Shown here: one piece after another, positions 1-59,174 of the stretch
How the letters are laid out: every line of letters begins with the position of its first letter
How positions within the stretch are numbered: the stretch's first letter is position 1
Origin: Pseudomonadota bacterium
Lineage (GTDB): Bacteria; Pseudomonadota; Alphaproteobacteria; SP197
NCBI GenBank assembly: GCA_039028155.1
Contig: JBCCIS010000033.1
Location: 1 to 59,174 of the forward strand
Direction: 5' to 3'
Length of the DNA stretch: 59,174 nt
Position numbers and translations under genes: made by a program
The notes under the pieces: generated by a model
The model's input: the letters and a program-made list of their open reading frames with translations, nothing else
Told to the model about the DNA's origin: nothing
The model's database searches: none

Positions 1-1
1 A

Positions 2-301
2 GACAACAATTCTGGAACTCCCAAAACGGGACCGGCCGCGTCCAGTGGCTTGTTCACTTTCGGCGGTGCAAAAGACATTGCAGCTCCTAAACCGTCGTCG
101 ACTCCATTCGCTTTTGGTCAAGATGCAAACAAGCAGCAGCCGTCTAGTGCCGGATTTGCCTTCGGAAAAACTGCCACAGACACAGCAGCACAGCCGTCAT
201 CCACATCATCAGGGAGCGCCTTCCAGTTCAGCGGAACGCCGGCCAAGACCGCGAGCTCCAGCTCGCCGTTCGCCTTCGGTTCTTCAGCGGCTGCTCCCTG
301 A
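2..301 (+). CDS. FG-repeat nucleoporin-like fragment (eukaryotic)
   Basis: An open frame runs from base 2 with no stop until a TGA at 299-301. The peptide is rich in Ser, Ala, Thr and Pro and carries spaced FG-type repeats: LFTFGG, FAFGQ, FAFGK, FQFSG and FAFGS. This is the composition of intrinsically disordered FG nucleoporins of the nuclear pore, which bacteria do not have. The stop codon lies exactly where the sequence becomes secY, so it is created by the join and is not a natural end; the 5' end is cut by the window. Function is inferred from repeat composition only, with no folded domain visible. A low-complexity surface protein is a weaker alternative. Confidence 0.75.
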   Translation, partial: DNNSGTPKTGPAASSGLFTFGGAKDIAAPKPSSTPFAFGQDANKQQPSSAGFAFGKTATDTAAQPSSTSSGSAFQFSGTPAKTASSSSPFAFGSSAAAP

Positions 302-1575
302 AAAAGCGCCTGTGGTTTACCCTGGGCGCTTTGATCATCTATCGCCTGGGCACCTATATTCCGATTCCCGGCATTGATCCGGCCATCCTGAACGACATCT
401 TCCAGCAGCAGGCCGGCGGCGTGCTGTCGATGTTCAATATGTTCTCCGGCGGCGCGTTGGAGCGCATGACGATCTTCGCCTTGAACGTCATGCCCTATAT
501 CTCGGCCTCGATCATCATGCAGCTGATGACGACAGTGTCGCCTGCGCTGGAGCAGATGAAGAAGGAGGGCGAGTCCGGCCGCAAGAAGATGAACCAGTAC
601 ACGCGCTACCTGACGGTGCTGCTGTGTATTGTCCAAGGGTACGGCATCGCGGTTGGCCTGGAGGCGATGCGCGGAAGCATGGGGTCTGCGGTCATCGATC
701 CCGGCTATTTCTTCCGCTTCACGACGGTCGTGACGCTGGTCGGCGGCACGATGTTCCTGTTGTGGCTGGGCGAACAGATCACCCAGCGCGGTGTCGGCAA
801 CGGCGTCTCACTGATCATCTTCGCCGGCATCGTCGCGATGTTCCCGTCGGCGATCGCCCAGATCCTGGAGCTCGGTCGGATCGGCGCCATGTCGGCGTTC
901 GCCATCATGGCGATCCTGGTCAGCCTGATCCTGCTGTTCGCCTTTATCGTCTTCATGGAGCGCGCGCAGCGGCGCATTATCGTCCAATATCCAAAACGCC
1001 AGGTCGGCAACCGGATGTTCAGCGGCGAGAGTTCGCATCTGCCGCTGAAGCTGAACACATCCGGCGTTATTCCGGTGATCTTCGCCAGCTCCATCCTGCT
1101 GATGCCGGTGACGCTGGCGAGTTTCTCCGCCGCCGGCGGGCCGGAGTGGCTGCAAGAGGCGACGCTTCTGCTGCGTCGCGGCGGGTGGATGTATCTCTCG
1201 CTCTATGCGGCGGGCATCATCTTTTTCTGTTTCTTCTATACGTCGATCGTCTTCAATCCGGCAGATACGGCGGACAACCTGAAGAAGCACGGCGGTTTCG
1301 TGCCGGGCATCCGGCCAGGCAAGAACACCGCGGAGTACCTGGACTACGTCCTGACCCGCCTGACCACGGTCGGCGCGATCTATCTGACCGCGGTCGCCGT
1401 GGTGCCGGAGTTCTTTATCGGCAACTCGGCGGTCCCGTTCCTGCTTGGCGGCACATCGTTGCTGATCACCGTAACGGTGGCGATGGACACGATCAGTCAG
1501 ATCCAATCGCACCTTCTGGCCCACCAATACGAGGGCCTGATCAAAAAGGCCAAGCTGAAGGGGCGGCGGGGATGA
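298..1575 (+). CDS. secY: Protein translocase subunit SecY, 5'-truncated
   Basis: SecY is the pore subunit of the SecYEG channel in the inner membrane. The frame starts at 298 with LKKRLWFTLGALIIYRLGTY followed by IPIPGID, the conserved first helix region, and continues through typical SecY segments (MPYISASIIMQL, GVGNGVSLIIFAGI, NPADTADNLKKHGGFVPGIR) to a normal C-terminus. 425 residues remain; bacterial SecY usually has about 440-450, so roughly the first 20-25 are missing. The bases upstream belong to a nucleoporin-like frame. The stop overlaps the adk start (ATGA), as expected in the ribosomal operon. No frameshift is seen. Confidence 0.97.
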   Translation: MKKRLWFTLGALIIYRLGTYIPIPGIDPAILNDIFQQQAGGVLSMFNMFSGGALERMTIFALNVMPYISASIIMQLMTTVSPALEQMKKEGESGRKKMNQYTRYLTVLLCIVQGYGIAVGLEAMRGSMGSAVIDPGYFFRFTTVVTLVGGTMFLLWLGEQITQRGVGNGVSLIIFAGIVAMFPSAIAQILELGRIGAMSAFAIMAILVSLILLFAFIVFMERAQRRIIVQYPKRQVGNRMFSGESSHLPLKLNTSGVIPVIFASSILLMPVTLASFSAAGGPEWLQEATLLLRRGGWMYLSLYAAGIIFFCFFYTSIVFNPADTADNLKKHGGFVPGIRPGKNTAEYLDYVLTRLTTVGAIYLTAVAVVPEFFIGNSAVPFLLGGTSLLITVTVAMDTISQIQSHLLAHQYEGLIKKAKLKGRRG

Positions 1576-2243
1576 AGCTGATCCTTTTGGGTCCGCCAGG
1601 CGCCGGTAAGGGGACCCAGGCGAAGCGTCTTGTCGAGGCCCACGGCATCCCCCAGCTTTCGACCGGCGACATGCTGCGCGCGGCGGTTGCCGAGGGTACC
1701 GAGATGGGCAAGATGGCCAAGGAGATCATGGATCGCGGCGAGCTGGTGTCCGACGACATCATTGTCGGCATGATTTCCGACCGCATCGACCAGCCCGACT
1801 GCGCCAACGGTTTCATTCTGGACGGCTTTCCCCGTTCCGAAGCCCAGGCCGAGGCGCTCGACCGAATGCTGGCCGAACGCGGTCTGGCGCTGGACTGCGT
1901 GATCGAGATGCAGGTCGACGACGAGGCCCTTGTCGAACGCCTGACGGGCCGCTTCACCTGTGCCAAGTGCGGCGCCGGGTATCACGACAAGTTTCAGCAA
2001 CCAAAGATTGCGGACATCTGCGATGTTTGTGGCGGTAGCGAGTTCACGCGCCGCGCCGACGATAACGAGGAGACCCTGCGGTCACGCCTGACGGTCTACC
2101 ACGGCCAGACCGCGCCACTTTTGCCGTATTATCAAGGGCATGGCGTGCTTTCTTCAGTCGACGGCATGGCCGATATCGACGATGTGACCCGCCAGATAGA
2201 GGCGGTTGTGAATTCGTGCGCGGAAGGCGGCGGCAATGATTGA
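1572..2243 (+). CDS. adk: Adenylate kinase
   Basis: Catalyses ATP + AMP = 2 ADP in the cytoplasm. 223 residues. The P-loop GPPGAGKGT is at residues 7-15, followed by LSTGDMLRAAV of the AMP site and DGFPRS near residue 84. The LID domain is the long form and carries four cysteines at 130, 133, 150 and 153 (CAKC and CDVC), indicating a structural zinc site of the type found in many but not all bacterial adenylate kinases. The start codon overlaps the secY stop by four bases. The secY-adk-rpsM order is standard for alphaproteobacteria. Confidence 0.97.
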   Translation: MKLILLGPPGAGKGTQAKRLVEAHGIPQLSTGDMLRAAVAEGTEMGKMAKEIMDRGELVSDDIIVGMISDRIDQPDCANGFILDGFPRSEAQAEALDRMLAERGLALDCVIEMQVDDEALVERLTGRFTCAKCGAGYHDKFQQPKIADICDVCGGSEFTRRADDNEETLRSRLTVYHGQTAPLLPYYQGHGVLSSVDGMADIDDVTRQIEAVVNSCAEGGGND

Positions 2244-2333
2244 CTCGATGCCCGCGATGCCTATACTCCGCCGCGATCCCGGAAACCGGAGCGGTTTTGC
2301 CGGCTCTTTTGCTTTGCCTGAGGAGAGGTAACT

Positions 2334-2702
2334 TTGGCACGTATTGCTGGTGTCAATATTCCGACCAATAAACGCGTCGAGATTGCGCTGACCTACATCC
2401 ACGGTATCGGTCGCACAACGGCGAAGCAGGTCTGTGCCAACGCGCAGATTCCCGATGCGCGCCGTGTCAACGAACTGACTGACGCCGAGGTCGCTCAGAT
2501 CCGCGAGATCATCGATTCGAACCTGGTCGTCGAAGGCGATCTCAGGCGCGAAGTCGCCATGAACATCAAGCGTTTGATGGACATGGGCTGCAACCGTGGC
2601 ATCCGCCACCGCAAGGGACTGCCGGTGCGCGGCCAGAACACCCACAACAATGCGCGAACCCGCAAGGGCAAGGCGCGGCCGATCGCCGGTAAGAAGAAGT
2701 AA
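2334..2702 (+). CDS. rpsM: 30S ribosomal protein S13
   Basis: 122 residues, the usual length. It begins [20 protein letters not shown] and ends in the basic tail [19 protein letters not shown] that reaches the decoding region. The only start that gives the conserved N-terminus is TTG at 2334, supported by a strong ribosome site, GAGGAGAGG, just upstream. A TTG start on a ribosomal protein gene is uncommon. The 90 bases between adk and this gene hold no other gene. S13 sits in the head of the small subunit. Confidence 0.97.
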
Positions 2703-2710
2703 GGATCGCC

Positions 2711-3100
2711 ATGGCTCGGGAAGCAACACGCGTCAGGCGGCGCGAGCGCAAGAACATCACGTCGGGCGTGGCGCATGTGAACGCCTCGTTCAACAACACG
2801 ACGGTCACCATCGCGGACGCCCAGGGCAACGCGATTTCGTGGTCGTCGGCCGGATCCATGGGCTTCAAGGGTTCGCGGAAGTCGACCCCCTATGCCGCCC
2901 AGATGGCCGCAGAAGACGCTGGCCGCAAGGCGATGGATCACGGCATGCAGACGCTTGAGGTGCGGGTCAAGGGCCCGGGCTCGGGCCGTGAGTCGGCGCT
3001 GCGCGCGCTGTCGGCGATCGGCTTCAACATCACGGCCATCCAGGACGTGACGCCGATCCCGCATAACGGCTGCCGCCCGCGCAAGCGCCGCCGCGTTTAG
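2711..3100 (+). CDS. rpsK: 30S ribosomal protein S11
   Basis: 129 residues, normal length. The N-terminus is basic ([20 protein letters not shown]), followed by [13 protein letters not shown] and the conserved C-terminal [19 protein letters not shown]11 is part of the 30S platform at the mRNA exit region. It starts 8 bases after the rpsM stop and is surely cotranscribed with it. Nothing unusual is visible. Confidence 0.97.
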
Positions 3101-3158
3101 CACCGCTTAGGGTGCGCCGGCCGCAAGCGCGGTCGGACGCGACAACAGGATTACCGAT

Positions 3159-3202
3159 GGCCGGGCGCTAAGCGTCTGGCCCATGCCGCCTCAAAAAGCG
3201 GC
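3159..3202 (+). other. Two hairpins between rpsK and rpoA
   Basis: The 129-base gap between rpsK and rpoA holds two inverted repeats. The first has arms at 3159-3168 and 3172-3181 (ten pairs, two of them G-T) closing on TAA. The second has arms GCCGC at 3185-3189 and GCGGC at 3198-3202 around an A-rich loop. Neither is followed by a T run, so they are more likely RNA structures in the operon transcript (processing or attenuation) than terminators. Seen directly; the role is inference. Confidence 0.4.
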
Positions 3203-3229
3203 GCTACACAAATGAGGTCGTCTCTAGCG

Positions 3230-4246
3230 ATGAACAGAAACTGGCAAGCATTGATCAAACCGAACAAGCTGCAGATCGAGCCTGGCATCGATGCCTCGCG
3301 TGAAGCGACCATCGTTGCGGAGCCTCTGGAGCGCGGGTTCGGCCTGACGCTGGGTAACGCGCTGCGCCGCGTTCTCCTGTCGTCGCTGCAGGGTGCGGCG
3401 GTGACGTCGATTCAGATCAACAACGTCCTGCATGAGTTCTCGTCGATCACCGGCGTGCATGAGGACGTGACCGACATCGTCTTGAACATCAAGGCAATGG
3501 CGCTTCGGATGTATTCCGAGGGGCCGAAGCGCATGTCGCTGAAGGCCAAGGGCCCGGGTGCCGTGACCGCGTCGATGATCGAGACCGGCCCGGATATCGA
3601 GATCATGGACCCCGACCATGTCATCTGCACGCTGGACGGCGATGCAGATCTGAACATGGAGTTCACGGTCGAGCTCGGCAAAGGTTATGTGCCGGCTGCC
3701 CAGAACCGTCCGGACGATGCGCCGATCGGTCTGATACCGGTCGACGCGATCTACAGCCCCGTGCGCAAGGTCGCCTACAAGGTCGAAAACAGCCGCGTTG
3801 GCCAGGTCACAGACTACGACAAGCTCTCGATGACCGTCGACACCAACGGCGCCGTCACGCCGGAAGATGCGGTCGCGCTCGCAGCACGCATCCTTCAGGA
3901 CCAGCTCCAACTCTTTATCAATTTCGAAGAGCCTGAGGTCCGCGTCGAGCGTGAGGAAGCGGCCGAGCCTGAGTTCAATGCCAACCTGCTGCGCAAGGTT
4001 GACGAGCTCGAACTCTCGGTGCGATCGGCCAACTGCCTGAAGAACGACAACATCGTCTATATCGGTGATCTCGTGCAGAAGACCGAAGCGGAGATGCTGC
4101 GCACGCCGAACTTCGGCCGCAAGTCGCTGAACGAAATCAAGGACGTGCTCTCGCAGATGGGCCTGCATCTCGGCATGAAGATCCCGGACTGGCCGCCGGA
4201 AAACATCGAGGAGCTCGCCAAGAAGCTCGAGGACCCCTTTAACTGA
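3230..4246 (+). CDS. rpoA: DNA-directed RNA polymerase subunit alpha
   Basis: 338 residues, the usual alphaproteobacterial length. The N-terminal dimerisation domain begins [16 protein letters not shown] and includes [21 protein letters not shown]. After a linker comes the C-terminal domain ([20 protein letters not shown], then [13 protein letters not shown]), which contacts UP elements and activators. An upstream in-frame ATG at 3212 would add six residues, but it lies inside the likely ribosome site GAGG at 3214-3217, and homologues start close to NWQ, so 3230 is preferred. Last large gene of the ribosomal operon before rplQ. Confidence 0.96.
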
Positions 4247-4276
4247 TTCGGCGCCGCCGGACTTCAGGAGACCGCC

Positions 4277-4705
4277 ATGCGACACCGTAACGCCGGACGC
4301 AAGCTCAACCGCACCAGTGCCCATAGAAAGGCGCTGCTGATCAACATGGCCCAGGCGCTAGTCAAACACGAGCAGATCAAGACGACCCTGCCCAAGGCCA
4401 AGGAGCTCGCGCCCTATACCGAAAAGCTGATCACGCTCGCCAAGCGCGGCGATCTGCATGCCCGCCGTCAGGCCCATGCGAAGATCGGCGACGATGCCAT
4501 GGTGGCAAAGCTGTTCGACGTCCTGGCGGAGCGTTATCAGGACCGCTCGGGCGGCTACACGCGCGTGCTGAAGGCCGGTTTCCGCTATGGCGACGACGCG
4601 CCGATGGCGATCATCGAACTGGTCGATCGCGACGAAGACGCCAAGGGTCAGGATTCCGGCCCGACCCAGTTCGACGACGACGAGGACGAAAACGTCGCCG
4701 CATAA
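4277..4705 (+). CDS. rplQ: 50S ribosomal protein L17
   Basis: 142 residues. It begins [20 protein letters not shown] and has the conserved [20 protein letters not shown] segment. The C-terminus carries an acidic tail (residues about 120-142, many Asp and Glu) that is longer than in the E. coli protein; such tails occur in alphaproteobacterial L17. It lies 30 bases after rpoA and closes the ribosomal operon, with a hairpin just downstream. Confidence 0.96.
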
Positions 4706-4732
4706 GGCCGCGACCTTATTCGACGACCAACC

Positions 4733-4758
4733 AAAGGGCGGCTCTATGGCCGCCCTTT
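4733..4758 (+). terminator. Hairpin terminator after rplQ
   Basis: Perfect 10-bp inverted repeat AAAGGGCGGC / GCCGCCCTTT with a 6-base TCTATG loop, 28 bases after the rplQ stop. The downstream arm ends in TTT but no longer T run follows, so termination may be partial. The position at the end of the ribosomal operon fits a transcript end. Confidence 0.7.
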
Positions 4759-4806
4759 GTGTATGGACCGCTTCGGCTTGACGCCGAACCGCTCTAGACT
4801 GTCTCA

Positions 4807-6108
4807 ATGGCGACGCTGTTCGAATCCCAGGCCCCAAGGCCGCTTGCCGACCGCTTGAGGCCGGAGACGCTTGAGCAGGTGGTCGGGCAGGACCATCTGC
4901 TCGATCCCGACGCGCCGCTCGGCCGCATGGTCGCCAAGGGCAGGCTCGTCTCGCTCATTCTGTGGGGCCCGCCGGGTTCGGGAAAGACCACCATTGCCCG
5001 TTTGCTCGCGGACAAGACCGATCTGGCGTTCGAACCGATCTCCGCCGTCTTTGCCGGCGTGGCCGATCTGCGCAAGGTCTTCGAGCGTGCTCGCGCGCGG
5101 CGCCAGGACGGCCGCGGGACCCTGTTGTTCGTCGACGAGATCCACCGTTTCAACAAGGCCCAGCAGGACGCGCTGCTGCCGTTCGTCGAGGACGGCACGG
5201 TGATACTGGTCGGCGCGACGACGGAGAACCCATCGTTTGAGGTGAACGCCGCGTTGACGTCGCGCTGTCAGGTTTTGGTTCTCAACCGCCTCGATAACGA
5301 CGCCCTGGATGACCTTCTAAGCCGCGCCGAGGCCGACACCGGCAACACGCTGCCGTTGGACGGTGACGCGCGGGAAGCGCTGAAGGACATGGCCGATGGC
5401 GACGGTCGTTTCCTGCTCAACATGGCAGAGGAACTGCTGTCGCTTGAACCCGGCAAGACCATCGATCGCGGCCAGTTGGCCGATGTCGTCCAACGCCGCG
5501 TGCCCGTCTACGACAAGGCGGACGAGGGGCACTACAACCTGATCAGCGCGTTGCACAAGTCGGTGCGCGGCTCTGACCCCGACGCCTCGCTCTATTGGCT
5601 CGCGCGCATGCTCGACGCCGGCGAGGATCCGCTTTACGTCGCGCGCCGCATCGTGCGCATGGCGATCGAGGACATTGGTCTGGCTGACCCCCAGGCGCTC
5701 GCGCAGTGCATCGCCGCTAAAGACACTTACGATTTCCTTGGTTCTCCGGAAGGCGAACTGGCTTTGGCGCAGGCGGTGATTTATTGCGCGACGGCACCCA
5801 AGTCGAATGCCGGCTACAAGGCCTACAAAGCCGCTCGGCGCAGTGCCAAGGACCATGGCTCGCTGACGCCGCCCAAACACATCCTCAACGCGCCAACGAA
5901 GATGATGAAAGAGATGGGTTATGGCGCGAACTATGATTATGACCACGACGCGCCGGACGCCTTTTCCGGCCAGGATTACTTCCCCGACGAGATGACGCGC
6001 GAGCGTTACTACGTCCCGGTCGAACGCGGCTTTGAACGCGAGATCGCGAAACGCCTGGAGTACTGGGCGAAGCTGCGTGACAAACGCGGTGCCGGGGGCG
6101 ACACGTGA
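4807..6108 (+). CDS. rarA: Replication-associated recombination protein A (RarA/MgsA AAA+ ATPase)
   Basis: 433 residues. This is a AAA+ ATPase of the clamp-loader-like RarA/MgsA/WRNIP1 family, which acts at stalled replication forks. N-terminal PLADRLRPETLEQVVGQDHLL is the family signature. Walker A GPPGSGKT is at residues 54-61, Walker B LLFVDEIHRF at about 106-115, and sensor motif GATTENPSFEVN follows. The C-terminal lid and tetramerisation part is complete (PKHILNAPTKMMKEMGYGA). The stop overlaps the crcB start (GTGA). It follows the ribosomal operon as in many alphaproteobacteria and opens a co-directional run of housekeeping genes. Confidence 0.95.
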   Translation: MATLFESQAPRPLADRLRPETLEQVVGQDHLLDPDAPLGRMVAKGRLVSLILWGPPGSGKTTIARLLADKTDLAFEPISAVFAGVADLRKVFERARARRQDGRGTLLFVDEIHRFNKAQQDALLPFVEDGTVILVGATTENPSFEVNAALTSRCQVLVLNRLDNDALDDLLSRAEADTGNTLPLDGDAREALKDMADGDGRFLLNMAEELLSLEPGKTIDRGQLADVVQRRVPVYDKADEGHYNLISALHKSVRGSDPDASLYWLARMLDAGEDPLYVARRIVRMAIEDIGLADPQALAQCIAAKDTYDFLGSPEGELALAQAVIYCATAPKSNAGYKAYKAARRSAKDHGSLTPPKHILNAPTKMMKEMGYGANYDYDHDAPDAFSGQDYFPDEMTRERYYVPVERGFEREIAKRLEYWAKLRDKRGAGGDT

Positions 6109-6488
6109 TCAAGATGCTGCTCCTGGTCGCGCTTGGCGGCGCGCTCGGCGCCGTCGGCCGCTACCTCACGGTTGCCGGCGTCGGTGCGGTAACGGGGCTT
6201 GGCTTTCCGTTCGGCACGCTTGTCGTCAACATCGTCGGCTCCTTTGTCTTGGGTGCCCTTGTCGAGAGTGCGTCGCTCGTCTGGTCGCCGTCACCTGAGC
6301 TTCGCGCCATGCTGGTCGTTGGCGTCCTCGGCGCCTATACGACCTTCTCGACGTTCTCTCTCGATGTCGTCCTACAGATTGAGCGCGGCAATTTCGTTGG
6401 CGCGGCACTCTACATTCTGCTGTCGGTAACGCTCTGTGTGCTCGCCCTTTATGGTGGCATGCGCTTGATGCGCCTCGTGCTGACATGA
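6105..6488 (+). CDS. crcB: Fluoride ion channel CrcB/Fluc
   Basis: 127 residues with four hydrophobic helices, the standard size for this dual-topology fluoride exporter of the inner membrane. Family motifs are all present: GGALGAVGRY at the start, GTLVVNIVGSFVLG in the middle and AYTTFSTFS near residue 80. The start is GTG, overlapping the rarA stop. A single crcB gene is expected to form a homodimer. I saw no fluoride riboswitch, consistent with its place inside an operon. Confidence 0.95.
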   Translation: MIKMLLLVALGGALGAVGRYLTVAGVGAVTGLGFPFGTLVVNIVGSFVLGALVESASLVWSPSPELRAMLVVGVLGAYTTFSTFSLDVVLQIERGNFVGAALYILLSVTLCVLALYGGMRLMRLVLT

Positions 6489-7456
6489 CGCAGGTGCGCC
6501 ATGTCACGGTCGCGCCGGGTGACGAACACATGCGCCTGGACCGTTGGTTTCACCGCGAGTTTCCGGCGGTCACACATGGTCACCTCGCAAAGCTGCTGCG
6601 CACGGGTCAGGTCCGGCTCGACGGCCGGCGTTGCAAGCCCGGCGATCGGCTTGTCGCCGGCCAGACCGTGCGCGTGCCGCCTTTGCCGGACGCGAAGGCC
6701 GCCGCGCCACGCCCCCAATCCGCGACGCCTGTTGATCGGCGCGAAGCCGAGGACCTGGCCGCACGCATTGTCTACCGCGACGATGATGTCATTGCGCTCG
6801 ACAAACCTTCGGGACTGGCGGTGCAGGGTGGTTCCGGCACGAAGCGCCATCTGGACGGCATGCTTGATGCGCTGAAGTTCGGCGCGCCGGAGCGTCCTCG
6901 TCTGGTCCATCGTCTTGACCGCGATACCAGCGGGGTCATGCTGCTGGCACGCCATGCCGCCGCCGCACGCGAGCTTGGCGATCTTTTCAAGGGCCGGGAG
7001 ACGGACAAGACCTATTGGTCGCTGGTCGCGGGCCGGCCGGATGCCGACGAAGGCCTGATTGACATGCCGCTTGCCAAACGGCCGGGCAGGGGCGGTGAGC
7101 GCATGCGCGTCGATGAAGAGGCGGGTCGCCGCGCGATCAGCCACTTTCGGGTTGTCGATAGCGCCGGCGATAAGGTGGCATGGCTTGCCTTGAGCCCGCT
7201 GACCGGGCGCACGCACCAACTGCGGGTGCATTGCGCGGCCATCGGTTGCCCCATCTTGGGCGACGGCAAGTATGGTGGCCGCGATGCCTTCCTCTCCGGC
7301 TTCGATCTTGCCAAGCGTGTTCACCTGCACGCCCGTGCGATTGCGATGCCGTGGCATGGCGGCGAGCTCAGGGTCGAAGCGCCGTTGCCGCGCGACCTCG
7401 TGAAGAGCTGGGCGCTCTTCGGCTTCGATCCGAACGCCGCCGCCGTTGCGCCATGA
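6485..7456 (+). CDS. RluC/RluD-family rRNA pseudouridine synthase
   Basis: 323 residues. An N-terminal S4-like RNA-binding region (about 15-65) is followed by the RluA-type catalytic domain. The catalytic aspartate is D145 in HRLDRDTSGV, with VIALDKPSGLAVQGG upstream and LTGRTHQLRVH downstream. Such enzymes convert uridines in 23S rRNA to pseudouridine. Domain order fits RluC or RluD; which sites it modifies cannot be told from sequence alone, and RluC is somewhat more likely in this gene order. Start and stop overlap crcB and the next gene by four bases each. Confidence 0.93.
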   Translation: MTQVRHVTVAPGDEHMRLDRWFHREFPAVTHGHLAKLLRTGQVRLDGRRCKPGDRLVAGQTVRVPPLPDAKAAAPRPQSATPVDRREAEDLAARIVYRDDDVIALDKPSGLAVQGGSGTKRHLDGMLDALKFGAPERPRLVHRLDRDTSGVMLLARHAAAARELGDLFKGRETDKTYWSLVAGRPDADEGLIDMPLAKRPGRGGERMRVDEEAGRRAISHFRVVDSAGDKVAWLALSPLTGRTHQLRVHCAAIGCPILGDGKYGGRDAFLSGFDLAKRVHLHARAIAMPWHGGELRVEAPLPRDLVKSWALFGFDPNAAAVAP

Positions 7457-8133
7457 GCCGCCGTCTCGTTCTCTTCGATTGCGACGGTACGCTGGTCGAC
7501 AGTCAGCATGTCATCCACGAGGCGATGTCGTTCGCCTTTCTTGATCACGGACTATCGCCGCTGCCGCGCCAAGACGTACGCCGCGTCATCGGACTGCCGC
7601 TCGATACGGCCATCGCGCAGCTGCATCCGGTGGGTTCATCCGACCAAGTCGCCGGATTGGCGCGAAGCTATAAGGAGGCGTTCGTACAATTGCGTCAGCG
7701 CGTCGGCCACCACGAGCCGCTGTTTGACGGTATGCGCGAGGTGATCGAGACTCTGGATGACCAGGGCGCGTTGCTCGGTATCGTCACCGGAAAGGGCAGT
7801 CAGGGTCTTGCGATGGTTCTGGCCCAGCACGATTTGACGGCCCGCTTTGTCACACTTCAGACAGCGGACACAGCACCGGGAAAACCCGATCCCGGCATGG
7901 TCAACCAGGCGATCGCCGAGACCGGCGCGCTGGCGGCAGATACCGTCGTTGTCGGCGATACGACCTTCGATATGGCGATGGCGGTTGCCGCCGGGGTGCC
8001 CGCGATCGGCGTAGCATGGGGCTATCATCCCTCCGATCATCTCATCGCGGCGGGGGCCCGGTGCATCGTCGATCATCCGACGGACCTGCACGGCGTCATC
8101 GACGATCTTATGGCTTCGGCCGCGACGGTCTAG
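7453..8133 (+). CDS. HAD-superfamily phosphatase (phosphoglycolate phosphatase-like)
   Basis: 226 residues. HAD motif I is FDCDGTLVDS with nucleophile D9 and acid/base D11; the threonine motif is in GIVTGKG, the lysine motif in GKPDPGM and the last acidic motif in VVGDTTFDM. A helical cap of about 60 residues sits after motif I, as in the Gph/PGP subfamily that removes phosphate from phosphoglycolate or similar small metabolites. The start ATG overlaps the previous stop. The substrate is inferred by family only. Confidence 0.88.
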   Translation: MSRRLVLFDCDGTLVDSQHVIHEAMSFAFLDHGLSPLPRQDVRRVIGLPLDTAIAQLHPVGSSDQVAGLARSYKEAFVQLRQRVGHHEPLFDGMREVIETLDDQGALLGIVTGKGSQGLAMVLAQHDLTARFVTLQTADTAPGKPDPGMVNQAIAETGALAADTVVVGDTTFDMAMAVAAGVPAIGVAWGYHPSDHLIAAGARCIVDHPTDLHGVIDDLMASAATV

Positions 8134-8135
8134 CC

Positions 8136-8870
8136 ATGGTGAAGCGCTTCTATGACATCGTCGCGTGGCGGCCTTGCGAGGGCGGGTTCGAAGTCACGCT
8201 TGATGAACGGCCGGTACACACGCCGGGGCGCGAGCGCATTGTCGTGCCCACCGAAGACTTGGCCGACGAGATTGCCGGTGAATGGCGTGGCCAGTCGGGC
8301 GACGTGATGCCGCAAACGATGCCGATCACCCGATTGGTGACCACCGCCATCGATCGGGTCGCCTTTCGCCGGGCCCAGGTCACGGCGGATCTCGCCGAGT
8401 TTGGCGCCAGCGATCTCGTCTGCTACCGCGCCGATGCGCCGGCGGAGCTGGTGGCGTTCCAGGCGCGCCATTGGCAGCCGCTCGTCGATTGGGCCCGCCG
8501 GCGCTATGGCGCGCAGATGTCGGTGACCAGCGGCATCATGCCCGTCGACCAGCCGACCGAGGCGGTTCACGCGCTTGCCGCTGCCCTGGAGCCACTGACC
8601 GACTTCGAACTGATGGCAGTCCATGCCGTTACCGTGGCAACCGGCTCGTTGATCGCCGGTTTGGCGGTGGTCGAGGGTGAAATTGCCGGCGAGGACGCCT
8701 GGCGGGCAGGCTTGGCTGATGAACACTACGCGGCCGAGGTGTGGGGCGAGGACGCGGAGGCCAAGGCGCGGCAGGATGCGTTGCGTGAGGAAATCGTCAT
8801 GGCCGAGCGCCTGCTGTATCTGTTGGGGCGGTTGCCAGCGGTCAAACTTGCTGCGCCGCACAATGAATGA
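8136..8870 (+). CDS. ATP12-family F1-ATPase assembly chaperone
   Basis: 244 residues from the ATG at 8136, two bases after the upstream stop; the longer open frame upstream only overlaps the HAD gene. The family's features are visible: KRFYDIVAWRP near the start, a Gly-Phe-Glu-Val-Thr-Leu-Asp segment with RPVHTPGR, and EWRGQSGDVMPQTMPITRL. ATP12 binds the F1 alpha subunit during ATP synthase assembly and is found in mitochondria and alphaproteobacteria, so it helps place the organism. It sits between the HAD phosphatase and pccB. Confidence 0.93.
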   Translation: MVKRFYDIVAWRPCEGGFEVTLDERPVHTPGRERIVVPTEDLADEIAGEWRGQSGDVMPQTMPITRLVTTAIDRVAFRRAQVTADLAEFGASDLVCYRADAPAELVAFQARHWQPLVDWARRRYGAQMSVTSGIMPVDQPTEAVHALAAALEPLTDFELMAVHAVTVATGSLIAGLAVVEGEIAGEDAWRAGLADEHYAAEVWGEDAEAKARQDALREEIVMAERLLYLLGRLPAVKLAAPHNE

Positions 8871-8910
8871 TATCGAGGAATAACAAGGGTTTGGGTGAGG
8901 CGGGACGCCA

Positions 8911-10443
8911 ATGAACGACATGATCCGGCAGCTTGAAGAGCGGCGCGAACAGGCACGCGCCGGCGGGGGCGAGCGGCGTGTTCAGGCCCAGCACGACAAA
9001 GGCAAGCTCTCCGCGCGCGAACGGATTGAGCTGCTGCTCGACGAAGGCTCATTCGAAGAATGGGATATGTTCGTCGAACATCGCTGCAGCGATTTCGGCA
9101 TGACCGAGCAGAAGGTGCCGGGCGATGGCGTGGTCACCGGCTGGGGCACGGTCAACGGCCGTCTGGTCTTTGTCTTCAGTCAGGATTTCACGGTGTTCGG
9201 CGGTTCGCTGTCGGAGGCGCATGCGGAAAAAATCTGCAAGATCATGGACCGCGCGATGCAGGTCGGCGCGCCGGTCATCGGCATCAACGATTCCGGCGGC
9301 GCGCGCATTCAGGAAGGCGTGGCGTCGCTGGCCGGTTATGCCGAAGTCTTCCAGCGTAACGTCCTGGCATCGGGCGTCGTGCCGCAGATCTCCGTCATCA
9401 TGGGCCCGTGCGCGGGCGGTGCCGTTTATTCGCCGGCGATGACCGACTTCATCTTCATGGTGAAAGACAGTGCTTACATGTTCGTCACCGGTCCCGACGT
9501 CGTGAAGACCGTGACCCATGAGATGGTGACCCATGAAGAGCTGGGCGGCGCCGTCACCCACACGACCCGGTCGGGCGTCGCGGATCTGGCCTTGGAGAAC
9601 GATGTCGAGACGCTCGCCGAGCTGCGCCGTTTCCTCGACTTCCTGCCGGCGTCAAACCGTGAGAAGGCTCCGCATTGGCACACCGACGACCCGCTTGACC
9701 GGGCCGAAGCATCGCTCGACACGCTGGTGCCGGCCAACCCGAACAAGCCCTACGACATGAAGGAGCTGATCGAGAAGGTGGTCGACGAGGGCGACTTCTT
9801 TGAGCTCCAGCCGGGTTATGCCGGCAACATCGTGACGGGCTTCGGCCGCATCGACGGTCATACCATCGGCATTGTCGCCAACCAGCCGATGGTGCTTGCC
9901 GGCTGCCTCGACATCGACGCATCCAAGAAAGCCGCGCGCTTCGTGCGGTTCTGTGACTGTTTCAACATTCCGATCGTCACCTTCGTCGATGTGCCGGGTT
10001 TCCTGCCCGGCACCAGCCAGGAGCATGGCGGAATCATCAAGCACGGCGCCAAGCTGCTCTACGCCTATGCGGAAGCGACTGTGCCCAAGGTTACGGTCAT
10101 CACCCGCAAGTCCTATGGCGGCGCCTACGTGGTCATGAGCTCCAAGCATCTGCGCGGTGACGTGAACTATGCCTGGCCGGCCGCCGAGGTCGCGGTGATG
10201 GGGTCGAAGGGTGCAGTCGAGATCATCTTCCGCGCCGAGTTGGACGATGCGGAGAAGATCGAGGCGCGGACCGAGGAGTACCGCGAGCGCTTCGCCAACC
10301 CGTTCTCGGCAGCCCGCCGCGGTTTCATTGACGACGTCATCATGCCGCGCAGCACCCGGCGCCGTGTCGGCACGGCGTTGCGCATGTTGCGCGACAAGGA
10401 CTTAACAAATCCGTGGAAGAAACACGATAATATTCCTCTGTAG
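8911..10443 (+). CDS. pccB: Propionyl-CoA carboxylase beta subunit
   Basis: 510 residues, full length. This carboxyltransferase moves the carboxyl group from biotin to propionyl-CoA, giving methylmalonyl-CoA. Signature segments include [71 protein letters not shown] and [20 protein letters not shown]. Two crotonase-fold halves are present. pccA follows 17 bases later. The pair points to breakdown of odd-chain fatty acids, branched amino acids or propionate; the mutase and epimerase that would follow are not in the window. Confidence 0.96.
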
Positions 10444-10460
10444 CAGGTAGTTAGGGCGGA

Positions 10461-12449
10461 ATGTTCAAGAAGATTCTTATAGCCAATCGCGGCGAGATCG
10501 CCTGTCGGATTATCAAGACCTGCCGGCGCATGGGCATCCAGACGGTCGCCATCTATTCGGAGGCCGACGCCGATGCGCTGCACGTTCGGATGGCCGACGA
10601 GGCAGTGTTCATCGGTCCGCCGGCGCCTGCCGAGAGTTACCTGAAGATCGACCGTATCGTCGAGGTGATCCGCGAGACCGGCGCCGAAGCGGTGCATCCG
10701 GGTTTCGGCTTCTTGTCGGAAAACGGCGCCTTCGTCGAGGCTGTCGAGAAGGCCGACGCCGTCTTCATCGGTCCGCCCGCGGCCGCTGTCGCCGCCATGG
10801 GCGACAAGATCGAGTCCAAGAAGCTGGCGGAAAAGGCCAACGTCAACGTCATTCCCGGCCATATGGGCGAGATCGCCGACGCGGATGAGGCGCTCAAGAT
10901 CGCCGAAACCATCGGGTACCCCGTCATGATCAAGGCCGCGGCCGGCGGCGGTGGCAAGGGCATGCGCGTCGCTGAGAGTGCTGAGGAGGCGCGGGAGGGT
11001 TTTCGCGCGGCGCGGTCGGAGGCCAAGGCCTCATTCGGCGACGACCGGGTGTTTCTGGAAAAGTTCATCGTCGAGCCACGCCATATCGAGATCCAGATCA
11101 TGGCCGACGCGCACGGCAACATCGTCTATCTGGGCGAGCGCGAGTGTTCGATCCAGCGCCGTCATCAGAAGGTCGTTGAGGAGGCGCCGAGCCCGCTGCT
11201 CGATCCAAAGACGCGGCAGGCGATGGGCGAACAGGCGGTGGCCCTGGCGCGGGCTGTCGACTACCATTCGGCCGGCACGGTCGAGTTCGTGGCGGATGCG
11301 AACAAAAACTTCTATTTCCTTGAAATGAATACAAGATTGCAGGTGGAGCATCCGGTCACCGAGTTCGTGACCGGCCTTGACCTGGTCGAGCAGATGATCC
11401 GTGTCGCGGCGGGCGAAAAGCTGGCGTTCAGCCAGGACGATATCAAGCTGGACGGCTGGGCGATCGAGACCCGTGTCTATGCGGAGGATCCGCTGCGCGG
11501 TTTCCTGCCGTCGATCGGCAGGCTGACGCGGTATCGCCCACCGGAGGAATCCGCCCATGTCCGCATCGACAGCGGTGTGGAGGAGGGGTCGGAGGTCACG
11601 ATGTTCTACGACCCCATGATCGCGAAGCTGGTGAGTTACGGCAGCGATCGGGCGGCGGCGATCGATACCATGAAGCGGTCGCTTGACGGCTTTCAGATTC
11701 GCGGCGTCAGCCACAACATCGGTTTCCTCTCGGCAATCATGCGCGAGGAGCGCTTTCGTGATGGCGCGCTGACGACGGGCTTCGTCACCGATGTCTGGCC
11801 CGATGGCTTCAGCGGCGCGGCGCTTGACCGCGAGACGCTGGAGAACCTTGTCGGCGTCGGTCTTCTGGCGCATTTGACGGTGCTTGATCGTGACCGCGAG
11901 ATCTCCGGGCAGTTCGATGGCGTCCATTCTTTGGCCGATAACTGGGTCGTGCGCCTGGGCGTGGATCGCCATGCGGTGACGGCGGCGCTGGTCGAGGGCG
12001 GCATCGACGTCACGATGGATGGTCAAGAGATTGCCGTCCGTGGGCACTGGCGGCCCGGACACCGGCATTTCGATGGCATGGTGCAGGACCGCCCGGTCAT
12101 CGTGCAGACTGACCGGCAGGGCACCCAGTGGAATCTATCCCATGCTGGCGTTGCCGAGCGCGTCGTCATCTTGAGTCAGCACGCCGACACGCTTCTGGAG
12201 CGCATGCCGTTCAAGGAGCCGGCCGATACGTCGCGCCTGCTGCTGTCGCCCATGCCGGGCATGGTCGTCGACATCCTGGTCGCCGAGGGCGAGGAGGTGA
12301 AGGCTGGCGCACCACTCGCGATCGTAGACGCCATGAAGATGGAGAATGTGCTGCACGCGGAGATCGACGGACGAGTCAAAGTGGTGAACGTCGCCAAGGG
12401 TGATTCGCTGGCGGTCGATCAGATCATTCTGGAGTTCGATGACGCTTGA
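10461..12449 (+). CDS. pccA: Propionyl-CoA carboxylase alpha subunit (biotin carboxylase + BCCP)
   Basis: 662 residues. Biotin carboxylase domain (1-450): [23 protein letters not shown]-grasp loop [31 protein letters not shown] and [17 protein letters not shown] middle linking (BT) region leads to a C-terminal biotinyl domain with [12 protein letters not shown], the biotinylated lysine being K626. Together with PccB it forms the alpha6-beta6 carboxylase in the cytoplasm. The stop lies inside the acylphosphatase gene, an 11-base overlap. No defects are seen. Confidence 0.96.
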
Positions 12450-12732
12450 GAGCGATCATCGCCAGGTTCGCGCGGTCGTCTCCGGCTGCGTGCAGGGCGT
12501 CTGGTACCGCGCCTGGACCGGCGAGGAGGCGAGCGATCTGGGGTTGAACGGCTGGGTGCGAAATCGTCGCGACGGGACGGTCGAGGCGGTTTTTGCCGGA
12601 ACGCCTGACAGTGTCGAGCAGATGATCGCGCTTTGTCACGACGGCCCGCCGCTTGCCAAGGTCACGAACGTGGACGTTCGCGACGACGATAGCGCGATCG
12701 AATCCGGCTTTCTTCAGTTACCTACTGCGTGA
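12439..12732 (+). CDS. acyP: Acylphosphatase
   Basis: 97 residues. This small alpha/beta sandwich enzyme hydrolyses carboxyl-phosphate bonds such as acetyl phosphate. Catalytic R24 is in VQGVWYRAW and catalytic N42 in [14 protein letters not shown]. It starts at ATG 12439 inside the last codons of pccA (11-base overlap), so the two are probably translationally coupled. Its own last 15 bases overlap the 3' end of the converging lipB gene. Carboxyl phosphate is a proposed intermediate of biotin carboxylation, so a link to pccA is tempting but unproven. Confidence 0.92.
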
Positions 12733-13383
12733 GAACGCCAACGCGGCTTCTTGTCGGACCGGCATGGCCGCTTCGAAATTGGACTTCAGTGCCTCGTCGA
12801 CCCCCGCCATATCGGCGTCGACGCCAAGGGCACTCAGTGACGTCACGCCGTGACCTTGGATGCCGCAGGGAATGATGCCGCGAAAGTGGTCGAGATCGGG
12901 GTCGACATTGATGGCGATGCCGTGGAACGACACCCAGCGGCGCACCCGGATGCCGATGGCGGCAATCTTGTCTTCGCCACCCGGCCGGCGGACCCAGACA
13001 CCGACCCGATCGTCCCGTGTTTCGCCGGTGACGCCGAAGTCGGCGAGGGTGGCAATGAGCCATGTCTCCAGCCCGCGCACGAAAGCCTTCAGGTCGCCGC
13101 CGCGGGCCTTTAGATCCAGCATGACATAGGCAACCCGCTGTCCGGGGCCGTGATAGGTGTAGCGGCCGCCGCGGCCGGTCCGGTAGACCGGAAAATCGCC
13201 GGAATCCAGAAGTTCGCTGGCGTCGGCGCTGGTGCCGGCCGTATAGAGCGGCGGGTGTTCGACCAGCCAGACGGTCTCTGGCGCTTCACCGGCGCGAATC
13301 GCCGCCGCCCGCTCCTCCATGAAGCTGATGGCGTCCGGATAAGCGACGGGCGCCTCGCTCAACTGCCATAAAACACCTGACAT
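12718..13383 (-). CDS. lipB: Octanoyl-[acyl carrier protein] transferase LipB
   Basis: 221 residues. Transfers octanoate from ACP to lipoyl domains, the first step of lipoate synthesis. The signature [15 protein letters not shown] is near residues 68-82, the conserved lysine is K139 in [11 protein letters not shown] and the catalytic cysteine is C173 in [10 protein letters not shown]. It is convergent with acyP, with a 15-base 3' overlap. It stands alone on this strand; upstream lies the tRNA-Leu gene on the other strand. Confidence 0.95.
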
Positions 13384-13409
13384 GCCGGTTCCGTCTTTGT
13401 TTGCGGCCC

Positions 13410-13438
13410 TTGCGGGCCCCTATGAATCTAGCTATAGG
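13410..13438 (+). promoter_or_regulatory. Candidate promoter of tRNA-Leu
   Basis: TTGCGG at 13410-13415 and TATAGG at 13433-13438 are 17 bases apart, a good sigma-70-like match about 20 bases before the mature tRNA 5' end. Part of the -35 box lies in a GGCCC/GGGCC inverted repeat. Prediction by eye only. Confidence 0.45.
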
Positions 13439-13457
13439 AACGTCGATTACCAGATCT

Positions 13458-13543
13458 GCGGTCGTGGCGGAATTGGTAGACGCGCAGCGTTGAGGGCGCT
13501 GTGGGCTTAGCCCGTGGAAGTTCGAGTCTTCTCGACCGCACCA
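13458..13543 (+). tRNA. trnL-GAG: tRNA-Leu (anticodon GAG)
   Basis: 86 bases including an encoded CCA (13541-13543). The acceptor stem GCGGTCG pairs exactly with CGACCGC at 13533-13539, with A as discriminator base as expected for leucine. The anticodon stem CAGCG/CGCTG closes the loop TTGAGGG, giving anticodon GAG, which reads CUC and CUU codons. A long variable arm follows, as in all leucine tRNAs, and the T arm contains GTTCGAGTC. It is followed at once by a strong terminator. Confidence 0.97.
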
Positions 13544-13551
13544 GTTTCCTG

Positions 13552-13584
13552 AAAAAGACCCGTCGCCTTGCGGCGGGTCTTTTT
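13552..13584 (+). terminator. Rho-independent terminator of tRNA-Leu
   Basis: Arms at 13552-13566 and 13570-13584 (15 pairs, one of them G-T) around a 3-base loop. The 3' arm ends in TTTTT. It lies 8 bases after the tRNA CCA end. The A-rich 5' side means it might also stop transcription from the other direction. Confidence 0.9.
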
Positions 13585-13649
13585 CGTTGGCGCACATCGG
13601 TCCGCCCCTGGTGATGCCATCCCGCAGGCTAACACTCTAGACTGGGTGT

Positions 13650-15050
13650 ATGATGAATGAGCAGTCGGCGCCAAGCACCACCGAAACCGCGTCAGACGTC
13701 CACGACCTCTACGGTCTGACGCCCGAGCTGTTACACGCCATATTGGAGTCGCTCAGCGGCGATGACGCCAACCGGTTGGAAGCGCTGATCGTCCCGCTGC
13801 ATCCCGCCGATGTCGCCGATTTGCTGGAGCAGATCACCGCGCACCAGCGCCGCCAGGTGCTCGACGCGCTGCGCCCGGAGTTTGATCCGGAGGTGTTGGC
13901 GCACCTGGATGAATCGGTCCTTGAGGACGTCGTCGAGATCCTGGGTACCGACGATGTTGCCCACATGGTGGAACAGCTTGAGACCGACGATGCCGTCGAT
14001 GTTCTCGAGGATCTCGACCAGGACCTCCAGGACGAGGTCTTGGCGGCGGTGCCGTTCGCATCGCGCCGCGCTGTTGAGGAAGGTCTCACTTTTCCGGAGG
14101 ACAGCGCCGGGCGCCTGATGCGCCGCGACGTCGTTGCCGTGCCGATGTTCTGGAACATCGGTCAGACCATCGACTACCTGCGCGCAAGCGACGATCTGCC
14201 GGACGATTTCTATGATGTCTTTATCGTCGATCCGCAGCACAAGCCGCTGGGCTCGGTACCGGTCAGCCGGATCCTGCGAAACCGCCGCGAAACCCGCTTG
14301 CAAAACCTGGTTGAGGACGCCGAGCCGACGACCGTCAACGCAGACACTGACCAGGAAGAGGTCGCCTATGTCTTTCAGCAATATGGTCTGAGCGAGATGG
14401 CGGTGACCGATAACGATGGCCGGCTGCTCGGCGCGATCACCTTTGACGACGTCGTCGATGTTATCAGCGAGGTGACGGAAGAGGACACGCTGCGCCTTGG
14501 CGGTGTGGCGCAGGCCGACCTGAACGATGAGATTGTCACGACAACGCGCAAGCGTTTCCTGTGGCTTTTTGTCAACCTTGGCACCGCCGTGTTGGCGTCT
14601 TTCGTGATCGGGATCTTCGAAGGCACGCTGGAGCGGTTTGTGGCGCTCGCCGTTTTGATGCCGATCGTCGCGTCGATGGGCGGCAACGCCGGCACCCAGA
14701 CGATGACTGTTGCCGTGCGTGCATTGGCGACTCGCGACCTGACGCGGGCCAACGCGCTGCGTGTTGTCGGCAAGGAGGTTGTCGTCGGGTTGTTGAACGG
14801 CCTGTTGTTCGCGGTGTTGGTCGGGCTGGTCGCCTGGCAGTGGTTTCAGGAACCGATGCTGGGCGTTGTCATCGGTATTGCCATGGTGGTGAACCTGCTG
14901 GTCGCCGGCATGGCGGGTGCGCTGATCCCGATCGGGCTGAACGCAATCAAGGTCGATCCGGCCGTCTCCGCCGGCGTGTTTCTGACCACCGTGACCGATG
15001 TCGTCGGTTTCTTTGTTTTCCTGGCCTTGGGTGCGGCCATCCTGCTCTGA
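13650..15050 (+). CDS. mgtE: Magnesium transporter MgtE
   Basis: 466 residues. A cytoplasmic N domain of repeated short helices (about 25-150, e.g. LHPADVADLLEQI, LETDDAVDVLEDL), a CBS pair (about 155-280) and five C-terminal membrane helices (about 300-466) give the standard MgtE layout. The pore region has PIVASMGGNAGTQTMTVAVRAL. The N and CBS parts are rich in Asp and Glu and act as the Mg2+ sensor gate in this family. It starts 66 bases after the tRNA terminator and is followed closely by a RidA gene. Confidence 0.95.
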   Translation: MMNEQSAPSTTETASDVHDLYGLTPELLHAILESLSGDDANRLEALIVPLHPADVADLLEQITAHQRRQVLDALRPEFDPEVLAHLDESVLEDVVEILGTDDVAHMVEQLETDDAVDVLEDLDQDLQDEVLAAVPFASRRAVEEGLTFPEDSAGRLMRRDVVAVPMFWNIGQTIDYLRASDDLPDDFYDVFIVDPQHKPLGSVPVSRILRNRRETRLQNLVEDAEPTTVNADTDQEEVAYVFQQYGLSEMAVTDNDGRLLGAITFDDVVDVISEVTEEDTLRLGGVAQADLNDEIVTTTRKRFLWLFVNLGTAVLASFVIGIFEGTLERFVALAVLMPIVASMGGNAGTQTMTVAVRALATRDLTRANALRVVGKEVVVGLLNGLLFAVLVGLVAWQWFQEPMLGVVIGIAMVVNLLVAGMAGALIPIGLNAIKVDPAVSAGVFLTTVTDVVGFFVFLALGAAILL

Positions 15051-15062
15051 TCGGAGGACACC

Positions 15063-15449
15063 ATGCGGCGAAAGATCTATTCCGGTTCCGCCTTCGAGGA
15101 ACTGGCCGGCTATGCCCGGGCGGTTGTCGACGACGACTGGATTTTCGTTTCAGGCACGACCGGGTACGATTACGCGACCGGCGACATCTCGCCTGATGCG
15201 GTCGAGCAAACGCGCCAGTGTTTCCGCAACATCTCCGAAGCGTTGGAGCGGGCGGGATCGTCGCTTGCCGATGTCGTCCGTGTCGTTATCTATATCGTCG
15301 AGCAGGACGACTTCGAGGCCATCGCTCGTGTGGTCGGCGAGCACTTCCGTGATATCAGACCAGCCAACACGACCGTCATCTGCGCCTTGACCAAGCCGGA
15401 GATGAAGGTCGAGATCGAAGTGACCGCGCGCCGCCAAACAACCGGTTAG
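15063..15449 (+). CDS. RidA/YjgF-family protein
   Basis: 128 residues. RidA-fold proteins hydrolyse reactive enamine/imine intermediates made by PLP enzymes. Family features are FVSGTTGYDYATGD, QTRQCFRNISEALERAGSSLADVVRV and the arginine in RPANTTVI that binds the carboxylate of the intermediate. It starts 12 bases after mgtE and ends 6 bases before the next gene, so the three are likely one transcript. A second RidA-like gene is at 47641. It may be one of the Rid subgroups other than the archetypal RidA. Confidence 0.9.
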   Translation: MRRKIYSGSAFEELAGYARAVVDDDWIFVSGTTGYDYATGDISPDAVEQTRQCFRNISEALERAGSSLADVVRVVIYIVEQDDFEAIARVVGEHFRDIRPANTTVICALTKPEMKVEIEVTARRQTTG

Positions 15450-15455
15450 GACCTC

Positions 15456-16061
15456 ATGACAAAAGCCATCGATTTCTATTTCGACTTCAGCTCGCCCTAC
15501 GGCTATCTCGCGACCGCGCGCATTGGTGACATCGCCGCCAAACACAGCCGAACGGTCTCGTGGCGGCCGACGCTGCTCGGTATCGCCTTTCAGAAGACCG
15601 GTCAGTCGCCGCTGATCAGCCAGCCGGTTCGGGGCCCTTACTTCAAGCACGACCTCGAACGTATGGCGCGTGACTACGCCATGCCGTTCGTGTGGCCGGA
15701 GAACTTTCCGTTTCACTCGGTCGCGGCAAGCCGTGCGTTCTATTGGCTCGATGACCAGGACAGTGACCTTGCGGTTCGCTTTGCCCGCCACGTGTTTCAG
15801 AACTACTGGGGCGAAGGCCGCGACGTTGCCAAACCGCAACAGCTGGCGGATGCGACCTGCGACGCGCTCGGTATCGACGTCGAGGCCTTGCTGGCCGCTC
15901 TGGCCGATGATGCGGTCAAGGATCGGTTGCGTGTCGAAGTCGAAAAGGCGTTGGATAAGGGCATTTTCGGTTCGCCCATGTTCGATATCGACGGCGAACT
16001 GTTTTGGGGCTGCGACAAGTTCGGTGAGATCGACCGTTGGCTCGCCACCGGCGGATGGTAA
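15456..16061 (+). CDS. 2-hydroxychromene-2-carboxylate isomerase / kappa-class GST-like (DsbA family)
   Basis: 201 residues. It begins IDFYFDFSSPYGYLAT, the signature of the thioredoxin-fold HCCA isomerase and kappa glutathione transferase group, where a serine of the SSPY region binds glutathione in place of the CxxC of DsbA. C-terminal GIFGSPMFDIDGELFWGCDK is also typical. These enzymes use glutathione to isomerise or conjugate aromatic-type compounds; no aromatic-degradation genes surround it, so the substrate is unknown. Last gene of the mgtE group; it converges on the threonine dehydratase-like gene 21 bases away. Confidence 0.88.
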   Translation: MTKAIDFYFDFSSPYGYLATARIGDIAAKHSRTVSWRPTLLGIAFQKTGQSPLISQPVRGPYFKHDLERMARDYAMPFVWPENFPFHSVAASRAFYWLDDQDSDLAVRFARHVFQNYWGEGRDVAKPQQLADATCDALGIDVEALLAALADDAVKDRLRVEVEKALDKGIFGSPMFDIDGELFWGCDKFGEIDRWLATGGW

Positions 16062-16082
16062 CCCTTTGAAATAGAATGAAAG

Positions 16083-17048
16083 TCAGGCGTCTGCTTCACC
16101 GCTAAGTGCCTTGAGGTAAAGCGCACGGTCGATGTTGCCGCCGGAGAGGACAATCGCGACACGCTTGCCGCGCATTCCGTCTGACTCGCTCATCAGGCCG
16201 GCAAGCGCGACCGCGCCGGCGCCTTCGGCCATGTTGTGGGTATCGCTGGCGAGGTCGCGCATGGCCGCCATGATCGCGTTATCGGAAACCGTGATGATGC
16301 GTTCGGCGCCACGCCGGATGATGGCGAGCGCGTCGTCGTTCGGGACGCGGCAGGCGACACCGTCGGCCATCGTATCGGCGCTGTTGGTGGCGATGGCCTC
16401 GCCGGCTTCGAACGACAGCGCATAGGTTGCCGCTTTCTCGGACACGACGCCGACGATCTTTGTTTTGAAACCGAGCGCATCGCGCGCGCGAATGGCGCCG
16501 CAGATGCCCGAACCCAGACCTATCGGTACATAGAACGTGTCGATATCGTCGACGGCGTCGAAGAGTTCGAGACTGTAACTCGCGACACCGGATACGAGGT
16601 CGTCGTGGAATGACGGCACGAGGTGCAGGGCGCGCCGTTCGGCCTCGGCAAGTGTGAACTCATAGGCCGCCTGAAAGTCGTGACCATTCTCGATCAGCTC
16701 GGCGCCCAGCGCCTGCATGGCGGCGTTCTTTTCCGACGAGTTGCCTTCCGGCACGACAATGGTGGCGGACAATCCGCAGTGCCGTGCGGCGAAGGCGACG
16801 CTTTGTCCATGGTTGCCGCGGGTCGCTGAGATGACACCGGTCACGTCAGGTTCGCGTTCGCGCAACCGGTCCATGTAGACGAGGCCACCGCGCAGCTTGA
16901 AGGCGCCGATCGGTGTGTGGTTCTCGTGCTTGACCCAGACTTCGGTACCGGCCCGCGCGTTCAGCAGGGGCCACGAATGCTGCAATGTCGGTTGAACGGT
17001 CTGGTGAACCAGTGCCGCGGCGCCGCGCAAACTCTCCAGCACTGCCAT
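16083..17048 (-). CDS. Threonine/serine dehydratase (PLP, fold type II)
   Basis: 321 residues from ATG 17048; the longer frame upstream overlaps the metallo-hydrolase. The PLP lysine is K50 in PIGAFKLRGG, with ISATRGNHGQSVAFAAR and the phosphate loop GLGSGICGA. There is no C-terminal ACT domain, so it resembles the short catabolic or degradative threonine/serine dehydratases and related racemases more than biosynthetic IlvA. The metallo-hydrolase stop is 4 bases before this start, so the two form an operon. The precise substrate (Thr, Ser, or a hydroxyaspartate) cannot be decided by eye. Confidence 0.87.
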   Translation of the reverse strand: MAVLESLRGAAALVHQTVQPTLQHSWPLLNARAGTEVWVKHENHTPIGAFKLRGGLVYMDRLREREPDVTGVISATRGNHGQSVAFAARHCGLSATIVVPEGNSSEKNAAMQALGAELIENGHDFQAAYEFTLAEAERRALHLVPSFHDDLVSGVASYSLELFDAVDDIDTFYVPIGLGSGICGAIRARDALGFKTKIVGVVSEKAATYALSFEAGEAIATNSADTMADGVACRVPNDDALAIIRRGAERIITVSDNAIMAAMRDLASDTHNMAEGAGAVALAGLMSESDGMRGKRVAIVLSGGNIDRALYLKALSGEADA

Positions 17049-17052
17049 TGGA

Positions 17053-17880
17053 TCAGGCAAGCTCGATACGCATGTGCTCCCTGGCGACAAAGGCCTGTGG
17101 CCACATGACTTTTGCCTTGGTCTCGACCCGGCGCATGAAACGGTCCTCATGATCGGGATCGTGGTGGAAGATGGCGAGACTCTTAACGTTGGCGGCCTTG
17201 CATAGCCTGATGCCTTCCTGCCATGTTGAATGGCCCCAGCCGATCTTTGCGGGGAACTCCTTGTCGGTATAGGTGGAGTCGTAGACGACGAGGTCAGCGC
17301 CTTCGATTAAGCCGAGGACATTTTGGTCGGGTTGGCCGATCACGTGTTCGGTGTCGGTCACGTAACAAAACGACTTGCCCTTGTAATTGACGCGATAACC
17401 GGTCGCGCCGTTGGGGTGGTTAAGCGCTGCCGTCTGAATGTCGATATTGTTGGCCCGGCCCAGTTTGAAGCTGTCGCCGGCCTTGAAGTCAGCAAACTCC
17501 TTGGCGGCGGTCATGGCTTCAAGCGGGACGGGGAAGTAGGGACTTTGCATCTGATCGGCAAAGACGTGCTCGATCGTGGCGTTCTGCAGGTGGCCAGCCA
17601 GCACCGTGAAATGACAATCGGGATGGAAAGCCGGCGTGAAGAACGGAAAGCCGTTGATGTGGTCCCAGTGGGTGTGGGAGAGCAGGATCGTCGCGTCGCG
17701 TACGTCCTTGCGCAAAAGCCAATGGCCAAGGCCGCGGATACCGGTGCCCGCGTCCATAATGACGCGTTCGCCACCACAGGCGACCTCGATGCAGCTCGTG
17801 TTGCCGCCGAACGCGATGTGATTGGGCGACGGACAAGCGATGCTGCCACGAACCCCCCAGAACTTGATCTTGAACGACAT
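17053..17880 (-). CDS. MBL-fold metallo-hydrolase
   Basis: 275 residues from ATG 17880. It begins KIKFWGVRGSIACP and has the zinc motif HTHWDH at residues 69-74, preceded by DAGTGIRG; later ligands are in YVTDTEH and IFHHDPDHED. This subfamily is annotated as phosphodiesterase-like (cyclic nucleotide or cyclic phosphate), but many members are uncharacterised and I cannot assign a substrate. The first gene of a two-gene operon with the dehydratase. The upstream region holds a small open frame that overlaps this start and an operator-like repeat array. Confidence 0.85.
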   Translation of the reverse strand: MSFKIKFWGVRGSIACPSPNHIAFGGNTSCIEVACGGERVIMDAGTGIRGLGHWLLRKDVRDATILLSHTHWDHINGFPFFTPAFHPDCHFTVLAGHLQNATIEHVFADQMQSPYFPVPLEAMTAAKEFADFKAGDSFKLGRANNIDIQTAALNHPNGATGYRVNYKGKSFCYVTDTEHVIGQPDQNVLGLIEGADLVVYDSTYTDKEFPAKIGWGHSTWQEGIRLCKAANVKSLAIFHHDPDHEDRFMRRVETKAKVMWPQAFVAREHMRIELA

Positions 17881-17993
17881 TAGGCCTTGTCCCGTATGGC
17901 GTCGGCTTCGACGACCATGATGCCTTCCTGGACTGCCATCCGGCCTAGCGCCCGGGCTGGCACAACCGGGCCGCCTGACCGGTTGCTGGACAT
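17880..17993 (-). CDS. Possible 37-residue leader ORF
   Basis: A short frame beginning MSSNRSGGPVV and ending EADAIRDKA stops with a TAA that shares one base with the ATG of the metallo-hydrolase (TAATG). Such overlap is typical of translational coupling. No clear ribosome site is visible before its ATG, and I recognise no family, so it may be a leader peptide, a remnant, or chance. Listed because otherwise 17881-18107 holds no gene. Confidence 0.25.
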   Translation of the reverse strand: MSSNRSGGPVVPARALGRMAVQEGIMVVEADAIRDKA

Positions 17994-18042
17994 TCCAACG
18001 GGAAGGACGGGGCCGCTCGATACACCGTCTCCAGGTTAGAGT

Positions 18043-18080
18043 GTGACGCATTCGTGACGCCGACGGTATGACGAATGTCA
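18043..18080. promoter_or_regulatory. Operator-like array upstream of the metallo-hydrolase
   Basis: GTGACGC occurs at 18043-18049 and again at 18054-18060, 11 bases apart (one helical turn). It is followed by TGACGAATGTCA (18069-18080), a perfect 4+4 dyad with 4-base spacer, and then TCATCACAC. The array lies between two minus-strand genes, downstream of the Crp-like gene and upstream of the metallo-hydrolase. Repeats are seen directly; the binding role is inference. Confidence 0.4.
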
Positions 18081-18107
18081 CTCATCACACTGGGTCCGGA
18101 GAGGCGC

Positions 18108-18833
18108 CTAGCGCGCGATTGCCGCAGATCGCTCTGCATCCAGGGATTCGGCAAGTTCCTCAAGGCGCTGCTTATCTTGGATATAGAGCACCTTGTCGCG
18201 TTTTTCGACGATACCGTCCTGGGTCAAATGGCTGACCACCCGGGCGACCGTCTCGCGGGTTGTGCTGGCGCGACCGGCGATCTCCTTGTGGGCCGGCATC
18301 GGGTAGATGACCCAGAAACCGGCGCCGGCTGCATCGGGCTTGCACATGCGCAAGAGCTCCAGATAGACGCGCTGAACGGCGCCTAGCGTGCTCAGGTCCA
18401 TGATCCGGTCGTCGCAGGTCCTGACGATCTTGGCCAGGCGGCGCACCACGGTTTGCAGCACCGATGGGTGCCGGCTCATCAGATCGAGGAAGGCGCTGGG
18501 CGACATCATCGCTACCTGGGCCGCCTTGACCGCGACCACGGTGGCCGATCGCGGCTCGCCGTCGATCGCGGCGAGCTCGCCGAAATAGCCACCGGTGTCG
18601 ACGATGGCGTAGGCGACCTCACGGCCGGACCGCGAATAATTGACTATTCTGACCGCGCCATCGGCGACCAGAAATACGTCGCGGTTGTCGCTGGCGCGGT
18701 CCATGATCTGTTCGCCGGCCTTGTAATTGCGCCAGCGGACGTTCTTTTCGAGCGCCTTGATTTCGTCCTCCGAGAGCTCGGAGAGCAGTTCGATGCCTGT
18801 CAAACCGCGATTTTTGGTTGTCGGCTCGACCAC
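18108..18833 (-). CDS. Crp/Fnr-family transcription regulator (cAMP-binding type)
   Basis: 241 residues from GTG 18833, chosen because a GGGGG ribosome site lies 6 bases upstream; the longer frame starts inside the putative promoter. The N-terminal cyclic-nucleotide domain has GGYFGELAAIDGEPRSATVVA, close to the Crp cAMP-pocket pattern (Glu, Arg, Ser). The C-terminal winged helix contains HKEIAGRASTTRETVARVVSHL. The cysteine cluster of oxygen-sensing Fnr is absent at the N-terminus. It is divergent from putA with a 160-base gap, which makes it a candidate regulator of proline use. Confidence 0.9.
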   Translation of the reverse strand: MVEPTTKNRGLTGIELLSELSEDEIKALEKNVRWRNYKAGEQIMDRASDNRDVFLVADGAVRIVNYSRSGREVAYAIVDTGGYFGELAAIDGEPRSATVVAVKAAQVAMMSPSAFLDLMSRHPSVLQTVVRRLAKIVRTCDDRIMDLSTLGAVQRVYLELLRMCKPDAAGAGFWVIYPMPAHKEIAGRASTTRETVARVVSHLTQDGIVEKRDKVLYIQDKQRLEELAESLDAERSAAIAR

Positions 18834-18847
18834 GTTGATCCCCCAAT

Positions 18848-18864
18848 CGCCGGCTATTCCGGCG
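18848..18864. promoter_or_regulatory. Inverted repeat in the crp-like/putA divergent region
   Basis: CGCCGG and CCGGCG (18848-18853, 18859-18864) form a perfect 6-bp dyad around CTATT. It sits 15 bases upstream of the regulator start, in the 160-base region between the two divergent genes. It could be an operator or a hairpin in the regulator's leader. No clear TGTGA-N6-TCACA or TTGAT-N4-ATCAA site was found here. Confidence 0.35.
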
Positions 18865-18993
18865 TAGATAGTAGCAAACCCAAGGCATCGGGTGCAAAAG
18901 TAGTCAGAATATGGCAACGGATGGCGTCACTTACCAGCATTGACCCGCAGCCGGCTCCAGGGTCGGCGTGAACCAAGCCAAGAGGTCAAGTCA

Positions 18994-21900
18994 TTGGACA
19001 ACGCGCAAAGCCGGCAAAGTACGACAGGGGTTGAGACCGACCCGCTTGTCTTTTCGCAGCAACCAGCACCCTATGACAACCTGCGTCATCGGCTGAATGC
19101 CGCCTATCGCGAGGACGAGGCGGCCGCCGTCGACGGTCTGCTCGAACTGGCGACGTTCGATGAAGCGACCCGGCGCAGAATCCGGCGTCGCGCCCGCGAG
19201 CTGGTCGCTCATGTCCGGGCCCGTCGCCAGCAGACCGGCGGCATCGACGCTTTCATGAGCGAATATGACCTGTCGAGCCAGGAAGGCATCGTCTTGATGT
19301 GCATGGCTGAGGCGCTGCTGCGAATTCCCGATGCAGACACCGCCGATAAGCTGATTCGCGACAAGATTTCGGTCGCCAACTGGGAAGAGCACCTTGGCGG
19401 CAGCGATTCTCTGTTCGTCAACGCATCGACCTGGGGCTTGTTGCTGACCGGGCGCGTGGTCAACCTGGACCGCACCTGGCGCGACGACATCGCCCGCAAC
19501 ATCGGCAAGCTGATCACCCGCGCCGGTGAGCCGATCATCCGCCAGGCGATGACACAGGCCATGCGCATCATGGGCCGTCAGTTCGTCATGGGGCGCACCA
19601 TCGACGAAGCGTTGGAGCGCGCGCGTGACTCGGAGAACCGCGGCTATCGCCACTCCTATGACATGCTGGGCGAGGCGGCCCGCACCATGGCCGATGCCGA
19701 TGGCTATATGGCGGCGTATGAAAAAGCGATCGTGCGCGTCGGTGCATCGACCAACGAACAGGATGAATTCGCCAAGCCGAGCATATCGGTGAAACTGTCG
19801 GCGCTGCATCCCCGTTACGAACTCGCCCAGGCCGACCGCATCATGGCGGAGCTCGCGCCGCGTCTGTTGGAACTCTCGCGCCTGGCTCGCCAGAACGGCA
19901 TCGCGTTGACCGTCGATGCGGAGGAGGCCGACCGGCTGGACCTGTCACTTGACGTCTTCGCCTGGGTCGCGGCCGATGACAGCCTGAAGGACTGGGACGG
20001 TCTGGGCCTGGCGGTACAGGCCTATCAAAAACGCGCGATCCACCTGATCGATTGGCTCGCGCAACTGGCCACCGATCAGAGGCGTCGTCTGCCGATACGC
20101 CTGGTAAAAGGCGCCTACTGGGATACGGAGATCAAGCGGACGCAAGAGCAGGGGCTGGATGGCTATCCCGTGTTCACCCGCAAACCCAGCACCGATGTCT
20201 CCTATATCGCCTGCGCAACGAAGCTGCTGGGGCAGCCTAAGGTGTTCTATCCACAGTTCGCGACGCACAATGCACAGTCGCTCGCCACGATCCTGACGCT
20301 TGCCGAGGGACGCCGTGACTTCGAGTTTCAGCGGCTTCACGGTATGGGCGAGGCGCTCTACGAAGAGATCATCGGCGACGACAAGCTTGGCTTGAGTTGC
20401 CGTGTCTATGCGCCGGTCGGCAGCCACGAACATCTGCTGGCTTACTTGGTTCGACGGCTATTGGAGAACGGCGCGAACACCTCCTTCGTCAACCGCATTG
20501 TTGATGACGATTTGCCGCTGGATATCATGGTCGTCGATCCGGCCGACCAGGTGCGCCATGCCGAGCCGCGCGCGCATCCGGCGATACCCTTGCCGGCGGA
20601 TCTGTTCGGGCCTGAGCGAAAGAACGCGCGGGGCATCGACCTGGCTGACCGCGAAGTCCTGGTGACGTTGGCGCGCGACATGGAAGCGGCCGCTGCCAGA
20701 CCATTCAGCGCCGCCCCGATAGTCAACGGTCGCGCGGTTCAAGGCGCCGAACGTGTCATCACGGACCCCGCAGATCGCCGTCGCGATGTCGGCACTGTCG
20801 TCGATTCGTCCGAGGCTGATATGGAGGCTGCCTTGGCGAGCGCCCATAAGGCCGCGCCCGGTTGGTCCGCGACACCGGCCGACGAGCGGGCGGCGTGCCT
20901 GGAACGTGCAGCCGATTTGCTGGAAGCCAACATGGCCGAGGCAATGGCGATCGCCGCGCGCGAAGCCGGCAAGACGCTGGTCGACGGCGTTGCCGAGGTG
21001 CGCGAGGCCGTCGACTTCTGCCGCTACTATGCGCAACGCGCCAGAATGGATTTCAGCGGCGACGCGGTGCTGCCCGGACCGACCGGCGAACGCAATGTCA
21101 TCCGCCTTGCTGGGCGCGGCGTCTTCCTGTGTATCGCGCCGTGGAACTTTCCGCTCGCGATCTTCACCGGCCAGGTGAGTGCCGCCCTTGCCGCCGGCAA
21201 CGCGGTGCTGGCCAAGCCGGCGGAGCAGACGTCGGTCATGGGTGCCTTCGCCGTACGTCTGCTGCATCAGGCCGGCATCCCCACGGACGTCCTGCATCTG
21301 CTGCCCGGAGACGGCGCGGCGATCGGCGGTCGGCTTGTCGGCGACAGCCGCATTGCCGGCGTGTGCTTCACCGGGTCAACGGAGACGGCCCATATCATCA
21401 ACCGCACGCTCGCCGAACGTGACGGCCCAATCGTGCCGTTGATCGCGGAGACCGGCGGTCAGAACGCGATGCTTGTCGATTCAAGCGCGCTGCCCGAGCA
21501 GGTTGTCGCCGATGTCATACGCTCGGCCGTCAACAGCGCGGGCCAGCGTTGTTCGGCGCTGCGCGTCCTGTTCGTGCAGCGCGACGTCGCCGACCATGTC
21601 ATCACAATGCTAACCGGCGCCATGGAGGAACTGCAGATCGGCGACCCCGGTCTGATCGCCACCGATGTCGGGCCGGTCATCGATGATGAGGCCAAAGCGA
21701 TGTTGGAGGCCCATGCCGAACGTATGGACCGTGAGGCCAGGCTGCTGTTCCGCGCGACACTGCCGCAAGCATGCAGCCACGGCACGTTCGTCGCGCCCCG
21801 GGCCTACGAAATCGGATCGCTGGACCGACTTCAGCGCGAGGTGTTCGGTCCCATTCTGCACGTCGTGCGGTTTGCTTCCGATGACCTGGACAAGGTGATC

Positions 21901-22191
21901 GACGCGGTGAACGGCACCGGCTACGGCCTGACGCTCGGCATCCATACGCGCATCGACGAAACCGCGCGCCACATCGTGGAGCGCGCCCGCGTCGGCAACA
22001 TCTATGTCAACCGCAACATGATCGGCGCCATCGTCGGGTCGCAGCCGTTTGGCGGCGAGGGCTTGTCGGGGACCGGACCTAAAGCCGGCGGTCCGCATTA
22101 CCTCCACCGTTTCGCAACCGAACGCGTCGTCTCGACCGATACGACGGCGGCCGGTGGCAATGCGGCCCTAATGACGCTGGAAGAAGGCTAG
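18994..22191 (+). CDS. putA: Bifunctional proline dehydrogenase / P5C dehydrogenase PutA
   Basis: 1065 residues from TTG 18994, which has a GAGG site 8 bases upstream; an in-frame TTG at 18940 lacks one. The PRODH barrel (about 190-480) shows KLSALHPRYE, RLVKGAYWD and FQRLHGMGEALYEE; the aldehyde dehydrogenase part (about 540-1040) shows IAPWNFPLAIFTGQVS, AETGGQNAML and the catalytic cysteine in GQRCSALRVLF. Together they oxidise proline to glutamate, passing electrons to the quinone pool and NAD. No ribbon-helix-helix DNA-binding domain precedes PRODH, so this PutA is not its own repressor. A Crp-like regulator is divergent. Confidence 0.94.
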   Translation: MDNAQSRQSTTGVETDPLVFSQQPAPYDNLRHRLNAAYREDEAAAVDGLLELATFDEATRRRIRRRARELVAHVRARRQQTGGIDAFMSEYDLSSQEGIVLMCMAEALLRIPDADTADKLIRDKISVANWEEHLGGSDSLFVNASTWGLLLTGRVVNLDRTWRDDIARNIGKLITRAGEPIIRQAMTQAMRIMGRQFVMGRTIDEALERARDSENRGYRHSYDMLGEAARTMADADGYMAAYEKAIVRVGASTNEQDEFAKPSISVKLSALHPRYELAQADRIMAELAPRLLELSRLARQNGIALTVDAEEADRLDLSLDVFAWVAADDSLKDWDGLGLAVQAYQKRAIHLIDWLAQLATDQRRRLPIRLVKGAYWDTEIKRTQEQGLDGYPVFTRKPSTDVSYIACATKLLGQPKVFYPQFATHNAQSLATILTLAEGRRDFEFQRLHGMGEALYEEIIGDDKLGLSCRVYAPVGSHEHLLAYLVRRLLENGANTSFVNRIVDDDLPLDIMVVDPADQVRHAEPRAHPAIPLPADLFGPERKNARGIDLADREVLVTLARDMEAAAARPFSAAPIVNGRAVQGAERVITDPADRRRDVGTVVDSSEADMEAALASAHKAAPGWSATPADERAACLERAADLLEANMAEAMAIAAREAGKTLVDGVAEVREAVDFCRYYAQRARMDFSGDAVLPGPTGERNVIRLAGRGVFLCIAPWNFPLAIFTGQVSAALAAGNAVLAKPAEQTSVMGAFAVRLLHQAGIPTDVLHLLPGDGAAIGGRLVGDSRIAGVCFTGSTETAHIINRTLAERDGPIVPLIAETGGQNAMLVDSSALPEQVVADVIRSAVNSAGQRCSALRVLFVQRDVADHVITMLTGAMEELQIGDPGLIATDVGPVIDDEAKAMLEAHAERMDREARLLFRATLPQACSHGTFVAPRAYEIGSLDRLQREVFGPILHVVRFASDDLDKVIDAVNGTGYGLTLGIHTRIDETARHIVERARVGNIYVNRNMIGAIVGSQPFGGEGLSGTGPKAGGPHYLHRFATERVVSTDTTAAGGNAALMTLEEG

Positions 22192-22215
22192 GGCGCTTCC
22201 CATCTAGCCAGCATC

Positions 22216-22320
22216 GCCAGCCCACTTCCCCGCACGGCCACCCATGGCACCCTACTCGGGGTGGCCTCGGCGAAAACGCCTCTCGGCGTACTGCCCCGGA
22301 GGCGGGGGGAGTGGGATGGC
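22216..22320. repeat. Intergenic palindromic repeat, copy A
   Basis: Outer arms at 22216-22233 and 22301-22320 are near-complementary. An inner dyad GGCCACCC/GGGTGGCC lies at 22236-22243 and 22259-22266, and a small hairpin GGCG-AAAA-CGCC at 22269-22280. A 15-base core, CGGCCACCCATGGCA (22235-22249), is identical to copy B at 45924-45938, and the outer arms are similar too (CCAGCCC.CT). It fills the gap between convergent putA and the LpxR-like gene, so it may also end both transcripts. It resembles mobile REP-type palindromes. Confidence 0.7.
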
Positions 22321-22353
22321 TACGGCCCGTGCGAGCGGGGAACGATCGAGATT

Positions 22354-23385
22354 CTAGAACCCGGTCGATACCGTGACCGCGCCATAGACATCCGGCGCGT
22401 CCTGACCTTCAAACTCTTTCGAGCGGAAAATCTGGGTGAAGCCCATGCGTACGTCGCCCAGCGTGGCGACGATTCCGGTTTGAAACTCGCCGACCAGGTA
22501 CTTCTTGTCGACGCGGTGGCTGTCGCGGAACGTGTTGCCGTCCAAGAAGATGTTGTAGGCGACCGCGCGTCCCTGAACGCCGCCGAACACATACCAGTTG
22601 AAGTCATCCCAACCGCGCCGTTCGAAGTAGCCGGAACCGGGCAGGCTGGGCTGGATCAGCGGCGGGCCAAAGTCCTGACTCAGATCGCTGCCGAGCCGCA
22701 GCATCAGCCCGGTCGAGCCGTAGGTATAGACGTTGCCGAGCGCAAAACCCCAGTTGGGCGTTGCGTCGACCTCAAGACCAAACACATCCATCGGCGCGTA
22801 GCCGTGAAACTGCCGTTCGTAGGTCAGCATGGCGGCCGGTTCGTTGCGCAATTGATTGTCCCAGCCTTCACCGATCGGCGCGCTGATGATGCGATGAAAC
22901 TCGGTCTGGACCTGCTCGGCATAGGAGGCCGGACCAACGACACCGAGCGACAGCGACACGAGATCGCGCCGCGCCGCCGTGGTCGACTCGACGCCGATGT
23001 CGACATAGAGCCAGCCGGCATAGGGACGGTCGTCCTCGACCACTTCGGTCGCCGACAGGTCATCGGGCGTGAACATGCTCTGGCCTATGGCAAAGCTGGT
23101 TCTAAGGTCGCCCCATTCGTCGAAGAAAGGCAGCGCCTGAACGCCCTTGCGCACGAAGCCCGGGACATCGTTGGCGCCGGAGAAATAGGAGAGGCGCATG
23201 CCGTGCGTGTACTGACTGTCGTCTTCGGATACGAAGTAGTCGTTCTCAACCTGCGCGGTGATAATCGGCCCTTTGCCGTCACGCCGTTCTGTCGGTGGGT
23301 TGGCATCGTCGCCATCGTCGGCTGCGGCCGGTTGACCGGCCACGAGAAGACATGCCGCGATACCAATCAGCCACCTGTTATCCAA
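22354..23385 (-). CDS. LpxR-family outer-membrane lipid A deacylase-like protein (DUF2219)
   Basis: 343 residues. A signal peptide (about 1-22, ending VAGQPAAA) is followed by an acidic linker and a beta-barrel-like sequence that ends in phenylalanine, as outer-membrane barrels do. Family features are QVENDYFVSEDDSQYTHG, carrying the Asn-Asp pair and Thr of the LpxR active site, and DDRPYAGWLYVDIG. LpxR removes the 3'-acyloxyacyl group of lipid A; whether this relative does so is inference. The start is TTG, overlapping the last codons of the upstream alcohol dehydrogenase, so it is probably coupled to it. Confidence 0.82.
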   Translation of the reverse strand: MDNRWLIGIAACLLVAGQPAAADDGDDANPPTERRDGKGPIITAQVENDYFVSEDDSQYTHGMRLSYFSGANDVPGFVRKGVQALPFFDEWGDLRTSFAIGQSMFTPDDLSATEVVEDDRPYAGWLYVDIGVESTTAARRDLVSLSLGVVGPASYAEQVQTEFHRIISAPIGEGWDNQLRNEPAAMLTYERQFHGYAPMDVFGLEVDATPNWGFALGNVYTYGSTGLMLRLGSDLSQDFGPPLIQPSLPGSGYFERRGWDDFNWYVFGGVQGRAVAYNIFLDGNTFRDSHRVDKKYLVGEFQTGIVATLGDVRMGFTQIFRSKEFEGQDAPDVYGAVTVSTGF

Positions 23386-24553
23386 GCGTTCCGTCCATGG
23401 CGTTTCGGAAAACCTTAGCCAGGTTGTCCTGGTTCAGCGGCACCGGGTTGGTGCCGGCTGTCGGATCGTTGGCCGCCTGTCGGATCAGGTCGTCGGTCTG
23501 GCTGTCGTCGACGCCAAGATCGCGCAGGGTATGGTCGATGGAAAGTTCGTTGCGCAAATCCAGGACCCACGTAAGGACGGCATCGAAGGACGGGTCGGGC
23601 AGCCCCAGATAGCGGGCCAGTCCCGTGTAACGGTCCGCGACGGCGTCGCGGTTGAAGACCATGACATAGGGCATGACTACGGCATTAGTGCGGCCGTGAT
23701 GGGTGTGGAATAAGGCGCCGATTGGATGGGACAGCGAATGGATCGCGCCGAGGCCTTTCTGGAACGACGTCGCGCCCATGGTCGCGGCGACAAGCATGTT
23801 GCCGCGCGCTTCAAGGTCACTGCCGTCGGCCACCGCGCGTGGCAGGAACTCTTTGACCAGTCCGATACCTTCTAACGCGATGCCATCGGCCATCGGGTGA
23901 TAACCTGGCGCGCTAAGGGCCTCGAGGTTGTGGGCCAGGGCATCCATGCCGGTCCACGCGGTGATGTTGGCGGGCAGCCCAACCGTCAGTTCGGGGTCCG
24001 AGATGACCACGGCGGGCAGCATCTTGGGATGAAAAATGATCTTCTTGGTGTTGTCGCTTCTGTCGGTAATGACCGAGGCGCGCCCGACCTCCGATCCGGT
24101 TCCCGCCGTCGTCGGCACGGCGATGATCGGCGGGATGGCGTCGGCATCGGCGCGTGTCCACCAGTCTTCGCGATCCTCGAAGTCCCAGATCGGCCGGTCC
24201 TGGCCGACCATCAGCGCGATCGCCTTGGCCGCGTCCATGCCGCTGCCGCCGCCCCAGGCGATCACACCGTCGTGCCCACCCTCACGCATGACCGCGACGC
24301 CTTCTTCGACGTTCTTGCCGACGGGATTGGGTTGAAGGTCGGAGAACAGGCCGGTTGGCAGGCCGTCGGCTTCGTTGGCGGCGATCGCGTCCTTGACCAT
24401 TGGCAGATCCACCAGGCCGGGATCGGTCACCAACAGCGGGCGGGTCATACCGAGTTCGCGGCAGATCGCCGGCAGTTCGGCAATCCGTCCGGCCCCAAAG
24501 CGCATGGCGGTCGGATAGCTCCAGTTGGCGTGGGGCAGACTCTTGGTTGTCAT
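23378..24553 (-). CDS. Iron-containing alcohol dehydrogenase
   Basis: 391 residues from ATG 24553. Family III alcohol dehydrogenase: the NAD-binding part has VIAWGGGSGMDAAKAIAL and VPTTAGTGSEVGRASVI. The metal-binding part has GMDALAHNLEAL, IHSLSHPIGALFHTHHGRTNAV with the expected Asp and three His ligands. Such enzymes reduce aldehydes or oxidise alcohols with NAD(P)H. A paralogue is at 36584. It precedes the LpxR-like gene, an unusual pairing with no obvious metabolic sense. The substrate is unknown. Confidence 0.9.
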   Translation of the reverse strand: MTTKSLPHANWSYPTAMRFGAGRIAELPAICRELGMTRPLLVTDPGLVDLPMVKDAIAANEADGLPTGLFSDLQPNPVGKNVEEGVAVMREGGHDGVIAWGGGSGMDAAKAIALMVGQDRPIWDFEDREDWWTRADADAIPPIIAVPTTAGTGSEVGRASVITDRSDNTKKIIFHPKMLPAVVISDPELTVGLPANITAWTGMDALAHNLEALSAPGYHPMADGIALEGIGLVKEFLPRAVADGSDLEARGNMLVAATMGATSFQKGLGAIHSLSHPIGALFHTHHGRTNAVVMPYVMVFNRDAVADRYTGLARYLGLPDPSFDAVLTWVLDLRNELSIDHTLRDLGVDDSQTDDLIRQAANDPTAGTNPVPLNQDNLAKVFRNAMDGTLG

Positions 24554-24653
24554 CGGTTGGCTTCCCTGATTACGTGGACCGTTGCAGTGCGTTGCCGCGG
24601 GGTCATAGAACGCCATGTCTAGCGCCGCGACGCGGGCAAGGGGAGTGGAATTT

Positions 24654-25547
24654 TTGGCTGAACCCATCGATGTCATCTTTGACACCGATCCCGGCAAGGA
24701 TGACGCCTTTGCCTTGTTTCTGGCGCTCGCCGCCGCCGACCGTTTGAACGTGATGGCTTTGACCACGGCGGCGGGCAATCTGGGCCTGGAAACCACGACG
24801 GCGGCGGCGCGGCGGATCGTGGAAGCGGCGGGTCGACCCGAAATCCCGGTCTATAGCGGCTGTCCGGCGCCTTTACTGTCCGCACATGAACCGTTACCGC
24901 ATCTCCATGGCCATGACGGCCTCGGCGGTTCGGGGCTGCCGGAAATGGCCCGCGGCCCGGAACCAGACCACGCGGTCGCCAAGCTGATCGAGTTGATCGA
25001 CAGGGCCTCGGCGCCCGTGACGGTGGCGGCGATCGCGCCGCTGACCAATCTGGCGGTCGCCTTCACCATGCGACCGGATCTCGCCGCCAAGCTGGCGCGG
25101 CTGGTGATCATGGGCGGCGCCAGATCCGCCGGCAACATCACCGATCATGCCGAGTTCAACATTCACGTCGACCCGCACGCCGCCCAGATCGTACTGACGG
25201 CCGGAGCACCAACGGTGCTGGTGCCGCTAGATATCACCCGCCCAACCTTGCCGGAGCCGGACTGGTTTGATGGCCTGGCCGGCTTCGGGACGCTGGGGCG
25301 GGCCATTGCGGGTATGTGGCGTGAGCGGTCCATGCCGCTGCACGATGTCATCGTGACCGCCTACCTGCTGTGGCCCGACCTCTTTGCCCTGGAACGCTGC
25401 AGGGTCGATGTCGATGTCGACAACCAGGAGACACGGGGCCGCACGCGGATTGAGGCCACATCGGATGGGTCCATCGATGTCGTCGCCGATATCGACAGGG
25501 ATAGGCTTTATGAGAGTATAGAATCGACTTTAAGATCGTATAAATAG
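24654..25547 (+). CDS. Nucleoside hydrolase (IU-NH family)
   Basis: 297 residues from TTG 24654, which has an AGGGGAG site about 8 bases upstream; an in-frame ATG at 24615 lacks one and adds 13 residues. The calcium-binding motif DTDPGKDDA (residues 10-18) defines the family, and AAGNLGLETTTAAA and the His-containing MPLHDVIVTAYLL are also typical. It cleaves the N-glycosidic bond of ribonucleosides in salvage. The last dozen codons become AT-rich (ending LYESIESTLRSYK), merging into an AT-rich intergenic tract. Divergent from the alcohol dehydrogenase. Confidence 0.88.
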   Translation: MAEPIDVIFDTDPGKDDAFALFLALAAADRLNVMALTTAAGNLGLETTTAAARRIVEAAGRPEIPVYSGCPAPLLSAHEPLPHLHGHDGLGGSGLPEMARGPEPDHAVAKLIELIDRASAPVTVAAIAPLTNLAVAFTMRPDLAAKLARLVIMGGARSAGNITDHAEFNIHVDPHAAQIVLTAGAPTVLVPLDITRPTLPEPDWFDGLAGFGTLGRAIAGMWRERSMPLHDVIVTAYLLWPDLFALERCRVDVDVDNQETRGRTRIEATSDGSIDVVADIDRDRLYESIESTLRSYK

Positions 25548-25590
25548 TTTATATTTTACAATTATTTATATTGATTATCTAATATGCGCA
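25507..25590. other. AT-rich tract at the end of the nucleoside hydrolase gene
   Basis: The last codons of the hydrolase and the following 40 or so bases are strongly AT-rich (for example ATAGTTTATATTTTACAATT from 25545) in an otherwise GC-rich block. No gene fits the 230-base gap 25548-25777. It could be an UP-like promoter region, a protein-binding site or the edge of an inserted segment. Seen directly; the role is unknown. Confidence 0.5.
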
Positions 25591-25742
25591 TTGAGCGCGA
25601 TCCCGACATGCTCCGCCGCCACAAGACGCTGTTGATCGGGTGTTTGGCGGTCGTTTCTGGGCTGAATCCACCCTGCTATCGAATGGCGAGGTTGTGCAGT
25701 AGGTCACACCTCTTTAGGGGTATAGTCTGCAAGTATGGCAGC

Positions 25743-25760
25743 GAACCGGGGTAGCGGTTC
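25743..25760 (+). other. Leader hairpin before the HerA-like gene
   Basis: GAACCG-GGGTAG-CGGTTC, a perfect 6-bp stem with a 6-base loop. It lies 5 bases before the ribosome site AGGAG (25766-25770) of the HerA-like gene, so it could affect mRNA stability or translation. Confidence 0.35.
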
Positions 25761-25777
25761 GAGGCAGGAGAACCAGT

Positions 25778-27364
25778 ATGGACAGCAGTGGGGCGCGGCT
25801 TGGATACGTCTCGAGTATCGCGGGATCACAAGTCACTGGCAGCATAGATGACACCGACGGTGCGGCAGCGGCGCAGGTGCGCATCGGTGCGCTGGTCAAG
25901 ATGCAGACGCCGGAATCCACCGTTTACGGCATTATCAACGGCTTGCGTAACTCCGACGCGACGGGCTCGGGCCGCGGCGCCGTCGAAGTCGGCCTGATGG
26001 GCGAGATCATGTTCGACGACACCGGTGCGGCGACCGGTAACTTTGAACGAGGCGTCTCGATCTATCCCTCGCTGGGTGAGGAAATCTGCGTCGCGGTGTC
26101 GGAGGATTTGGGACGCGTTTACGCCCGCTCCGACAAACCGGATGTTCAGGTCGGCACGTTCTATCAGGACCAGTCCATCGGCGCCCACCTGATGACCGAC
26201 GATCTGATGGGCAAGCACTTTGTCGTGCTGGGGTCGACCGGGTCGGGCAAGTCCTGCACGGTGGCGCTGCTTTTGCGCAAGGTTCTGGAGAGCAACCAGA
26301 ACGGCCACGTCATTCTCTTGGACCCGCACAACGAGTATGCGGATGCCTTCAGCGAATGGGCGGAGGTCATCAACACGACGAACCTTTATTTGCCCTATTG
26401 GCTGCTCAATTTCGAAGAGACGGCCGAGATCATGTGCACCGGCGACGGGGCCGAGCGCCAAGCGCAGATGGGTATCCTGAAAGACGCCCTGGTCGAGGCC
26501 AAGAAGATGTTCCAGGCCGAGGGCGAGGATACGTCCTACATCACGATCGATACGCCGGTGCCGTATCGGCTTGGCGAGTTGAAGCGCATCATCGACAACG
26601 CGATGGGCCAGTACAACCGAGCCGAAAGCGTCGGTCCGTTCCAACGCCTCTTGGCGCGCATGGAAAGCGTCAGCAACGACCGCCGCTACGCCTTTATGTT
26701 CTCCAGCCGCATCGTCACCGACAATCTGTCGGAGGTCCTGGGCCGTCTGTTGCGCATGCCGGTCGACGGCAAGCCGATCAGTATCATGGATCTGTCAGGC
26801 GTGCCGTCAGAGATCGTCGATGTCGTCGTGTCGACCATGTGCCGGACAATCTTCGAGTTCAGCCTGTGGAGCGCCCATCCGCAGACCGTCCCGATCCTGC
26901 TGGTCTGCGAGGAGGCGCACCGCTATGTCCCCGCCCGCGACAACGCGGGCTTCGGTCCGACGAAGCAGTCGATTTCGCGGATTGCCAAGGAAGGCCGCAA
27001 GTACGGTGTTTCCCTGGGGTTAATAAGCCAGCGGCCGTCAGAGCTTTCCGACAGCATCATCAGCCAGTGCGGCACCATCATCGCGTTCCGCATGAGCAAC
27101 GATCGCGATCAAAACTTCGTGGCCAAGGTCCTGCCCGAGACGTCCCAGGGATTGCTTAGCGTGCTGCCGGCGCTCAGGACCCAGGAGGCGGTCATCGTCG
27201 GTGACGCCATATCGGTACCCATGCGGGTCCGCTTCGAAAATCTCGCCGCAGAACACCGCCCGCGCAGCGGCAACGCGGCGTTTTCGGAGAGCTGGCAGCA
27301 TGACTACGACTACGACGATTTCATGCAACACACGATCGATCGCTGGCGCCGCCAGCAGAGGTAG
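25778..27364 (+). CDS. HerA-like ATPase (DUF87 / FtsK-HerA superfamily)
   Basis: 528 residues. An N-terminal HAS-barrel-like region (about 5-125) is followed by the ATPase core with Walker A LGSTGSGKSC (151-160), then ILLDPHNEYADAF, Walker B ILLVCEEAHRYV and the C-terminal GLISQRPSELSDSIISQCGT. This is the HerA type of hexameric DNA-translocating ATPase. Canonical HerA works with nuclease NurA in end resection, and relatives serve in anti-phage systems with various effectors; no NurA or nuclease gene is next to it. A good ribosome site (AGGAG) supports the start. VWA and J-domain genes follow in the same direction after 51 bases. Confidence 0.88.
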   Translation: MDSSGARLGYVSSIAGSQVTGSIDDTDGAAAAQVRIGALVKMQTPESTVYGIINGLRNSDATGSGRGAVEVGLMGEIMFDDTGAATGNFERGVSIYPSLGEEICVAVSEDLGRVYARSDKPDVQVGTFYQDQSIGAHLMTDDLMGKHFVVLGSTGSGKSCTVALLLRKVLESNQNGHVILLDPHNEYADAFSEWAEVINTTNLYLPYWLLNFEETAEIMCTGDGAERQAQMGILKDALVEAKKMFQAEGEDTSYITIDTPVPYRLGELKRIIDNAMGQYNRAESVGPFQRLLARMESVSNDRRYAFMFSSRIVTDNLSEVLGRLLRMPVDGKPISIMDLSGVPSEIVDVVVSTMCRTIFEFSLWSAHPQTVPILLVCEEAHRYVPARDNAGFGPTKQSISRIAKEGRKYGVSLGLISQRPSELSDSIISQCGTIIAFRMSNDRDQNFVAKVLPETSQGLLSVLPALRTQEAVIVGDAISVPMRVRFENLAAEHRPRSGNAAFSESWQHDYDYDDFMQHTIDRWRRQQR

Positions 27365-27415
27365 TAAAGCAATCACTTGATTGCGTTATCGTGTGGCATC
27401 ACCATCTAAATCTAG

Positions 27416-28147
27416 ATGGGTGAACGACGCGATAAATTGCCGACGGCGACCTCCTCAGGCGACGTTGACACGTTCTTGACCAAGGTGGCGGCAACGCCGC
27501 GCAAGGCCCCTTTGGGCGCGCGCGGCCGGCTGGTGTTCGCGATGGACGCCACGGCCAGCCGCCAGCCGTCATGGGACCGCGCCTGCCGTTATCAAAGTGA
27601 GCTCTTCCATGCCGCCGAAGAGCATGGCGGCCTTGATGTGCAACTGGTGTTCTATCGCGGTTTTATGGAATGCCGGGCGAGCCCTTGGACTTCCGACGCC
27701 GCAACGTTGCGCCGCAAGATGACGAGCGTCAGTTGTCTGGGCGGCATGACCCAGATCGGCCGCGTGCTGACCCACGCATTGCGCGAAAACGCCAAGCAGC
27801 CAATCCAGGCGCTGGTCTTTGTCGGTGATTGTGTTGAAGAACATGTCGACGATCTCTGCAACAAGGCTGGCGAACTGGGTCTGAGAGGCGTACCAGTCTT
27901 CATCTTTCATGAAGGGTCCGAGCCGATCGCCGAGAACGCGTTCCGTCAGATCGCGCGCCTCTCCAAGGGTGCCTATTGCCGGTTGGACGCCACCAGTGGC
28001 GAACAACTACGCGCGCTGCTCTCTGCGATTGCTGTGTTTGCGGCTGGCGGGCAGCTGGCCCTGGAGCAGCATGGTAAGGGCAATGTGGAGGCGCGCCGGA
28101 TTGCCGAACAACTTCGTCTGACGCACGACAGCGCCGGCAAGTCATGA
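27416..28147 (+). CDS. VWA-domain protein with intact MIDAS
   Basis: 243 residues, soluble, no signal peptide. The von Willebrand A fold is suggested by [10 protein letters not shown] (D44, T46, S48, a DxTxS form of the metal-ion site), T112 in GGMTQIG and D138 in FVGDCVEE, giving a complete MIDAS. VWA domains bind protein partners through the metal. Its stop overlaps the start of the J-domain gene (ATGA), so the two are coupled, and a pairing of VWA and J-domain genes is, as far as I recall, common in alphaproteobacteria. Function unknown; a partner or substrate adaptor for the J-protein is the simplest guess. Confidence 0.85.
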
Positions 28148-28869
28148 CTTGGCTACTACTTGGCGCCGGGCTGGTGGTTCTGGCCTGGGCCATTATTGCC
28201 TCCGCCCTGAATGCCAAATCGTCGACCCTGATGCGGGTCGTCAAACTGACCATCGGCTTCCTAGCGATGGCGTTGATCATCGTACTCCTGGTGACAGGCC
28301 GATATGGGCTTGCCGTCTCTTTGGTGCCCGTGCTTTTGGCAGTCGCAATTCGCTGGCACGGCATGGCGTCGATGTTGCAGAACGCGTTTTCCGGCCTGTC
28401 ATCCTTGAACGGGCAACAAACGCCGGGGCAGGCGTCTGAGGTCGAAAGCCCTTACCTGCGCATGGTGCTGGATCACGATAGCGGCGACATGATTGGCGAG
28501 GTGCTTAGAGGTGACTTCGCGGGACGGCGTATTGACACGCTGGGGTTGCCGGAGCTGTTGTCGCTATTGCGCGAGTTGCAGGACCGAGATACCGATGGTG
28601 CACGGCTATTGGCCGCGTGGCTTGACCGCAGCATTCACGCCGATACTTGGCGCGATGCCGCCCACGGCGGCGGCGACCAGGCGGCCTCGACCGGTGGTAT
28701 GTCGCGTGAAGAAGCGGCCGAAATCCTTGGCGTTTCGCCCGATGCGGACGCCGAGACTGTGCGTGAGGCCCACCGCAAGCTGATGGCGGCCAATCATCCC
28801 GACAAGGGCGGATCGCCATGGCTGGCGCGCCAGATTAATCTGGCCCGCGATACGCTGCTGGGAGAATAG
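28144..28869 (+). CDS. Membrane-anchored Pam18/Tim14-like J-domain protein
   Basis: 241 residues. Two hydrophobic segments (about 3-22 and 35-69) are followed by a cytoplasmic linker and a short C-terminal J domain (about 186-241): [36 protein letters not shown] with HPD at 218-220, then [14 protein letters not shown]. The C-terminal J domain, the membrane anchor and the NHPDKGGS pattern match mitochondrial Pam18/Tim14, the J-protein of the inner-membrane import motor, and its alphaproteobacterial relatives. It should stimulate DnaK at the inner membrane. Coupled to the VWA gene by a 4-base overlap. Confidence 0.88.
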
Positions 28870-28979
28870 GGCGCCCGAGGCGGCCTCCACCCATTTGTTG
28901 CGGATATCTCACTGGCATTTCAGGGCCTTGTGGTGTATCCGCCGTTGCGAGCGTAACACATGCTGTCTGGTGGAGTTCT

Positions 28980-29858
28980 GTGACTGATCATCGTGTGCGC
29001 CGTGCTGTCTTCCCCGTGGCGGGTCTCGGCACCCGTTTTCTTCCCGCCACCAAGGTCATGCCCAAGGAAATGCTGACCGTTGTCGACAAACCGCTGATCC
29101 ATCACGCGGTGGAAGAGGCGGCGGCGGCCGGCATCGAAGAGTTCATCCTGGTCAACGGTCGGGGCAAAGGTGTCCTGGAAGACCATTTCGATCGTGCATT
29201 CGAACTGGACTGGACACTCGAGACGCGCGGCAAGGAAGAGGGACTGGAGCGCTCGCGTGCGCTTGTGCCGCCGGCCGGCAATGTGGTTTCGGTGCGCCAG
29301 CAGGCGCCGCTTGGTCTGGGTCACGCGGTCTGGTGCGCCCGGCACGCGGTCGGCGACGAGCCGTTCGCCGTCTTCCTGTGCGACGACCTCGTGCTGTCGG
29401 ACCAGCCCTGTATCGGCGAGCTCCTGGAGGTGCATGCCGAGACCGGTGGCAACGTCGTGGCGGTCGAAGAAGTGCCGCGCGATCAGACCAATCGATACGG
29501 CATTCTGGACATCGGCGACGATGATGGGCGCCTGGTCGATGTTCGCGGCCTCGTTGAGAAGCCGGATCCGGCCGACGCGCCGTCAAACCTCTCGATCATC
29601 GGGCGTTACGTCTTGTTGCCCGAGATCATGGATCACCTGGCGACCCAGGAGCCGAAGGCCGGCAACGAGATTCAGTTGACCGACGCCATGGCGAAGATGA
29701 TCGGTAACGCGCCGTTCCACGGACTGCGTTTCTCCGGGCGCCGTTTTGACTGTGGCTCGAAACTCGGATTTATCCAGGCGAACATCGCCTTCGGCCTGGC
29801 CGATGCCGATATCGGCCCTGCTTTGGACAAATTCCTGAAAGAAGACACGACTTCATAA
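28980..29858 (+). CDS. galU: UTP-glucose-1-phosphate uridylyltransferase
   Basis: 292 residues from GTG 28980, with a GGTGGAG site upstream. N-terminal AVFPVAGLGTRFLPATKVMPKEML is the nucleotidyltransferase signature; VDKPLIHHAVEEA, FLCDDLV and VEKPDP follow. It makes UDP-glucose from UTP and glucose-1-phosphate in the cytoplasm. First gene of a galU-ugd-phosphomannomutase run that supplies precursors for exopolysaccharide, LPS and capsule. The 110-base gap upstream, after the J-domain gene, shows no clear promoter by eye. Confidence 0.95.
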   Translation: MTDHRVRRAVFPVAGLGTRFLPATKVMPKEMLTVVDKPLIHHAVEEAAAAGIEEFILVNGRGKGVLEDHFDRAFELDWTLETRGKEEGLERSRALVPPAGNVVSVRQQAPLGLGHAVWCARHAVGDEPFAVFLCDDLVLSDQPCIGELLEVHAETGGNVVAVEEVPRDQTNRYGILDIGDDDGRLVDVRGLVEKPDPADAPSNLSIIGRYVLLPEIMDHLATQEPKAGNEIQLTDAMAKMIGNAPFHGLRFSGRRFDCGSKLGFIQANIAFGLADADIGPALDKFLKEDTTS

Positions 29859-29874
29859 TGCGGGTTGGGGAACG

Positions 29875-31203
29875 ATGAAGATTGCGATGATCGGGACAGG
29901 CTATGTCGGCCTGGTCTCTGGCGCGTGTTTCTCGGAGTTCGGTATCGATGTCACCTGCGTCGACAGCGACGCTGAGAAGATCGCGACGCTGACAAACGGC
30001 GGCATACCGATCTATGAGCCCGGTCTTGACGATCTGGTCGCGCGCAACGTTCAGGCCGAGCGCTTGCACTTTTCGACCGATCTGGCGGCCGCCGTCGGCG
30101 AGGCCGATGCGGTTTTCATCGCCGTCGGCACGCCGACCCGTCGCGGCGACGGTCACGCCGATCTGCAGTACGTGTTTGCCGCCGCTGAGCAAATCGCCGA
30201 TGCGATGACGGGCTATACGGTTGTCGTGACCAAGTCGACGGTACCGGTGGGAACCGGACGCAAGGTCGAGGAGATCATTGGCGAGCGCCGACCCGACGCC
30301 GACTTCGACGTCGCGTCGAATCCGGAGTTTCTGCGCGAGGGGTCGGCGATCGAAGACTTCATGCGGCCCGACCGTGTTGTCGTCGGCACGGTGTCGGAGA
30401 GGGCGCGTGAGTTGATGTCCGTGCTCTACCGCCCGCTCTATCTGCACGAAACGCCGATGCTGTTCACAAGCCTGGAGACGTCGGAGCTGATCAAGTACGC
30501 GACCAACAGTTTTCTGGCGACCAAGATCACGTTCATCAACCAGATGGCCGACCTGTGCGAGAAGACCGGCGCCAACGTCAACGACATCGCAAGGGGTATC
30601 GGTCTTGATGGCCGCATCGGACCGAAATTCCTGCATCCCGGTCCTGGTTACGGCGGCAGCTGTTTTCCCAAGGACACCCTGGCGCTGGTCAAGACGGCGC
30701 AACAGTACCAGTCGCCGGTTACCATCGTGGAGGCCGTTGTCGACGCCAACGATCGGCGCAAGCGCGCCATGGCCGACAAGGTGAGCCAAGCGGTCGGCGA
30801 CCTCGCCGGCAAATCGATCGCGGTTCTGGGGCTGACGTTCAAACCGAACACCGACGACATGCGGGAGTCACCCAGCCTGGTCATCGTGCCGCAGCTCATC
30901 GAGGGCGGCGCGACGGTCAAGGTGTACGATCCCAAAGGCATGGGCGAGGCCAAGCCGATGCTGCCCGGCGCCGTGTTCTGCGACAGCGTTGATGAAGCGG
31001 TTGCCGAGGCCGACGCGCTGGTCATCGTGACCGAGTGGAACGAGTTTCGGCTGCTCGACCTCGGTGGCCTGCGCGAGGCGATGCGTACGCCGCTCGTGAT
31101 CGACCTGCGCAACATTTACCAGCCCGACGAGATGCGCGCGGCCGGCTTCCGTTACGTCGGTGTCGGCTTGGGCCACGTCGATGATGCCGTGACGGCCCAC
31201 TAG
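29875..31203 (+). CDS. ugd: UDP-glucose 6-dehydrogenase
   Basis: 442 residues. N-terminal Rossmann motif KIAMIGTGYVGLVSGACFSE, central FAVGTPTRR-type region (IAVGTPTRRGDGHADL), and the catalytic cysteine C263 in GPGYGGSCFPKDTLAL. The C-terminal UDP-binding domain includes GLTFKPNTDDMRESPS. It oxidises UDP-glucose twice with NAD+ to UDP-glucuronate, a precursor of acidic polysaccharides. It starts 16 bases after galU and is followed 9 bases later by the mutase gene, so the three are cotranscribed. Confidence 0.95.
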   Translation: MKIAMIGTGYVGLVSGACFSEFGIDVTCVDSDAEKIATLTNGGIPIYEPGLDDLVARNVQAERLHFSTDLAAAVGEADAVFIAVGTPTRRGDGHADLQYVFAAAEQIADAMTGYTVVVTKSTVPVGTGRKVEEIIGERRPDADFDVASNPEFLREGSAIEDFMRPDRVVVGTVSERARELMSVLYRPLYLHETPMLFTSLETSELIKYATNSFLATKITFINQMADLCEKTGANVNDIARGIGLDGRIGPKFLHPGPGYGGSCFPKDTLALVKTAQQYQSPVTIVEAVVDANDRRKRAMADKVSQAVGDLAGKSIAVLGLTFKPNTDDMRESPSLVIVPQLIEGGATVKVYDPKGMGEAKPMLPGAVFCDSVDEAVAEADALVIVTEWNEFRLLDLGGLREAMRTPLVIDLRNIYQPDEMRAAGFRYVGVGLGHVDDAVTAH

Positions 31204-31212
31204 GACTGCGCC

Positions 31213-32601
31213 GTGGTTCACCCCTCGATCCTTCGCGCCTACGACATCCGCGGTGTCGTCGGCGACACGCTCAACCCCCGTGACGTCGCTGCCCTGGGGC
31301 GCGCCTTCGCCGCGATCGTGCGGCGCGATGCGCCCAAGCGTGATGGCCGTCCCCTTGTCGTTGTCGGTTATGACGGCCGCTTGAGTTCACCGGACCTTGA
31401 GAGCGCGCTGGTCGAGGGTTTGTCGACCGGCGGCGTCGATGTCTTGCGCATCGGTCTGGGACCGACTCCGATGTTGTACTACGCGGTCCATGCCTTTGAT
31501 GCCCAGGGCGGCATCATGGTGACGGGATCGCATAACCCGCCCGATTACAACGGCATGAAGCTGATGTTGGGGAAGGGGCCGTTCCACGGCGACCAGATCC
31601 TCGAACTCGGCCGCATGGCCGGCGACGCGGCGGAAGTGCCGGATGACGCACCGGGCACCATAAGCGAGCGGCCGCTTGCGCGCTCCTATGTCGATCGTTT
31701 GGCGCGCGATCTCGTGCCCGACCTGTCGCTCAAGGTCGCGTGGGACGCAGGCAACGGCGCGGCCGGTGAGATCCTGAGCCAGCTCGTCGCCCAGATGCCC
31801 GGCGATCACACGGTTCTCTATGCCGATATCGACGGCACGTTTCCCAACCATCATCCTGACCCCACGGTGGTCGAGAACCTCGCCGACTTGCGCGCGGCGG
31901 TCGCCGAGGGCGACTGCGATCTCGGCATCGCGTTCGACGGCGACGGCGACCGCATTGGCGTCATCGACGGCGAGGGCCATATCCTGTGGGGCGATCAGTT
32001 GATGGCGATCCTGTCGGCCGACGTCCTGCAGCGTCATCCCGGCGCGACGATCATTGCCGACGTCAAGGCGAGCCAGGTTCTGTTCGACGAGATCGCGCGG
32101 CTGGGCGGCGAACCGCTGATGTGGCGCACCGGCCATTCACTGATCAAACAGAAGATGAAAGAGGTCGGCAGTCCGTTGGCGGGCGAGATGAGCGGTCACA
32201 TCTTTTTCGCTGACGGTTACTATGGTTTCGACGACGCGCTCTATGCCGCCGTGCGCCTGTTGAACGCAATCCACCGCTCCGGCAAGTCGGTAGTTGAGTT
32301 GCGCCAGGCCCTGCCGGCAACGGTCAACACGCCGGAGATGCGGTTCGACTGTGACGACACCCGTAAATTTGATGTCATCGAGGAAGTGCGCGAGCGGCTG
32401 AAGTCGCGCAAGGCGGACGTCAACGATGTCGACGGCGTGCGGGTTGCCATTGACGGTGGCTGGTGGCTGCTGCGCGCCTCGAACACCCAGCCGGTCCTGG
32501 TTGCCCGCTGTGAGGCCGGCGACGATGCGACACTTGAGAAGATCAAGGCCGATCTGGTCGCCACCGTCACGCCGAGCGGCGTCAGCCTGCCCGAGCTCTG
32601 A
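31213..32601 (+). CDS. Phosphomannomutase/phosphoglucomutase
   Basis: 462 residues from GTG 31213. The phosphoserine is S106 in [15 protein letters not shown], the metal loop is [12 protein letters not shown] near residue 242, and the sugar loop GEMSGHIFF follows near 325. The C-terminal [15 protein letters not shown] binds phosphate. The family (AlgC/ManB type) interconverts hexose 1- and 6-phosphates, here most sensibly glucose-6-phosphate to glucose-1-phosphate for galU and mannose-6-phosphate to mannose-1-phosphate. Third gene of the nucleotide-sugar operon. Confidence 0.92.
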
Positions 32602-32687
32602 CCGACCGCCGCCGATGGACCGTGGTCCCAATCCAGCAATGAGAATGTGTTATGGGAACGGTCCGAACGGGCGCGAAAGAGACTCGT

Positions 32688-33527
32688 ATGAGCGATGATA
32701 TCCAAGCGGCGGTTGGTCGGCGCCGGACAGTGTCCGATCACCTGGTGCCACGGCAGGCAGAGATGCTGGCGGCCACGCTGGACCTTGAACCATCACCTGG
32801 GCTGGCGGCTGGCGCGTTGCCGCCGGGTTGGCATTGGATCTATTTCCTTGATGCGCCCGCCACCGGCTTGGTCGGCGCGGACGGCCGCTCGGTGCCTGGT
32901 GGCTTCCTGCCGGATACCGGATTGCCCCGTCGCATGTGGGGCGGTGGCGAATTGATCTTTCATCGTCCCTTGCGTCTGGGTGACCTGGCGACCAGCGAGG
33001 CGTGCCTTGAATCTGTCGATGAGAAGCAAGGCCGCAGCGGCCGCTTCGTCGTCCTGAAGGTGCACTACGCTCTCTGCGACAGCGGCGGTCTGGCTGTCGA
33101 GGAGCGCCGCGATATCGTGATGCGCGAGGCGGCGGGCCACGGCGAAATGCCGCCCAGGCGTGAACCACCCGGCGAGGCTGTTTGGCGGCGTGAGCTGACG
33201 CCGAGCCACATGTTGCTGTTCCGGTTTTCGGCGCTGACGTTCAACAGTCATCGCATTCACTATGACGCCGATTATGTCCGAGACGTCGAAGGCTATCCCG
33301 ACCTGCTCGTCCATGGGCCGCTGCTCGCCTTGTTGCTGCTGGGTCATCTTGCCGAGAGTTGTCCGGGCGCCGCCATTCGCCGGTTTCGCTACCGCGCCGT
33401 CGCGCCGCTCTTTGTCGGGCGGCCCCTGACACTGTGCGGTCGCCCGGCCGGCGACGGCGAGGCCGAGTTGTGGGTCGCCGGCGAGGACGGCGGGCTTGCC
33501 ATGCAGGCCGAGGCGGCTTTCGATTGA
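32688..33527 (+). CDS. Hotdog-fold acyl-CoA hydratase-like protein (HTD2/MaoC type)
   Basis: 279 residues from ATG 32688; an ATG at 32652 adds 12 residues and neither has a strong ribosome site. Two hotdog repeats are visible: an N-terminal FAS1-like dehydratase part (WHWIYFLDAP, GGGELIFHRPLRLGD) and a C-terminal part with FNSHRIHYDADYVRDVEG and LLVHGPLLALLLL, where the Asp/His of the R-hydratase motif lie. Relatives hydrate mesaconyl-C4-CoA, itaconyl-CoA or 3-hydroxyacyl-ACP. The substrate is undetermined here. It is followed 62 bases later by an amidase. Confidence 0.82.
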   Translation: MSDDIQAAVGRRRTVSDHLVPRQAEMLAATLDLEPSPGLAAGALPPGWHWIYFLDAPATGLVGADGRSVPGGFLPDTGLPRRMWGGGELIFHRPLRLGDLATSEACLESVDEKQGRSGRFVVLKVHYALCDSGGLAVEERRDIVMREAAGHGEMPPRREPPGEAVWRRELTPSHMLLFRFSALTFNSHRIHYDADYVRDVEGYPDLLVHGPLLALLLLGHLAESCPGAAIRRFRYRAVAPLFVGRPLTLCGRPAGDGEAELWVAGEDGGLAMQAEAAFD

Positions 33528-33589
33528 GGGCAGGGGCCATGAAATGGTTCGGCGCTTGTCTTCGCGCCGCCAGGCGATAGGTTGCCGCC

Positions 33590-35053
33590 ATGAGTGATGA
33601 TCTGACCCGCTTCAGCGCCGCCGCGCTCGCAGATGGCTATCGCGCCAAGCAGTTCTCTCCCGTCGAGGTCGCCGACGCTGTTCTCGCTCGGATCGATGAT
33701 ATCGATGGCAACCTGAACGCGTTCTGCCATCGCGACGACGAGACCGTGCGTGCGATGGCGCAAGCATCTGAGGAGCGGTGGAACAAGGGCGAGCCGCTCG
33801 GTCCCGTCGACGGCGTTCCGGTCAGCGTCAAGGACGTGCTGCGCCTGAAAGGCTGGCCGACCCGGTTGGGATCCAAAACCGTCGATGCCAAGCAGGCATG
33901 GGACACGGACTCACCGTCCGTCCAGCGCATGCGCGAAGCCGGCGCGGTGTTCTTAGGCATGACGACGACGCCGGAGATGGGGTGGAAGGGGGTCACCGAC
34001 TGCCCGCTCTATGGCGTCACCCGCAACCCCTGGAACATCCGGATGACGCCGGGCGGTTCCAGCGGCGGCGCGGCCGCGGCGGTTGCCTGTGGCATGGGAC
34101 CGCTGGGGTTCGGCACCGATGGCGGTGGCTCCGTGCGCATTCCGGCCGGCTTTTCGGGCATCGTCGGCATGAAGCCGACCTTTGGGCGCGTGCCGATCTG
34201 GCCACCCAGCGCTTTCGGTTTGCTGTCCCATGTTGGCCCGATGGCGCGCACCGTCGAAGATGCCGCGATCATGCTGAACGTCATCGGCAAACCGGACAGT
34301 CGCGATGCCTGGTCGCTGCGCGATGACGGGACCGACTATGTCACCGCGTTGGACCACGATGTCACCGGGCTTCGCATTGCGTGGAGCCCGGATCTCGGTT
34401 TTGTCCGTGTCGATCCGGAAATCGCCCGCCTGACGGAAGAGGCGGCGCGACGTTTCGAGGAACTCGGCGCGACGGTCGAGACGGTGTCGCCGGGCTTTGA
34501 CAATCCGGCCGAGAGCTTTCGGACCTTGTGGTACGCTGCCGCGGCCCAGGCCATTCGCACCGAGAGCCGGGCGCGCCGGCGCTTTCTGGATTTCGGCCTA
34601 TCGACAATCGCGGAGGAGGGGGAGTCGATCTCCGCCATGGATTGGCTGGTCGCCGACAGGGCGCGCAACGAACTGGGCGCGCATATGGCCGCCTTTCACG
34701 AGCGCTATGATCTACTGCTGACGCCCACATTGCCGCTGCCGGCGTTTGAGTCGGGGTTGGAGGTGCCGAGTGGCTGGCCGCATGAGCGTTGGTTCACGTG
34801 GACGCCCTTTACCTACCCCTTCAACATGACGCGCCAGCCGGCCTTGACCGTGCCCTGCGGCTTCACGGAAAGCGGCCTTCCCGTAGGGCTTCAGATCGTT
34901 GGTGCGCGGGGCGACGACGCGCGGGTCATGGCCGCCGGCCATGCCTATCAAAAGGCCCACTCGCTCCTCGATCGATGGCCTGAAGCCGGGCGCGTCGCTG
35001 TGTCGGTGGAGCCACAGATTGTGGACAAGTCTGACGAAATGGCGACAAAGTGA
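33590..35053 (+). CDS. Amidase-signature family hydrolase
   Basis: 487 residues. The Ser-cisSer-Lys triad is complete: K81 in SVKDVLRLKG, S157 (cis-serine) in PGGSSGGAAAAVA, and nucleophile S181 in GTDGGGSVRIPAGFSG. Such enzymes hydrolyse amides or carbamoyl compounds; GatA of the transamidosome belongs to the same family, but no gatB or gatC is adjacent, so this is more likely a stand-alone catabolic amidase. The substrate cannot be predicted. The gap after it contains a short dyad. Confidence 0.9.
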   Translation: MSDDLTRFSAAALADGYRAKQFSPVEVADAVLARIDDIDGNLNAFCHRDDETVRAMAQASEERWNKGEPLGPVDGVPVSVKDVLRLKGWPTRLGSKTVDAKQAWDTDSPSVQRMREAGAVFLGMTTTPEMGWKGVTDCPLYGVTRNPWNIRMTPGGSSGGAAAAVACGMGPLGFGTDGGGSVRIPAGFSGIVGMKPTFGRVPIWPPSAFGLLSHVGPMARTVEDAAIMLNVIGKPDSRDAWSLRDDGTDYVTALDHDVTGLRIAWSPDLGFVRVDPEIARLTEEAARRFEELGATVETVSPGFDNPAESFRTLWYAAAAQAIRTESRARRRFLDFGLSTIAEEGESISAMDWLVADRARNELGAHMAAFHERYDLLLTPTLPLPAFESGLEVPSGWPHERWFTWTPFTYPFNMTRQPALTVPCGFTESGLPVGLQIVGARGDDARVMAAGHAYQKAHSLLDRWPEAGRVAVSVEPQIVDKSDEMATK

Positions 35054-35080
35054 TGACGGTCACGTCGGATTCGGTGTTTA

Positions 35081-35095
35081 GAATCAATCAGATTC
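35081..35095. promoter_or_regulatory. Short dyad upstream of the D,D-carboxypeptidase gene
   Basis: GAATC-AATCA-GATTC, a perfect 5-bp inverted repeat in the 128-base gap between the amidase and the D-Ala-D-Ala carboxypeptidase gene. The surrounding bases are AT-richer than the genes. Possibly an operator; weak evidence. Confidence 0.25.
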
Positions 35096-35181
35096 GATGT
35101 TTCGTTAAACAGAAGCGTGGACAGTTCTAGCCAATCTGGGTTAGTCTTACACCTATCCAATTGGGGCAGATCCGGCTCATC

Positions 35182-36549
35182 ATGGCAATTCAAGGGCAAG
35201 TCTCTTTCTTCCATGCAACCGTTATGCGGCGTTGCCGCGCGGCACTATTGGGTGTCGTTGTGCTGGTCGCAGCCTTTAGCGCCGCACAGGTTGCGCAGGC
35301 CGGTTACACGGCGATCGTAATCGACACGACGAACGGGACCGTGCTCTATGAGCGCGGCGCCGATACGCAGAAGTACCCGGCCTCGCTGACCAAGATGATG
35401 ACGATCTACATGGTGTTTGACGCCATCGAGCAGGGCGAGATCACCATGGATACCGAGTGGACGGTGTCGTCGCGTGCCAGCCAGCAGCCGCCGTCGAAGC
35501 TGGGTCTGAGCAGCGGTTCCACGATCACCGTCAGAAACGCTGTGATGGCGTTGATGACCAAGTCGGCTAACGATGTCGCGACGGTGGTGGCTGAAGGCAT
35601 GTCGGGCACCGAGTGGCAGTTCGCGCAGGACATGACCGACAAGGCCCGCGACCTTGGCATGACGCGCACCCAGTTCGGCAACGCGTCGGGCCTGCCTGAT
35701 GAGTCCATGGTATCGACGGCGCGCGACATGGCGACGCTGGCAATGCGGCTGCAGGATGACTTTCCGCAGTACTACGATCTCTTCAGCACCACGAGTTTCA
35801 CCTATAACGGCCAGACCTACGGCAACCACAACAAGCTGCTTGGCGTGGTCGACGGCGTCGACGGTCTGAAGACCGGTTACACGCGGGCCGCGGGCTGGAA
35901 CCTCGCGGCTTCGGCGATGCGCGATGACCGGCGTATCGTTGCCATCATCATGGGCGGCAAGTCGCGCATCTGGCGCGACGAACGCATGAAGCAATTGATC
36001 GGCGAGGGTTACGTGATCGCCGCGCGGCTTGATCTCGAAGTGCCGTTGCCCGACGGCCACCCACTGCGCGAACAGCCGATCATGGTGGCCAGCGCGGATG
36101 CTGCCCAGGTGCCAGCGGCCACCTTGCCGGCGACGCCGATGGCGGTCACCGAGTTTAGCGCCGGTGGCGTGCCCTATCCCAAGGCCCATCCGACACGCGA
36201 GACTATGCTGGCTGGCGCGTTTTCCATCGACAACATCGCCCGCGCGATCGATGGCAGCGAAACCCCGCTGCTGACGACGGCGCAGGGCAGCGCCGAGGAG
36301 ACGCCGTGGGCGATGCAGGTCGGCGCGTACTCACAGTTCGAGAATGCCTACCAGGCCATCGACACGGCAGAGTTCCATTTGCGCGATGTTATGGGCGAGG
36401 TGGCGGCTGTTGTGACGTCCTCGGAGACCGAAGCGGGCGAGTTTTACCGCGCGCGCTTTGTCGGCCTGTCCGAAGATCAGGCGCGTGAAGGCTGCCAGAT
36501 CCTGATGTCGCGCAACCTGCCTTGCGCGGTCGTACGCTTCGGCCTCTAA
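35182..36549 (+). CDS. D-alanyl-D-alanine carboxypeptidase (PBP5/6 type) with SPOR domain
   Basis: 455 residues from ATG 35182. The start is uncertain: TTG 35161 and ATG 35224 are also in frame, and the last gives the cleanest signal peptide (MRRCRAALLGVVVLVAAFSA). Penicillin-binding motifs are complete: SLTK (68-71), SAN (128-130) and KTG (230-232). The enzyme trims the terminal D-Ala of peptidoglycan stem peptides in the periplasm. A C-terminal SPOR domain (about 370-455, PWAMQVGAYSQFENAYQAI onward) should direct it to denuded glycan at the septum. A hairpin follows the stop. Confidence 0.92.
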   Translation: MAIQGQVSFFHATVMRRCRAALLGVVVLVAAFSAAQVAQAGYTAIVIDTTNGTVLYERGADTQKYPASLTKMMTIYMVFDAIEQGEITMDTEWTVSSRASQQPPSKLGLSSGSTITVRNAVMALMTKSANDVATVVAEGMSGTEWQFAQDMTDKARDLGMTRTQFGNASGLPDESMVSTARDMATLAMRLQDDFPQYYDLFSTTSFTYNGQTYGNHNKLLGVVDGVDGLKTGYTRAAGWNLAASAMRDDRRIVAIIMGGKSRIWRDERMKQLIGEGYVIAARLDLEVPLPDGHPLREQPIMVASADAAQVPAATLPATPMAVTEFSAGGVPYPKAHPTRETMLAGAFSIDNIARAIDGSETPLLTTAQGSAEETPWAMQVGAYSQFENAYQAIDTAEFHLRDVMGEVAAVVTSSETEAGEFYRARFVGLSEDQAREGCQILMSRNLPCAVVRFGL

Positions 36550-36568
36550 GAACTGACTGTCTGACCTT

Positions 36569-36586
36569 TAGAGCAGATCCGCTCTA
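36569..36586. terminator. Hairpin between convergent genes
   Basis: TAGAGC-AGATCC-GCTCTA, a perfect 6-bp stem between the carboxypeptidase stop (36549) and the stop of the convergent alcohol dehydrogenase (36584-36586, within the arm). It may end transcription from both sides, though no T run follows. Confidence 0.4.
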
Positions 36587-37759
36587 GGCGGCCGCGATCA
36601 TGCGTGCGGCGGCGTCGCGCAGCGTATCCTGCGTGTAGGTCACACTGTCGCTCGTCAGCATGACCTTGTTTTCATCGGCAAAGCAAAGCGCCGCGATCGC
36701 CTCGGCGTCATCGGGGCTGAGCTTGTGATCGTCGAGCGACAGGCGAAGGCCGACCTCACGCAGCCAGGCCTCATAGGTGGGCGCCGCCAGGGCGGCCGCC
36801 TCCTCTATGCCCAGTCCCTGGACCGGTGCGCCGAGCGCACCGGCGACCTCCGCATAGGCATCCGGCACGGTCTCCGCAGCGCCGGCCATCGTCGCGTTGA
36901 GCGCCAGGCCGACCGCGCGGCCATGATGGACGCCGGCCAGCTCTCCGATTGCGTGGCCAATCGCGTGGGCGATGCCGACCCCGGTGACGTCGAAGGCTAT
37001 TCCGGCGGTTGTCGCGGCGATCAAAACATGGCCACGCGCCTCAAGGTCCTCCGGCTCGTCGACGGCCCGTTTCAGCCACGTCTTCAGTTGGCGCACGGCG
37101 CCTAAGGCGAGCGCGGTCGAGACAGGATTGCGGCGGCGCGTGGTCGCCGCCTCGATGGCATGGACCGACGCATCAACGCCGGTCGCGGCCGTCAGCGCCG
37201 GCGGCAATCCGACCGTCAAGGCCGGATCGAGCAGGGCGAGATTGAAGCGCAGGGGATTGCCCCAGGCCCAGAGCTTGCGGTCTGCTGTGCTGAACACAGA
37301 TGTCCGTGTCACCTCCGAACCCGTACCGGCCGTGGTCGGTATCGCGATCTTCGGCAGGCCGTCGCGCGGCACCGGCTGCACGCCCAAGGCATAGGTCTCG
37401 ACGGCATCGCCGGATACCGCGAGTGCTGCGGCCACCTTGGCGACGTCCAGACTGGACCCGCCGCCTAAGCCAACCACACAACGCGCTCCGGACTGCCGCG
37501 CCAACGCGACCACGGCATCGACGGAACTGGCGAGCGGATCACTTCGAATGTCGGTAAACGTCTTCACGCTGTGGCCGCCGCCTTCGATCGCGGCGCTTGT
37601 CTGGTCTACCAAGCCTGCTGACGCGACGCCGGGATCGCTGACCAGAACCACGATGGTTTCAGCGCCCGCCATCTTCTCAATGTCACGGCCAAGCTTGTCG
37701 AGCCGGTTGACTCCAAAGGCCAGCGGCACCGGAGCGTCGAAGTTAAAAGGATCGGTCAT
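36584..37759 (-). CDS. Iron-containing alcohol dehydrogenase / maleylacetate reductase-like
   Basis: 391 residues. The nucleotide-binding region has VVGLGGGSSLDVAKVAAAL and PTTAGTGSEVTRTSVF; the metal site has GVDASVHAIEA and GVGIAHAIGHAIGELAGVHHGRAVG with the Asp and three His ligands. It belongs to the same family as the enzyme at 23378 but is clearly diverged from it. It lies on the same strand as the YHYH-protein gene, 175 bases apart. Substrate unknown. Confidence 0.88.
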   Translation of the reverse strand: MTDPFNFDAPVPLAFGVNRLDKLGRDIEKMAGAETIVVLVSDPGVASAGLVDQTSAAIEGGGHSVKTFTDIRSDPLASSVDAVVALARQSGARCVVGLGGGSSLDVAKVAAALAVSGDAVETYALGVQPVPRDGLPKIAIPTTAGTGSEVTRTSVFSTADRKLWAWGNPLRFNLALLDPALTVGLPPALTAATGVDASVHAIEAATTRRRNPVSTALALGAVRQLKTWLKRAVDEPEDLEARGHVLIAATTAGIAFDVTGVGIAHAIGHAIGELAGVHHGRAVGLALNATMAGAAETVPDAYAEVAGALGAPVQGLGIEEAAALAAPTYEAWLREVGLRLSLDDHKLSPDDAEAIAALCFADENKVMLTSDSVTYTQDTLRDAAARMIAAA

Positions 37760-37934
37760 GGCGGTCTCCAGATTCTTATCTCAAGTCATTTTCACTGCTG
37801 CGCCACGAGGTAGAGCTGAATCGGCTTGCTCATCGGGGTCGTTGTAGATCGGCCCGAACGCGTTGGGGCGATCGCGCGGTTGTCGGTTTAGGCGACGGGG
37901 CGCCGGGCCGTCAACGGCGCGTCATCAACTGGCT

Positions 37935-38927
37935 TCAACGGCCCGGGCCACGCTCGTGCACGAAGCTCGGATCCGGTGCGCCTCGATAGCAACGCGGCAC
38001 GACCGGCCAGTTCGCCGACAGGAAGTAGGCATAGGTGCCGTCGGGGAACTCAGGCGTCACACCGGTCCGGCCATTGCATTCATCGAGATCGCCCGCACCC
38101 TCGACATGCGCATAGTCGGCCAGAAAGGTGCCGTCATAGGTGCCGCCGGGTTGACCGCTACCCGTGGGGCGATTTCCCGGGCGCAGCCTGTAGCTTGAGG
38201 TGAGTTGGACAATGCCGGAGCCGGGATCCATCGGATCGACATAGCCATAGAGCGCATAGATGGGAAAGCCGTCGGCGGCCCAGCCTATCAAAGGCGAGTG
38301 CGAGTTTGCGGTGGCGCCGAGGTCAAAGAGAAGCTCGGTCGGCCACAGATGATAGTGATAGGCGCCGTTGGGCTGCACGTGCGCATAGTTCGCATCGAGG
38401 CCCAGAGAGATCGCGCCCGACAGAACCGCGTATTGCCAACGTGAGCCGCGCTCACCTAGGTACCACTCGGCGGCATGGGGATCGAACGGTACGCCATTGA
38501 CCGCGATGCCGAAGTTATGCAGGCCCGCGGATGTGATGCCGATGGCTAGCGCTGGCTCAGCTGGCACCTCGTATCGGTAGGCCTGTGGCTCAATCGCATT
38601 GGGGTTGCCGCGCGTGGGGAACGGACCGACGGGGTGCTCGGGAATGCCGTTGGCCGTGATGACGCGTTTGGCGCCTTCCACCATGATCGTGACGTCGTTG
38701 GGATAGGGCAGAAGTACGTCGGCGGGATTAACGTTCAGGACACCGTCGCTCTGTGTCACCGTGTGTTTGCGCGGTTGGGGCGGCTGTTGACCCTGAGTTT
38801 CGAGGTCGTGGGCGCTCGCGCTCATCAAGGCCAAGCAAACGACTGCTGCCATGGCAAGAGAATGGCCGCAACGGCAGGCAAGGCGGATCACCATCGGCTT
38901 TCCTATCTGCATTTTGTTGTCCGACAT
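37935..38927 (-). CDS. Exported YHYH-domain protein
   Basis: 330 residues. An N-terminal signal peptide (about 12-39, ending LMSASA) leads to a secreted protein that carries GAYHYHLWPTELL, the YHYH motif that names the family, plus IGWAADGFPIYALYGY and GDLDECNGRTGVTPEFPDGTYAYFL, which may bind a metal. Members occur in many marine bacteria and some eukaryotes; the biochemical role is not established. The gap of 175 bases downstream shows only a short frame that I reject as a gene. Confidence 0.85.
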   Translation of the reverse strand: MSDNKMQIGKPMVIRLACRCGHSLAMAAVVCLALMSASAHDLETQGQQPPQPRKHTVTQSDGVLNVNPADVLLPYPNDVTIMVEGAKRVITANGIPEHPVGPFPTRGNPNAIEPQAYRYEVPAEPALAIGITSAGLHNFGIAVNGVPFDPHAAEWYLGERGSRWQYAVLSGAISLGLDANYAHVQPNGAYHYHLWPTELLFDLGATANSHSPLIGWAADGFPIYALYGYVDPMDPGSGIVQLTSSYRLRPGNRPTGSGQPGGTYDGTFLADYAHVEGAGDLDECNGRTGVTPEFPDGTYAYFLSANWPVVPRCYRGAPDPSFVHERGPGR

Positions 38928-39034
38928 GTGCGAGATTAGCGGCGATCGGCGGGATAATCGCGCCTAAACATCTCCGTGTGAGGCCTTGAGTTTGCCGATC
39001 AAGGCCCTGCGTCTATGATGCGCGGCGCCTTGCC

Positions 39035-40384
39035 ATGACAGATCTCTATCATCCTTCGATTTACGACGCCGATGGCCATGTCGACAGCTTCTGGGCTGCG
39101 ACCGCTGGTCCGGAAGTCGACGGTTGGTCGCCGCTATCCGGCGATGAACGGTGCGATGTCGCGATCATCGGTGGCGGTTACACGGGCATGTCGGCGGCGC
39201 TGCACCTGGCGCGCGACTATGGCGTCGACGTGCGCATCCTCGAGGCCGGTCCGCCGGGCTGGGGCGCATCGGGCCGCAATGGCGGTTTTGTCGGCCCGTC
39301 AAGCAGCAAGCTCGGCATGTCGGCCATGATCGCCCGTTTCGGTGAGGAGGAGACGCGGTGCTACTACCGCAATGGGCTCGCCGCCATCGACCTGGTCCGC
39401 GAGCTCGGCGAAACGGAGTCGATCGACTACGAGGCTTGCGGTGACGGTGAACTGGGCGTCGCTCACAAGGCCTCGCAGATGAACGGCATGGCCGATTGGG
39501 CCGCCACGTGGCGCGATATCCTGGGCGTCGACGTCGAGGTCTGGTCGCGCGAGGCGATGGCCGAACGCGGCTACACAGGTCCGCATGCCCATGGTGGGTT
39601 GTTCACCCATGCCGGCTTTGCGCTGCATCCGATGAAGTTCGCGCGCGGTCTGGCACGGGCTTGCATTCGCCATGGCGTCGGGTTTCACGGCGGCTCGGAG
39701 GTAACGTCGTGGCAGCGCGACGGCGGCGAGCATCGATTGATCACCAAGGGCGGCTCGTTGCGCGCCCGTCAGGTCATCGTCGCGACCAATGGTTTCACGC
39801 GCGACCGACTTCATCCCGGCTTCGCCGGCACAATGCTGCCGGCTTTGTCCAACATCATCGTCACCCGTCCGCTGCGGACGGATGAACTTGAAGCCCATGG
39901 TTGGAGGACGCCGTGTCCGGTTTGGGATACCAGGAACCTGCTGTTCTACTTCCGCCTGTTGCCGGACAACCGGTTCCTGCTGGGCGCGCGGGCGGCGACC
40001 CGGAACACGCCAGCCTCGACCGAGCGCTATCGGCGGTGGCTGATCCGGCAGTTGCACACCATGTGGCCTGAATGGCGGGAGGCGGAGATTGACTATTTCT
40101 GGCGCGGCTTTGTCTGCCTGGCCGCAGATCGGGTGCCGCATATCGGCCAGCTCGGCGACGATCCCACGGTCTGGCATGGTATGGCCTATCATGGCGGCGG
40201 TGTCGCCTGGGCGACCTATAGTGGCCAGGCGCTGGCCCGCATGATCGCCGGCAACGAACCGGCCGAGCGCTGGTTGAGCGCAGTTGTGCGCCAGCCGCTT
40301 TCAAAGTTTCCGGTGGCCGCTCTGCGCCTTTGGTATCTGCGCGGCGCCTATGTGCTCTACGGCTTAAAGGATCGATACGGATGA
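39035..40384 (+). CDS. FAD-dependent oxidoreductase (DAO family)
   Basis: 449 residues. The dinucleotide motif is CDVAIIGGGYTGMSAALHLAR near residue 40 (Gly-x-Gly-x-x-Gly), followed by LEAGPPGWGASGRNGGFVGP, and a C-terminal GMAYHGGGVAWATYSGQALA that closes the FAD site. The overall pattern matches gamma-glutamylputrescine oxidase and related amine or amino-acid oxidases. No putrescine-pathway genes are near, so the substrate is open. The stop overlaps the start of the next gene (ATGA), a lipoprotein of unknown function. Confidence 0.88.
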   Translation: MTDLYHPSIYDADGHVDSFWAATAGPEVDGWSPLSGDERCDVAIIGGGYTGMSAALHLARDYGVDVRILEAGPPGWGASGRNGGFVGPSSSKLGMSAMIARFGEEETRCYYRNGLAAIDLVRELGETESIDYEACGDGELGVAHKASQMNGMADWAATWRDILGVDVEVWSREAMAERGYTGPHAHGGLFTHAGFALHPMKFARGLARACIRHGVGFHGGSEVTSWQRDGGEHRLITKGGSLRARQVIVATNGFTRDRLHPGFAGTMLPALSNIIVTRPLRTDELEAHGWRTPCPVWDTRNLLFYFRLLPDNRFLLGARAATRNTPASTERYRRWLIRQLHTMWPEWREAEIDYFWRGFVCLAADRVPHIGQLGDDPTVWHGMAYHGGGVAWATYSGQALARMIAGNEPAERWLSAVVRQPLSKFPVAALRLWYLRGAYVLYGLKDRYG

Positions 40385-41070
40385 GATGGCTGGTACTGTG
40401 TTCGGCGCTGTTGTTGGCCGGCTGTCCCGCCCAGGGACCGGCGGACGACACCTTCAACTTCCGTTTCCGTTGGCTCAGCTACGTCCAGGGCAACGACATT
40501 CAAGAACAGTGCACGCCCGGGTCACCTGCACGTATCCGGTTGATTTATAACGCCATTTTTACCGAGGAGACCCGCACGTTCGATCTAACGGCGGTCGATC
40601 AGGGGGCGACGCAGATGACAACACGTCTGTGGCGAGGCACCGACACCATCACCCTGCGCAGCGGCAGCTTCCTGGGTGCCGTCGACCCTGCGGGCGAGGG
40701 TGACGCCTATATTGACCCTGAGGGGACGCGCGCGATTGTCGCGGCGCTGGATGCCAGCGGATTCTATGGGCCACCGCCCAATGGCCTCATGCTGCGCTCC
40801 GACGATTACTTCTGGGTCGGGTCGGCCTGTATCGACGGGGTCTTTATGGTCCAGGCCTATCCCAAGGACCAGTTCGACCGGATCGCGTTTGCCCAGTTGC
40901 TTGCCAGTTTCGATCCAATTCAGCGACCCCTGCCGGTCCCCAGAGCCCTTGACCTTCCGCCGCTGAACTCGCTGGGAACCGGTAATCCGCAGCAAGACAG
41001 GGATGAACCCAGCGCCCTTTTCTATCGGATCGACGTCACAGACAACTTATTGGTTGCAAACTGGATTTGA
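40381..41070 (+). CDS. Predicted lipoprotein of unknown function
   Basis: 229 residues from ATG 40381. The signal sequence MRWLVLCSALLLAGC has a clear lipobox (LAGC) with acylated C15; the residue after it is Pro, so there is no inner-membrane retention Asp. The rest is soluble, with scattered beta-prone segments (TFNFRFRWLSYVQG, FYGPPPNGLMLRSDDYFWVG) and two further Cys near residues 40 and 147 that could pair. I recognise no domain. It overlaps the FAD oxidoreductase by four bases and ends before the phasin promoter. Confidence 0.8.
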   Translation: MRWLVLCSALLLAGCPAQGPADDTFNFRFRWLSYVQGNDIQEQCTPGSPARIRLIYNAIFTEETRTFDLTAVDQGATQMTTRLWRGTDTITLRSGSFLGAVDPAGEGDAYIDPEGTRAIVAALDASGFYGPPPNGLMLRSDDYFWVGSACIDGVFMVQAYPKDQFDRIAFAQLLASFDPIQRPLPVPRALDLPPLNSLGTGNPQQDRDEPSALFYRIDVTDNLLVANWI

Positions 41071-41093
41071 TACAACCTTCATGAATTTTTTTG

Positions 41094-41102
41094 TGCACTG
41101 CA
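41094..41102. promoter_or_regulatory. Upstream PhaR-like dyad of the phasin gene
   Basis: TGCA-C-TGCA, a perfect dyad flanked by T-rich and A-rich runs (TTTTTTG before, ACAAAAAT after). It lies just before the -35 box of the phasin promoter. TGC/GCA dyads are the known recognition type of alphaproteobacterial PhaR. The surrounding T/A symmetry could alternatively act as a weak terminator for the upstream lipoprotein gene. Confidence 0.5.
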
Positions 41103-41114
41103 ACAAAAATGACA

Positions 41115-41143
41115 TTGACGAGCGGCATAATCCTCCTCATATA
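41115..41143 (+). promoter_or_regulatory. Candidate sigma-70 promoter of the phasin gene
   Basis: TTGACG at 41115-41120 and CATATA at 41138-41143, 17 bases apart. The -35 box is close to consensus, the -10 less so. It lies between the two PhaR-like dyads and 70 bases before the phasin start. Confidence 0.5.
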
Positions 41144-41151
41144 GCCGGTAA

Positions 41152-41166
41152 TGCTGCAGTGCAGCA
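41152..41166. promoter_or_regulatory. Downstream PhaR-like operator of the phasin gene
   Basis: TGCTGCA-G-TGCAGCA, a perfect 7-bp inverted repeat around a single base. It contains CTGC-N3-GCAG, the binding pattern known for PhaR of Paracoccus and Rhodobacter. The position is just after the predicted -10 box, around the expected transcription start, so bound PhaR would block transcription until polyhydroxybutyrate titrates it away. Confidence 0.7.
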
Positions 41167-41212
41167 TAATAGATTCTAGAGCATTCCAGCGTATTCCAGA
41201 GGAGGGATCGAC

Positions 41213-41740
41213 ATGGCTACTGCAAAGAGCAAACAGGCAATGCCTGAGTTCGATACCGCGGTCGACGCGGGTACAAAAGTCGCCGAAACCGTGATCAAGG
41301 CCAACACCGAGGCCTGCAAGAAGGGTTACGAGACCCTGGTTAGCATGGGCCGCGAGGCCGTTGATGCGGCGTCCAAGGCGAGCTCCAATGTTCAGGGTTT
41401 CGAGCAGGTTGCTGACTACCCCAAGGCCAACTTCGAGGCCGTTGTCGAGGCCGGTTCGGTCTTCGCGCGCGGCGTTGAAGAGTGCAACGGCCGGGTGATC
41501 GACCTGGCGAAATCGAACCTTGAGGACGGCCTTGCCGCGCAGAAAGCTCTGTTCGGCGCCAAGACCTTCCAGGAAGCCGTTGAGATCCAGTCGGGCTTTG
41601 TCCGCAAGGCTGCTGAGCGCGCCATGAGCGAGAGCGCCGCGATCTCCGGCATGTGGATGAAGATGGCGACTGATGCGGCTCAGCCGCTGGCCCAGCGCGT
41701 CAACAAGACCGTCGAAGAGGTCTCCAAGACCGCCGCCTAG
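41213..41740 (+). CDS. phaP: Phasin (PHB granule-associated protein)
   Basis: 175 residues, no signal peptide, almost entirely helical with few prolines. Phasin features are [22 protein letters not shown], then [21 protein letters not shown] and [29 protein letters not shown]. Phasins coat polyhydroxyalkanoate granules and control their size and number. A strong ribosome site, AGAGGAGGG, precedes the start. The promoter carries two PhaR-like dyads and the gene ends in a strong terminator, so it is a single-gene transcript. No phaA, phaB, phaC or phaR gene is in the window. Confidence 0.92.
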
Positions 41741-41761
41741 TTTTCAGGTGCGAGGACGTTC

Positions 41762-41797
41762 AAAAGGCCCGGAACGGCAACGTTCCGGGCCTTTTTT
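41762..41797 (+). terminator. Rho-independent terminator of the phasin gene
   Basis: A perfect 15-bp stem (41762-41776 with 41781-41795) closed by a GCAA tetraloop and ending in six T residues. It lies 21 bases after the phasin stop. One of the clearest terminators in the window. Confidence 0.95.
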
Positions 41798-41909
41798 GTC
41801 CCCCGTCAACCCTTTCCAATTTGACATCAACACCCAATATCATGAGCCTGTCGCTCTGACGCGACGGCATGACGCGACGAAAAATCTGGAACGGTACCCA
41901 ATCCATCTG

Positions 41910-42236
41910 ATGGCGGACGACAACAGACGCGACGACGATCGCCCGGAAACGGGCGTTGTCACCAAGACGCGGCAAAAGACCAAAAAACCGTCCATGTACA
42001 AGGTCATCCTGCTGAACGATGACTACACGCCCATGGAATTTGTCGTGCATGTTCTGCAAAAGTTCTTTCACAAGAACCATGATGACGCCGTGCAGATCAT
42101 GCTGCATGTGCACCAACGTGGCGTCGGTATCTGCGGCGTCTATCCGTTTGACGTCGCCGAGACCAAAGTGACCCAAGTCATAGACTACGCGCGACAGAAC
42201 GAGCATCCTCTGCAAGCGACGCTGGAAAAGGAGTAG
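41910..42236 (+). CDS. clpS: ATP-dependent Clp protease adaptor ClpS
   Basis: 108 residues from ATG 41910. After a charged N-terminal tail comes the conserved core [21 protein letters not shown], with the N-degron-binding Asn/Asp pair, then [21 protein letters not shown]. ClpS delivers proteins with bulky N-terminal residues to ClpAP. No strong ribosome site is visible; in-frame codons upstream do not look like ClpS. clpA follows 7 bases later, the usual arrangement. Confidence 0.94.
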
Positions 42237-42243
42237 GCCGTCT

Positions 42244-44577
42244 ATGTTGTCGGCGAACCTGGAAAAGACACTACGCGCCGCCCTGGCCCTGGCGAACGAA
42301 CGCCAGCACGAGTACGCCACGCTGGAGCATCTGCTCCTGGCGCTGCTTGATGACGACGACGCGATCGCCGTCATGAAAGCGTGCAACGTGGACGTCAAAG
42401 CGCTGCGCGAGGAGGTCGAAGACTTCGTCGACAACGACCTGCAGGGGCTGGTCGTTGATGGTTTTGTCGAAGCGAAACCGACGGCCGGTTTCCAGCGCGC
42501 GCTGCACCGCGCCGCCATGCATGTCCAGTCGTCGGGCCGCGATGAGGTCACCGGCGCCAATGTTCTGGTTGCCTTGTTCTCCGAACGCGAGAGCCACGCT
42601 GTCTACTTCCTGCAGCAGCACGACATGACGCGTCTGGACGCGGTCAGCTACATCAGTCACGGCGTCGCCAAGGTGCCCGGCCAGTCCGAGCCGAAGACCG
42701 TGCGCGGCGCCGAGGACGATGAAGAGCAGGTCAAGCAGGGCGCGGAGGCGCTGGACGCCTATTGCGTCAACCTGAATGAAAAGGCCCGAAGCGGCCGCAT
42801 CGATCCGTTGGTCGGTCGTGAGATGGAGGTCGAGCGCACGATCCAGGTCTTGTGCCGGCGCACCAAAAACAACCCGCTCTATGTTGGCGACCCAGGCGTC
42901 GGCAAAACTGCAATCGCCGAGGGCCTGGCCAAGCGCATCGTCGAGGAGGATGTGCCAGAGGTCCTGAAGGACGCCATCATCTATGCGCTCGACATGGGCG
43001 CGTTGCTCGCCGGCACACGTTACCGCGGCGACTTCGAGGAGCGTCTGAAGGCCGTGGTGAGCGAACTTGAGGCCGACCCCAACGCCATCATGTTCATCGA
43101 TGAGATCCACACGGTGATCGGCGCCGGCGCGACGTCGGGCGGCGCGATGGACGCGTCGAACATGCTGAAGCCGGCACTGCAGTCGGGCACGCTGCGCTGC
43201 ATGGGCTCGACGACCTACAAGGAATACCGGAACTACTTCGAAAAGGACCGCGCGCTGGCGCGCCGCTTCCAGAAGATCGATGTAGTGGAGCCCAGCGTCC
43301 CCGACGCAATCAAGATCCTCAAGGGCCTGAAACCCTATTACGAGGAGTTTCACCAGATCCGCTATACCCAGGACGCCATCAAGGCGGCCGTCGAGCTGGC
43401 GGACAAGTATCTCCACGACCGCAAGCTGCCCGACAAGGCGATCGACGTCATGGACGAGGTGGGCGCGGCCCAGATGTTGGTGCCCGCCAACAAGCGGCGC
43501 AAGACGATCGGCGTGCGTGAGGTCGAGAACGTCATCGCGCGCATGGCCCGGGTCCCACCGAAGAACGTGTCGCGCCAGGATAAGGCTTCGTTGGCGAACC
43601 TGTCGGAAGACCTCAAGAAGGTCGTGTTCGGACAGGATTCCGCGATCAACTCACTGGCCGACGCCATCAAGCTGTCGCGCGCCGGTTTGCGTGAGCCTGA
43701 GAAGCCGATCGGCAGTTATCTCTTCGCCGGTCCGACGGGCGTCGGCAAGACCGAGGTCGCGCGCCAGCTGGCCCATATCTCCGGCGTCGAACTTGTCCGT
43801 TTCGACATGTCGGAATACATGGAGCGCCACACGGTCTCGCGCCTGATCGGTGCGCCTCCGGGCTATGTCGGCTTTGACCAGGGCGGTCTCCTGACCGACG
43901 CGGTCGACCAGAACCCCCACGTCGTCCTGCTGCTGGACGAGGTCGAGAAGGCCCATCCCGACCTTTTCAATGTCCTCCTGCAGATCATGGACTACGGCAA
44001 GCTGACCGATCACAACGGCAAGAAGATCGATTTCCGCAACGTCGTCTTGATCATGACCACCAATGCCGGTGCCGCCGACATGGCGAAGCCGCCGATCGGT
44101 TTTGGCCGCACGCGCCGCGAAGGCGAGGACGAAGAGGCGATCGAGAAACTCTTCACGCCGGAGTTCCGAAATCGGCTCGACGCGGTCATCCGCTTCGATC
44201 CGCTGAGCCCGGATACCATCGGTCATGTCGTGGACAAGTTCGTCGGCGAACTGGAAGCGCAACTCGCCGATCGCGGCGTCACCATCGAGTTGACCGAGGA
44301 GGCGCGTGCCTGGCTCGGCAAGCACGGCTATGACGAACGCTTCGGTGCCCGTCCGCTGGCGCGCGTGATCCAGGAGCATGTCAAGAAGCCGTTGGCTGAC
44401 GAGTTGCTGTTCGGCGACCTGCAAGGCGGTGGTCGCGTGCGCGTCGTCGTCGACTCGTCGACGGACAAGCTCGACTTCGAGCTGGTCACCCAGGACTTCC
44501 TGAAGGGCAAGACCAAGAACTCCAAGCGCAGCGATCGCAAAGGCGGCGATTCCGGCAAGGAGCTGGTGAAGGGCTAA
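42244..44577 (+). CDS. clpA: ATP-dependent Clp protease ATP-binding subunit ClpA
   Basis: 777 residues. An N-terminal double Clp repeat (about 1-145) is followed by two AAA+ modules: Walker A GDPGVGKT at 215-222 with [14 protein letters not shown], and GPTGVGKT at 496-503 with [18 protein letters not shown]. The middle coiled-coil of ClpB is absent and the IGF-type loop for ClpP binding is plausible (PIGFGRT), so it is ClpA and not ClpB. It unfolds substrates for ClpP and takes N-degron substrates from ClpS. Stop at 44577, 13 bases before the end of the convergent GNAT-like gene. Confidence 0.95.
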
Positions 44578-44590
44578 GCCCGCGGCTTCG

Positions 44591-45763
44591 TCAGGCGCTG
44601 TCGCCCTTACGAAACGGCGAGTACTCGCGAAGAATTGCCTCGACTTCCCAGTCGACGTGCCGGGTTTCCTCCTTCAGGAAACGCGCGACCGCGTCGCGCA
44701 GGCCTTCGTGCGTGATCCAGTGGGCGGAGTAGGTGCGCACCGGTAGGTAGCCGCGCTGGATCTTGTGCTCGCCCTGGGCGCCGGCCTCGACGCGCTGGAG
44801 GCCGTGGGCGATGGCGAAGTCGACAGCTTGGTAGTAGCAGGCTTCGAAATGCAGGAAGCGATGGTCTTCGATACAGCCCCAGTAGCGGCCATAGAGCGTG
44901 TCGGCGCCAGCCAGGTTGAGGGCGCCGGCGATCAATCGGCCCTGGCGCCGATAAAGGAACAGGATGACCTTGTCGCCAAGCCGTTCGGTCAGGGTGTCGA
45001 AGAAGCTGCGCGTTAAATAGGGCGTGCCCCATTTGCGGTTGCCGGTATCCATATAGAAGCCGAAGAAGGCATCCCACTGCTCGTCGCGAATGGCCGACCC
45101 GCACACGACCTCCAGTTCGATATCGCTTTCTTCGATCGCGCGCCGCTCCTTGCGGATCGCTTTGCGTTTGCGTGACGAAAGCGCGCCCAGAAAATCGTCG
45201 AAACAGGTGTAGTCCTGGTTCTCCCAGTGGAACTGGACGCCGGTGCGCTGGAGGTAACCCAGGTCGCCCATGGTCTCCCATTCGTCTGAAGTCGTGAAGT
45301 TGACGTGAACGGAGGACAGGTTGGCCTGAATTGCGATCTGTGCAAGCGCCAACGCAAGCACGCGGCGCAGGGCTGGCGCGCCAGGGCCATCGCCCGCCAA
45401 CAGGCGCGGGCCGGGAACCGGTGAAAACGGCACGGCGACCAGCAGCTTGGGATAGTACTGGCCGCCGGCGCGCTCAAACGCGTTGGCCCAACCGTAATCA
45501 AAGACGAACTCGCCCTGGGAATGAGATTTGATATAGGCGGGCGCGGCGGCGACCAGTTGGTTCTCGGCGTTTTCGACGACAACGTGGCTCGGCATCCAGC
45601 CTGTCTCTCGCGTCGCCGAGCCGCTGTCTTCAAGTGCCGACAGAAAACCGTGGCTGACGAAAGGGTTGGTATCGCCGGCACACGCGTCCCATGCCGCCGG
45701 GTCGATGTCGGCCATCGAGCCCACGGTCCGGGCGGTCAGGTTGTCGCGATCGCTGTCGCCCAT
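44591..45763 (-). CDS. FemAB-like / GNAT-fold N-acyltransferase (PF04339 type)
   Basis: 390 residues. Two GNAT-like halves are expected in this family, annotated in databases as peptidoglycan biosynthesis or FemAB-like. Supporting segments are NPFVSHGFLSALEDSGS, FDYGWANAFERAGGQYYPKLL, VHVNFTTSDEWE, SSRKRKAIRKERRAI and the C-terminal FEACYYQAVDFAIAHGLQRVEAGAQGEHKIQRGYLPV. Neither the acyl donor nor the acceptor is known for this subgroup. It is convergent with clpA and stands alone. Upstream, a TGTGAC-N5-GTCAC dyad lies at 45859-45874. Confidence 0.83.
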   Translation of the reverse strand: MGDSDRDNLTARTVGSMADIDPAAWDACAGDTNPFVSHGFLSALEDSGSATRETGWMPSHVVVENAENQLVAAAPAYIKSHSQGEFVFDYGWANAFERAGGQYYPKLLVAVPFSPVPGPRLLAGDGPGAPALRRVLALALAQIAIQANLSSVHVNFTTSDEWETMGDLGYLQRTGVQFHWENQDYTCFDDFLGALSSRKRKAIRKERRAIEESDIELEVVCGSAIRDEQWDAFFGFYMDTGNRKWGTPYLTRSFFDTLTERLGDKVILFLYRRQGRLIAGALNLAGADTLYGRYWGCIEDHRFLHFEACYYQAVDFAIAHGLQRVEAGAQGEHKIQRGYLPVRTYSAHWITHEGLRDAVARFLKEETRHVDWEVEAILREYSPFRKGDSA

Positions 45764-45858
45764 GTCTGCCGGTTTCTATCCACGCGTCTTTGTTGCTGTT
45801 CGCAGCCGGAGGCCCGACGGATTACCAGGATAGTCTACCACGCTCTTGCGCGCAGGCA

Positions 45859-45874
45859 TGTGACAGCTGGTCAC
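45859..45874. promoter_or_regulatory. Dyad upstream of the FemAB-like gene
   Basis: GTGAC (45860-45864) and GTCAC (45870-45874) form a 5-bp inverted repeat with a 5-base spacer, preceded by T. It resembles a Crp-type site but with a spacer one base too long. It lies about 100 bases before the minus-strand gene start. Confidence 0.3.
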
Positions 45875-45906
45875 GCAACGGCGAGGTGTGTGTCTCGTCG
45901 ACACCA

Positions 45907-45974
45907 CCAGCCCGCTCTCCTCCCGGCCACCCATGGCAGCATCCTCGGGGGGGCCGGGAGGGGGAGCGGGCTGG
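45907..45974. repeat. Intergenic palindromic repeat, copy B
   Basis: A 68-base element with arms at 45907-45928 and 45952-45974 that pair over 11 and 8 bp around a small internal mismatch, enclosing a 23-base loop region. The 15-base core CGGCCACCCATGGCA (45924-45938) is identical to copy A near 22.24 kb, and the CTCGGGG segment and outer CCAGCCC arms are shared. It sits in the gap between the FemAB-like gene and the 3' end of the TPP enzyme gene. No coding potential. It looks like a REP-type palindromic family of this genome. Confidence 0.75.
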
Positions 45975-46002
45975 CGCCGATACCGCGTGCGCGCGGATTG
46001 AC

Positions 46003-47637
46003 CTATTCCACAAGCGGGCCGGATGCGGAGATATCACGGATATCGGTGAGGACGTGGATCAGGCAGGCACCGTTGTGTTCGACGGCGGCACCGAAGGCCG
46101 GACCGAACTCGGCCGTCGTGCGCACGGTCCACACCGCCGCGCCATACCCTTTGCCCAGGGCCGCGAAGTCGGGGCTTACCATGTCGACACCCTCATAGTT
46201 GCCTGCGCCCGCATAGCGGTGCTGGTGCATCTTGATGGTGCCGTAGGTCGCGTTATCGACGACGATCACGATGACGGGGAGGTCGTACTGAACGGCCGTC
46301 GCGATCTCCTGGCCGGTCATCAGGAAGCCGCCGTCGCCGGCAAAGGCGACGACCTTGGCATGCGGCTTGGCAAGCTGCGCGCCGACCGCCGCCGGCACGC
46401 CATAGCCCATGGCGCCGGCCATGGGGCCGGCTTGACTGTCGGGAAAACGATGGCGCACGTAACGGTGCAGCCAGGTCGCGAAGTTGCCGGCGTCGTTGGT
46501 CAGCACGTGATCGGTATCGGCCAGGCGCTTTTCGATGTGGCGCATGACATCGGCCATATCGACAGCACCCAAGGCTTTGGGCGAACTGACTTGGAAACCC
46601 TCGAAATTGACCCGCAAGCCTTCCTGCCAGAGAACGCGCGCTTCGTCGGGTGTCGTCACGCGGCTGGCAAGGCCCTGGAGGACCGATCCGACATCGGCGG
46701 CGATCTGCAGGCCGGCGCCCGTATTCGCGAGGACATCGGCGTCGGGGTGAATGTGGATCATGGGTTTGCCGGTATGGAGCAGACGGTAGTCATCGGACGT
46801 GACCGCATCCATGCGGCTGCCCGCGACGATGACCAGGTCCGCTTCGTCCCAGGCCCGCTTCAGATGCTGCGGGCGGCCCAAACCGAACAGACCGACAAAG
46901 GCCGGGTGGTCGTTATTGATGGCGTCCTGGCAGCGGAACGCCGTCACCACCGCCGCGCCGGACGCCGTCGCCAAGGCGGCGAGTTTGGCGGTCGCCGCCT
47001 CGGCTTTGACGATCTCCCCGGCGATGATCAGGACACGTTCTGCCTCGTCGATCATCGACGCGGCCATGTCCAGGACCTCGGCCGGCGCGGCCGCAATGGC
47101 GCGGGGCGCGGGTTCGGGGATGGTGACATCACCGGCATCCGCCTCTGTCACGTCCTCGGGCAGGACGACAATCACGGGGCCGGGCCGGCCGGCCATGGCA
47201 AGCGCCAGCGCGTGGGCGGTGACCTGCGCGACATCCTCGGGCCCTGCCGGTTCCAGGACTGCCTTGGTCATCGACCCGAAGACCTGGCGATAGTCCATCT
47301 TTTGAAAGGACTCGTGGTCGAATTCGTTGCGTGGCACTTGGCCGATGAAGAGCACCAGCGGGATCGAGTCCTGGTCAGCGGTGTGCACGCCGATCGAGGC
47401 GTTGGTCGCGCCGGGGCCGCGGCGGACAAAGGCGCAGCCGGGCCGCCGGCCGATCTTGGCATAGGCGTTGGCCGCAAAGCTTGCGCCGGATTCGTGGCGG
47501 TTCACGACCAGGCGGATGGCGTTGGCGTTCTTCCGCAGGCCCTCCAGCACCGCCAGGTAGCTTTCGCCGGGCACACAAAACACCGTCTCCACGCCGTGAC
47601 TGACCAGCGTAGCAACCAATGCGTCGCCGCCATTCAT
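46003..47637 (-). CDS. Thiamine-diphosphate-dependent enzyme (acetolactate synthase-like)
   Basis: 544 residues. The N-terminal pyrimidine domain has the catalytic glutamate E49 in NRHESGASFAANAYAK; the central domain follows; and the C-terminal PP domain has the metal motif GDGGFLMTGQEIATAV with VDNATYGTIKMHQHR. The family includes acetolactate synthase, benzoylformate decarboxylase and others. There is no small regulatory subunit gene next to it, so it is unlikely to be the main IlvB. A RidA-family gene lies 3 bases upstream in the same operon, hinting at chemistry with enamine intermediates. Exact reaction unknown. Confidence 0.85.
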   Translation of the reverse strand: MNGGDALVATLVSHGVETVFCVPGESYLAVLEGLRKNANAIRLVVNRHESGASFAANAYAKIGRRPGCAFVRRGPGATNASIGVHTADQDSIPLVLFIGQVPRNEFDHESFQKMDYRQVFGSMTKAVLEPAGPEDVAQVTAHALALAMAGRPGPVIVVLPEDVTEADAGDVTIPEPAPRAIAAAPAEVLDMAASMIDEAERVLIIAGEIVKAEAATAKLAALATASGAAVVTAFRCQDAINNDHPAFVGLFGLGRPQHLKRAWDEADLVIVAGSRMDAVTSDDYRLLHTGKPMIHIHPDADVLANTGAGLQIAADVGSVLQGLASRVTTPDEARVLWQEGLRVNFEGFQVSSPKALGAVDMADVMRHIEKRLADTDHVLTNDAGNFATWLHRYVRHRFPDSQAGPMAGAMGYGVPAAVGAQLAKPHAKVVAFAGDGGFLMTGQEIATAVQYDLPVIVIVVDNATYGTIKMHQHRYAGAGNYEGVDMVSPDFAALGKGYGAAVWTVRTTAEFGPAFGAAVEHNGACLIHVLTDIRDISASGPLVE

Positions 47638-47640
47638 GGT

Positions 47641-48108
47641 TCAGGCGATCTCGAAGATGGCGTCGACTTCGACCGCGACGTTCAGCGGCAGGGCAGGGGC
47701 GCCGACGGCGGCACGGGCGTGGCGGCCGGCATCGCCCAGCACCTCGACCATCAGGTCCGATGCGCCATTGATGACCTTGGGGTGATCGTGGAAATCGCCA
47801 TTGGCGTTGACGAAACCACCCAGGCGCACGCAACGCTTGACCTTGTCGAGATCGCCGCCGCAGGCCGCCTTGACCTGGGCGAGGATGTTGAGGGCGCAAA
47901 GGCGCGCGGCCTGATAGCCTTCATCGACGCTGAAGTCCTGGCCGACCTTGCCCTGATACTTCAGCTCGCCGTTCAACAGCGTGATCTGGCCCGCGACAAA
48001 GACGTGGTTGCCGCTGACCACGTAGGGTACGTAGTTGGCGGCGGGCGCGGCGGCCTCGGGCAGCTCGATGCCCAGCTCCTTCAGGCGTGCGTCAATCTGG
48101 CCGGTCAT
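47641..48108 (-). CDS. RidA/YjgF-family protein
   Basis: 155 residues from ATG 48108, supported by a GAGGACAGC ribosome site. Family features are YVPYVVSGNHVFVAGQITLLNG, QAARLCALNILAQVKAACGGDLDKV and RAAVGAPALPLNVAVEVDAIFE. The arginine of the classical RidA (RPANTT) is replaced by the VGAPALP region, so this is one of the variant groups often called RutC-like or Rid4-7, whose activities are less known. It is cotranscribed with the TPP-dependent enzyme and divergent from a drug/metabolite exporter. Confidence 0.88.
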   Translation of the reverse strand: MTGQIDARLKELGIELPEAAAPAANYVPYVVSGNHVFVAGQITLLNGELKYQGKVGQDFSVDEGYQAARLCALNILAQVKAACGGDLDKVKRCVRLGGFVNANGDFHDHPKVINGASDLMVEVLGDAGRHARAAVGAPALPLNVAVEVDAIFEIA

Positions 48109-48164
48109 GGTGCTGTCCTCGCTATCTGTCGGTAGGGTGTTGGCGCTCGAATTAGGGGGTTTGT

Positions 48165-49082
48165 GTGGGCAAGTCAATCAACGCGCCGACATCACCGGAG
48201 CCCGGCGCCGAAAGGATCCTGCTTGGCATCGGAAGCGTTGCCTTGGGCGCGGTTGGTTTCGGATTTCTGCCCCTGTTCCTGTACTGGGGTTATTCGGGCG
48301 GGTTGACGCCTGAGACCGGCCTCTTGTGGCGTTACGGTGGCGGGCTGCTGCTGATGGCGCCGGCGATGCTGGTCCTGGGTGCGCGGGCCTGGCATTACAG
48401 CGGGCGGGCGTTTTGTGCCGGCCTGGCCATGGGCGTCGGCACGGTGTCGCTGTTCCACAGCTATGCCAGCCTGCCGGTCACCCTCGTCATTCTCATCTTC
48501 TACACCTATCCGGCCTTTACGTTGATCTTTGGGCGGGCCTTCTTTGGCAAACCGATGACGCCGCGTCTGTTGGGTGCGGTGATCCTGGTCTTGCTGGCGG
48601 CAGCCCTGATCGTGCGACCGGACGCCGATCAGGGCATCACGGTTGGGCTCCTGCTGTTCGCCTTTCTGGGCCCGATGGGGTTCGCCGGTTATCTGACCTT
48701 GGCCGCGGAGATCGGACCGGCAACCCACATGGCGGCTCGGATTAACGGCGTCAATCTGGGCGCGCTCGCTGTCGCGCTGCCGGTCTCCTTGGCGGTTCTC
48801 GACACCGTCGTTCCCAACGCCCCGGCGGGTTGGTTGGGTGCGGTTTGCCTGGCCCTGGTGACCGGCGTGATGTCAAACGCCTTCAACCTGTTCGGCGCCG
48901 CGCTTGCCGGGGGCGCCAGGGCCGCGATCGCCGGCAGCGCGGAACTCGTGACCGCGTTGCTGATCGGCGTGTTGGTTTTCGCTGAACCGTTCGCCTGGCC
49001 CTATCTGGTCAGCGCGGTCCTGCTCTTGGCCGCGATCGGGCTTTCGTTGCCGCGGCGGCTGGTCCCAGAGACCAGCGCTTAG
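48165..49082 (+). CDS. DMT-superfamily (EamA) transporter
   Basis: 305 residues from GTG 48165, with an AGGGGG site upstream. About ten hydrophobic helices in two EamA halves (residues about 20-150 and 160-300), as in metabolite exporters of the inner membrane. Characteristic segments include SYASLPVTLVILIFYTYPAFTLI and GSAELVTALLIGVLVFAEPF. The substrate cannot be predicted. It is divergent from the RidA/TPP operon across 56 bases; its stop overlaps the stop of the convergent dehydrogenase by three bases. Confidence 0.88.
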   Translation: MGKSINAPTSPEPGAERILLGIGSVALGAVGFGFLPLFLYWGYSGGLTPETGLLWRYGGGLLLMAPAMLVLGARAWHYSGRAFCAGLAMGVGTVSLFHSYASLPVTLVILIFYTYPAFTLIFGRAFFGKPMTPRLLGAVILVLLAAALIVRPDADQGITVGLLLFAFLGPMGFAGYLTLAAEIGPATHMAARINGVNLGALAVALPVSLAVLDTVVPNAPAGWLGAVCLALVTGVMSNAFNLFGAALAGGARAAIAGSAELVTALLIGVLVFAEPFAWPYLVSAVLLLAAIGLSLPRRLVPETSA

Positions 49083-50044
49083 ACCACCCGGTCGGGCGGT
49101 TCTTTGCCGGCGAAAAAAGCGTCGAGGTTATCGAGCGCGCGAAAGCCCATGGCGTCGCGGGTCTCTCGGGTTGCGCTGCCCAGATGCGGCAGCAGGAACG
49201 CGTTGTTCAGCTCGCGATAACCCGGATGAATGTCCGGTTCCCCGTCATAGACGTCGAGACCAGCGGCAAACAGCTTGCCGGACTTGAGCGCGGCGATCAG
49301 TGCGTCGTCGTCGACCACATTCCCGCGCGCCGTGTTGACGACAATCGCATCGTCGGGAAGCTTGGCAAGCCGCTCGGCGTTGATCACCTTGATGGTCTCC
49401 GGCGATGACGGGCAGTGGACCGACAGGATGTTGCTGACCGCGAGCAGGCCGTCGAGGTCGTCGTGGAAGGTCGCGCCTTTCTCCTTGTCGGCGGGCAGGC
49501 GCGAGCGGTTGTGGTAGTGCACATCCATGCCGAAGCCGCGGGCGCGATCGGCGAGCGCCTGACCGATCCGGCCCATGCCCAGAATGCCGAGCCGGTTGCC
49601 GGTCACCTCGATACCGCGCATGGCGGTCGGCGCCCATGCACCCCAGGTCTGGCCATAGATCATGCGCTCGCCTTCGGCGGCGCGGCGCGCCGCACCCAGG
49701 ATCAACAACATGGCAATCTCGGCTGTCGCGTCGGTCAGCACGTCCGGCGTGTTGGTCACGGTGATGCCGCGCGCGGCCGCAGCCTGGCCATCGATGTGTT
49801 CATGACCGACCGAGAAGGTAGCGATCACTTTAACGCTATCGTCCAGCGCATTGATGACGTCGGCGGTCATCTTGTCGGTCGGACAGGGCAGAATGGCGTC
49901 GACACCGGCGCTCCTGGCCACAAGCTCATCGCCGGGATAAAGTTGATCATCCGGGTTGAGGTCGGGGCGATAGTCATTCTTTAGTCGGGTTTCGACGTTA
50001 TCAGGCAGGCGGCGCGTCACCAGGACGCGTGGTTTCTCGGACAT
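49079..50044 (-). CDS. D-2-hydroxyacid dehydrogenase (glyoxylate/hydroxypyruvate reductase-like)
   Basis: 321 residues from ATG 50044. The NAD-binding motif is LGILGMGRIGQALADRA; the substrate arginine is in NTARGNVVDDDAL, and the catalytic histidine is in LPHLGSATRETRDAMG with the Glu in YDGEPDIHPGY. These features match GyaR/GhrB-type reductases that convert glyoxylate or hydroxypyruvate to hydroxyacids. It overlaps the convergent transporter gene at the 3' end and is divergent from the EipB-like gene across 60 bases. Confidence 0.9.
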   Translation of the reverse strand: MSEKPRVLVTRRLPDNVETRLKNDYRPDLNPDDQLYPGDELVARSAGVDAILPCPTDKMTADVINALDDSVKVIATFSVGHEHIDGQAAAARGITVTNTPDVLTDATAEIAMLLILGAARRAAEGERMIYGQTWGAWAPTAMRGIEVTGNRLGILGMGRIGQALADRARGFGMDVHYHNRSRLPADKEKGATFHDDLDGLLAVSNILSVHCPSSPETIKVINAERLAKLPDDAIVVNTARGNVVDDDALIAALKSGKLFAAGLDVYDGEPDIHPGYRELNNAFLLPHLGSATRETRDAMGFRALDNLDAFFAGKEPPDRVV

Positions 50045-50104
50045 CGTGTAACTTTCCAGGGAAGATTGGTTGACCGGCGATTCGGCCGGCACCTTATTAG
50101 ACAG

Positions 50105-50920
50105 ATGAAAAAACGCCAACGCTCCTGCTTAAGTCTGTTGTCACCCGGCCTCGCGGTGATTCTCGCCGTTGTGGCCACACCATTCGGCGCTCAGGCTGCC
50201 GATATGCTGCCGCATCGCGCGGTCTACGAAATGACACTGGGAAAGTCGTCGGGCACCAGCGGCGTCGTCTCGGTGCGTGGCACCCTGCTGCTGACCTGGG
50301 AGGAGACGTGCGATGCCTGGCTGGTGGGCCAGAGGCTGTTCCTGAAGGTCTCGCGCGAGGATGCGACGTTCGCCACGTCGTCAGCGTTCGACACGATCGA
50401 GAGCAAGGATGGCCTCGACTTTTCGTTCGAGGATCGCACGGTTCGCGAACCGGGCGGCGCCGAGTTCGCCAGCGGTTCGGCCCGATTGGCGAGCCAGGGC
50501 GGTGATGGTTCGCTGGTTCTTGATGAACCAGAGCCCGGTCAGTTTGTCCTGCCGAAGGGCACGACCTTCCCGACGGCGCAACTGATCGACATCCTGGCGC
50601 GTGCGGAGAACGGCGAGCGGATCATGAGCCATCTTGTGTACGACGGTACCGACGGGTCGGTCCTCTTCGACGTCACCACCGTGCTTGCCGCGCCTGAGGT
50701 GCAGACGTTTGAAGGTGACGCTGGTGGCGAGGTGACGATCTGGCCCATGCGTCTTGCCTATTACCCGCACGACACGGTCGATCCATTGCCGCAGGTCGAG
50801 ATCGGGGCCGACGTCCAGGACAACGGCGTCGCTCGTCGGCTGGTCTTCGACTACGGCACCTTCACCGTCGAGAGCACGCTCTCCGAGCTCGAAGCGCTGC
50901 CCAGTCCCGACTGTTCATAA
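50105..50920 (+). CDS. eipB: EipB-family periplasmic protein (DUF1849)
   Basis: 271 residues from ATG 50105. A signal peptide (about 1-31, cleavage after PFGAQA) leads to a beta-spiral protein: ADMLPHRAVYEMTLGKSSGT, GVVSVRGTLLLTWEETCDAWLV and GEVTIWPMRLAYYP. C69 and C270 match the positions of the conserved disulfide of EipB. In Brucella, EipB supports cell-envelope integrity. The family is almost confined to Alphaproteobacteria, which supports the taxonomic call. Convergent with the ROK kinase gene, 8 bases apart. Confidence 0.9.
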   Translation: MKKRQRSCLSLLSPGLAVILAVVATPFGAQAADMLPHRAVYEMTLGKSSGTSGVVSVRGTLLLTWEETCDAWLVGQRLFLKVSREDATFATSSAFDTIESKDGLDFSFEDRTVREPGGAEFASGSARLASQGGDGSLVLDEPEPGQFVLPKGTTFPTAQLIDILARAENGERIMSHLVYDGTDGSVLFDVTTVLAAPEVQTFEGDAGGEVTIWPMRLAYYPHDTVDPLPQVEIGADVQDNGVARRLVFDYGTFTVESTLSELEALPSPDCS

Positions 50921-50928
50921 CGGTTCTC

Positions 50929-51825
50929 TCAATCAGCCCACAGCCAGGCGGCGCCGCGGACACCGCTTGAGTCGCCGTGCTGGGCTGGCACCAACGCGGT
51001 CTTGACGATGTCGGAGAAGATGTAGCGCTGCCACAGCGCGGGCACATTGGCGTAGAGCCGCTCGACCTTCGACAGACCGCCACCCAGAACCACGGCATCG
51101 GGGTCGATAAGGTTGATGACGCTGCCCAGCGCGCGCGCCAAGCGATCTTCATAGCGCTCCAGGCTCTGCAGGGCTGCCTCATTGCCCGCTTGCGCGCGAG
51201 CGCAGATGTCTTCGGCTGTAACCGACTCGCCTGTTGCGGCCAAGTGATCTCGCGCCAGCCCGGGACCGGACAGATATGTCTCGATGCAGCCGTTTCGCCC
51301 GCAGTAACAGAGTGGGCCGGGTCGTTCGTCATCGTGCCTGTCGGGCAGCGGGTTATGACCCCATTCGCCGCCGATCCGGTTGAGCCCTTCAATGAACCGT
51401 CCATTGATCGCGATGCCACCGCCGACGCCTGTACCCAGGATGACGGCAAAGACGACCGGGTAATCCTTGGCCGCGCCGTCGCGTGCCTCCGACAGTGCTA
51501 GGCAGTTGGCGTCGTTCGCGATCCGGATATCACGAGCGAGGACTGCGGCGAGGTCGCGGTCAAACGGCTTGCCGTTCAGCCAGGTCGAGTTGGCGTTGCG
51601 CATCAGACCTGTCGCTGGTGAGAGCGAGCCAGGGATACCGACACCGACAGTGCATGTGACAGAGAGGTGATGCTCGGTATCCAGGACGAGGTTGCGAATG
51701 GCGGTGAGGGTGCCGTCATAGTCGTCGCGCGGTGTCGCGATCCGTCGGCGTGCGATCTCGCGGTTGTCGTCGTCCAATGCGACGATTTCGATCTTCGTGC
51801 CGCCCAGATCGACGCCCAGCCTCAT
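50929..51825 (-). CDS. ROK-family sugar kinase
   Basis: 298 residues. The ATP-binding motif is RLGVDLGGTKIEIVALD; the zinc-site motif CYCGRNGCIE and the upstream GGEWGHNPL histidine define ROK kinases; the catalytic Asp is in IANDANCLAL. The match is closest to fructokinase (Mak) or N-acetylglucosamine kinase. The sugar cannot be fixed by eye. It lies 3 bases after a HAD-type hydrolase gene on the same strand, so the two are cotranscribed. Confidence 0.9.
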   Translation of the reverse strand: MRLGVDLGGTKIEIVALDDDNREIARRRIATPRDDYDGTLTAIRNLVLDTEHHLSVTCTVGVGIPGSLSPATGLMRNANSTWLNGKPFDRDLAAVLARDIRIANDANCLALSEARDGAAKDYPVVFAVILGTGVGGGIAINGRFIEGLNRIGGEWGHNPLPDRHDDERPGPLCYCGRNGCIETYLSGPGLARDHLAATGESVTAEDICARAQAGNEAALQSLERYEDRLARALGSVINLIDPDAVVLGGGLSKVERLYANVPALWQRYIFSDIVKTALVPAQHGDSSGVRGAAWLWAD

Positions 51826-51828
51826 CGC

Positions 51829-52506
51829 CTAGTGACCGTGGCGTTCGAGTTGGCGTTCCAGATTGTCCCGGATGTCTTGCCAGGACTGGGCGCTGAAGTC
51901 GCTGTGCTCGACGGGTCCCAGGAGACTGGATAGGCGCTGGTTGCTGACGAAGTGAATCTTGTGGACATCGTTAACGCCCGCCACTTCGTGATGGTGGTTG
52001 GGAGAGTCATCGATGAAGGCGACGAAGCCCCGTGTACGAGCGGCCAAAGCGTTAACTGCCGGGGCCTTGGAGCCTTCGTTGGTGACCAACGGGTAATCCA
52101 TGCCGTGCCGCATGAGGGCGTGGCGGCGGTCATCGCGGTGATCGTGCGGCAGGTTTGTCAACACCACGACCTGCATCTTTTGGTTGAGGTGGGCAAGTGT
52201 CTCCGCCGCACCATCAACGGCGTCAATGTGGCGGGTCTCGTCGCGAAAGAAGCCCAGAAGCAGGTCCTTGACGGCCGGTCCGTCCAGTGGTGAACGGTCA
52301 CTCTGGTAGCGAATGTTGCCGTTGAGCCGGTAAGAAGACCAATCGAAAAACGCACCGTTTCTCTCCATGTAACGTTCAAAAGCAGCCATGAAGCCGAACA
52401 GGACCTCGTCGGCGTCGGTGATCAGAAGCGGCAAATGGTTGTCCAGGGGCAGCGCGTCGATCTGCATTGCGACGTCGGGAGAGATTGCACGCTGGGCAGA
52501 TGTCAT
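51829..52506 (-). CDS. HAD-like hydrolase of unknown substrate
   Basis: 225 residues. HAD motif I is ITDADEVLFGF (DxDxV form), motif II is in VVVLTNLPHD, the lysine in NEGSKAPAV, and motif IV in FIDDSPNHHHEV. A helical cap of about 60 residues follows motif I. All catalytic residues are present, so it is probably active as a phosphatase. I do not recognise the subgroup. It is upstream of the ROK kinase in the same operon and divergent from divK across 238 bases. Confidence 0.75.
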   Translation of the reverse strand: MTSAQRAISPDVAMQIDALPLDNHLPLLITDADEVLFGFMAAFERYMERNGAFFDWSSYRLNGNIRYQSDRSPLDGPAVKDLLLGFFRDETRHIDAVDGAAETLAHLNQKMQVVVLTNLPHDHRDDRRHALMRHGMDYPLVTNEGSKAPAVNALAARTRGFVAFIDDSPNHHHEVAGVNDVHKIHFVSNQRLSSLLGPVEHSDFSAQSWQDIRDNLERQLERHGH

Positions 52507-52744
52507 GGTTATGCTACCATAGCGGGAGGAAACGCGTGTTGGCTGCCAAATTGAGTGGCCGCGATCACAACACGTACCGAAGATGAATTTCGAGCCATAG
52601 GTTGTGGTGTGTTATTTCTTCCGGTCGAGGTAGTTTATGGGAAATGCGGGACGTTGCGGACAGCATTTGTCTGCGGTGGTCGCTGCGGGCATGCATGAGC
52701 ATGGCCGATACACCTAGGGTGAGAAACTGGCGCGGATATCATCT

Positions 52745-53110
52745 ATGGCCAAAACTGTGCTGATCGTTGAGGACAATGAGCTCAACATGAAGCTTTTCAA
52801 CGATCTTCTCGACGCGAGTGGCTTCGAAACCGTTCGGGCGATGAACGGCGAGGAGGCCTTTCGTTTGGCCAAGCAGCATGTTCCCGACCTCATTATCATG
52901 GATGTCCAGTTGCCGGAGGCATCGGGACTTGAGGTGACGCAGTGGATCAAGGCGGAACCGTCGACGGCTGAGGTGCCGGTTGTAGCTGTGACGGCTCTTG
53001 CCATGAAGGGTGATGAAGAGAAGATCCTGAGTGCGGGTTGCGATGCCTACATCGCCAAACCCATTTCGGTTCAGACGTTCCTTGATACCGTTAAGCGTTT
53101 CTTAGAGTGA
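52745..53110 (+). CDS. divK: Cell-cycle response regulator DivK
   Basis: 121 residues, a lone receiver domain. Acidic pocket E9/D10, phospho-acceptor D53 in [12 protein letters not shown], threonine in [15 protein letters not shown] and lysine in AYIAKPIS. DivK links kinases such as PleC and DivJ to the CtrA pathway in alphaproteobacteria. pleD follows 13 bases later, as in Caulobacter. The 238-base upstream region has no TTAA-N7-TTAA CtrA box that I could see. Confidence 0.95.
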
Positions 53111-53123
53111 GCCACGGGACTAG

Positions 53124-54515
53124 ATGACCGGTCGCATACTCGTCGTTGATGATCAGCCGCTTAACGTCAAGCTTCTGGAAGCCAAGCTCACCAGTGAGTA
53201 CTACGACGTTCTGACGGCATCCGACGGTCCGTCCGCGATTGAGATCGCGACGACGGAGCGTCCGGATCTGATTCTGCTCGACGTCATGATGCCGGGCATG
53301 GATGGGTTCGAGGTGTGCCGGCGGCTACGCGCCGAACCGTCGACCATGCATATCCCGATTGTCATGGTGACCGCGCTGTCGGAGACGGAAGACCGTGTCG
53401 TCGGCCTCAGCTCCGGCGCTGATGACTTCCTGACCAAGCCGGTCGAGGACCTGGCACTGCTGGCGCGGGTCAGGTCGCTTCTGAGGTTCAAGGTGACGTT
53501 CGACGAGTTGCGCCTGCGCCTCAAGGCCGGCGCCGCCTCGACCGATGTCGACGATATTCTCCCCGATGACACGAGCCCGCAGCGCGGCCGCATTCTGCTG
53601 CTGGAGGATTTTGATTCACGCGCGCGCATGATCAACGAGGCGCTCAGCGAATCGAACGAGGTCACCGTCGAACGTGACGACGCCGAAGCGTTGCGCCTGG
53701 CCGATGTCAGCGATTTCGACGTCGTGATCATCAGCCTGACCCTGGAAGACGTGGACGGCCTCAGGGTCTGCTCCCAGTTGCGCAGCCGCCCGGCGACGCG
53801 GCTGGTCCCGATCCTGGCGCTGGTCGAGGAGGGCGATCTTGAGCAGCTCGCCAAGGCGCTCGATCTGGGCGTGACCGACTACGTCATGACGCCGCTCGAC
53901 CGCAACGAGCTGATCGCCCGGGTACGCACCCAGGTTCGCCGCAAGCATTACCAGGACCGCCTGCGCATGAACCTGGAAGAGAGTGTCTCCGCGGCGTCGA
54001 TGGATGAGCTGACCCGGCTGCACAATCGCCGCTATCTGGTCAGTCATCTGGCCCGCGAGTTCGAACGCGCGGTCGAGAACAGGAAGTCGCTTTCGGTGAT
54101 CATCCTGGATGTCGATCACTTCAAGAAGGTTAACGACACGCACGGCCACGCGGTTGGTGACGAGGTGTTGGCCGAACTCGCGCGCCGCATGATCGAGTGC
54201 ACGCGGTCGAGCGATTTGTCGGCGCGGCTGGGTGGTGAGGAGTTTGTTGTCGTCATGCCGGACACGACGCTCTCGGTCGCCGAATCCGTCGCCGATCGTC
54301 TGCGCCTTGGTGTCAGCGACACCGCTTTCGCGATTGCCAAATCCGATCTCTCGATCGATGTGACGATCAGCCTTGGCGTCGCCGTCAACAAGGGCGCCGA
54401 CGATACGCCCGAAGACCTGTTGGCGCGCGCCGACAGGGCGCTCTACCGGGCGAAGTCTGAAGGACGCAACCGGGTGGCGTGTGCGTCTGAGGAGCTGCTG
54501 TCGTCGGAAGCCTGA
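53124..54515 (+). CDS. pleD: Diguanylate cyclase response regulator PleD
   Basis: 463 residues. Receiver 1 (about 1-120) has phospho-acceptor D53 in LLLDVMMPGMDG. Receiver 2 (about 155-275) is degenerate and serves as a dimerisation adaptor. The GGDEF domain follows: GGEEF at 370-374 is an active-site variant compatible with catalysis, and RSSD at 361-364 is the inhibitory c-di-GMP site at the canonical five-residue spacing. The protein makes c-di-GMP when phosphorylated and controls polar development in relatives. Cotranscribed with divK; convergent with rpmG. Confidence 0.95.
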   Translation: MTGRILVVDDQPLNVKLLEAKLTSEYYDVLTASDGPSAIEIATTERPDLILLDVMMPGMDGFEVCRRLRAEPSTMHIPIVMVTALSETEDRVVGLSSGADDFLTKPVEDLALLARVRSLLRFKVTFDELRLRLKAGAASTDVDDILPDDTSPQRGRILLLEDFDSRARMINEALSESNEVTVERDDAEALRLADVSDFDVVIISLTLEDVDGLRVCSQLRSRPATRLVPILALVEEGDLEQLAKALDLGVTDYVMTPLDRNELIARVRTQVRRKHYQDRLRMNLEESVSAASMDELTRLHNRRYLVSHLAREFERAVENRKSLSVIILDVDHFKKVNDTHGHAVGDEVLAELARRMIECTRSSDLSARLGGEEFVVVMPDTTLSVAESVADRLRLGVSDTAFAIAKSDLSIDVTISLGVAVNKGADDTPEDLLARADRALYRAKSEGRNRVACASEELLSSEA

Positions 54516-54638
54516 GTTCGCGCGTGACCGAGTTGTGAGCACGCGTTCGAAGCGGCCACGCATCACATGGCCGATACCGGAAACAGGTCTGGAGACGTGA
54601 ACGCCACGCCTGTTGGCGCGGCACGCAACCAGGCTGGC

Positions 54639-54809
54639 TTAGTGCTTCAGCTTGGTTTCCTTGAACAGCACGTGCTTGCGCGCGACGGGGTCGTACTTCT
54701 TGAACTGAAGCTTTTCCGTCTGGGTGCGCGGATTCTTCTTGGTTACATAGTAGTAACCGGTGTCCGCGGTGCTCTCCAGTTTGATCAAAATGGTCGCCGG
54801 CTTTGCCAT
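54639..54809 (-). CDS. rpmG: 50S ribosomal protein L33
   Basis: 56 residues: [20 protein letters not shown], then [20 protein letters not shown] and the end [16 protein letters not shown]. This matches the cysteine-free L33 type (zinc-independent) at the expected length. It lies in the gap between pleD and the MFS gene on the minus strand, and is easily missed because it is so short. The divK-pleD-rpmG neighbourhood is conserved in Caulobacter-type genomes. L33 sits near the E site of the large subunit. Confidence 0.95.
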
Positions 54810-54893
54810 GGGACCTTCACCTTAAGTGCTTGGTCATTCGAGCGCTGGACCATACTGATGGCGGCCGGCCTGTCAAGCACAGAGGCGGCCTGG

Positions 54894-56123
54894 CTACATG
54901 GATCCGGTGGCCAATCGGCGCCGCCTGGTTGCCTGGCGATACGCGGCAAACGCGCAGTAGGCAACGGCGACGCCTAACAGCGTTGCGGGGAAGGCTTCCG
55001 GTCCCCAGGCCGACATGGCGCTGCCGACACTGAATGGGCCTGTGAGACCGCCGACCGCGAAAAACAAGCTGAAAACAGCGTTGGCGGCAATCAGGGCCTG
55101 GCCGGTGAAGCGCTGACCCAAGAGCGTCATGCCGACCGTGAATGTGCCGCCCATGGCCGCACCCCACACGATGAGCGTGACCCACAGCGCGAGGCCTTGG
55201 AGGCTGTACCAAGGCGCCAGGCCACCGTCGATCACCAGGGGTAGCAGGGCGCAGGCAACAGCAATCGTCGCGACGCAGCCGACCAACATCCAACCGCGGT
55301 CGACCCGGTCGGCTAGCCAGCCAAGGGGCATCTGCCAGACGACGGCGCCGATCAGCCCGGTCCAGATGACGGCATAGGCGATGTCGCGATGCTCACTGCC
55401 CAGCATATCCATGGTGTAGAGGTGGCCGAATGACAGCAGGGCACCGTCGATAAACCCGAACATGGCAGCCGACAGCAACACCGTGGGCGCCGCGACGAAA
55501 GCCAGCCACATTGTCGATCCTGTCGCTTCGTCCGCTTGTTTGGTCCTGGTGTCCAGATTGATGGATCGTGTCGGCAGTAAAAGCAGCGTTGCTGGCACGA
55601 TGCATGCCGCTGCAATCAGAAAGGGCGTCCAACCGCTACCGTCGACGGTTCCGGCAATGACGGGACCAAGGGCCCAGCCGGCCATGCCGACGGTGCTGTA
55701 AACACCGATCCACCGGCCGCGCGAGTGGTCGTCCAGGATCCGATTGATCCAGGTTTCTCCGGCCAGAAACAACAACGCGTTGCCGATGCCGAAGACAAAC
55801 CGAAGGGGAAACCACACGAGCACGTCGCGAAAGGCGGGGATCAGCAGGATGGTCACGAAGACCAAGGCCATGCCTGTCAGTGTTGCCCGAAAGAAACCAA
55901 GTCTTGGAATGATCCGCGTCGCCAAGAACGAAACAATGATTGTGCCAATGAACTGGGATGCTGCGCTCAGCCCAATAATCGACTCGTCGACGCCTTGATC
56001 GCGTAGAATCTCGGCCAGCAACGGCCAAGTCATGCCTGTCGTAATGGCCATGACGGCGAGCGAAGCAATCAGGGCAATCAGGCACGACCGCCGCTGCTGC
56101 CCGGTCAGAACAACGTCACTCAT
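54894..56123 (-). CDS. MFS transporter
   Basis: 409 residues with 12 predicted membrane helices. The first cytoplasmic loop contains TRIIPRLGFFRATLTG and the middle loop is near residue 195; GWLADRVDRGWMLVG in the second half matches the MFS loop signature. The pattern with GNALLFLAGETWINRILDDHSRG recalls the YcaD-type efflux or uptake carriers. Substrate unknown. The start overlaps the NUDIX gene by 8 bases, so the two are coupled. Confidence 0.9.
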   Translation of the reverse strand: MSDVVLTGQQRRSCLIALIASLAVMAITTGMTWPLLAEILRDQGVDESIIGLSAASQFIGTIIVSFLATRIIPRLGFFRATLTGMALVFVTILLIPAFRDVLVWFPLRFVFGIGNALLFLAGETWINRILDDHSRGRWIGVYSTVGMAGWALGPVIAGTVDGSGWTPFLIAAACIVPATLLLLPTRSINLDTRTKQADEATGSTMWLAFVAAPTVLLSAAMFGFIDGALLSFGHLYTMDMLGSEHRDIAYAVIWTGLIGAVVWQMPLGWLADRVDRGWMLVGCVATIAVACALLPLVIDGGLAPWYSLQGLALWVTLIVWGAAMGGTFTVGMTLLGQRFTGQALIAANAVFSLFFAVGGLTGPFSVGSAMSAWGPEAFPATLLGVAVAYCAFAAYRQATRRRRLATGSM

Positions 56124-56808
56124 GATCGATGCGCTGACGCATGCCGATATAGTGGAGGAAGGGCACCGGCGCGGTGCGTTTTAACTGGCGGTCTTCGCGC
56201 CAACGTTGTTCGGCCTGACGCAGGACGAACTCCGTGACGTCGACAATGGGCAGCCGGAACGCCTCGCTGAGCGGCAGCCAATGCAGGTCTTCCAATTCGC
56301 CGTCTTTGATCAATTCGCCTTCGGCATTGTTGGCGTTCGCCAGGAAGAAGCGTGTGTTGAAGCGCTTGTGCGACATGGTTGGCGTCAGAGCGCGCGCGAT
56401 ATAGTCCAGCGACATGAGGTCGGGGCCGCCGCCGGCTTGGCGTAGCGCATGCCAATAGGCGGACTGTGGAGCATTCTCCAACACGTCGCGGATTGCTTTG
56501 TTCAGAAGAAGGTAGCCGGTCTCCTCGTGGGTCTCGCGCAACGCAGCGATGGCGATCGAGGTCGCGTGCGCTTGCGTGGTGCGCCGCGTCAGTTTCTGTT
56601 TCAGCTCCTCAGGCAGGTCGAGGCCTGCGGGCACGACACGGTCATGTCTGTCGACCCGTCCGCCGGGAAAGACATAGATGTTGGGCAGAAAGCTCGCGCG
56701 CTTGCGCCGCCGGCCCATGAGGACCTCGGGGTTGTCGCCCCTGCCACGGAGCAGAACGATGCTGGCGGCGTCGCGCGGCCGCACCTTAGGCGGCGTAGTC
56801 TCCGGCAT
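56116..56808 (-). CDS. NUDIX hydrolase
   Basis: 230 residues. The fold starts with AASIVLLRGRGDNPEVLMGRR, then NIYVFPGGRVD. The NUDIX box core is ALRETHEETGYLL (RExxEE) around residue 90, after an insertion of about 35 residues between the Gly of the box and the RE helix; longer forms of this kind occur in the NUDT19/RNH-like subgroup. Such enzymes hydrolyse nucleoside diphosphates linked to other groups (possibly CoA derivatives). Downstream of a small unknown gene and upstream of an MFS gene on the same strand. Confidence 0.88.
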   Translation of the reverse strand: MPETTPPKVRPRDAASIVLLRGRGDNPEVLMGRRRKRASFLPNIYVFPGGRVDRHDRVVPAGLDLPEELKQKLTRRTTQAHATSIAIAALRETHEETGYLLLNKAIRDVLENAPQSAYWHALRQAGGGPDLMSLDYIARALTPTMSHKRFNTRFFLANANNAEGELIKDGELEDLHWLPLSEAFRLPIVDVTEFVLRQAEQRWREDRQLKRTAPVPFLHYIGMRQRIDHE

Positions 56809-56897
56809 GGTGGGAACCTAAAAGAAGACGAGGAAGCGGCATGCTCCTCAATTGCCGGGCGCGTGTCCAGCACCCGGTGCGGCCAAGTCTGGCGGCC

Positions 56898-57167
56898 TTA
56901 GGCCTCGCCGAGGATGGCGCGGCCGTTGTCGGTCAGGCGGCAGACCAGCCAGTCCGGCTTGATCGGGTTGGCGATCCACGGTTCGGCCCAGCCTTGGCGA
57001 ACGCAGCTTCTGATCGTGCGCGGATCGACCTCGCGGCCGTCTTCATCAAACAGGGGCAGCTTGCCGCCGGGCTGATCAAGCCCGCGTTGCAGCCAGCGCC
57101 GCTGGACCGGTGTCGGTTTTGCGGATTCGTTGGCTGGATCTGGCTTCACGGCTGCATCTGCGCTCAT
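56898..57167 (-). CDS. Small protein of unknown function next to rnr
   Basis: 89 residues from ATG 57167, which has a GGGGG ribosome site; an upstream in-frame start adds 17 residues. The N-terminal third is low-complexity (Ala, Asp, Pro). The rest, VQRRWLQRGLDQPGGKLPLF then IRSCVRQGWAEPW and LVCRLTDNGRAIL, looks like a compact helical unit ending in a winged-helix-like strand. I cannot name the family. It lies between rnr and the NUDIX gene in one transcript. Confidence 0.65.
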   Translation of the reverse strand: MSADAAVKPDPANESAKPTPVQRRWLQRGLDQPGGKLPLFDEDGREVDPRTIRSCVRQGWAEPWIANPIKPDWLVCRLTDNGRAILGEA

Positions 57168-57254
57168 AAGGGCCCCCTGTGTGTCGGCGCCGCGTTCGGG
57201 CGCTCTGTTGTGCGCCACATTGTAGCCGCAATTCTAACCGGAGGCGACTCAGCC

Positions 57255-58853
57255 TCAATGACGCCGATCACGCCGCTTCGTTTTGCTTTTTTTGCCCTTT
57301 TTGGCGGATTTGCCTCTGCCGCCCGGTTTTTTGGGGCGCTGCGCCCGACCCGACGATTCCGAGCCGCCTTCGACCAGGCTGAAGCTCAATCCGGCGGTCA
57401 CCGGCTCGACTTCCGCGACCTCCACCGTGACCGGCTCGCCCAGATCGTACCTTACGCCGTGGCCGACCAGTTGCTGGCGTCCTTCCATGAAACGAAAAGG
57501 GCCACCGGGCAGGCGGCTTGCCGGCAGAAGGCCGTCGGCACCGGTCTCATCCAGACGCACGAACAGGCCGAACCGGCCGATGCCGGTCACGCGCCCGGTC
57601 ATGGTGGCGCCGATGCGGTCGGCCATGAACGAGACAACGAAGCGGTCGACCGCGTCGCGCTCAGCGCGCGTGGCGCGCCGCTCCATGGCTGAGAGATGAA
57701 CGCCGACTTTGTCGAACGCCGCGCCGGCGTCGCCGGGCAGGGCGCCGCCGCCCAGCTCGAAAGCACCGATCAAGGCGCGATGAACCAAGAGATCGGCGTA
57801 ACGCCGGATCGGCGAGGTGAAGTGGCCGTAGGCCGGCAAGGCCAAGCCAAAATGGCCGATGTTCTCGGGCGCGTACTCGGCCTGCGCCTGACTACGAAGG
57901 ACCGCTTCGTTCACGGCGTCCTGCTGGTCAGTGCCATTCACACGTTTCAGAATCTGGTTGAAGTCGCGCGGGCGTAGTTGTGGCGATTTGCGCAGGCTCA
58001 AGCCCTGGCTTTCCAGATATTCGCGCAACGCCTCCGCCTTTTCCGGCGAGGGCTGATCGTGAATGCGGTACATCGCCGGCATGCGCCGTTCTTCGAGCGC
58101 CTTCGCCGCGGCGACGTTGGCGACGATCATCATCTCTTCGATCAGCTTGTGGCTGTCGTGACGGATACGCTGCTCGATCATGGCGACCTTGCCGTCCTCG
58201 CCGACGACGACCTTGCGTTCCGGACGTTCGATATCGAGCGCGCCGCGCTCGGCACGGGCTTTGCACAACGCATCATAGACGCCATAGAGATTGGCGATCA
58301 GATCGTCGGGAAGGTCGCCGGTTGTTGCGCTCGGCTTACCGTCATGGTGGCGTTGGACCTCGTCATAGGTAAGCCGCGCGGCCGAGCGCATGAGGCCGCG
58401 GACGAACTTCCATCGGTGCAACGCGCCGTCACTTCCGATCCATAGATGGGCGGCGACGCAGGGCCGATCTTCGTGCGGACGCAGCGAACAAAGGTCATTG
58501 GAAAGACGTTCCGGTAGCATCGGTACGACATGGTCGGGCAGGTAGACGGAGTTGCCGCGGCGATAGGCGGCGCGGTCGAGCGCGCTGCCCGGGCGCACGT
58601 AGTGACTGACATCGGCAATCGCGACAACCGCGTGCCAGGCGCCGCGTCCATTCTTGTCCGGCTCGGCCCAGACAGCGTCGTCGTGATCGCGGGCGTCGCT
58701 GTCGTCGATGGTGACCAGCGGCATGTCGCGCAGGTCCTCGCGTTTGCCCAACCGCGTCACCGGCTCCGCGTCGGCGGCAACCTGCAGGGCTTCTTCGGGA
58801 AACCGGGTTGGTATGCCGTGGCTTGCAATCGAGATCAGACTGATCGCCTCGGG
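57255..58853 (-). CDS. rnr: Ribonuclease R, N-terminally truncated
   Basis: About 532 residues remain, from PEAISLISIASHGIPTRFPE to the end. The RNB catalytic domain is complete: VTIDDSDARDHDDAVWAEPD with the metal-binding aspartates, MLPERLSNDLCSLRP and GHFTSPIRRYADLLVHRALI. The C-terminal S1 domain is seen in TGIGRFGLFVRLDETGADG, and the protein ends in a Lys/Arg-rich tail. The N-terminal cold-shock domains (roughly 150-200 residues) are missing. The frame upstream of about 58856 encodes unrelated sequence, so the open start at 58970 is false. RNase R degrades structured RNA 3' to 5'. Confidence 0.93.
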   Translation of the reverse strand, partial: PEAISLISIASHGIPTRFPEEALQVAADAEPVTRLGKREDLRDMPLVTIDDSDARDHDDAVWAEPDKNGRGAWHAVVAIADVSHYVRPGSALDRAAYRRGNSVYLPDHVVPMLPERLSNDLCSLRPHEDRPCVAAHLWIGSDGALHRWKFVRGLMRSAARLTYDEVQRHHDGKPSATTGDLPDDLIANLYGVYDALCKARAERGALDIERPERKVVVGEDGKVAMIEQRIRHDSHKLIEEMMIVANVAAAKALEERRMPAMYRIHDQPSPEKAEALREYLESQGLSLRKSPQLRPRDFNQILKRVNGTDQQDAVNEAVLRSQAQAEYAPENIGHFGLALPAYGHFTSPIRRYADLLVHRALIGAFELGGGALPGDAGAAFDKVGVHLSAMERRATRAERDAVDRFVVSFMADRIGATMTGRVTGIGRFGLFVRLDETGADGLLPASRLPGGPFRFMEGRQQLVGHGVRYDLGEPVTVEVAEVEPVTAGLSFSLVEGGSESSGRAQRPKKPGGRGKSAKKGKKSKTKRRDRRH

Positions 58854-58856
58854 CAC

Positions 58857-59174
58857 AAGGGGAAACAGGATGGGAGCGCGGTTGAACAACAGGACAGGCA
58901 AAACACAACAAAAGGGAGTGTAGGTGCTACAAGCAGAGCTGTGCTGGTGGGGAGTAGGGAATTCCCCCAACCAAACGTCTCGGGATCAGCATGCCCTAGG
59001 CGCACCAAGGATAGGGAACAAGGAATTAAAGCCAGAGAAGCGGAAAGAATGGGAATAGAAAGTGTGGTTCGGTCATATCAGTGAAACAAGTACAGGGGAA
59101 GCAGAGGCGTAACCTGTTGAAGTATGTTAAGCAGCAAGGTTCAGCACTGTTCAGCGAATGAGAAGCAGTTCAGC
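58857..59174. other. Lower-GC flank of non-bacterial character, no gene seen
   Basis: This 318-base stretch differs from the block before it: lower GC, purine-rich on the plus strand (pyrimidine-rich on the minus), stops in most frames and no bacterial gene. It contains three copies of GTTCAGC at 59139-59145, 59149-59155 and 59168-59174. Together with the nucleoporin-like left flank it suggests eukaryotic sequence. I cannot tell whether both flanks come from the same locus. Confidence 0.6.

Follow-up and report, generated by a model that had tools for sequence, protein, structure and literature searches.

What kind of element is the hairpin at positions 45907 to 45974, and does the core that it shares with a second hairpin of the window (the whole stretch of 59,174 nucleotides analyzed here) mark an RNA, a protein-binding site, or a mobile repeat? 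The sequence-only reading had described a palindromic family under selection on both sequence and fold, and had proposed RNA-seq to see whether it ends transcripts. The features at this locus are as follows.

45907 to 45974, plus strand: copy B, a stem-loop (P2) in its short form of 68 bp, from fold, family alignment, and covariance-model match.
45924 to 45944, plus strand: conserved core CGGCCACCCATGGCAGCATCC, part stem and part loop, from pattern search and alignment.
45889 to 46002, no strand assigned: 114-bp segment that the sister species G001 lacks at the orthologous position, consisting of the hairpin and degenerate outer parts, from sister-species comparison.
46003 to 46005, minus strand: TAG stop of the neighboring gene (46003 to 47637, minus strand), at the right junction and 28 nt from the hairpin, from sequence.

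Copy B folds with a minimum free energy of -57.5 kcal/mol (z -6.25), which was equaled in 0 of 200 shuffles, and the arm lengths reported earlier were borne out, the left arm having 22 nt and the right arm 23 nt with one bulged base included. The core had been assigned to the loop; this holds mainly for ATGGCAGCATCCTC, which forms the open loop, whereas some of the core takes part in pairing in the minimum free energy structure. An exact core, CGGCCACCCATGGCA, occurs at only two places in the window, 22235 and 45924, and with up to three mismatches at seven, a number within chance (13 of 100 shuffles). No Rfam family reached its gathering cutoff in a search of the window, in agreement with the view that no named family fits, and the sub-threshold matches of a permissive Rfam search were mostly to microRNA hairpins.

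The second exact core belongs to copy A, which sits between convergent genes ending at 22191 (plus strand) and 22354 (minus strand).

22217 to 22319, plus strand: copy A, form R, the same stem-loop with a hairpin inserted in its right arm, from fold and family extraction; the site is empty in G001.
22267 to 22300, plus strand: P3, the extra hairpin within copy A, 34 nt, from fold and pattern search.

This insertion is what makes copy B the cleaner form, as had been remarked.

In the source genome (G000; 5.31 Mb, 118 contigs, 97% complete), a 17-mer of the core was found at 77 places with at most two mismatches, compared to one place for the backwards pattern, and the chance GC-rich similarity that the earlier reading had named as a refutation does not account for the family. 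A covariance model built from 18 copies gave 105 matches in G000, with both strands of the palindrome counted. We extracted 78 distinct copies, a count that leaves out L336, L337, and L340 (P3-bearing or degenerate) and the half elements L338, L339, and L342. They comprise 38 short copies (S), 14 whose right arm holds P3 (R, including copy A), and 26 whose left arm holds its reverse complement (L). At up to three mismatches P3 was detected at 41 places, 39 of which fit the 40 extracted P3 copies; we rejected P3 as an independent mobile hairpin, as all 41 places belong to copies (two being L336 and L337). Core-less deletion derivatives were seen in G000 (L239, L249, L338, L339, and L342) and in the MAG PL25a (L085 and L140), some of which retain both outer ends. 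Among copies the arms covary, with 17 compensating cells compared to 6.5 in shuffles (0 of 500 shuffles reached 17), and further pair types in the arms showed no excess (310 of 500 shuffles). This covariation could reflect selection, arm-to-arm templating, or ectopic gene conversion.

The copies are placed at the ends of genes. With genes predicted by a home-made codon-model caller trained on the window, and hairpin edges good to ~3 nt, 39 of the 78 copies lie between tandem, 29 between convergent, and 3 between divergent genes, 1 lies within a predicted gene, and 6 are at contig edges. The distance from gene stop to hairpin has a median of 24 nt (quartiles 21 and 29; 97 gene ends), compared to 103 nt from hairpin to gene starts (45 ends), and 75 of 98 listed stops are 17 to 32 nt from the hairpin and 8 are closer than 16 nt. 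Convergent placement is in excess (29 of 71 classified copies versus 8 of 53 neighbor pairs in the window; p 0.003), and stops beside elements are more often TAG than those of other genes in the same loci (63/98 versus 57/151; Fisher p 5e-5). TAG is also common as a stop at large, at 18 of 54 predicted window genes and the 57 of 151 just given, possibly because elements renew stops as TAG. In the window, 27 of 188 noncoding TAs belong to stop codons, from which it appears that the copies are unevenly spread over the permitted TAs. Elsewhere the spacing is looser: the median is 34 nt in PL25a (59 ends; a contig edge adjoins 38 of the 66 copies), 30 nt in G197 (9 ends), 45 nt in G210 (8), and 36 nt in other genomes (14), and on two annotated plasmids neighboring genes end ~28 to 58 nt from the match. 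By hand count, 27 of 59 listed gene ends in PL25a take their stop from the TAG or TAA at the terminus of the element.

Such placement would fit a host-functional 3'-end element, that is, a bidirectional transcription barrier or an mRNA 3' stabilizer just past the terminating ribosome, kept by selection. The spacing of 20 to 30 nt after stops, the excess of convergent pairs, the strength of the hairpin, and the compensating arm changes all favor it. The idea that the element ends transcripts nevertheless found no support in what the letters predict. At copy B, no T tract of the intrinsic-terminator type follows a GC hairpin between 45760 and 46060, and over the family the core is oriented with and against the transcription of tandem genes at a ratio of 20:19. 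In addition, arm mismatches read on the transcript strand comprised 17 wobble-compatible G.U and 39 incompatible A.C (counted in the 22 copies between tandem genes among 37 short copies examined, in cells that are not independent), which speaks against selection at the RNA level.

Comparison with G001, which is of the same genus, showed that many sites are polymorphic. Both flanks fell within one G001 locus for 24 of the 78 copies, 19 of them filled in both species and 5 without a G001 core (sites e10, e41, e47, e61, and e66); as these loci, e10 excepted, were chosen for holding G001 copies, sharing is over-represented. Thirteen further copies matched G001 on one side or unjoined, and 37 had no such match. 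We queried 12 of the latter with joined flanks, of which four failed on both-side resolution and eight were resolved: e16 was filled, e6, e7, e34, e51, e56, and e57 were contiguous (empty), and e42 held other sequence. In total, 20 of 32 compared sites are filled in both species and 12 lack a copy in G001, including both window copies (e10 is copy B and e51 copy A). Exact junctions, at a TA or a stop codon, were found at five of the twelve: filled and empty sites differ exactly at TA in e34, e6, and e56, and in e10 and e51 the right junction is exact at the stop codon, with the left one imprecise, maybe owing to an element remnant in G001. Site e66, where G001 retains part of the left arm, is a deletion, and e41, e47, e61, e7, and e57 are replacements or have no clear junction. 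Deletion may or does account for some of the empty sites, as gain and loss are not polarized by an outgroup. The core differed at 15 positions in 19 pairs of 19 nt (hand count) and flanks were 84 to 97% identical, so that the core diverges less than its surroundings, a comparison biased by the copies having been found by their core.

The comparison also revealed that the stem-loop turns in place. Relative to the flanks, the core is inverted at 12 of the 20 shared sites (e5, e20, e22, e24, e28, e37, e38, e45, e52, e55, e65, and e70) and has the same orientation at 8, a split indistinguishable from randomized orientation (p 0.50). Alignments were inspected for e5, e20, e24, e37, and e65, and the remaining seven inversions were called by script; both genomes are incomplete and multi-contig, and single inversions may therefore be assembly errors. 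Where both species have P3 (seven sites), we found four whole-element inversions, one inversion of the core alone (e55, where it turns L into R), and two unchanged sites. P3 was present in one species only at e9, e23, and e45. Hairpin-associated minute inversions are also known from plastid spacers, for which PMC2903610 cites Kelchner and Wendel 1996.

A search across alphaproteobacteria had been suggested with a covariance model; the model was run on G000, and across the class the core was traced by pattern, with a patchy outcome. With at most two mismatches the core was found in 5 of 61 genomes (G000, 70 places; G001, 67; G012, 3; G009, 1; and G057, 1, doubtful) and had no place in the other 56; with at most one mismatch it was found in 4 of 289 genomes of the class (G000; G197, 9 places; G210, 13; and G101, one doubtful place). 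A scan of named genomes returned at least 120 stretches, most of them from the MAGs PL25a_bin.68 (Kiloniellales) and PL23b_bin.48. Also among the matches listed were Rhodospirillaceae and Minwuia MAGs, Qipengyuania citrea (Sphingomonadales), Sphingobium lactosutens, Tistlia consotensis (Rhodospirillales), Neoroseomonas eburnea (Acetobacterales), a Rhizobiaceae MAG (Hyphomicrobiales), and a Chromatiaceae MAG whose match may reflect a binning error. The scattered copies thus span at least four named alphaproteobacterial orders. Three of 72,556 plasmid records, all from sphingomonads, contained the core, and phage records and viral contigs (the latter searched for exact matches) contained none; the source genome and its near relatives may be missing from some of the collections scanned. 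In the JANQLT and JANQGO assemblies, many MAG contigs stop no more than some tens of bases from the core; these repeats break short-read assemblies. No description of the family was found in the open-license literature, where the core occurred only as 12-mer fragments in three unrelated papers.

Copies of other lineages vary in their surroundings. L253 and L258 (G197) carry a different hairpin of ~80 nt in the right arm, which implies that other lineages have gained nested hairpins independently. In L181 (Sphingobium lactosutens), an unrelated hairpin partly replaces the left stem arm, and in L265 (G210) a short tandem array of arm-related units of ~30 nt adjoins a copy. On the sphingomonad plasmids, L361 and L362 have small hairpins and GTTTGGAA/TTCAAAC-like ends flanking the stem-loop and no TAGAGC ends, and all three plasmid copies (L361 to L363) have a more variable core.

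Set against these data, a 3'-end function of the host seems unlikely. The lower divergence of the core between species, in copies found by that core, would favor it, and the following count against it: the lack of a terminator-type T run at copy B, the balanced orientation and the mismatches in the arms, the inversion of the core at shared sites, the sister-species sites without a copy, and the patchiness among genomes. A recognition site at the DNA level, a cruciform or the binding site of a nucleoid protein that the host keeps regardless of orientation, is favored by a core conserved in both orientations with no RNA signature and by a stem-loop common to several orders despite different ends. 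We nonetheless regard a site of this kind as quite improbable, given that copies are polymorphic between sister species and that most genomes tested lack the core.

The ends of the element provided a further clue. From one terminal TA to the other, the best-preserved short copies measure 128 bp, and their stem-loop lies between degenerate inverted ends TAGAGCRTTTTCCG; like TA-type MITEs, they are thus short elements with terminal inverted repeats. With at most one mismatch TAGAGCRTTTTCCG occurs at 15 places in G000, compared to 1 for the backwards control, and 11 of the 15 are at copies by coordinates. In G000 the spacing of end pairs is 128 bp at C9 and C11, 127 bp at C34, and 161 bp at the P3-bearing copy of C40. 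In PL25a (69 loci, 458 kb), a search that allowed up to two mismatches found 31 end pairs, with a length of 128 bp in 23, 127 bp in 4, 120 and 136 bp in 1 each, and 67 bp in 2 that lack the core. The G000 ends are degenerate yet detectable: a TA lies 18 to 34 nt outside the stem on 100 of 153 sides (30/151, 23/151, and 39/150 at three control offsets), and the TA-anchored match to the 12-nt end averages 5.62, compared to 3.00, 2.74, and 2.87 at control offsets. Such TA-flanked inverted ends are not known as a feature of REPs. The outer segments are also enriched in GANTC, the CcrM methylation motif, on 42 of 101 sides in PL25a (controls, 6/98 and 5/93) and 18 of 153 in G000 (controls, 7/152, 4/151, and 5/150); neither window copy contains it, nor does the conserved core. 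Side hairpins were rejected as a general feature of G000, where the outer 32-nt segments fold like controls (mean z -0.34 left and -0.24 right versus -0.15 and -0.16; p 0.28 and 0.33), and single copies of other lineages seem to carry them.

Searches for a mobilizing enzyme covered two profiles. PF01797 (Y1_Tnp) had no match in G000, with matches in 5 of 14 genomes as a control for the same profile, and PF13358 (DDE_3) had none in G000, G001, G197, or G210. PL25a has one DDE_3 gene, read by the caller as two pieces, and no matching ends flank it. This split IS630-type transposase gene, at L360, directly follows the TAG stop of an alaS-like gene, which we take to be alaS. Among the 69 PL25a loci (458 kb) there was no autonomous core-less end pair longer than 67 bp, and no related autonomous insertion sequence with the same ends was found with PF13358 in these five genomes. 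A possible lead to IS870/CTAG turned up no useful paper. Since neither the Y1 nor the DDE_3 search found a mobilizing enzyme, we assign the element to no named MITE family. A repeat of the REP/RAYT type, mobilized by a Y1 (HUH) transposase that acts on single-stranded hairpins, is highly improbable, for although the element is palindromic, extragenic, multicopy, and near stop codons, as REPs are (PMC12306157), PF01797 finds nothing in the 97% complete G000, the unit has 68 to 128 bp compared to 14 to 40 nt in E. coli (PMC12306157), and TA-flanked inverted ends are present.

Taken together, these data suggest that copy B is probably one of ~80 copies of an old, nonautonomous, palindromic, TA-inserting, MITE-like mobile element. 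A full short unit of 128 bp would consist of TA, the degenerate inverted end GAGCRTTTTCCG, the GC-rich stem with the core, the other inverted end, and TA. It would spread by transposition, with most insertions at the ends of genes; the target would often be a stop-codon TA, in some cases one common to the overlapping stops of convergent genes. As the element begins with G, TA plus G would restore TAG as the stop, and the outer ~25 nt may hold the strong hairpin away from the terminating ribosome. The G000 copies would be old, their ends having decayed with the interior stem-loop retained, and the stem-loop would turn in place, most simply through hairpin- or cruciform-mediated exchange between the inverted arms. 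A factor acting in trans would presumably recognize the core. Against the MITE-like reading stand the lack of a transposase match to the profiles searched, the likelihood that some empty sites are deletions, and a stem-loop common across orders with ends that vary by lineage, which is unusual for the passive interior of a MITE. More speculatively, and with considerable doubt on our part, the stem-loop could itself be the active module of an alphaproteobacterial class of mobile palindromes. A trans-acting enzyme, neither Y1 nor IS630-type, would read the core and deliver the unit to stop codons with the gene stop kept, the same hairpin chemistry would flip the core, and lineages would have attached different ends and nested hairpins.

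A MITE-like element of this kind suggests how a mobile palindrome may settle cheaply in a compact genome, by landing in a stop-codon TA and supplying a new stop itself. Its many comparable sites would also allow the inversion rate of long hairpins in bacteria to be gauged, and its tight, symmetric placement after stops would otherwise invite annotation as a "terminator" or "regulatory RNA."

Among known systems, the Correia/NEMIS, RUP, and ERIC MITEs come close: in PMC2229807 they are described as shorter than 200 bp, with inverted ends, TA termini, a stem-loop interior, and many intergenic copies, all of which apply here. As in Correia, long and short forms are set apart by an internal insertion (PMC2229807). 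Unlike the elements so described, ours is GC-rich rather than A+T-rich and concentrated at gene stops, its stem-loop is common across orders with varying ends, it inverts in place, and no partner insertion sequence was found. The CIR repeats of Caulobacter and Brucella, likened here by description only, are likewise alphaproteobacterial and intergenic with TA termini and stem-loops, and are described with an exposed GANTC motif (PMC2229807), which is enriched here in the outer segments and absent from the window copies and the core. Enterobacterial REP/BIME sequences, as described in PMC12306157, are also extragenic palindromes in many copies near stop codons, but our element is longer, has TA ends, and has no Y1 transposase in G000. 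REPs are further reported there to stall ribosomes within 15 nt of the stop (PMC12306157), whereas 90 of our 98 listed hairpins begin at least 16 nt past it, outside that range. Finally, the in-place turning resembles the hairpin-associated minute inversions of plastid spacers, in which, according to PMC2903610, a loop between inverted arms flips recurrently between close relatives; those are single plastid sites, whereas the inversions here affect a family of bacterial repeats that are dispersed and have a conserved core.
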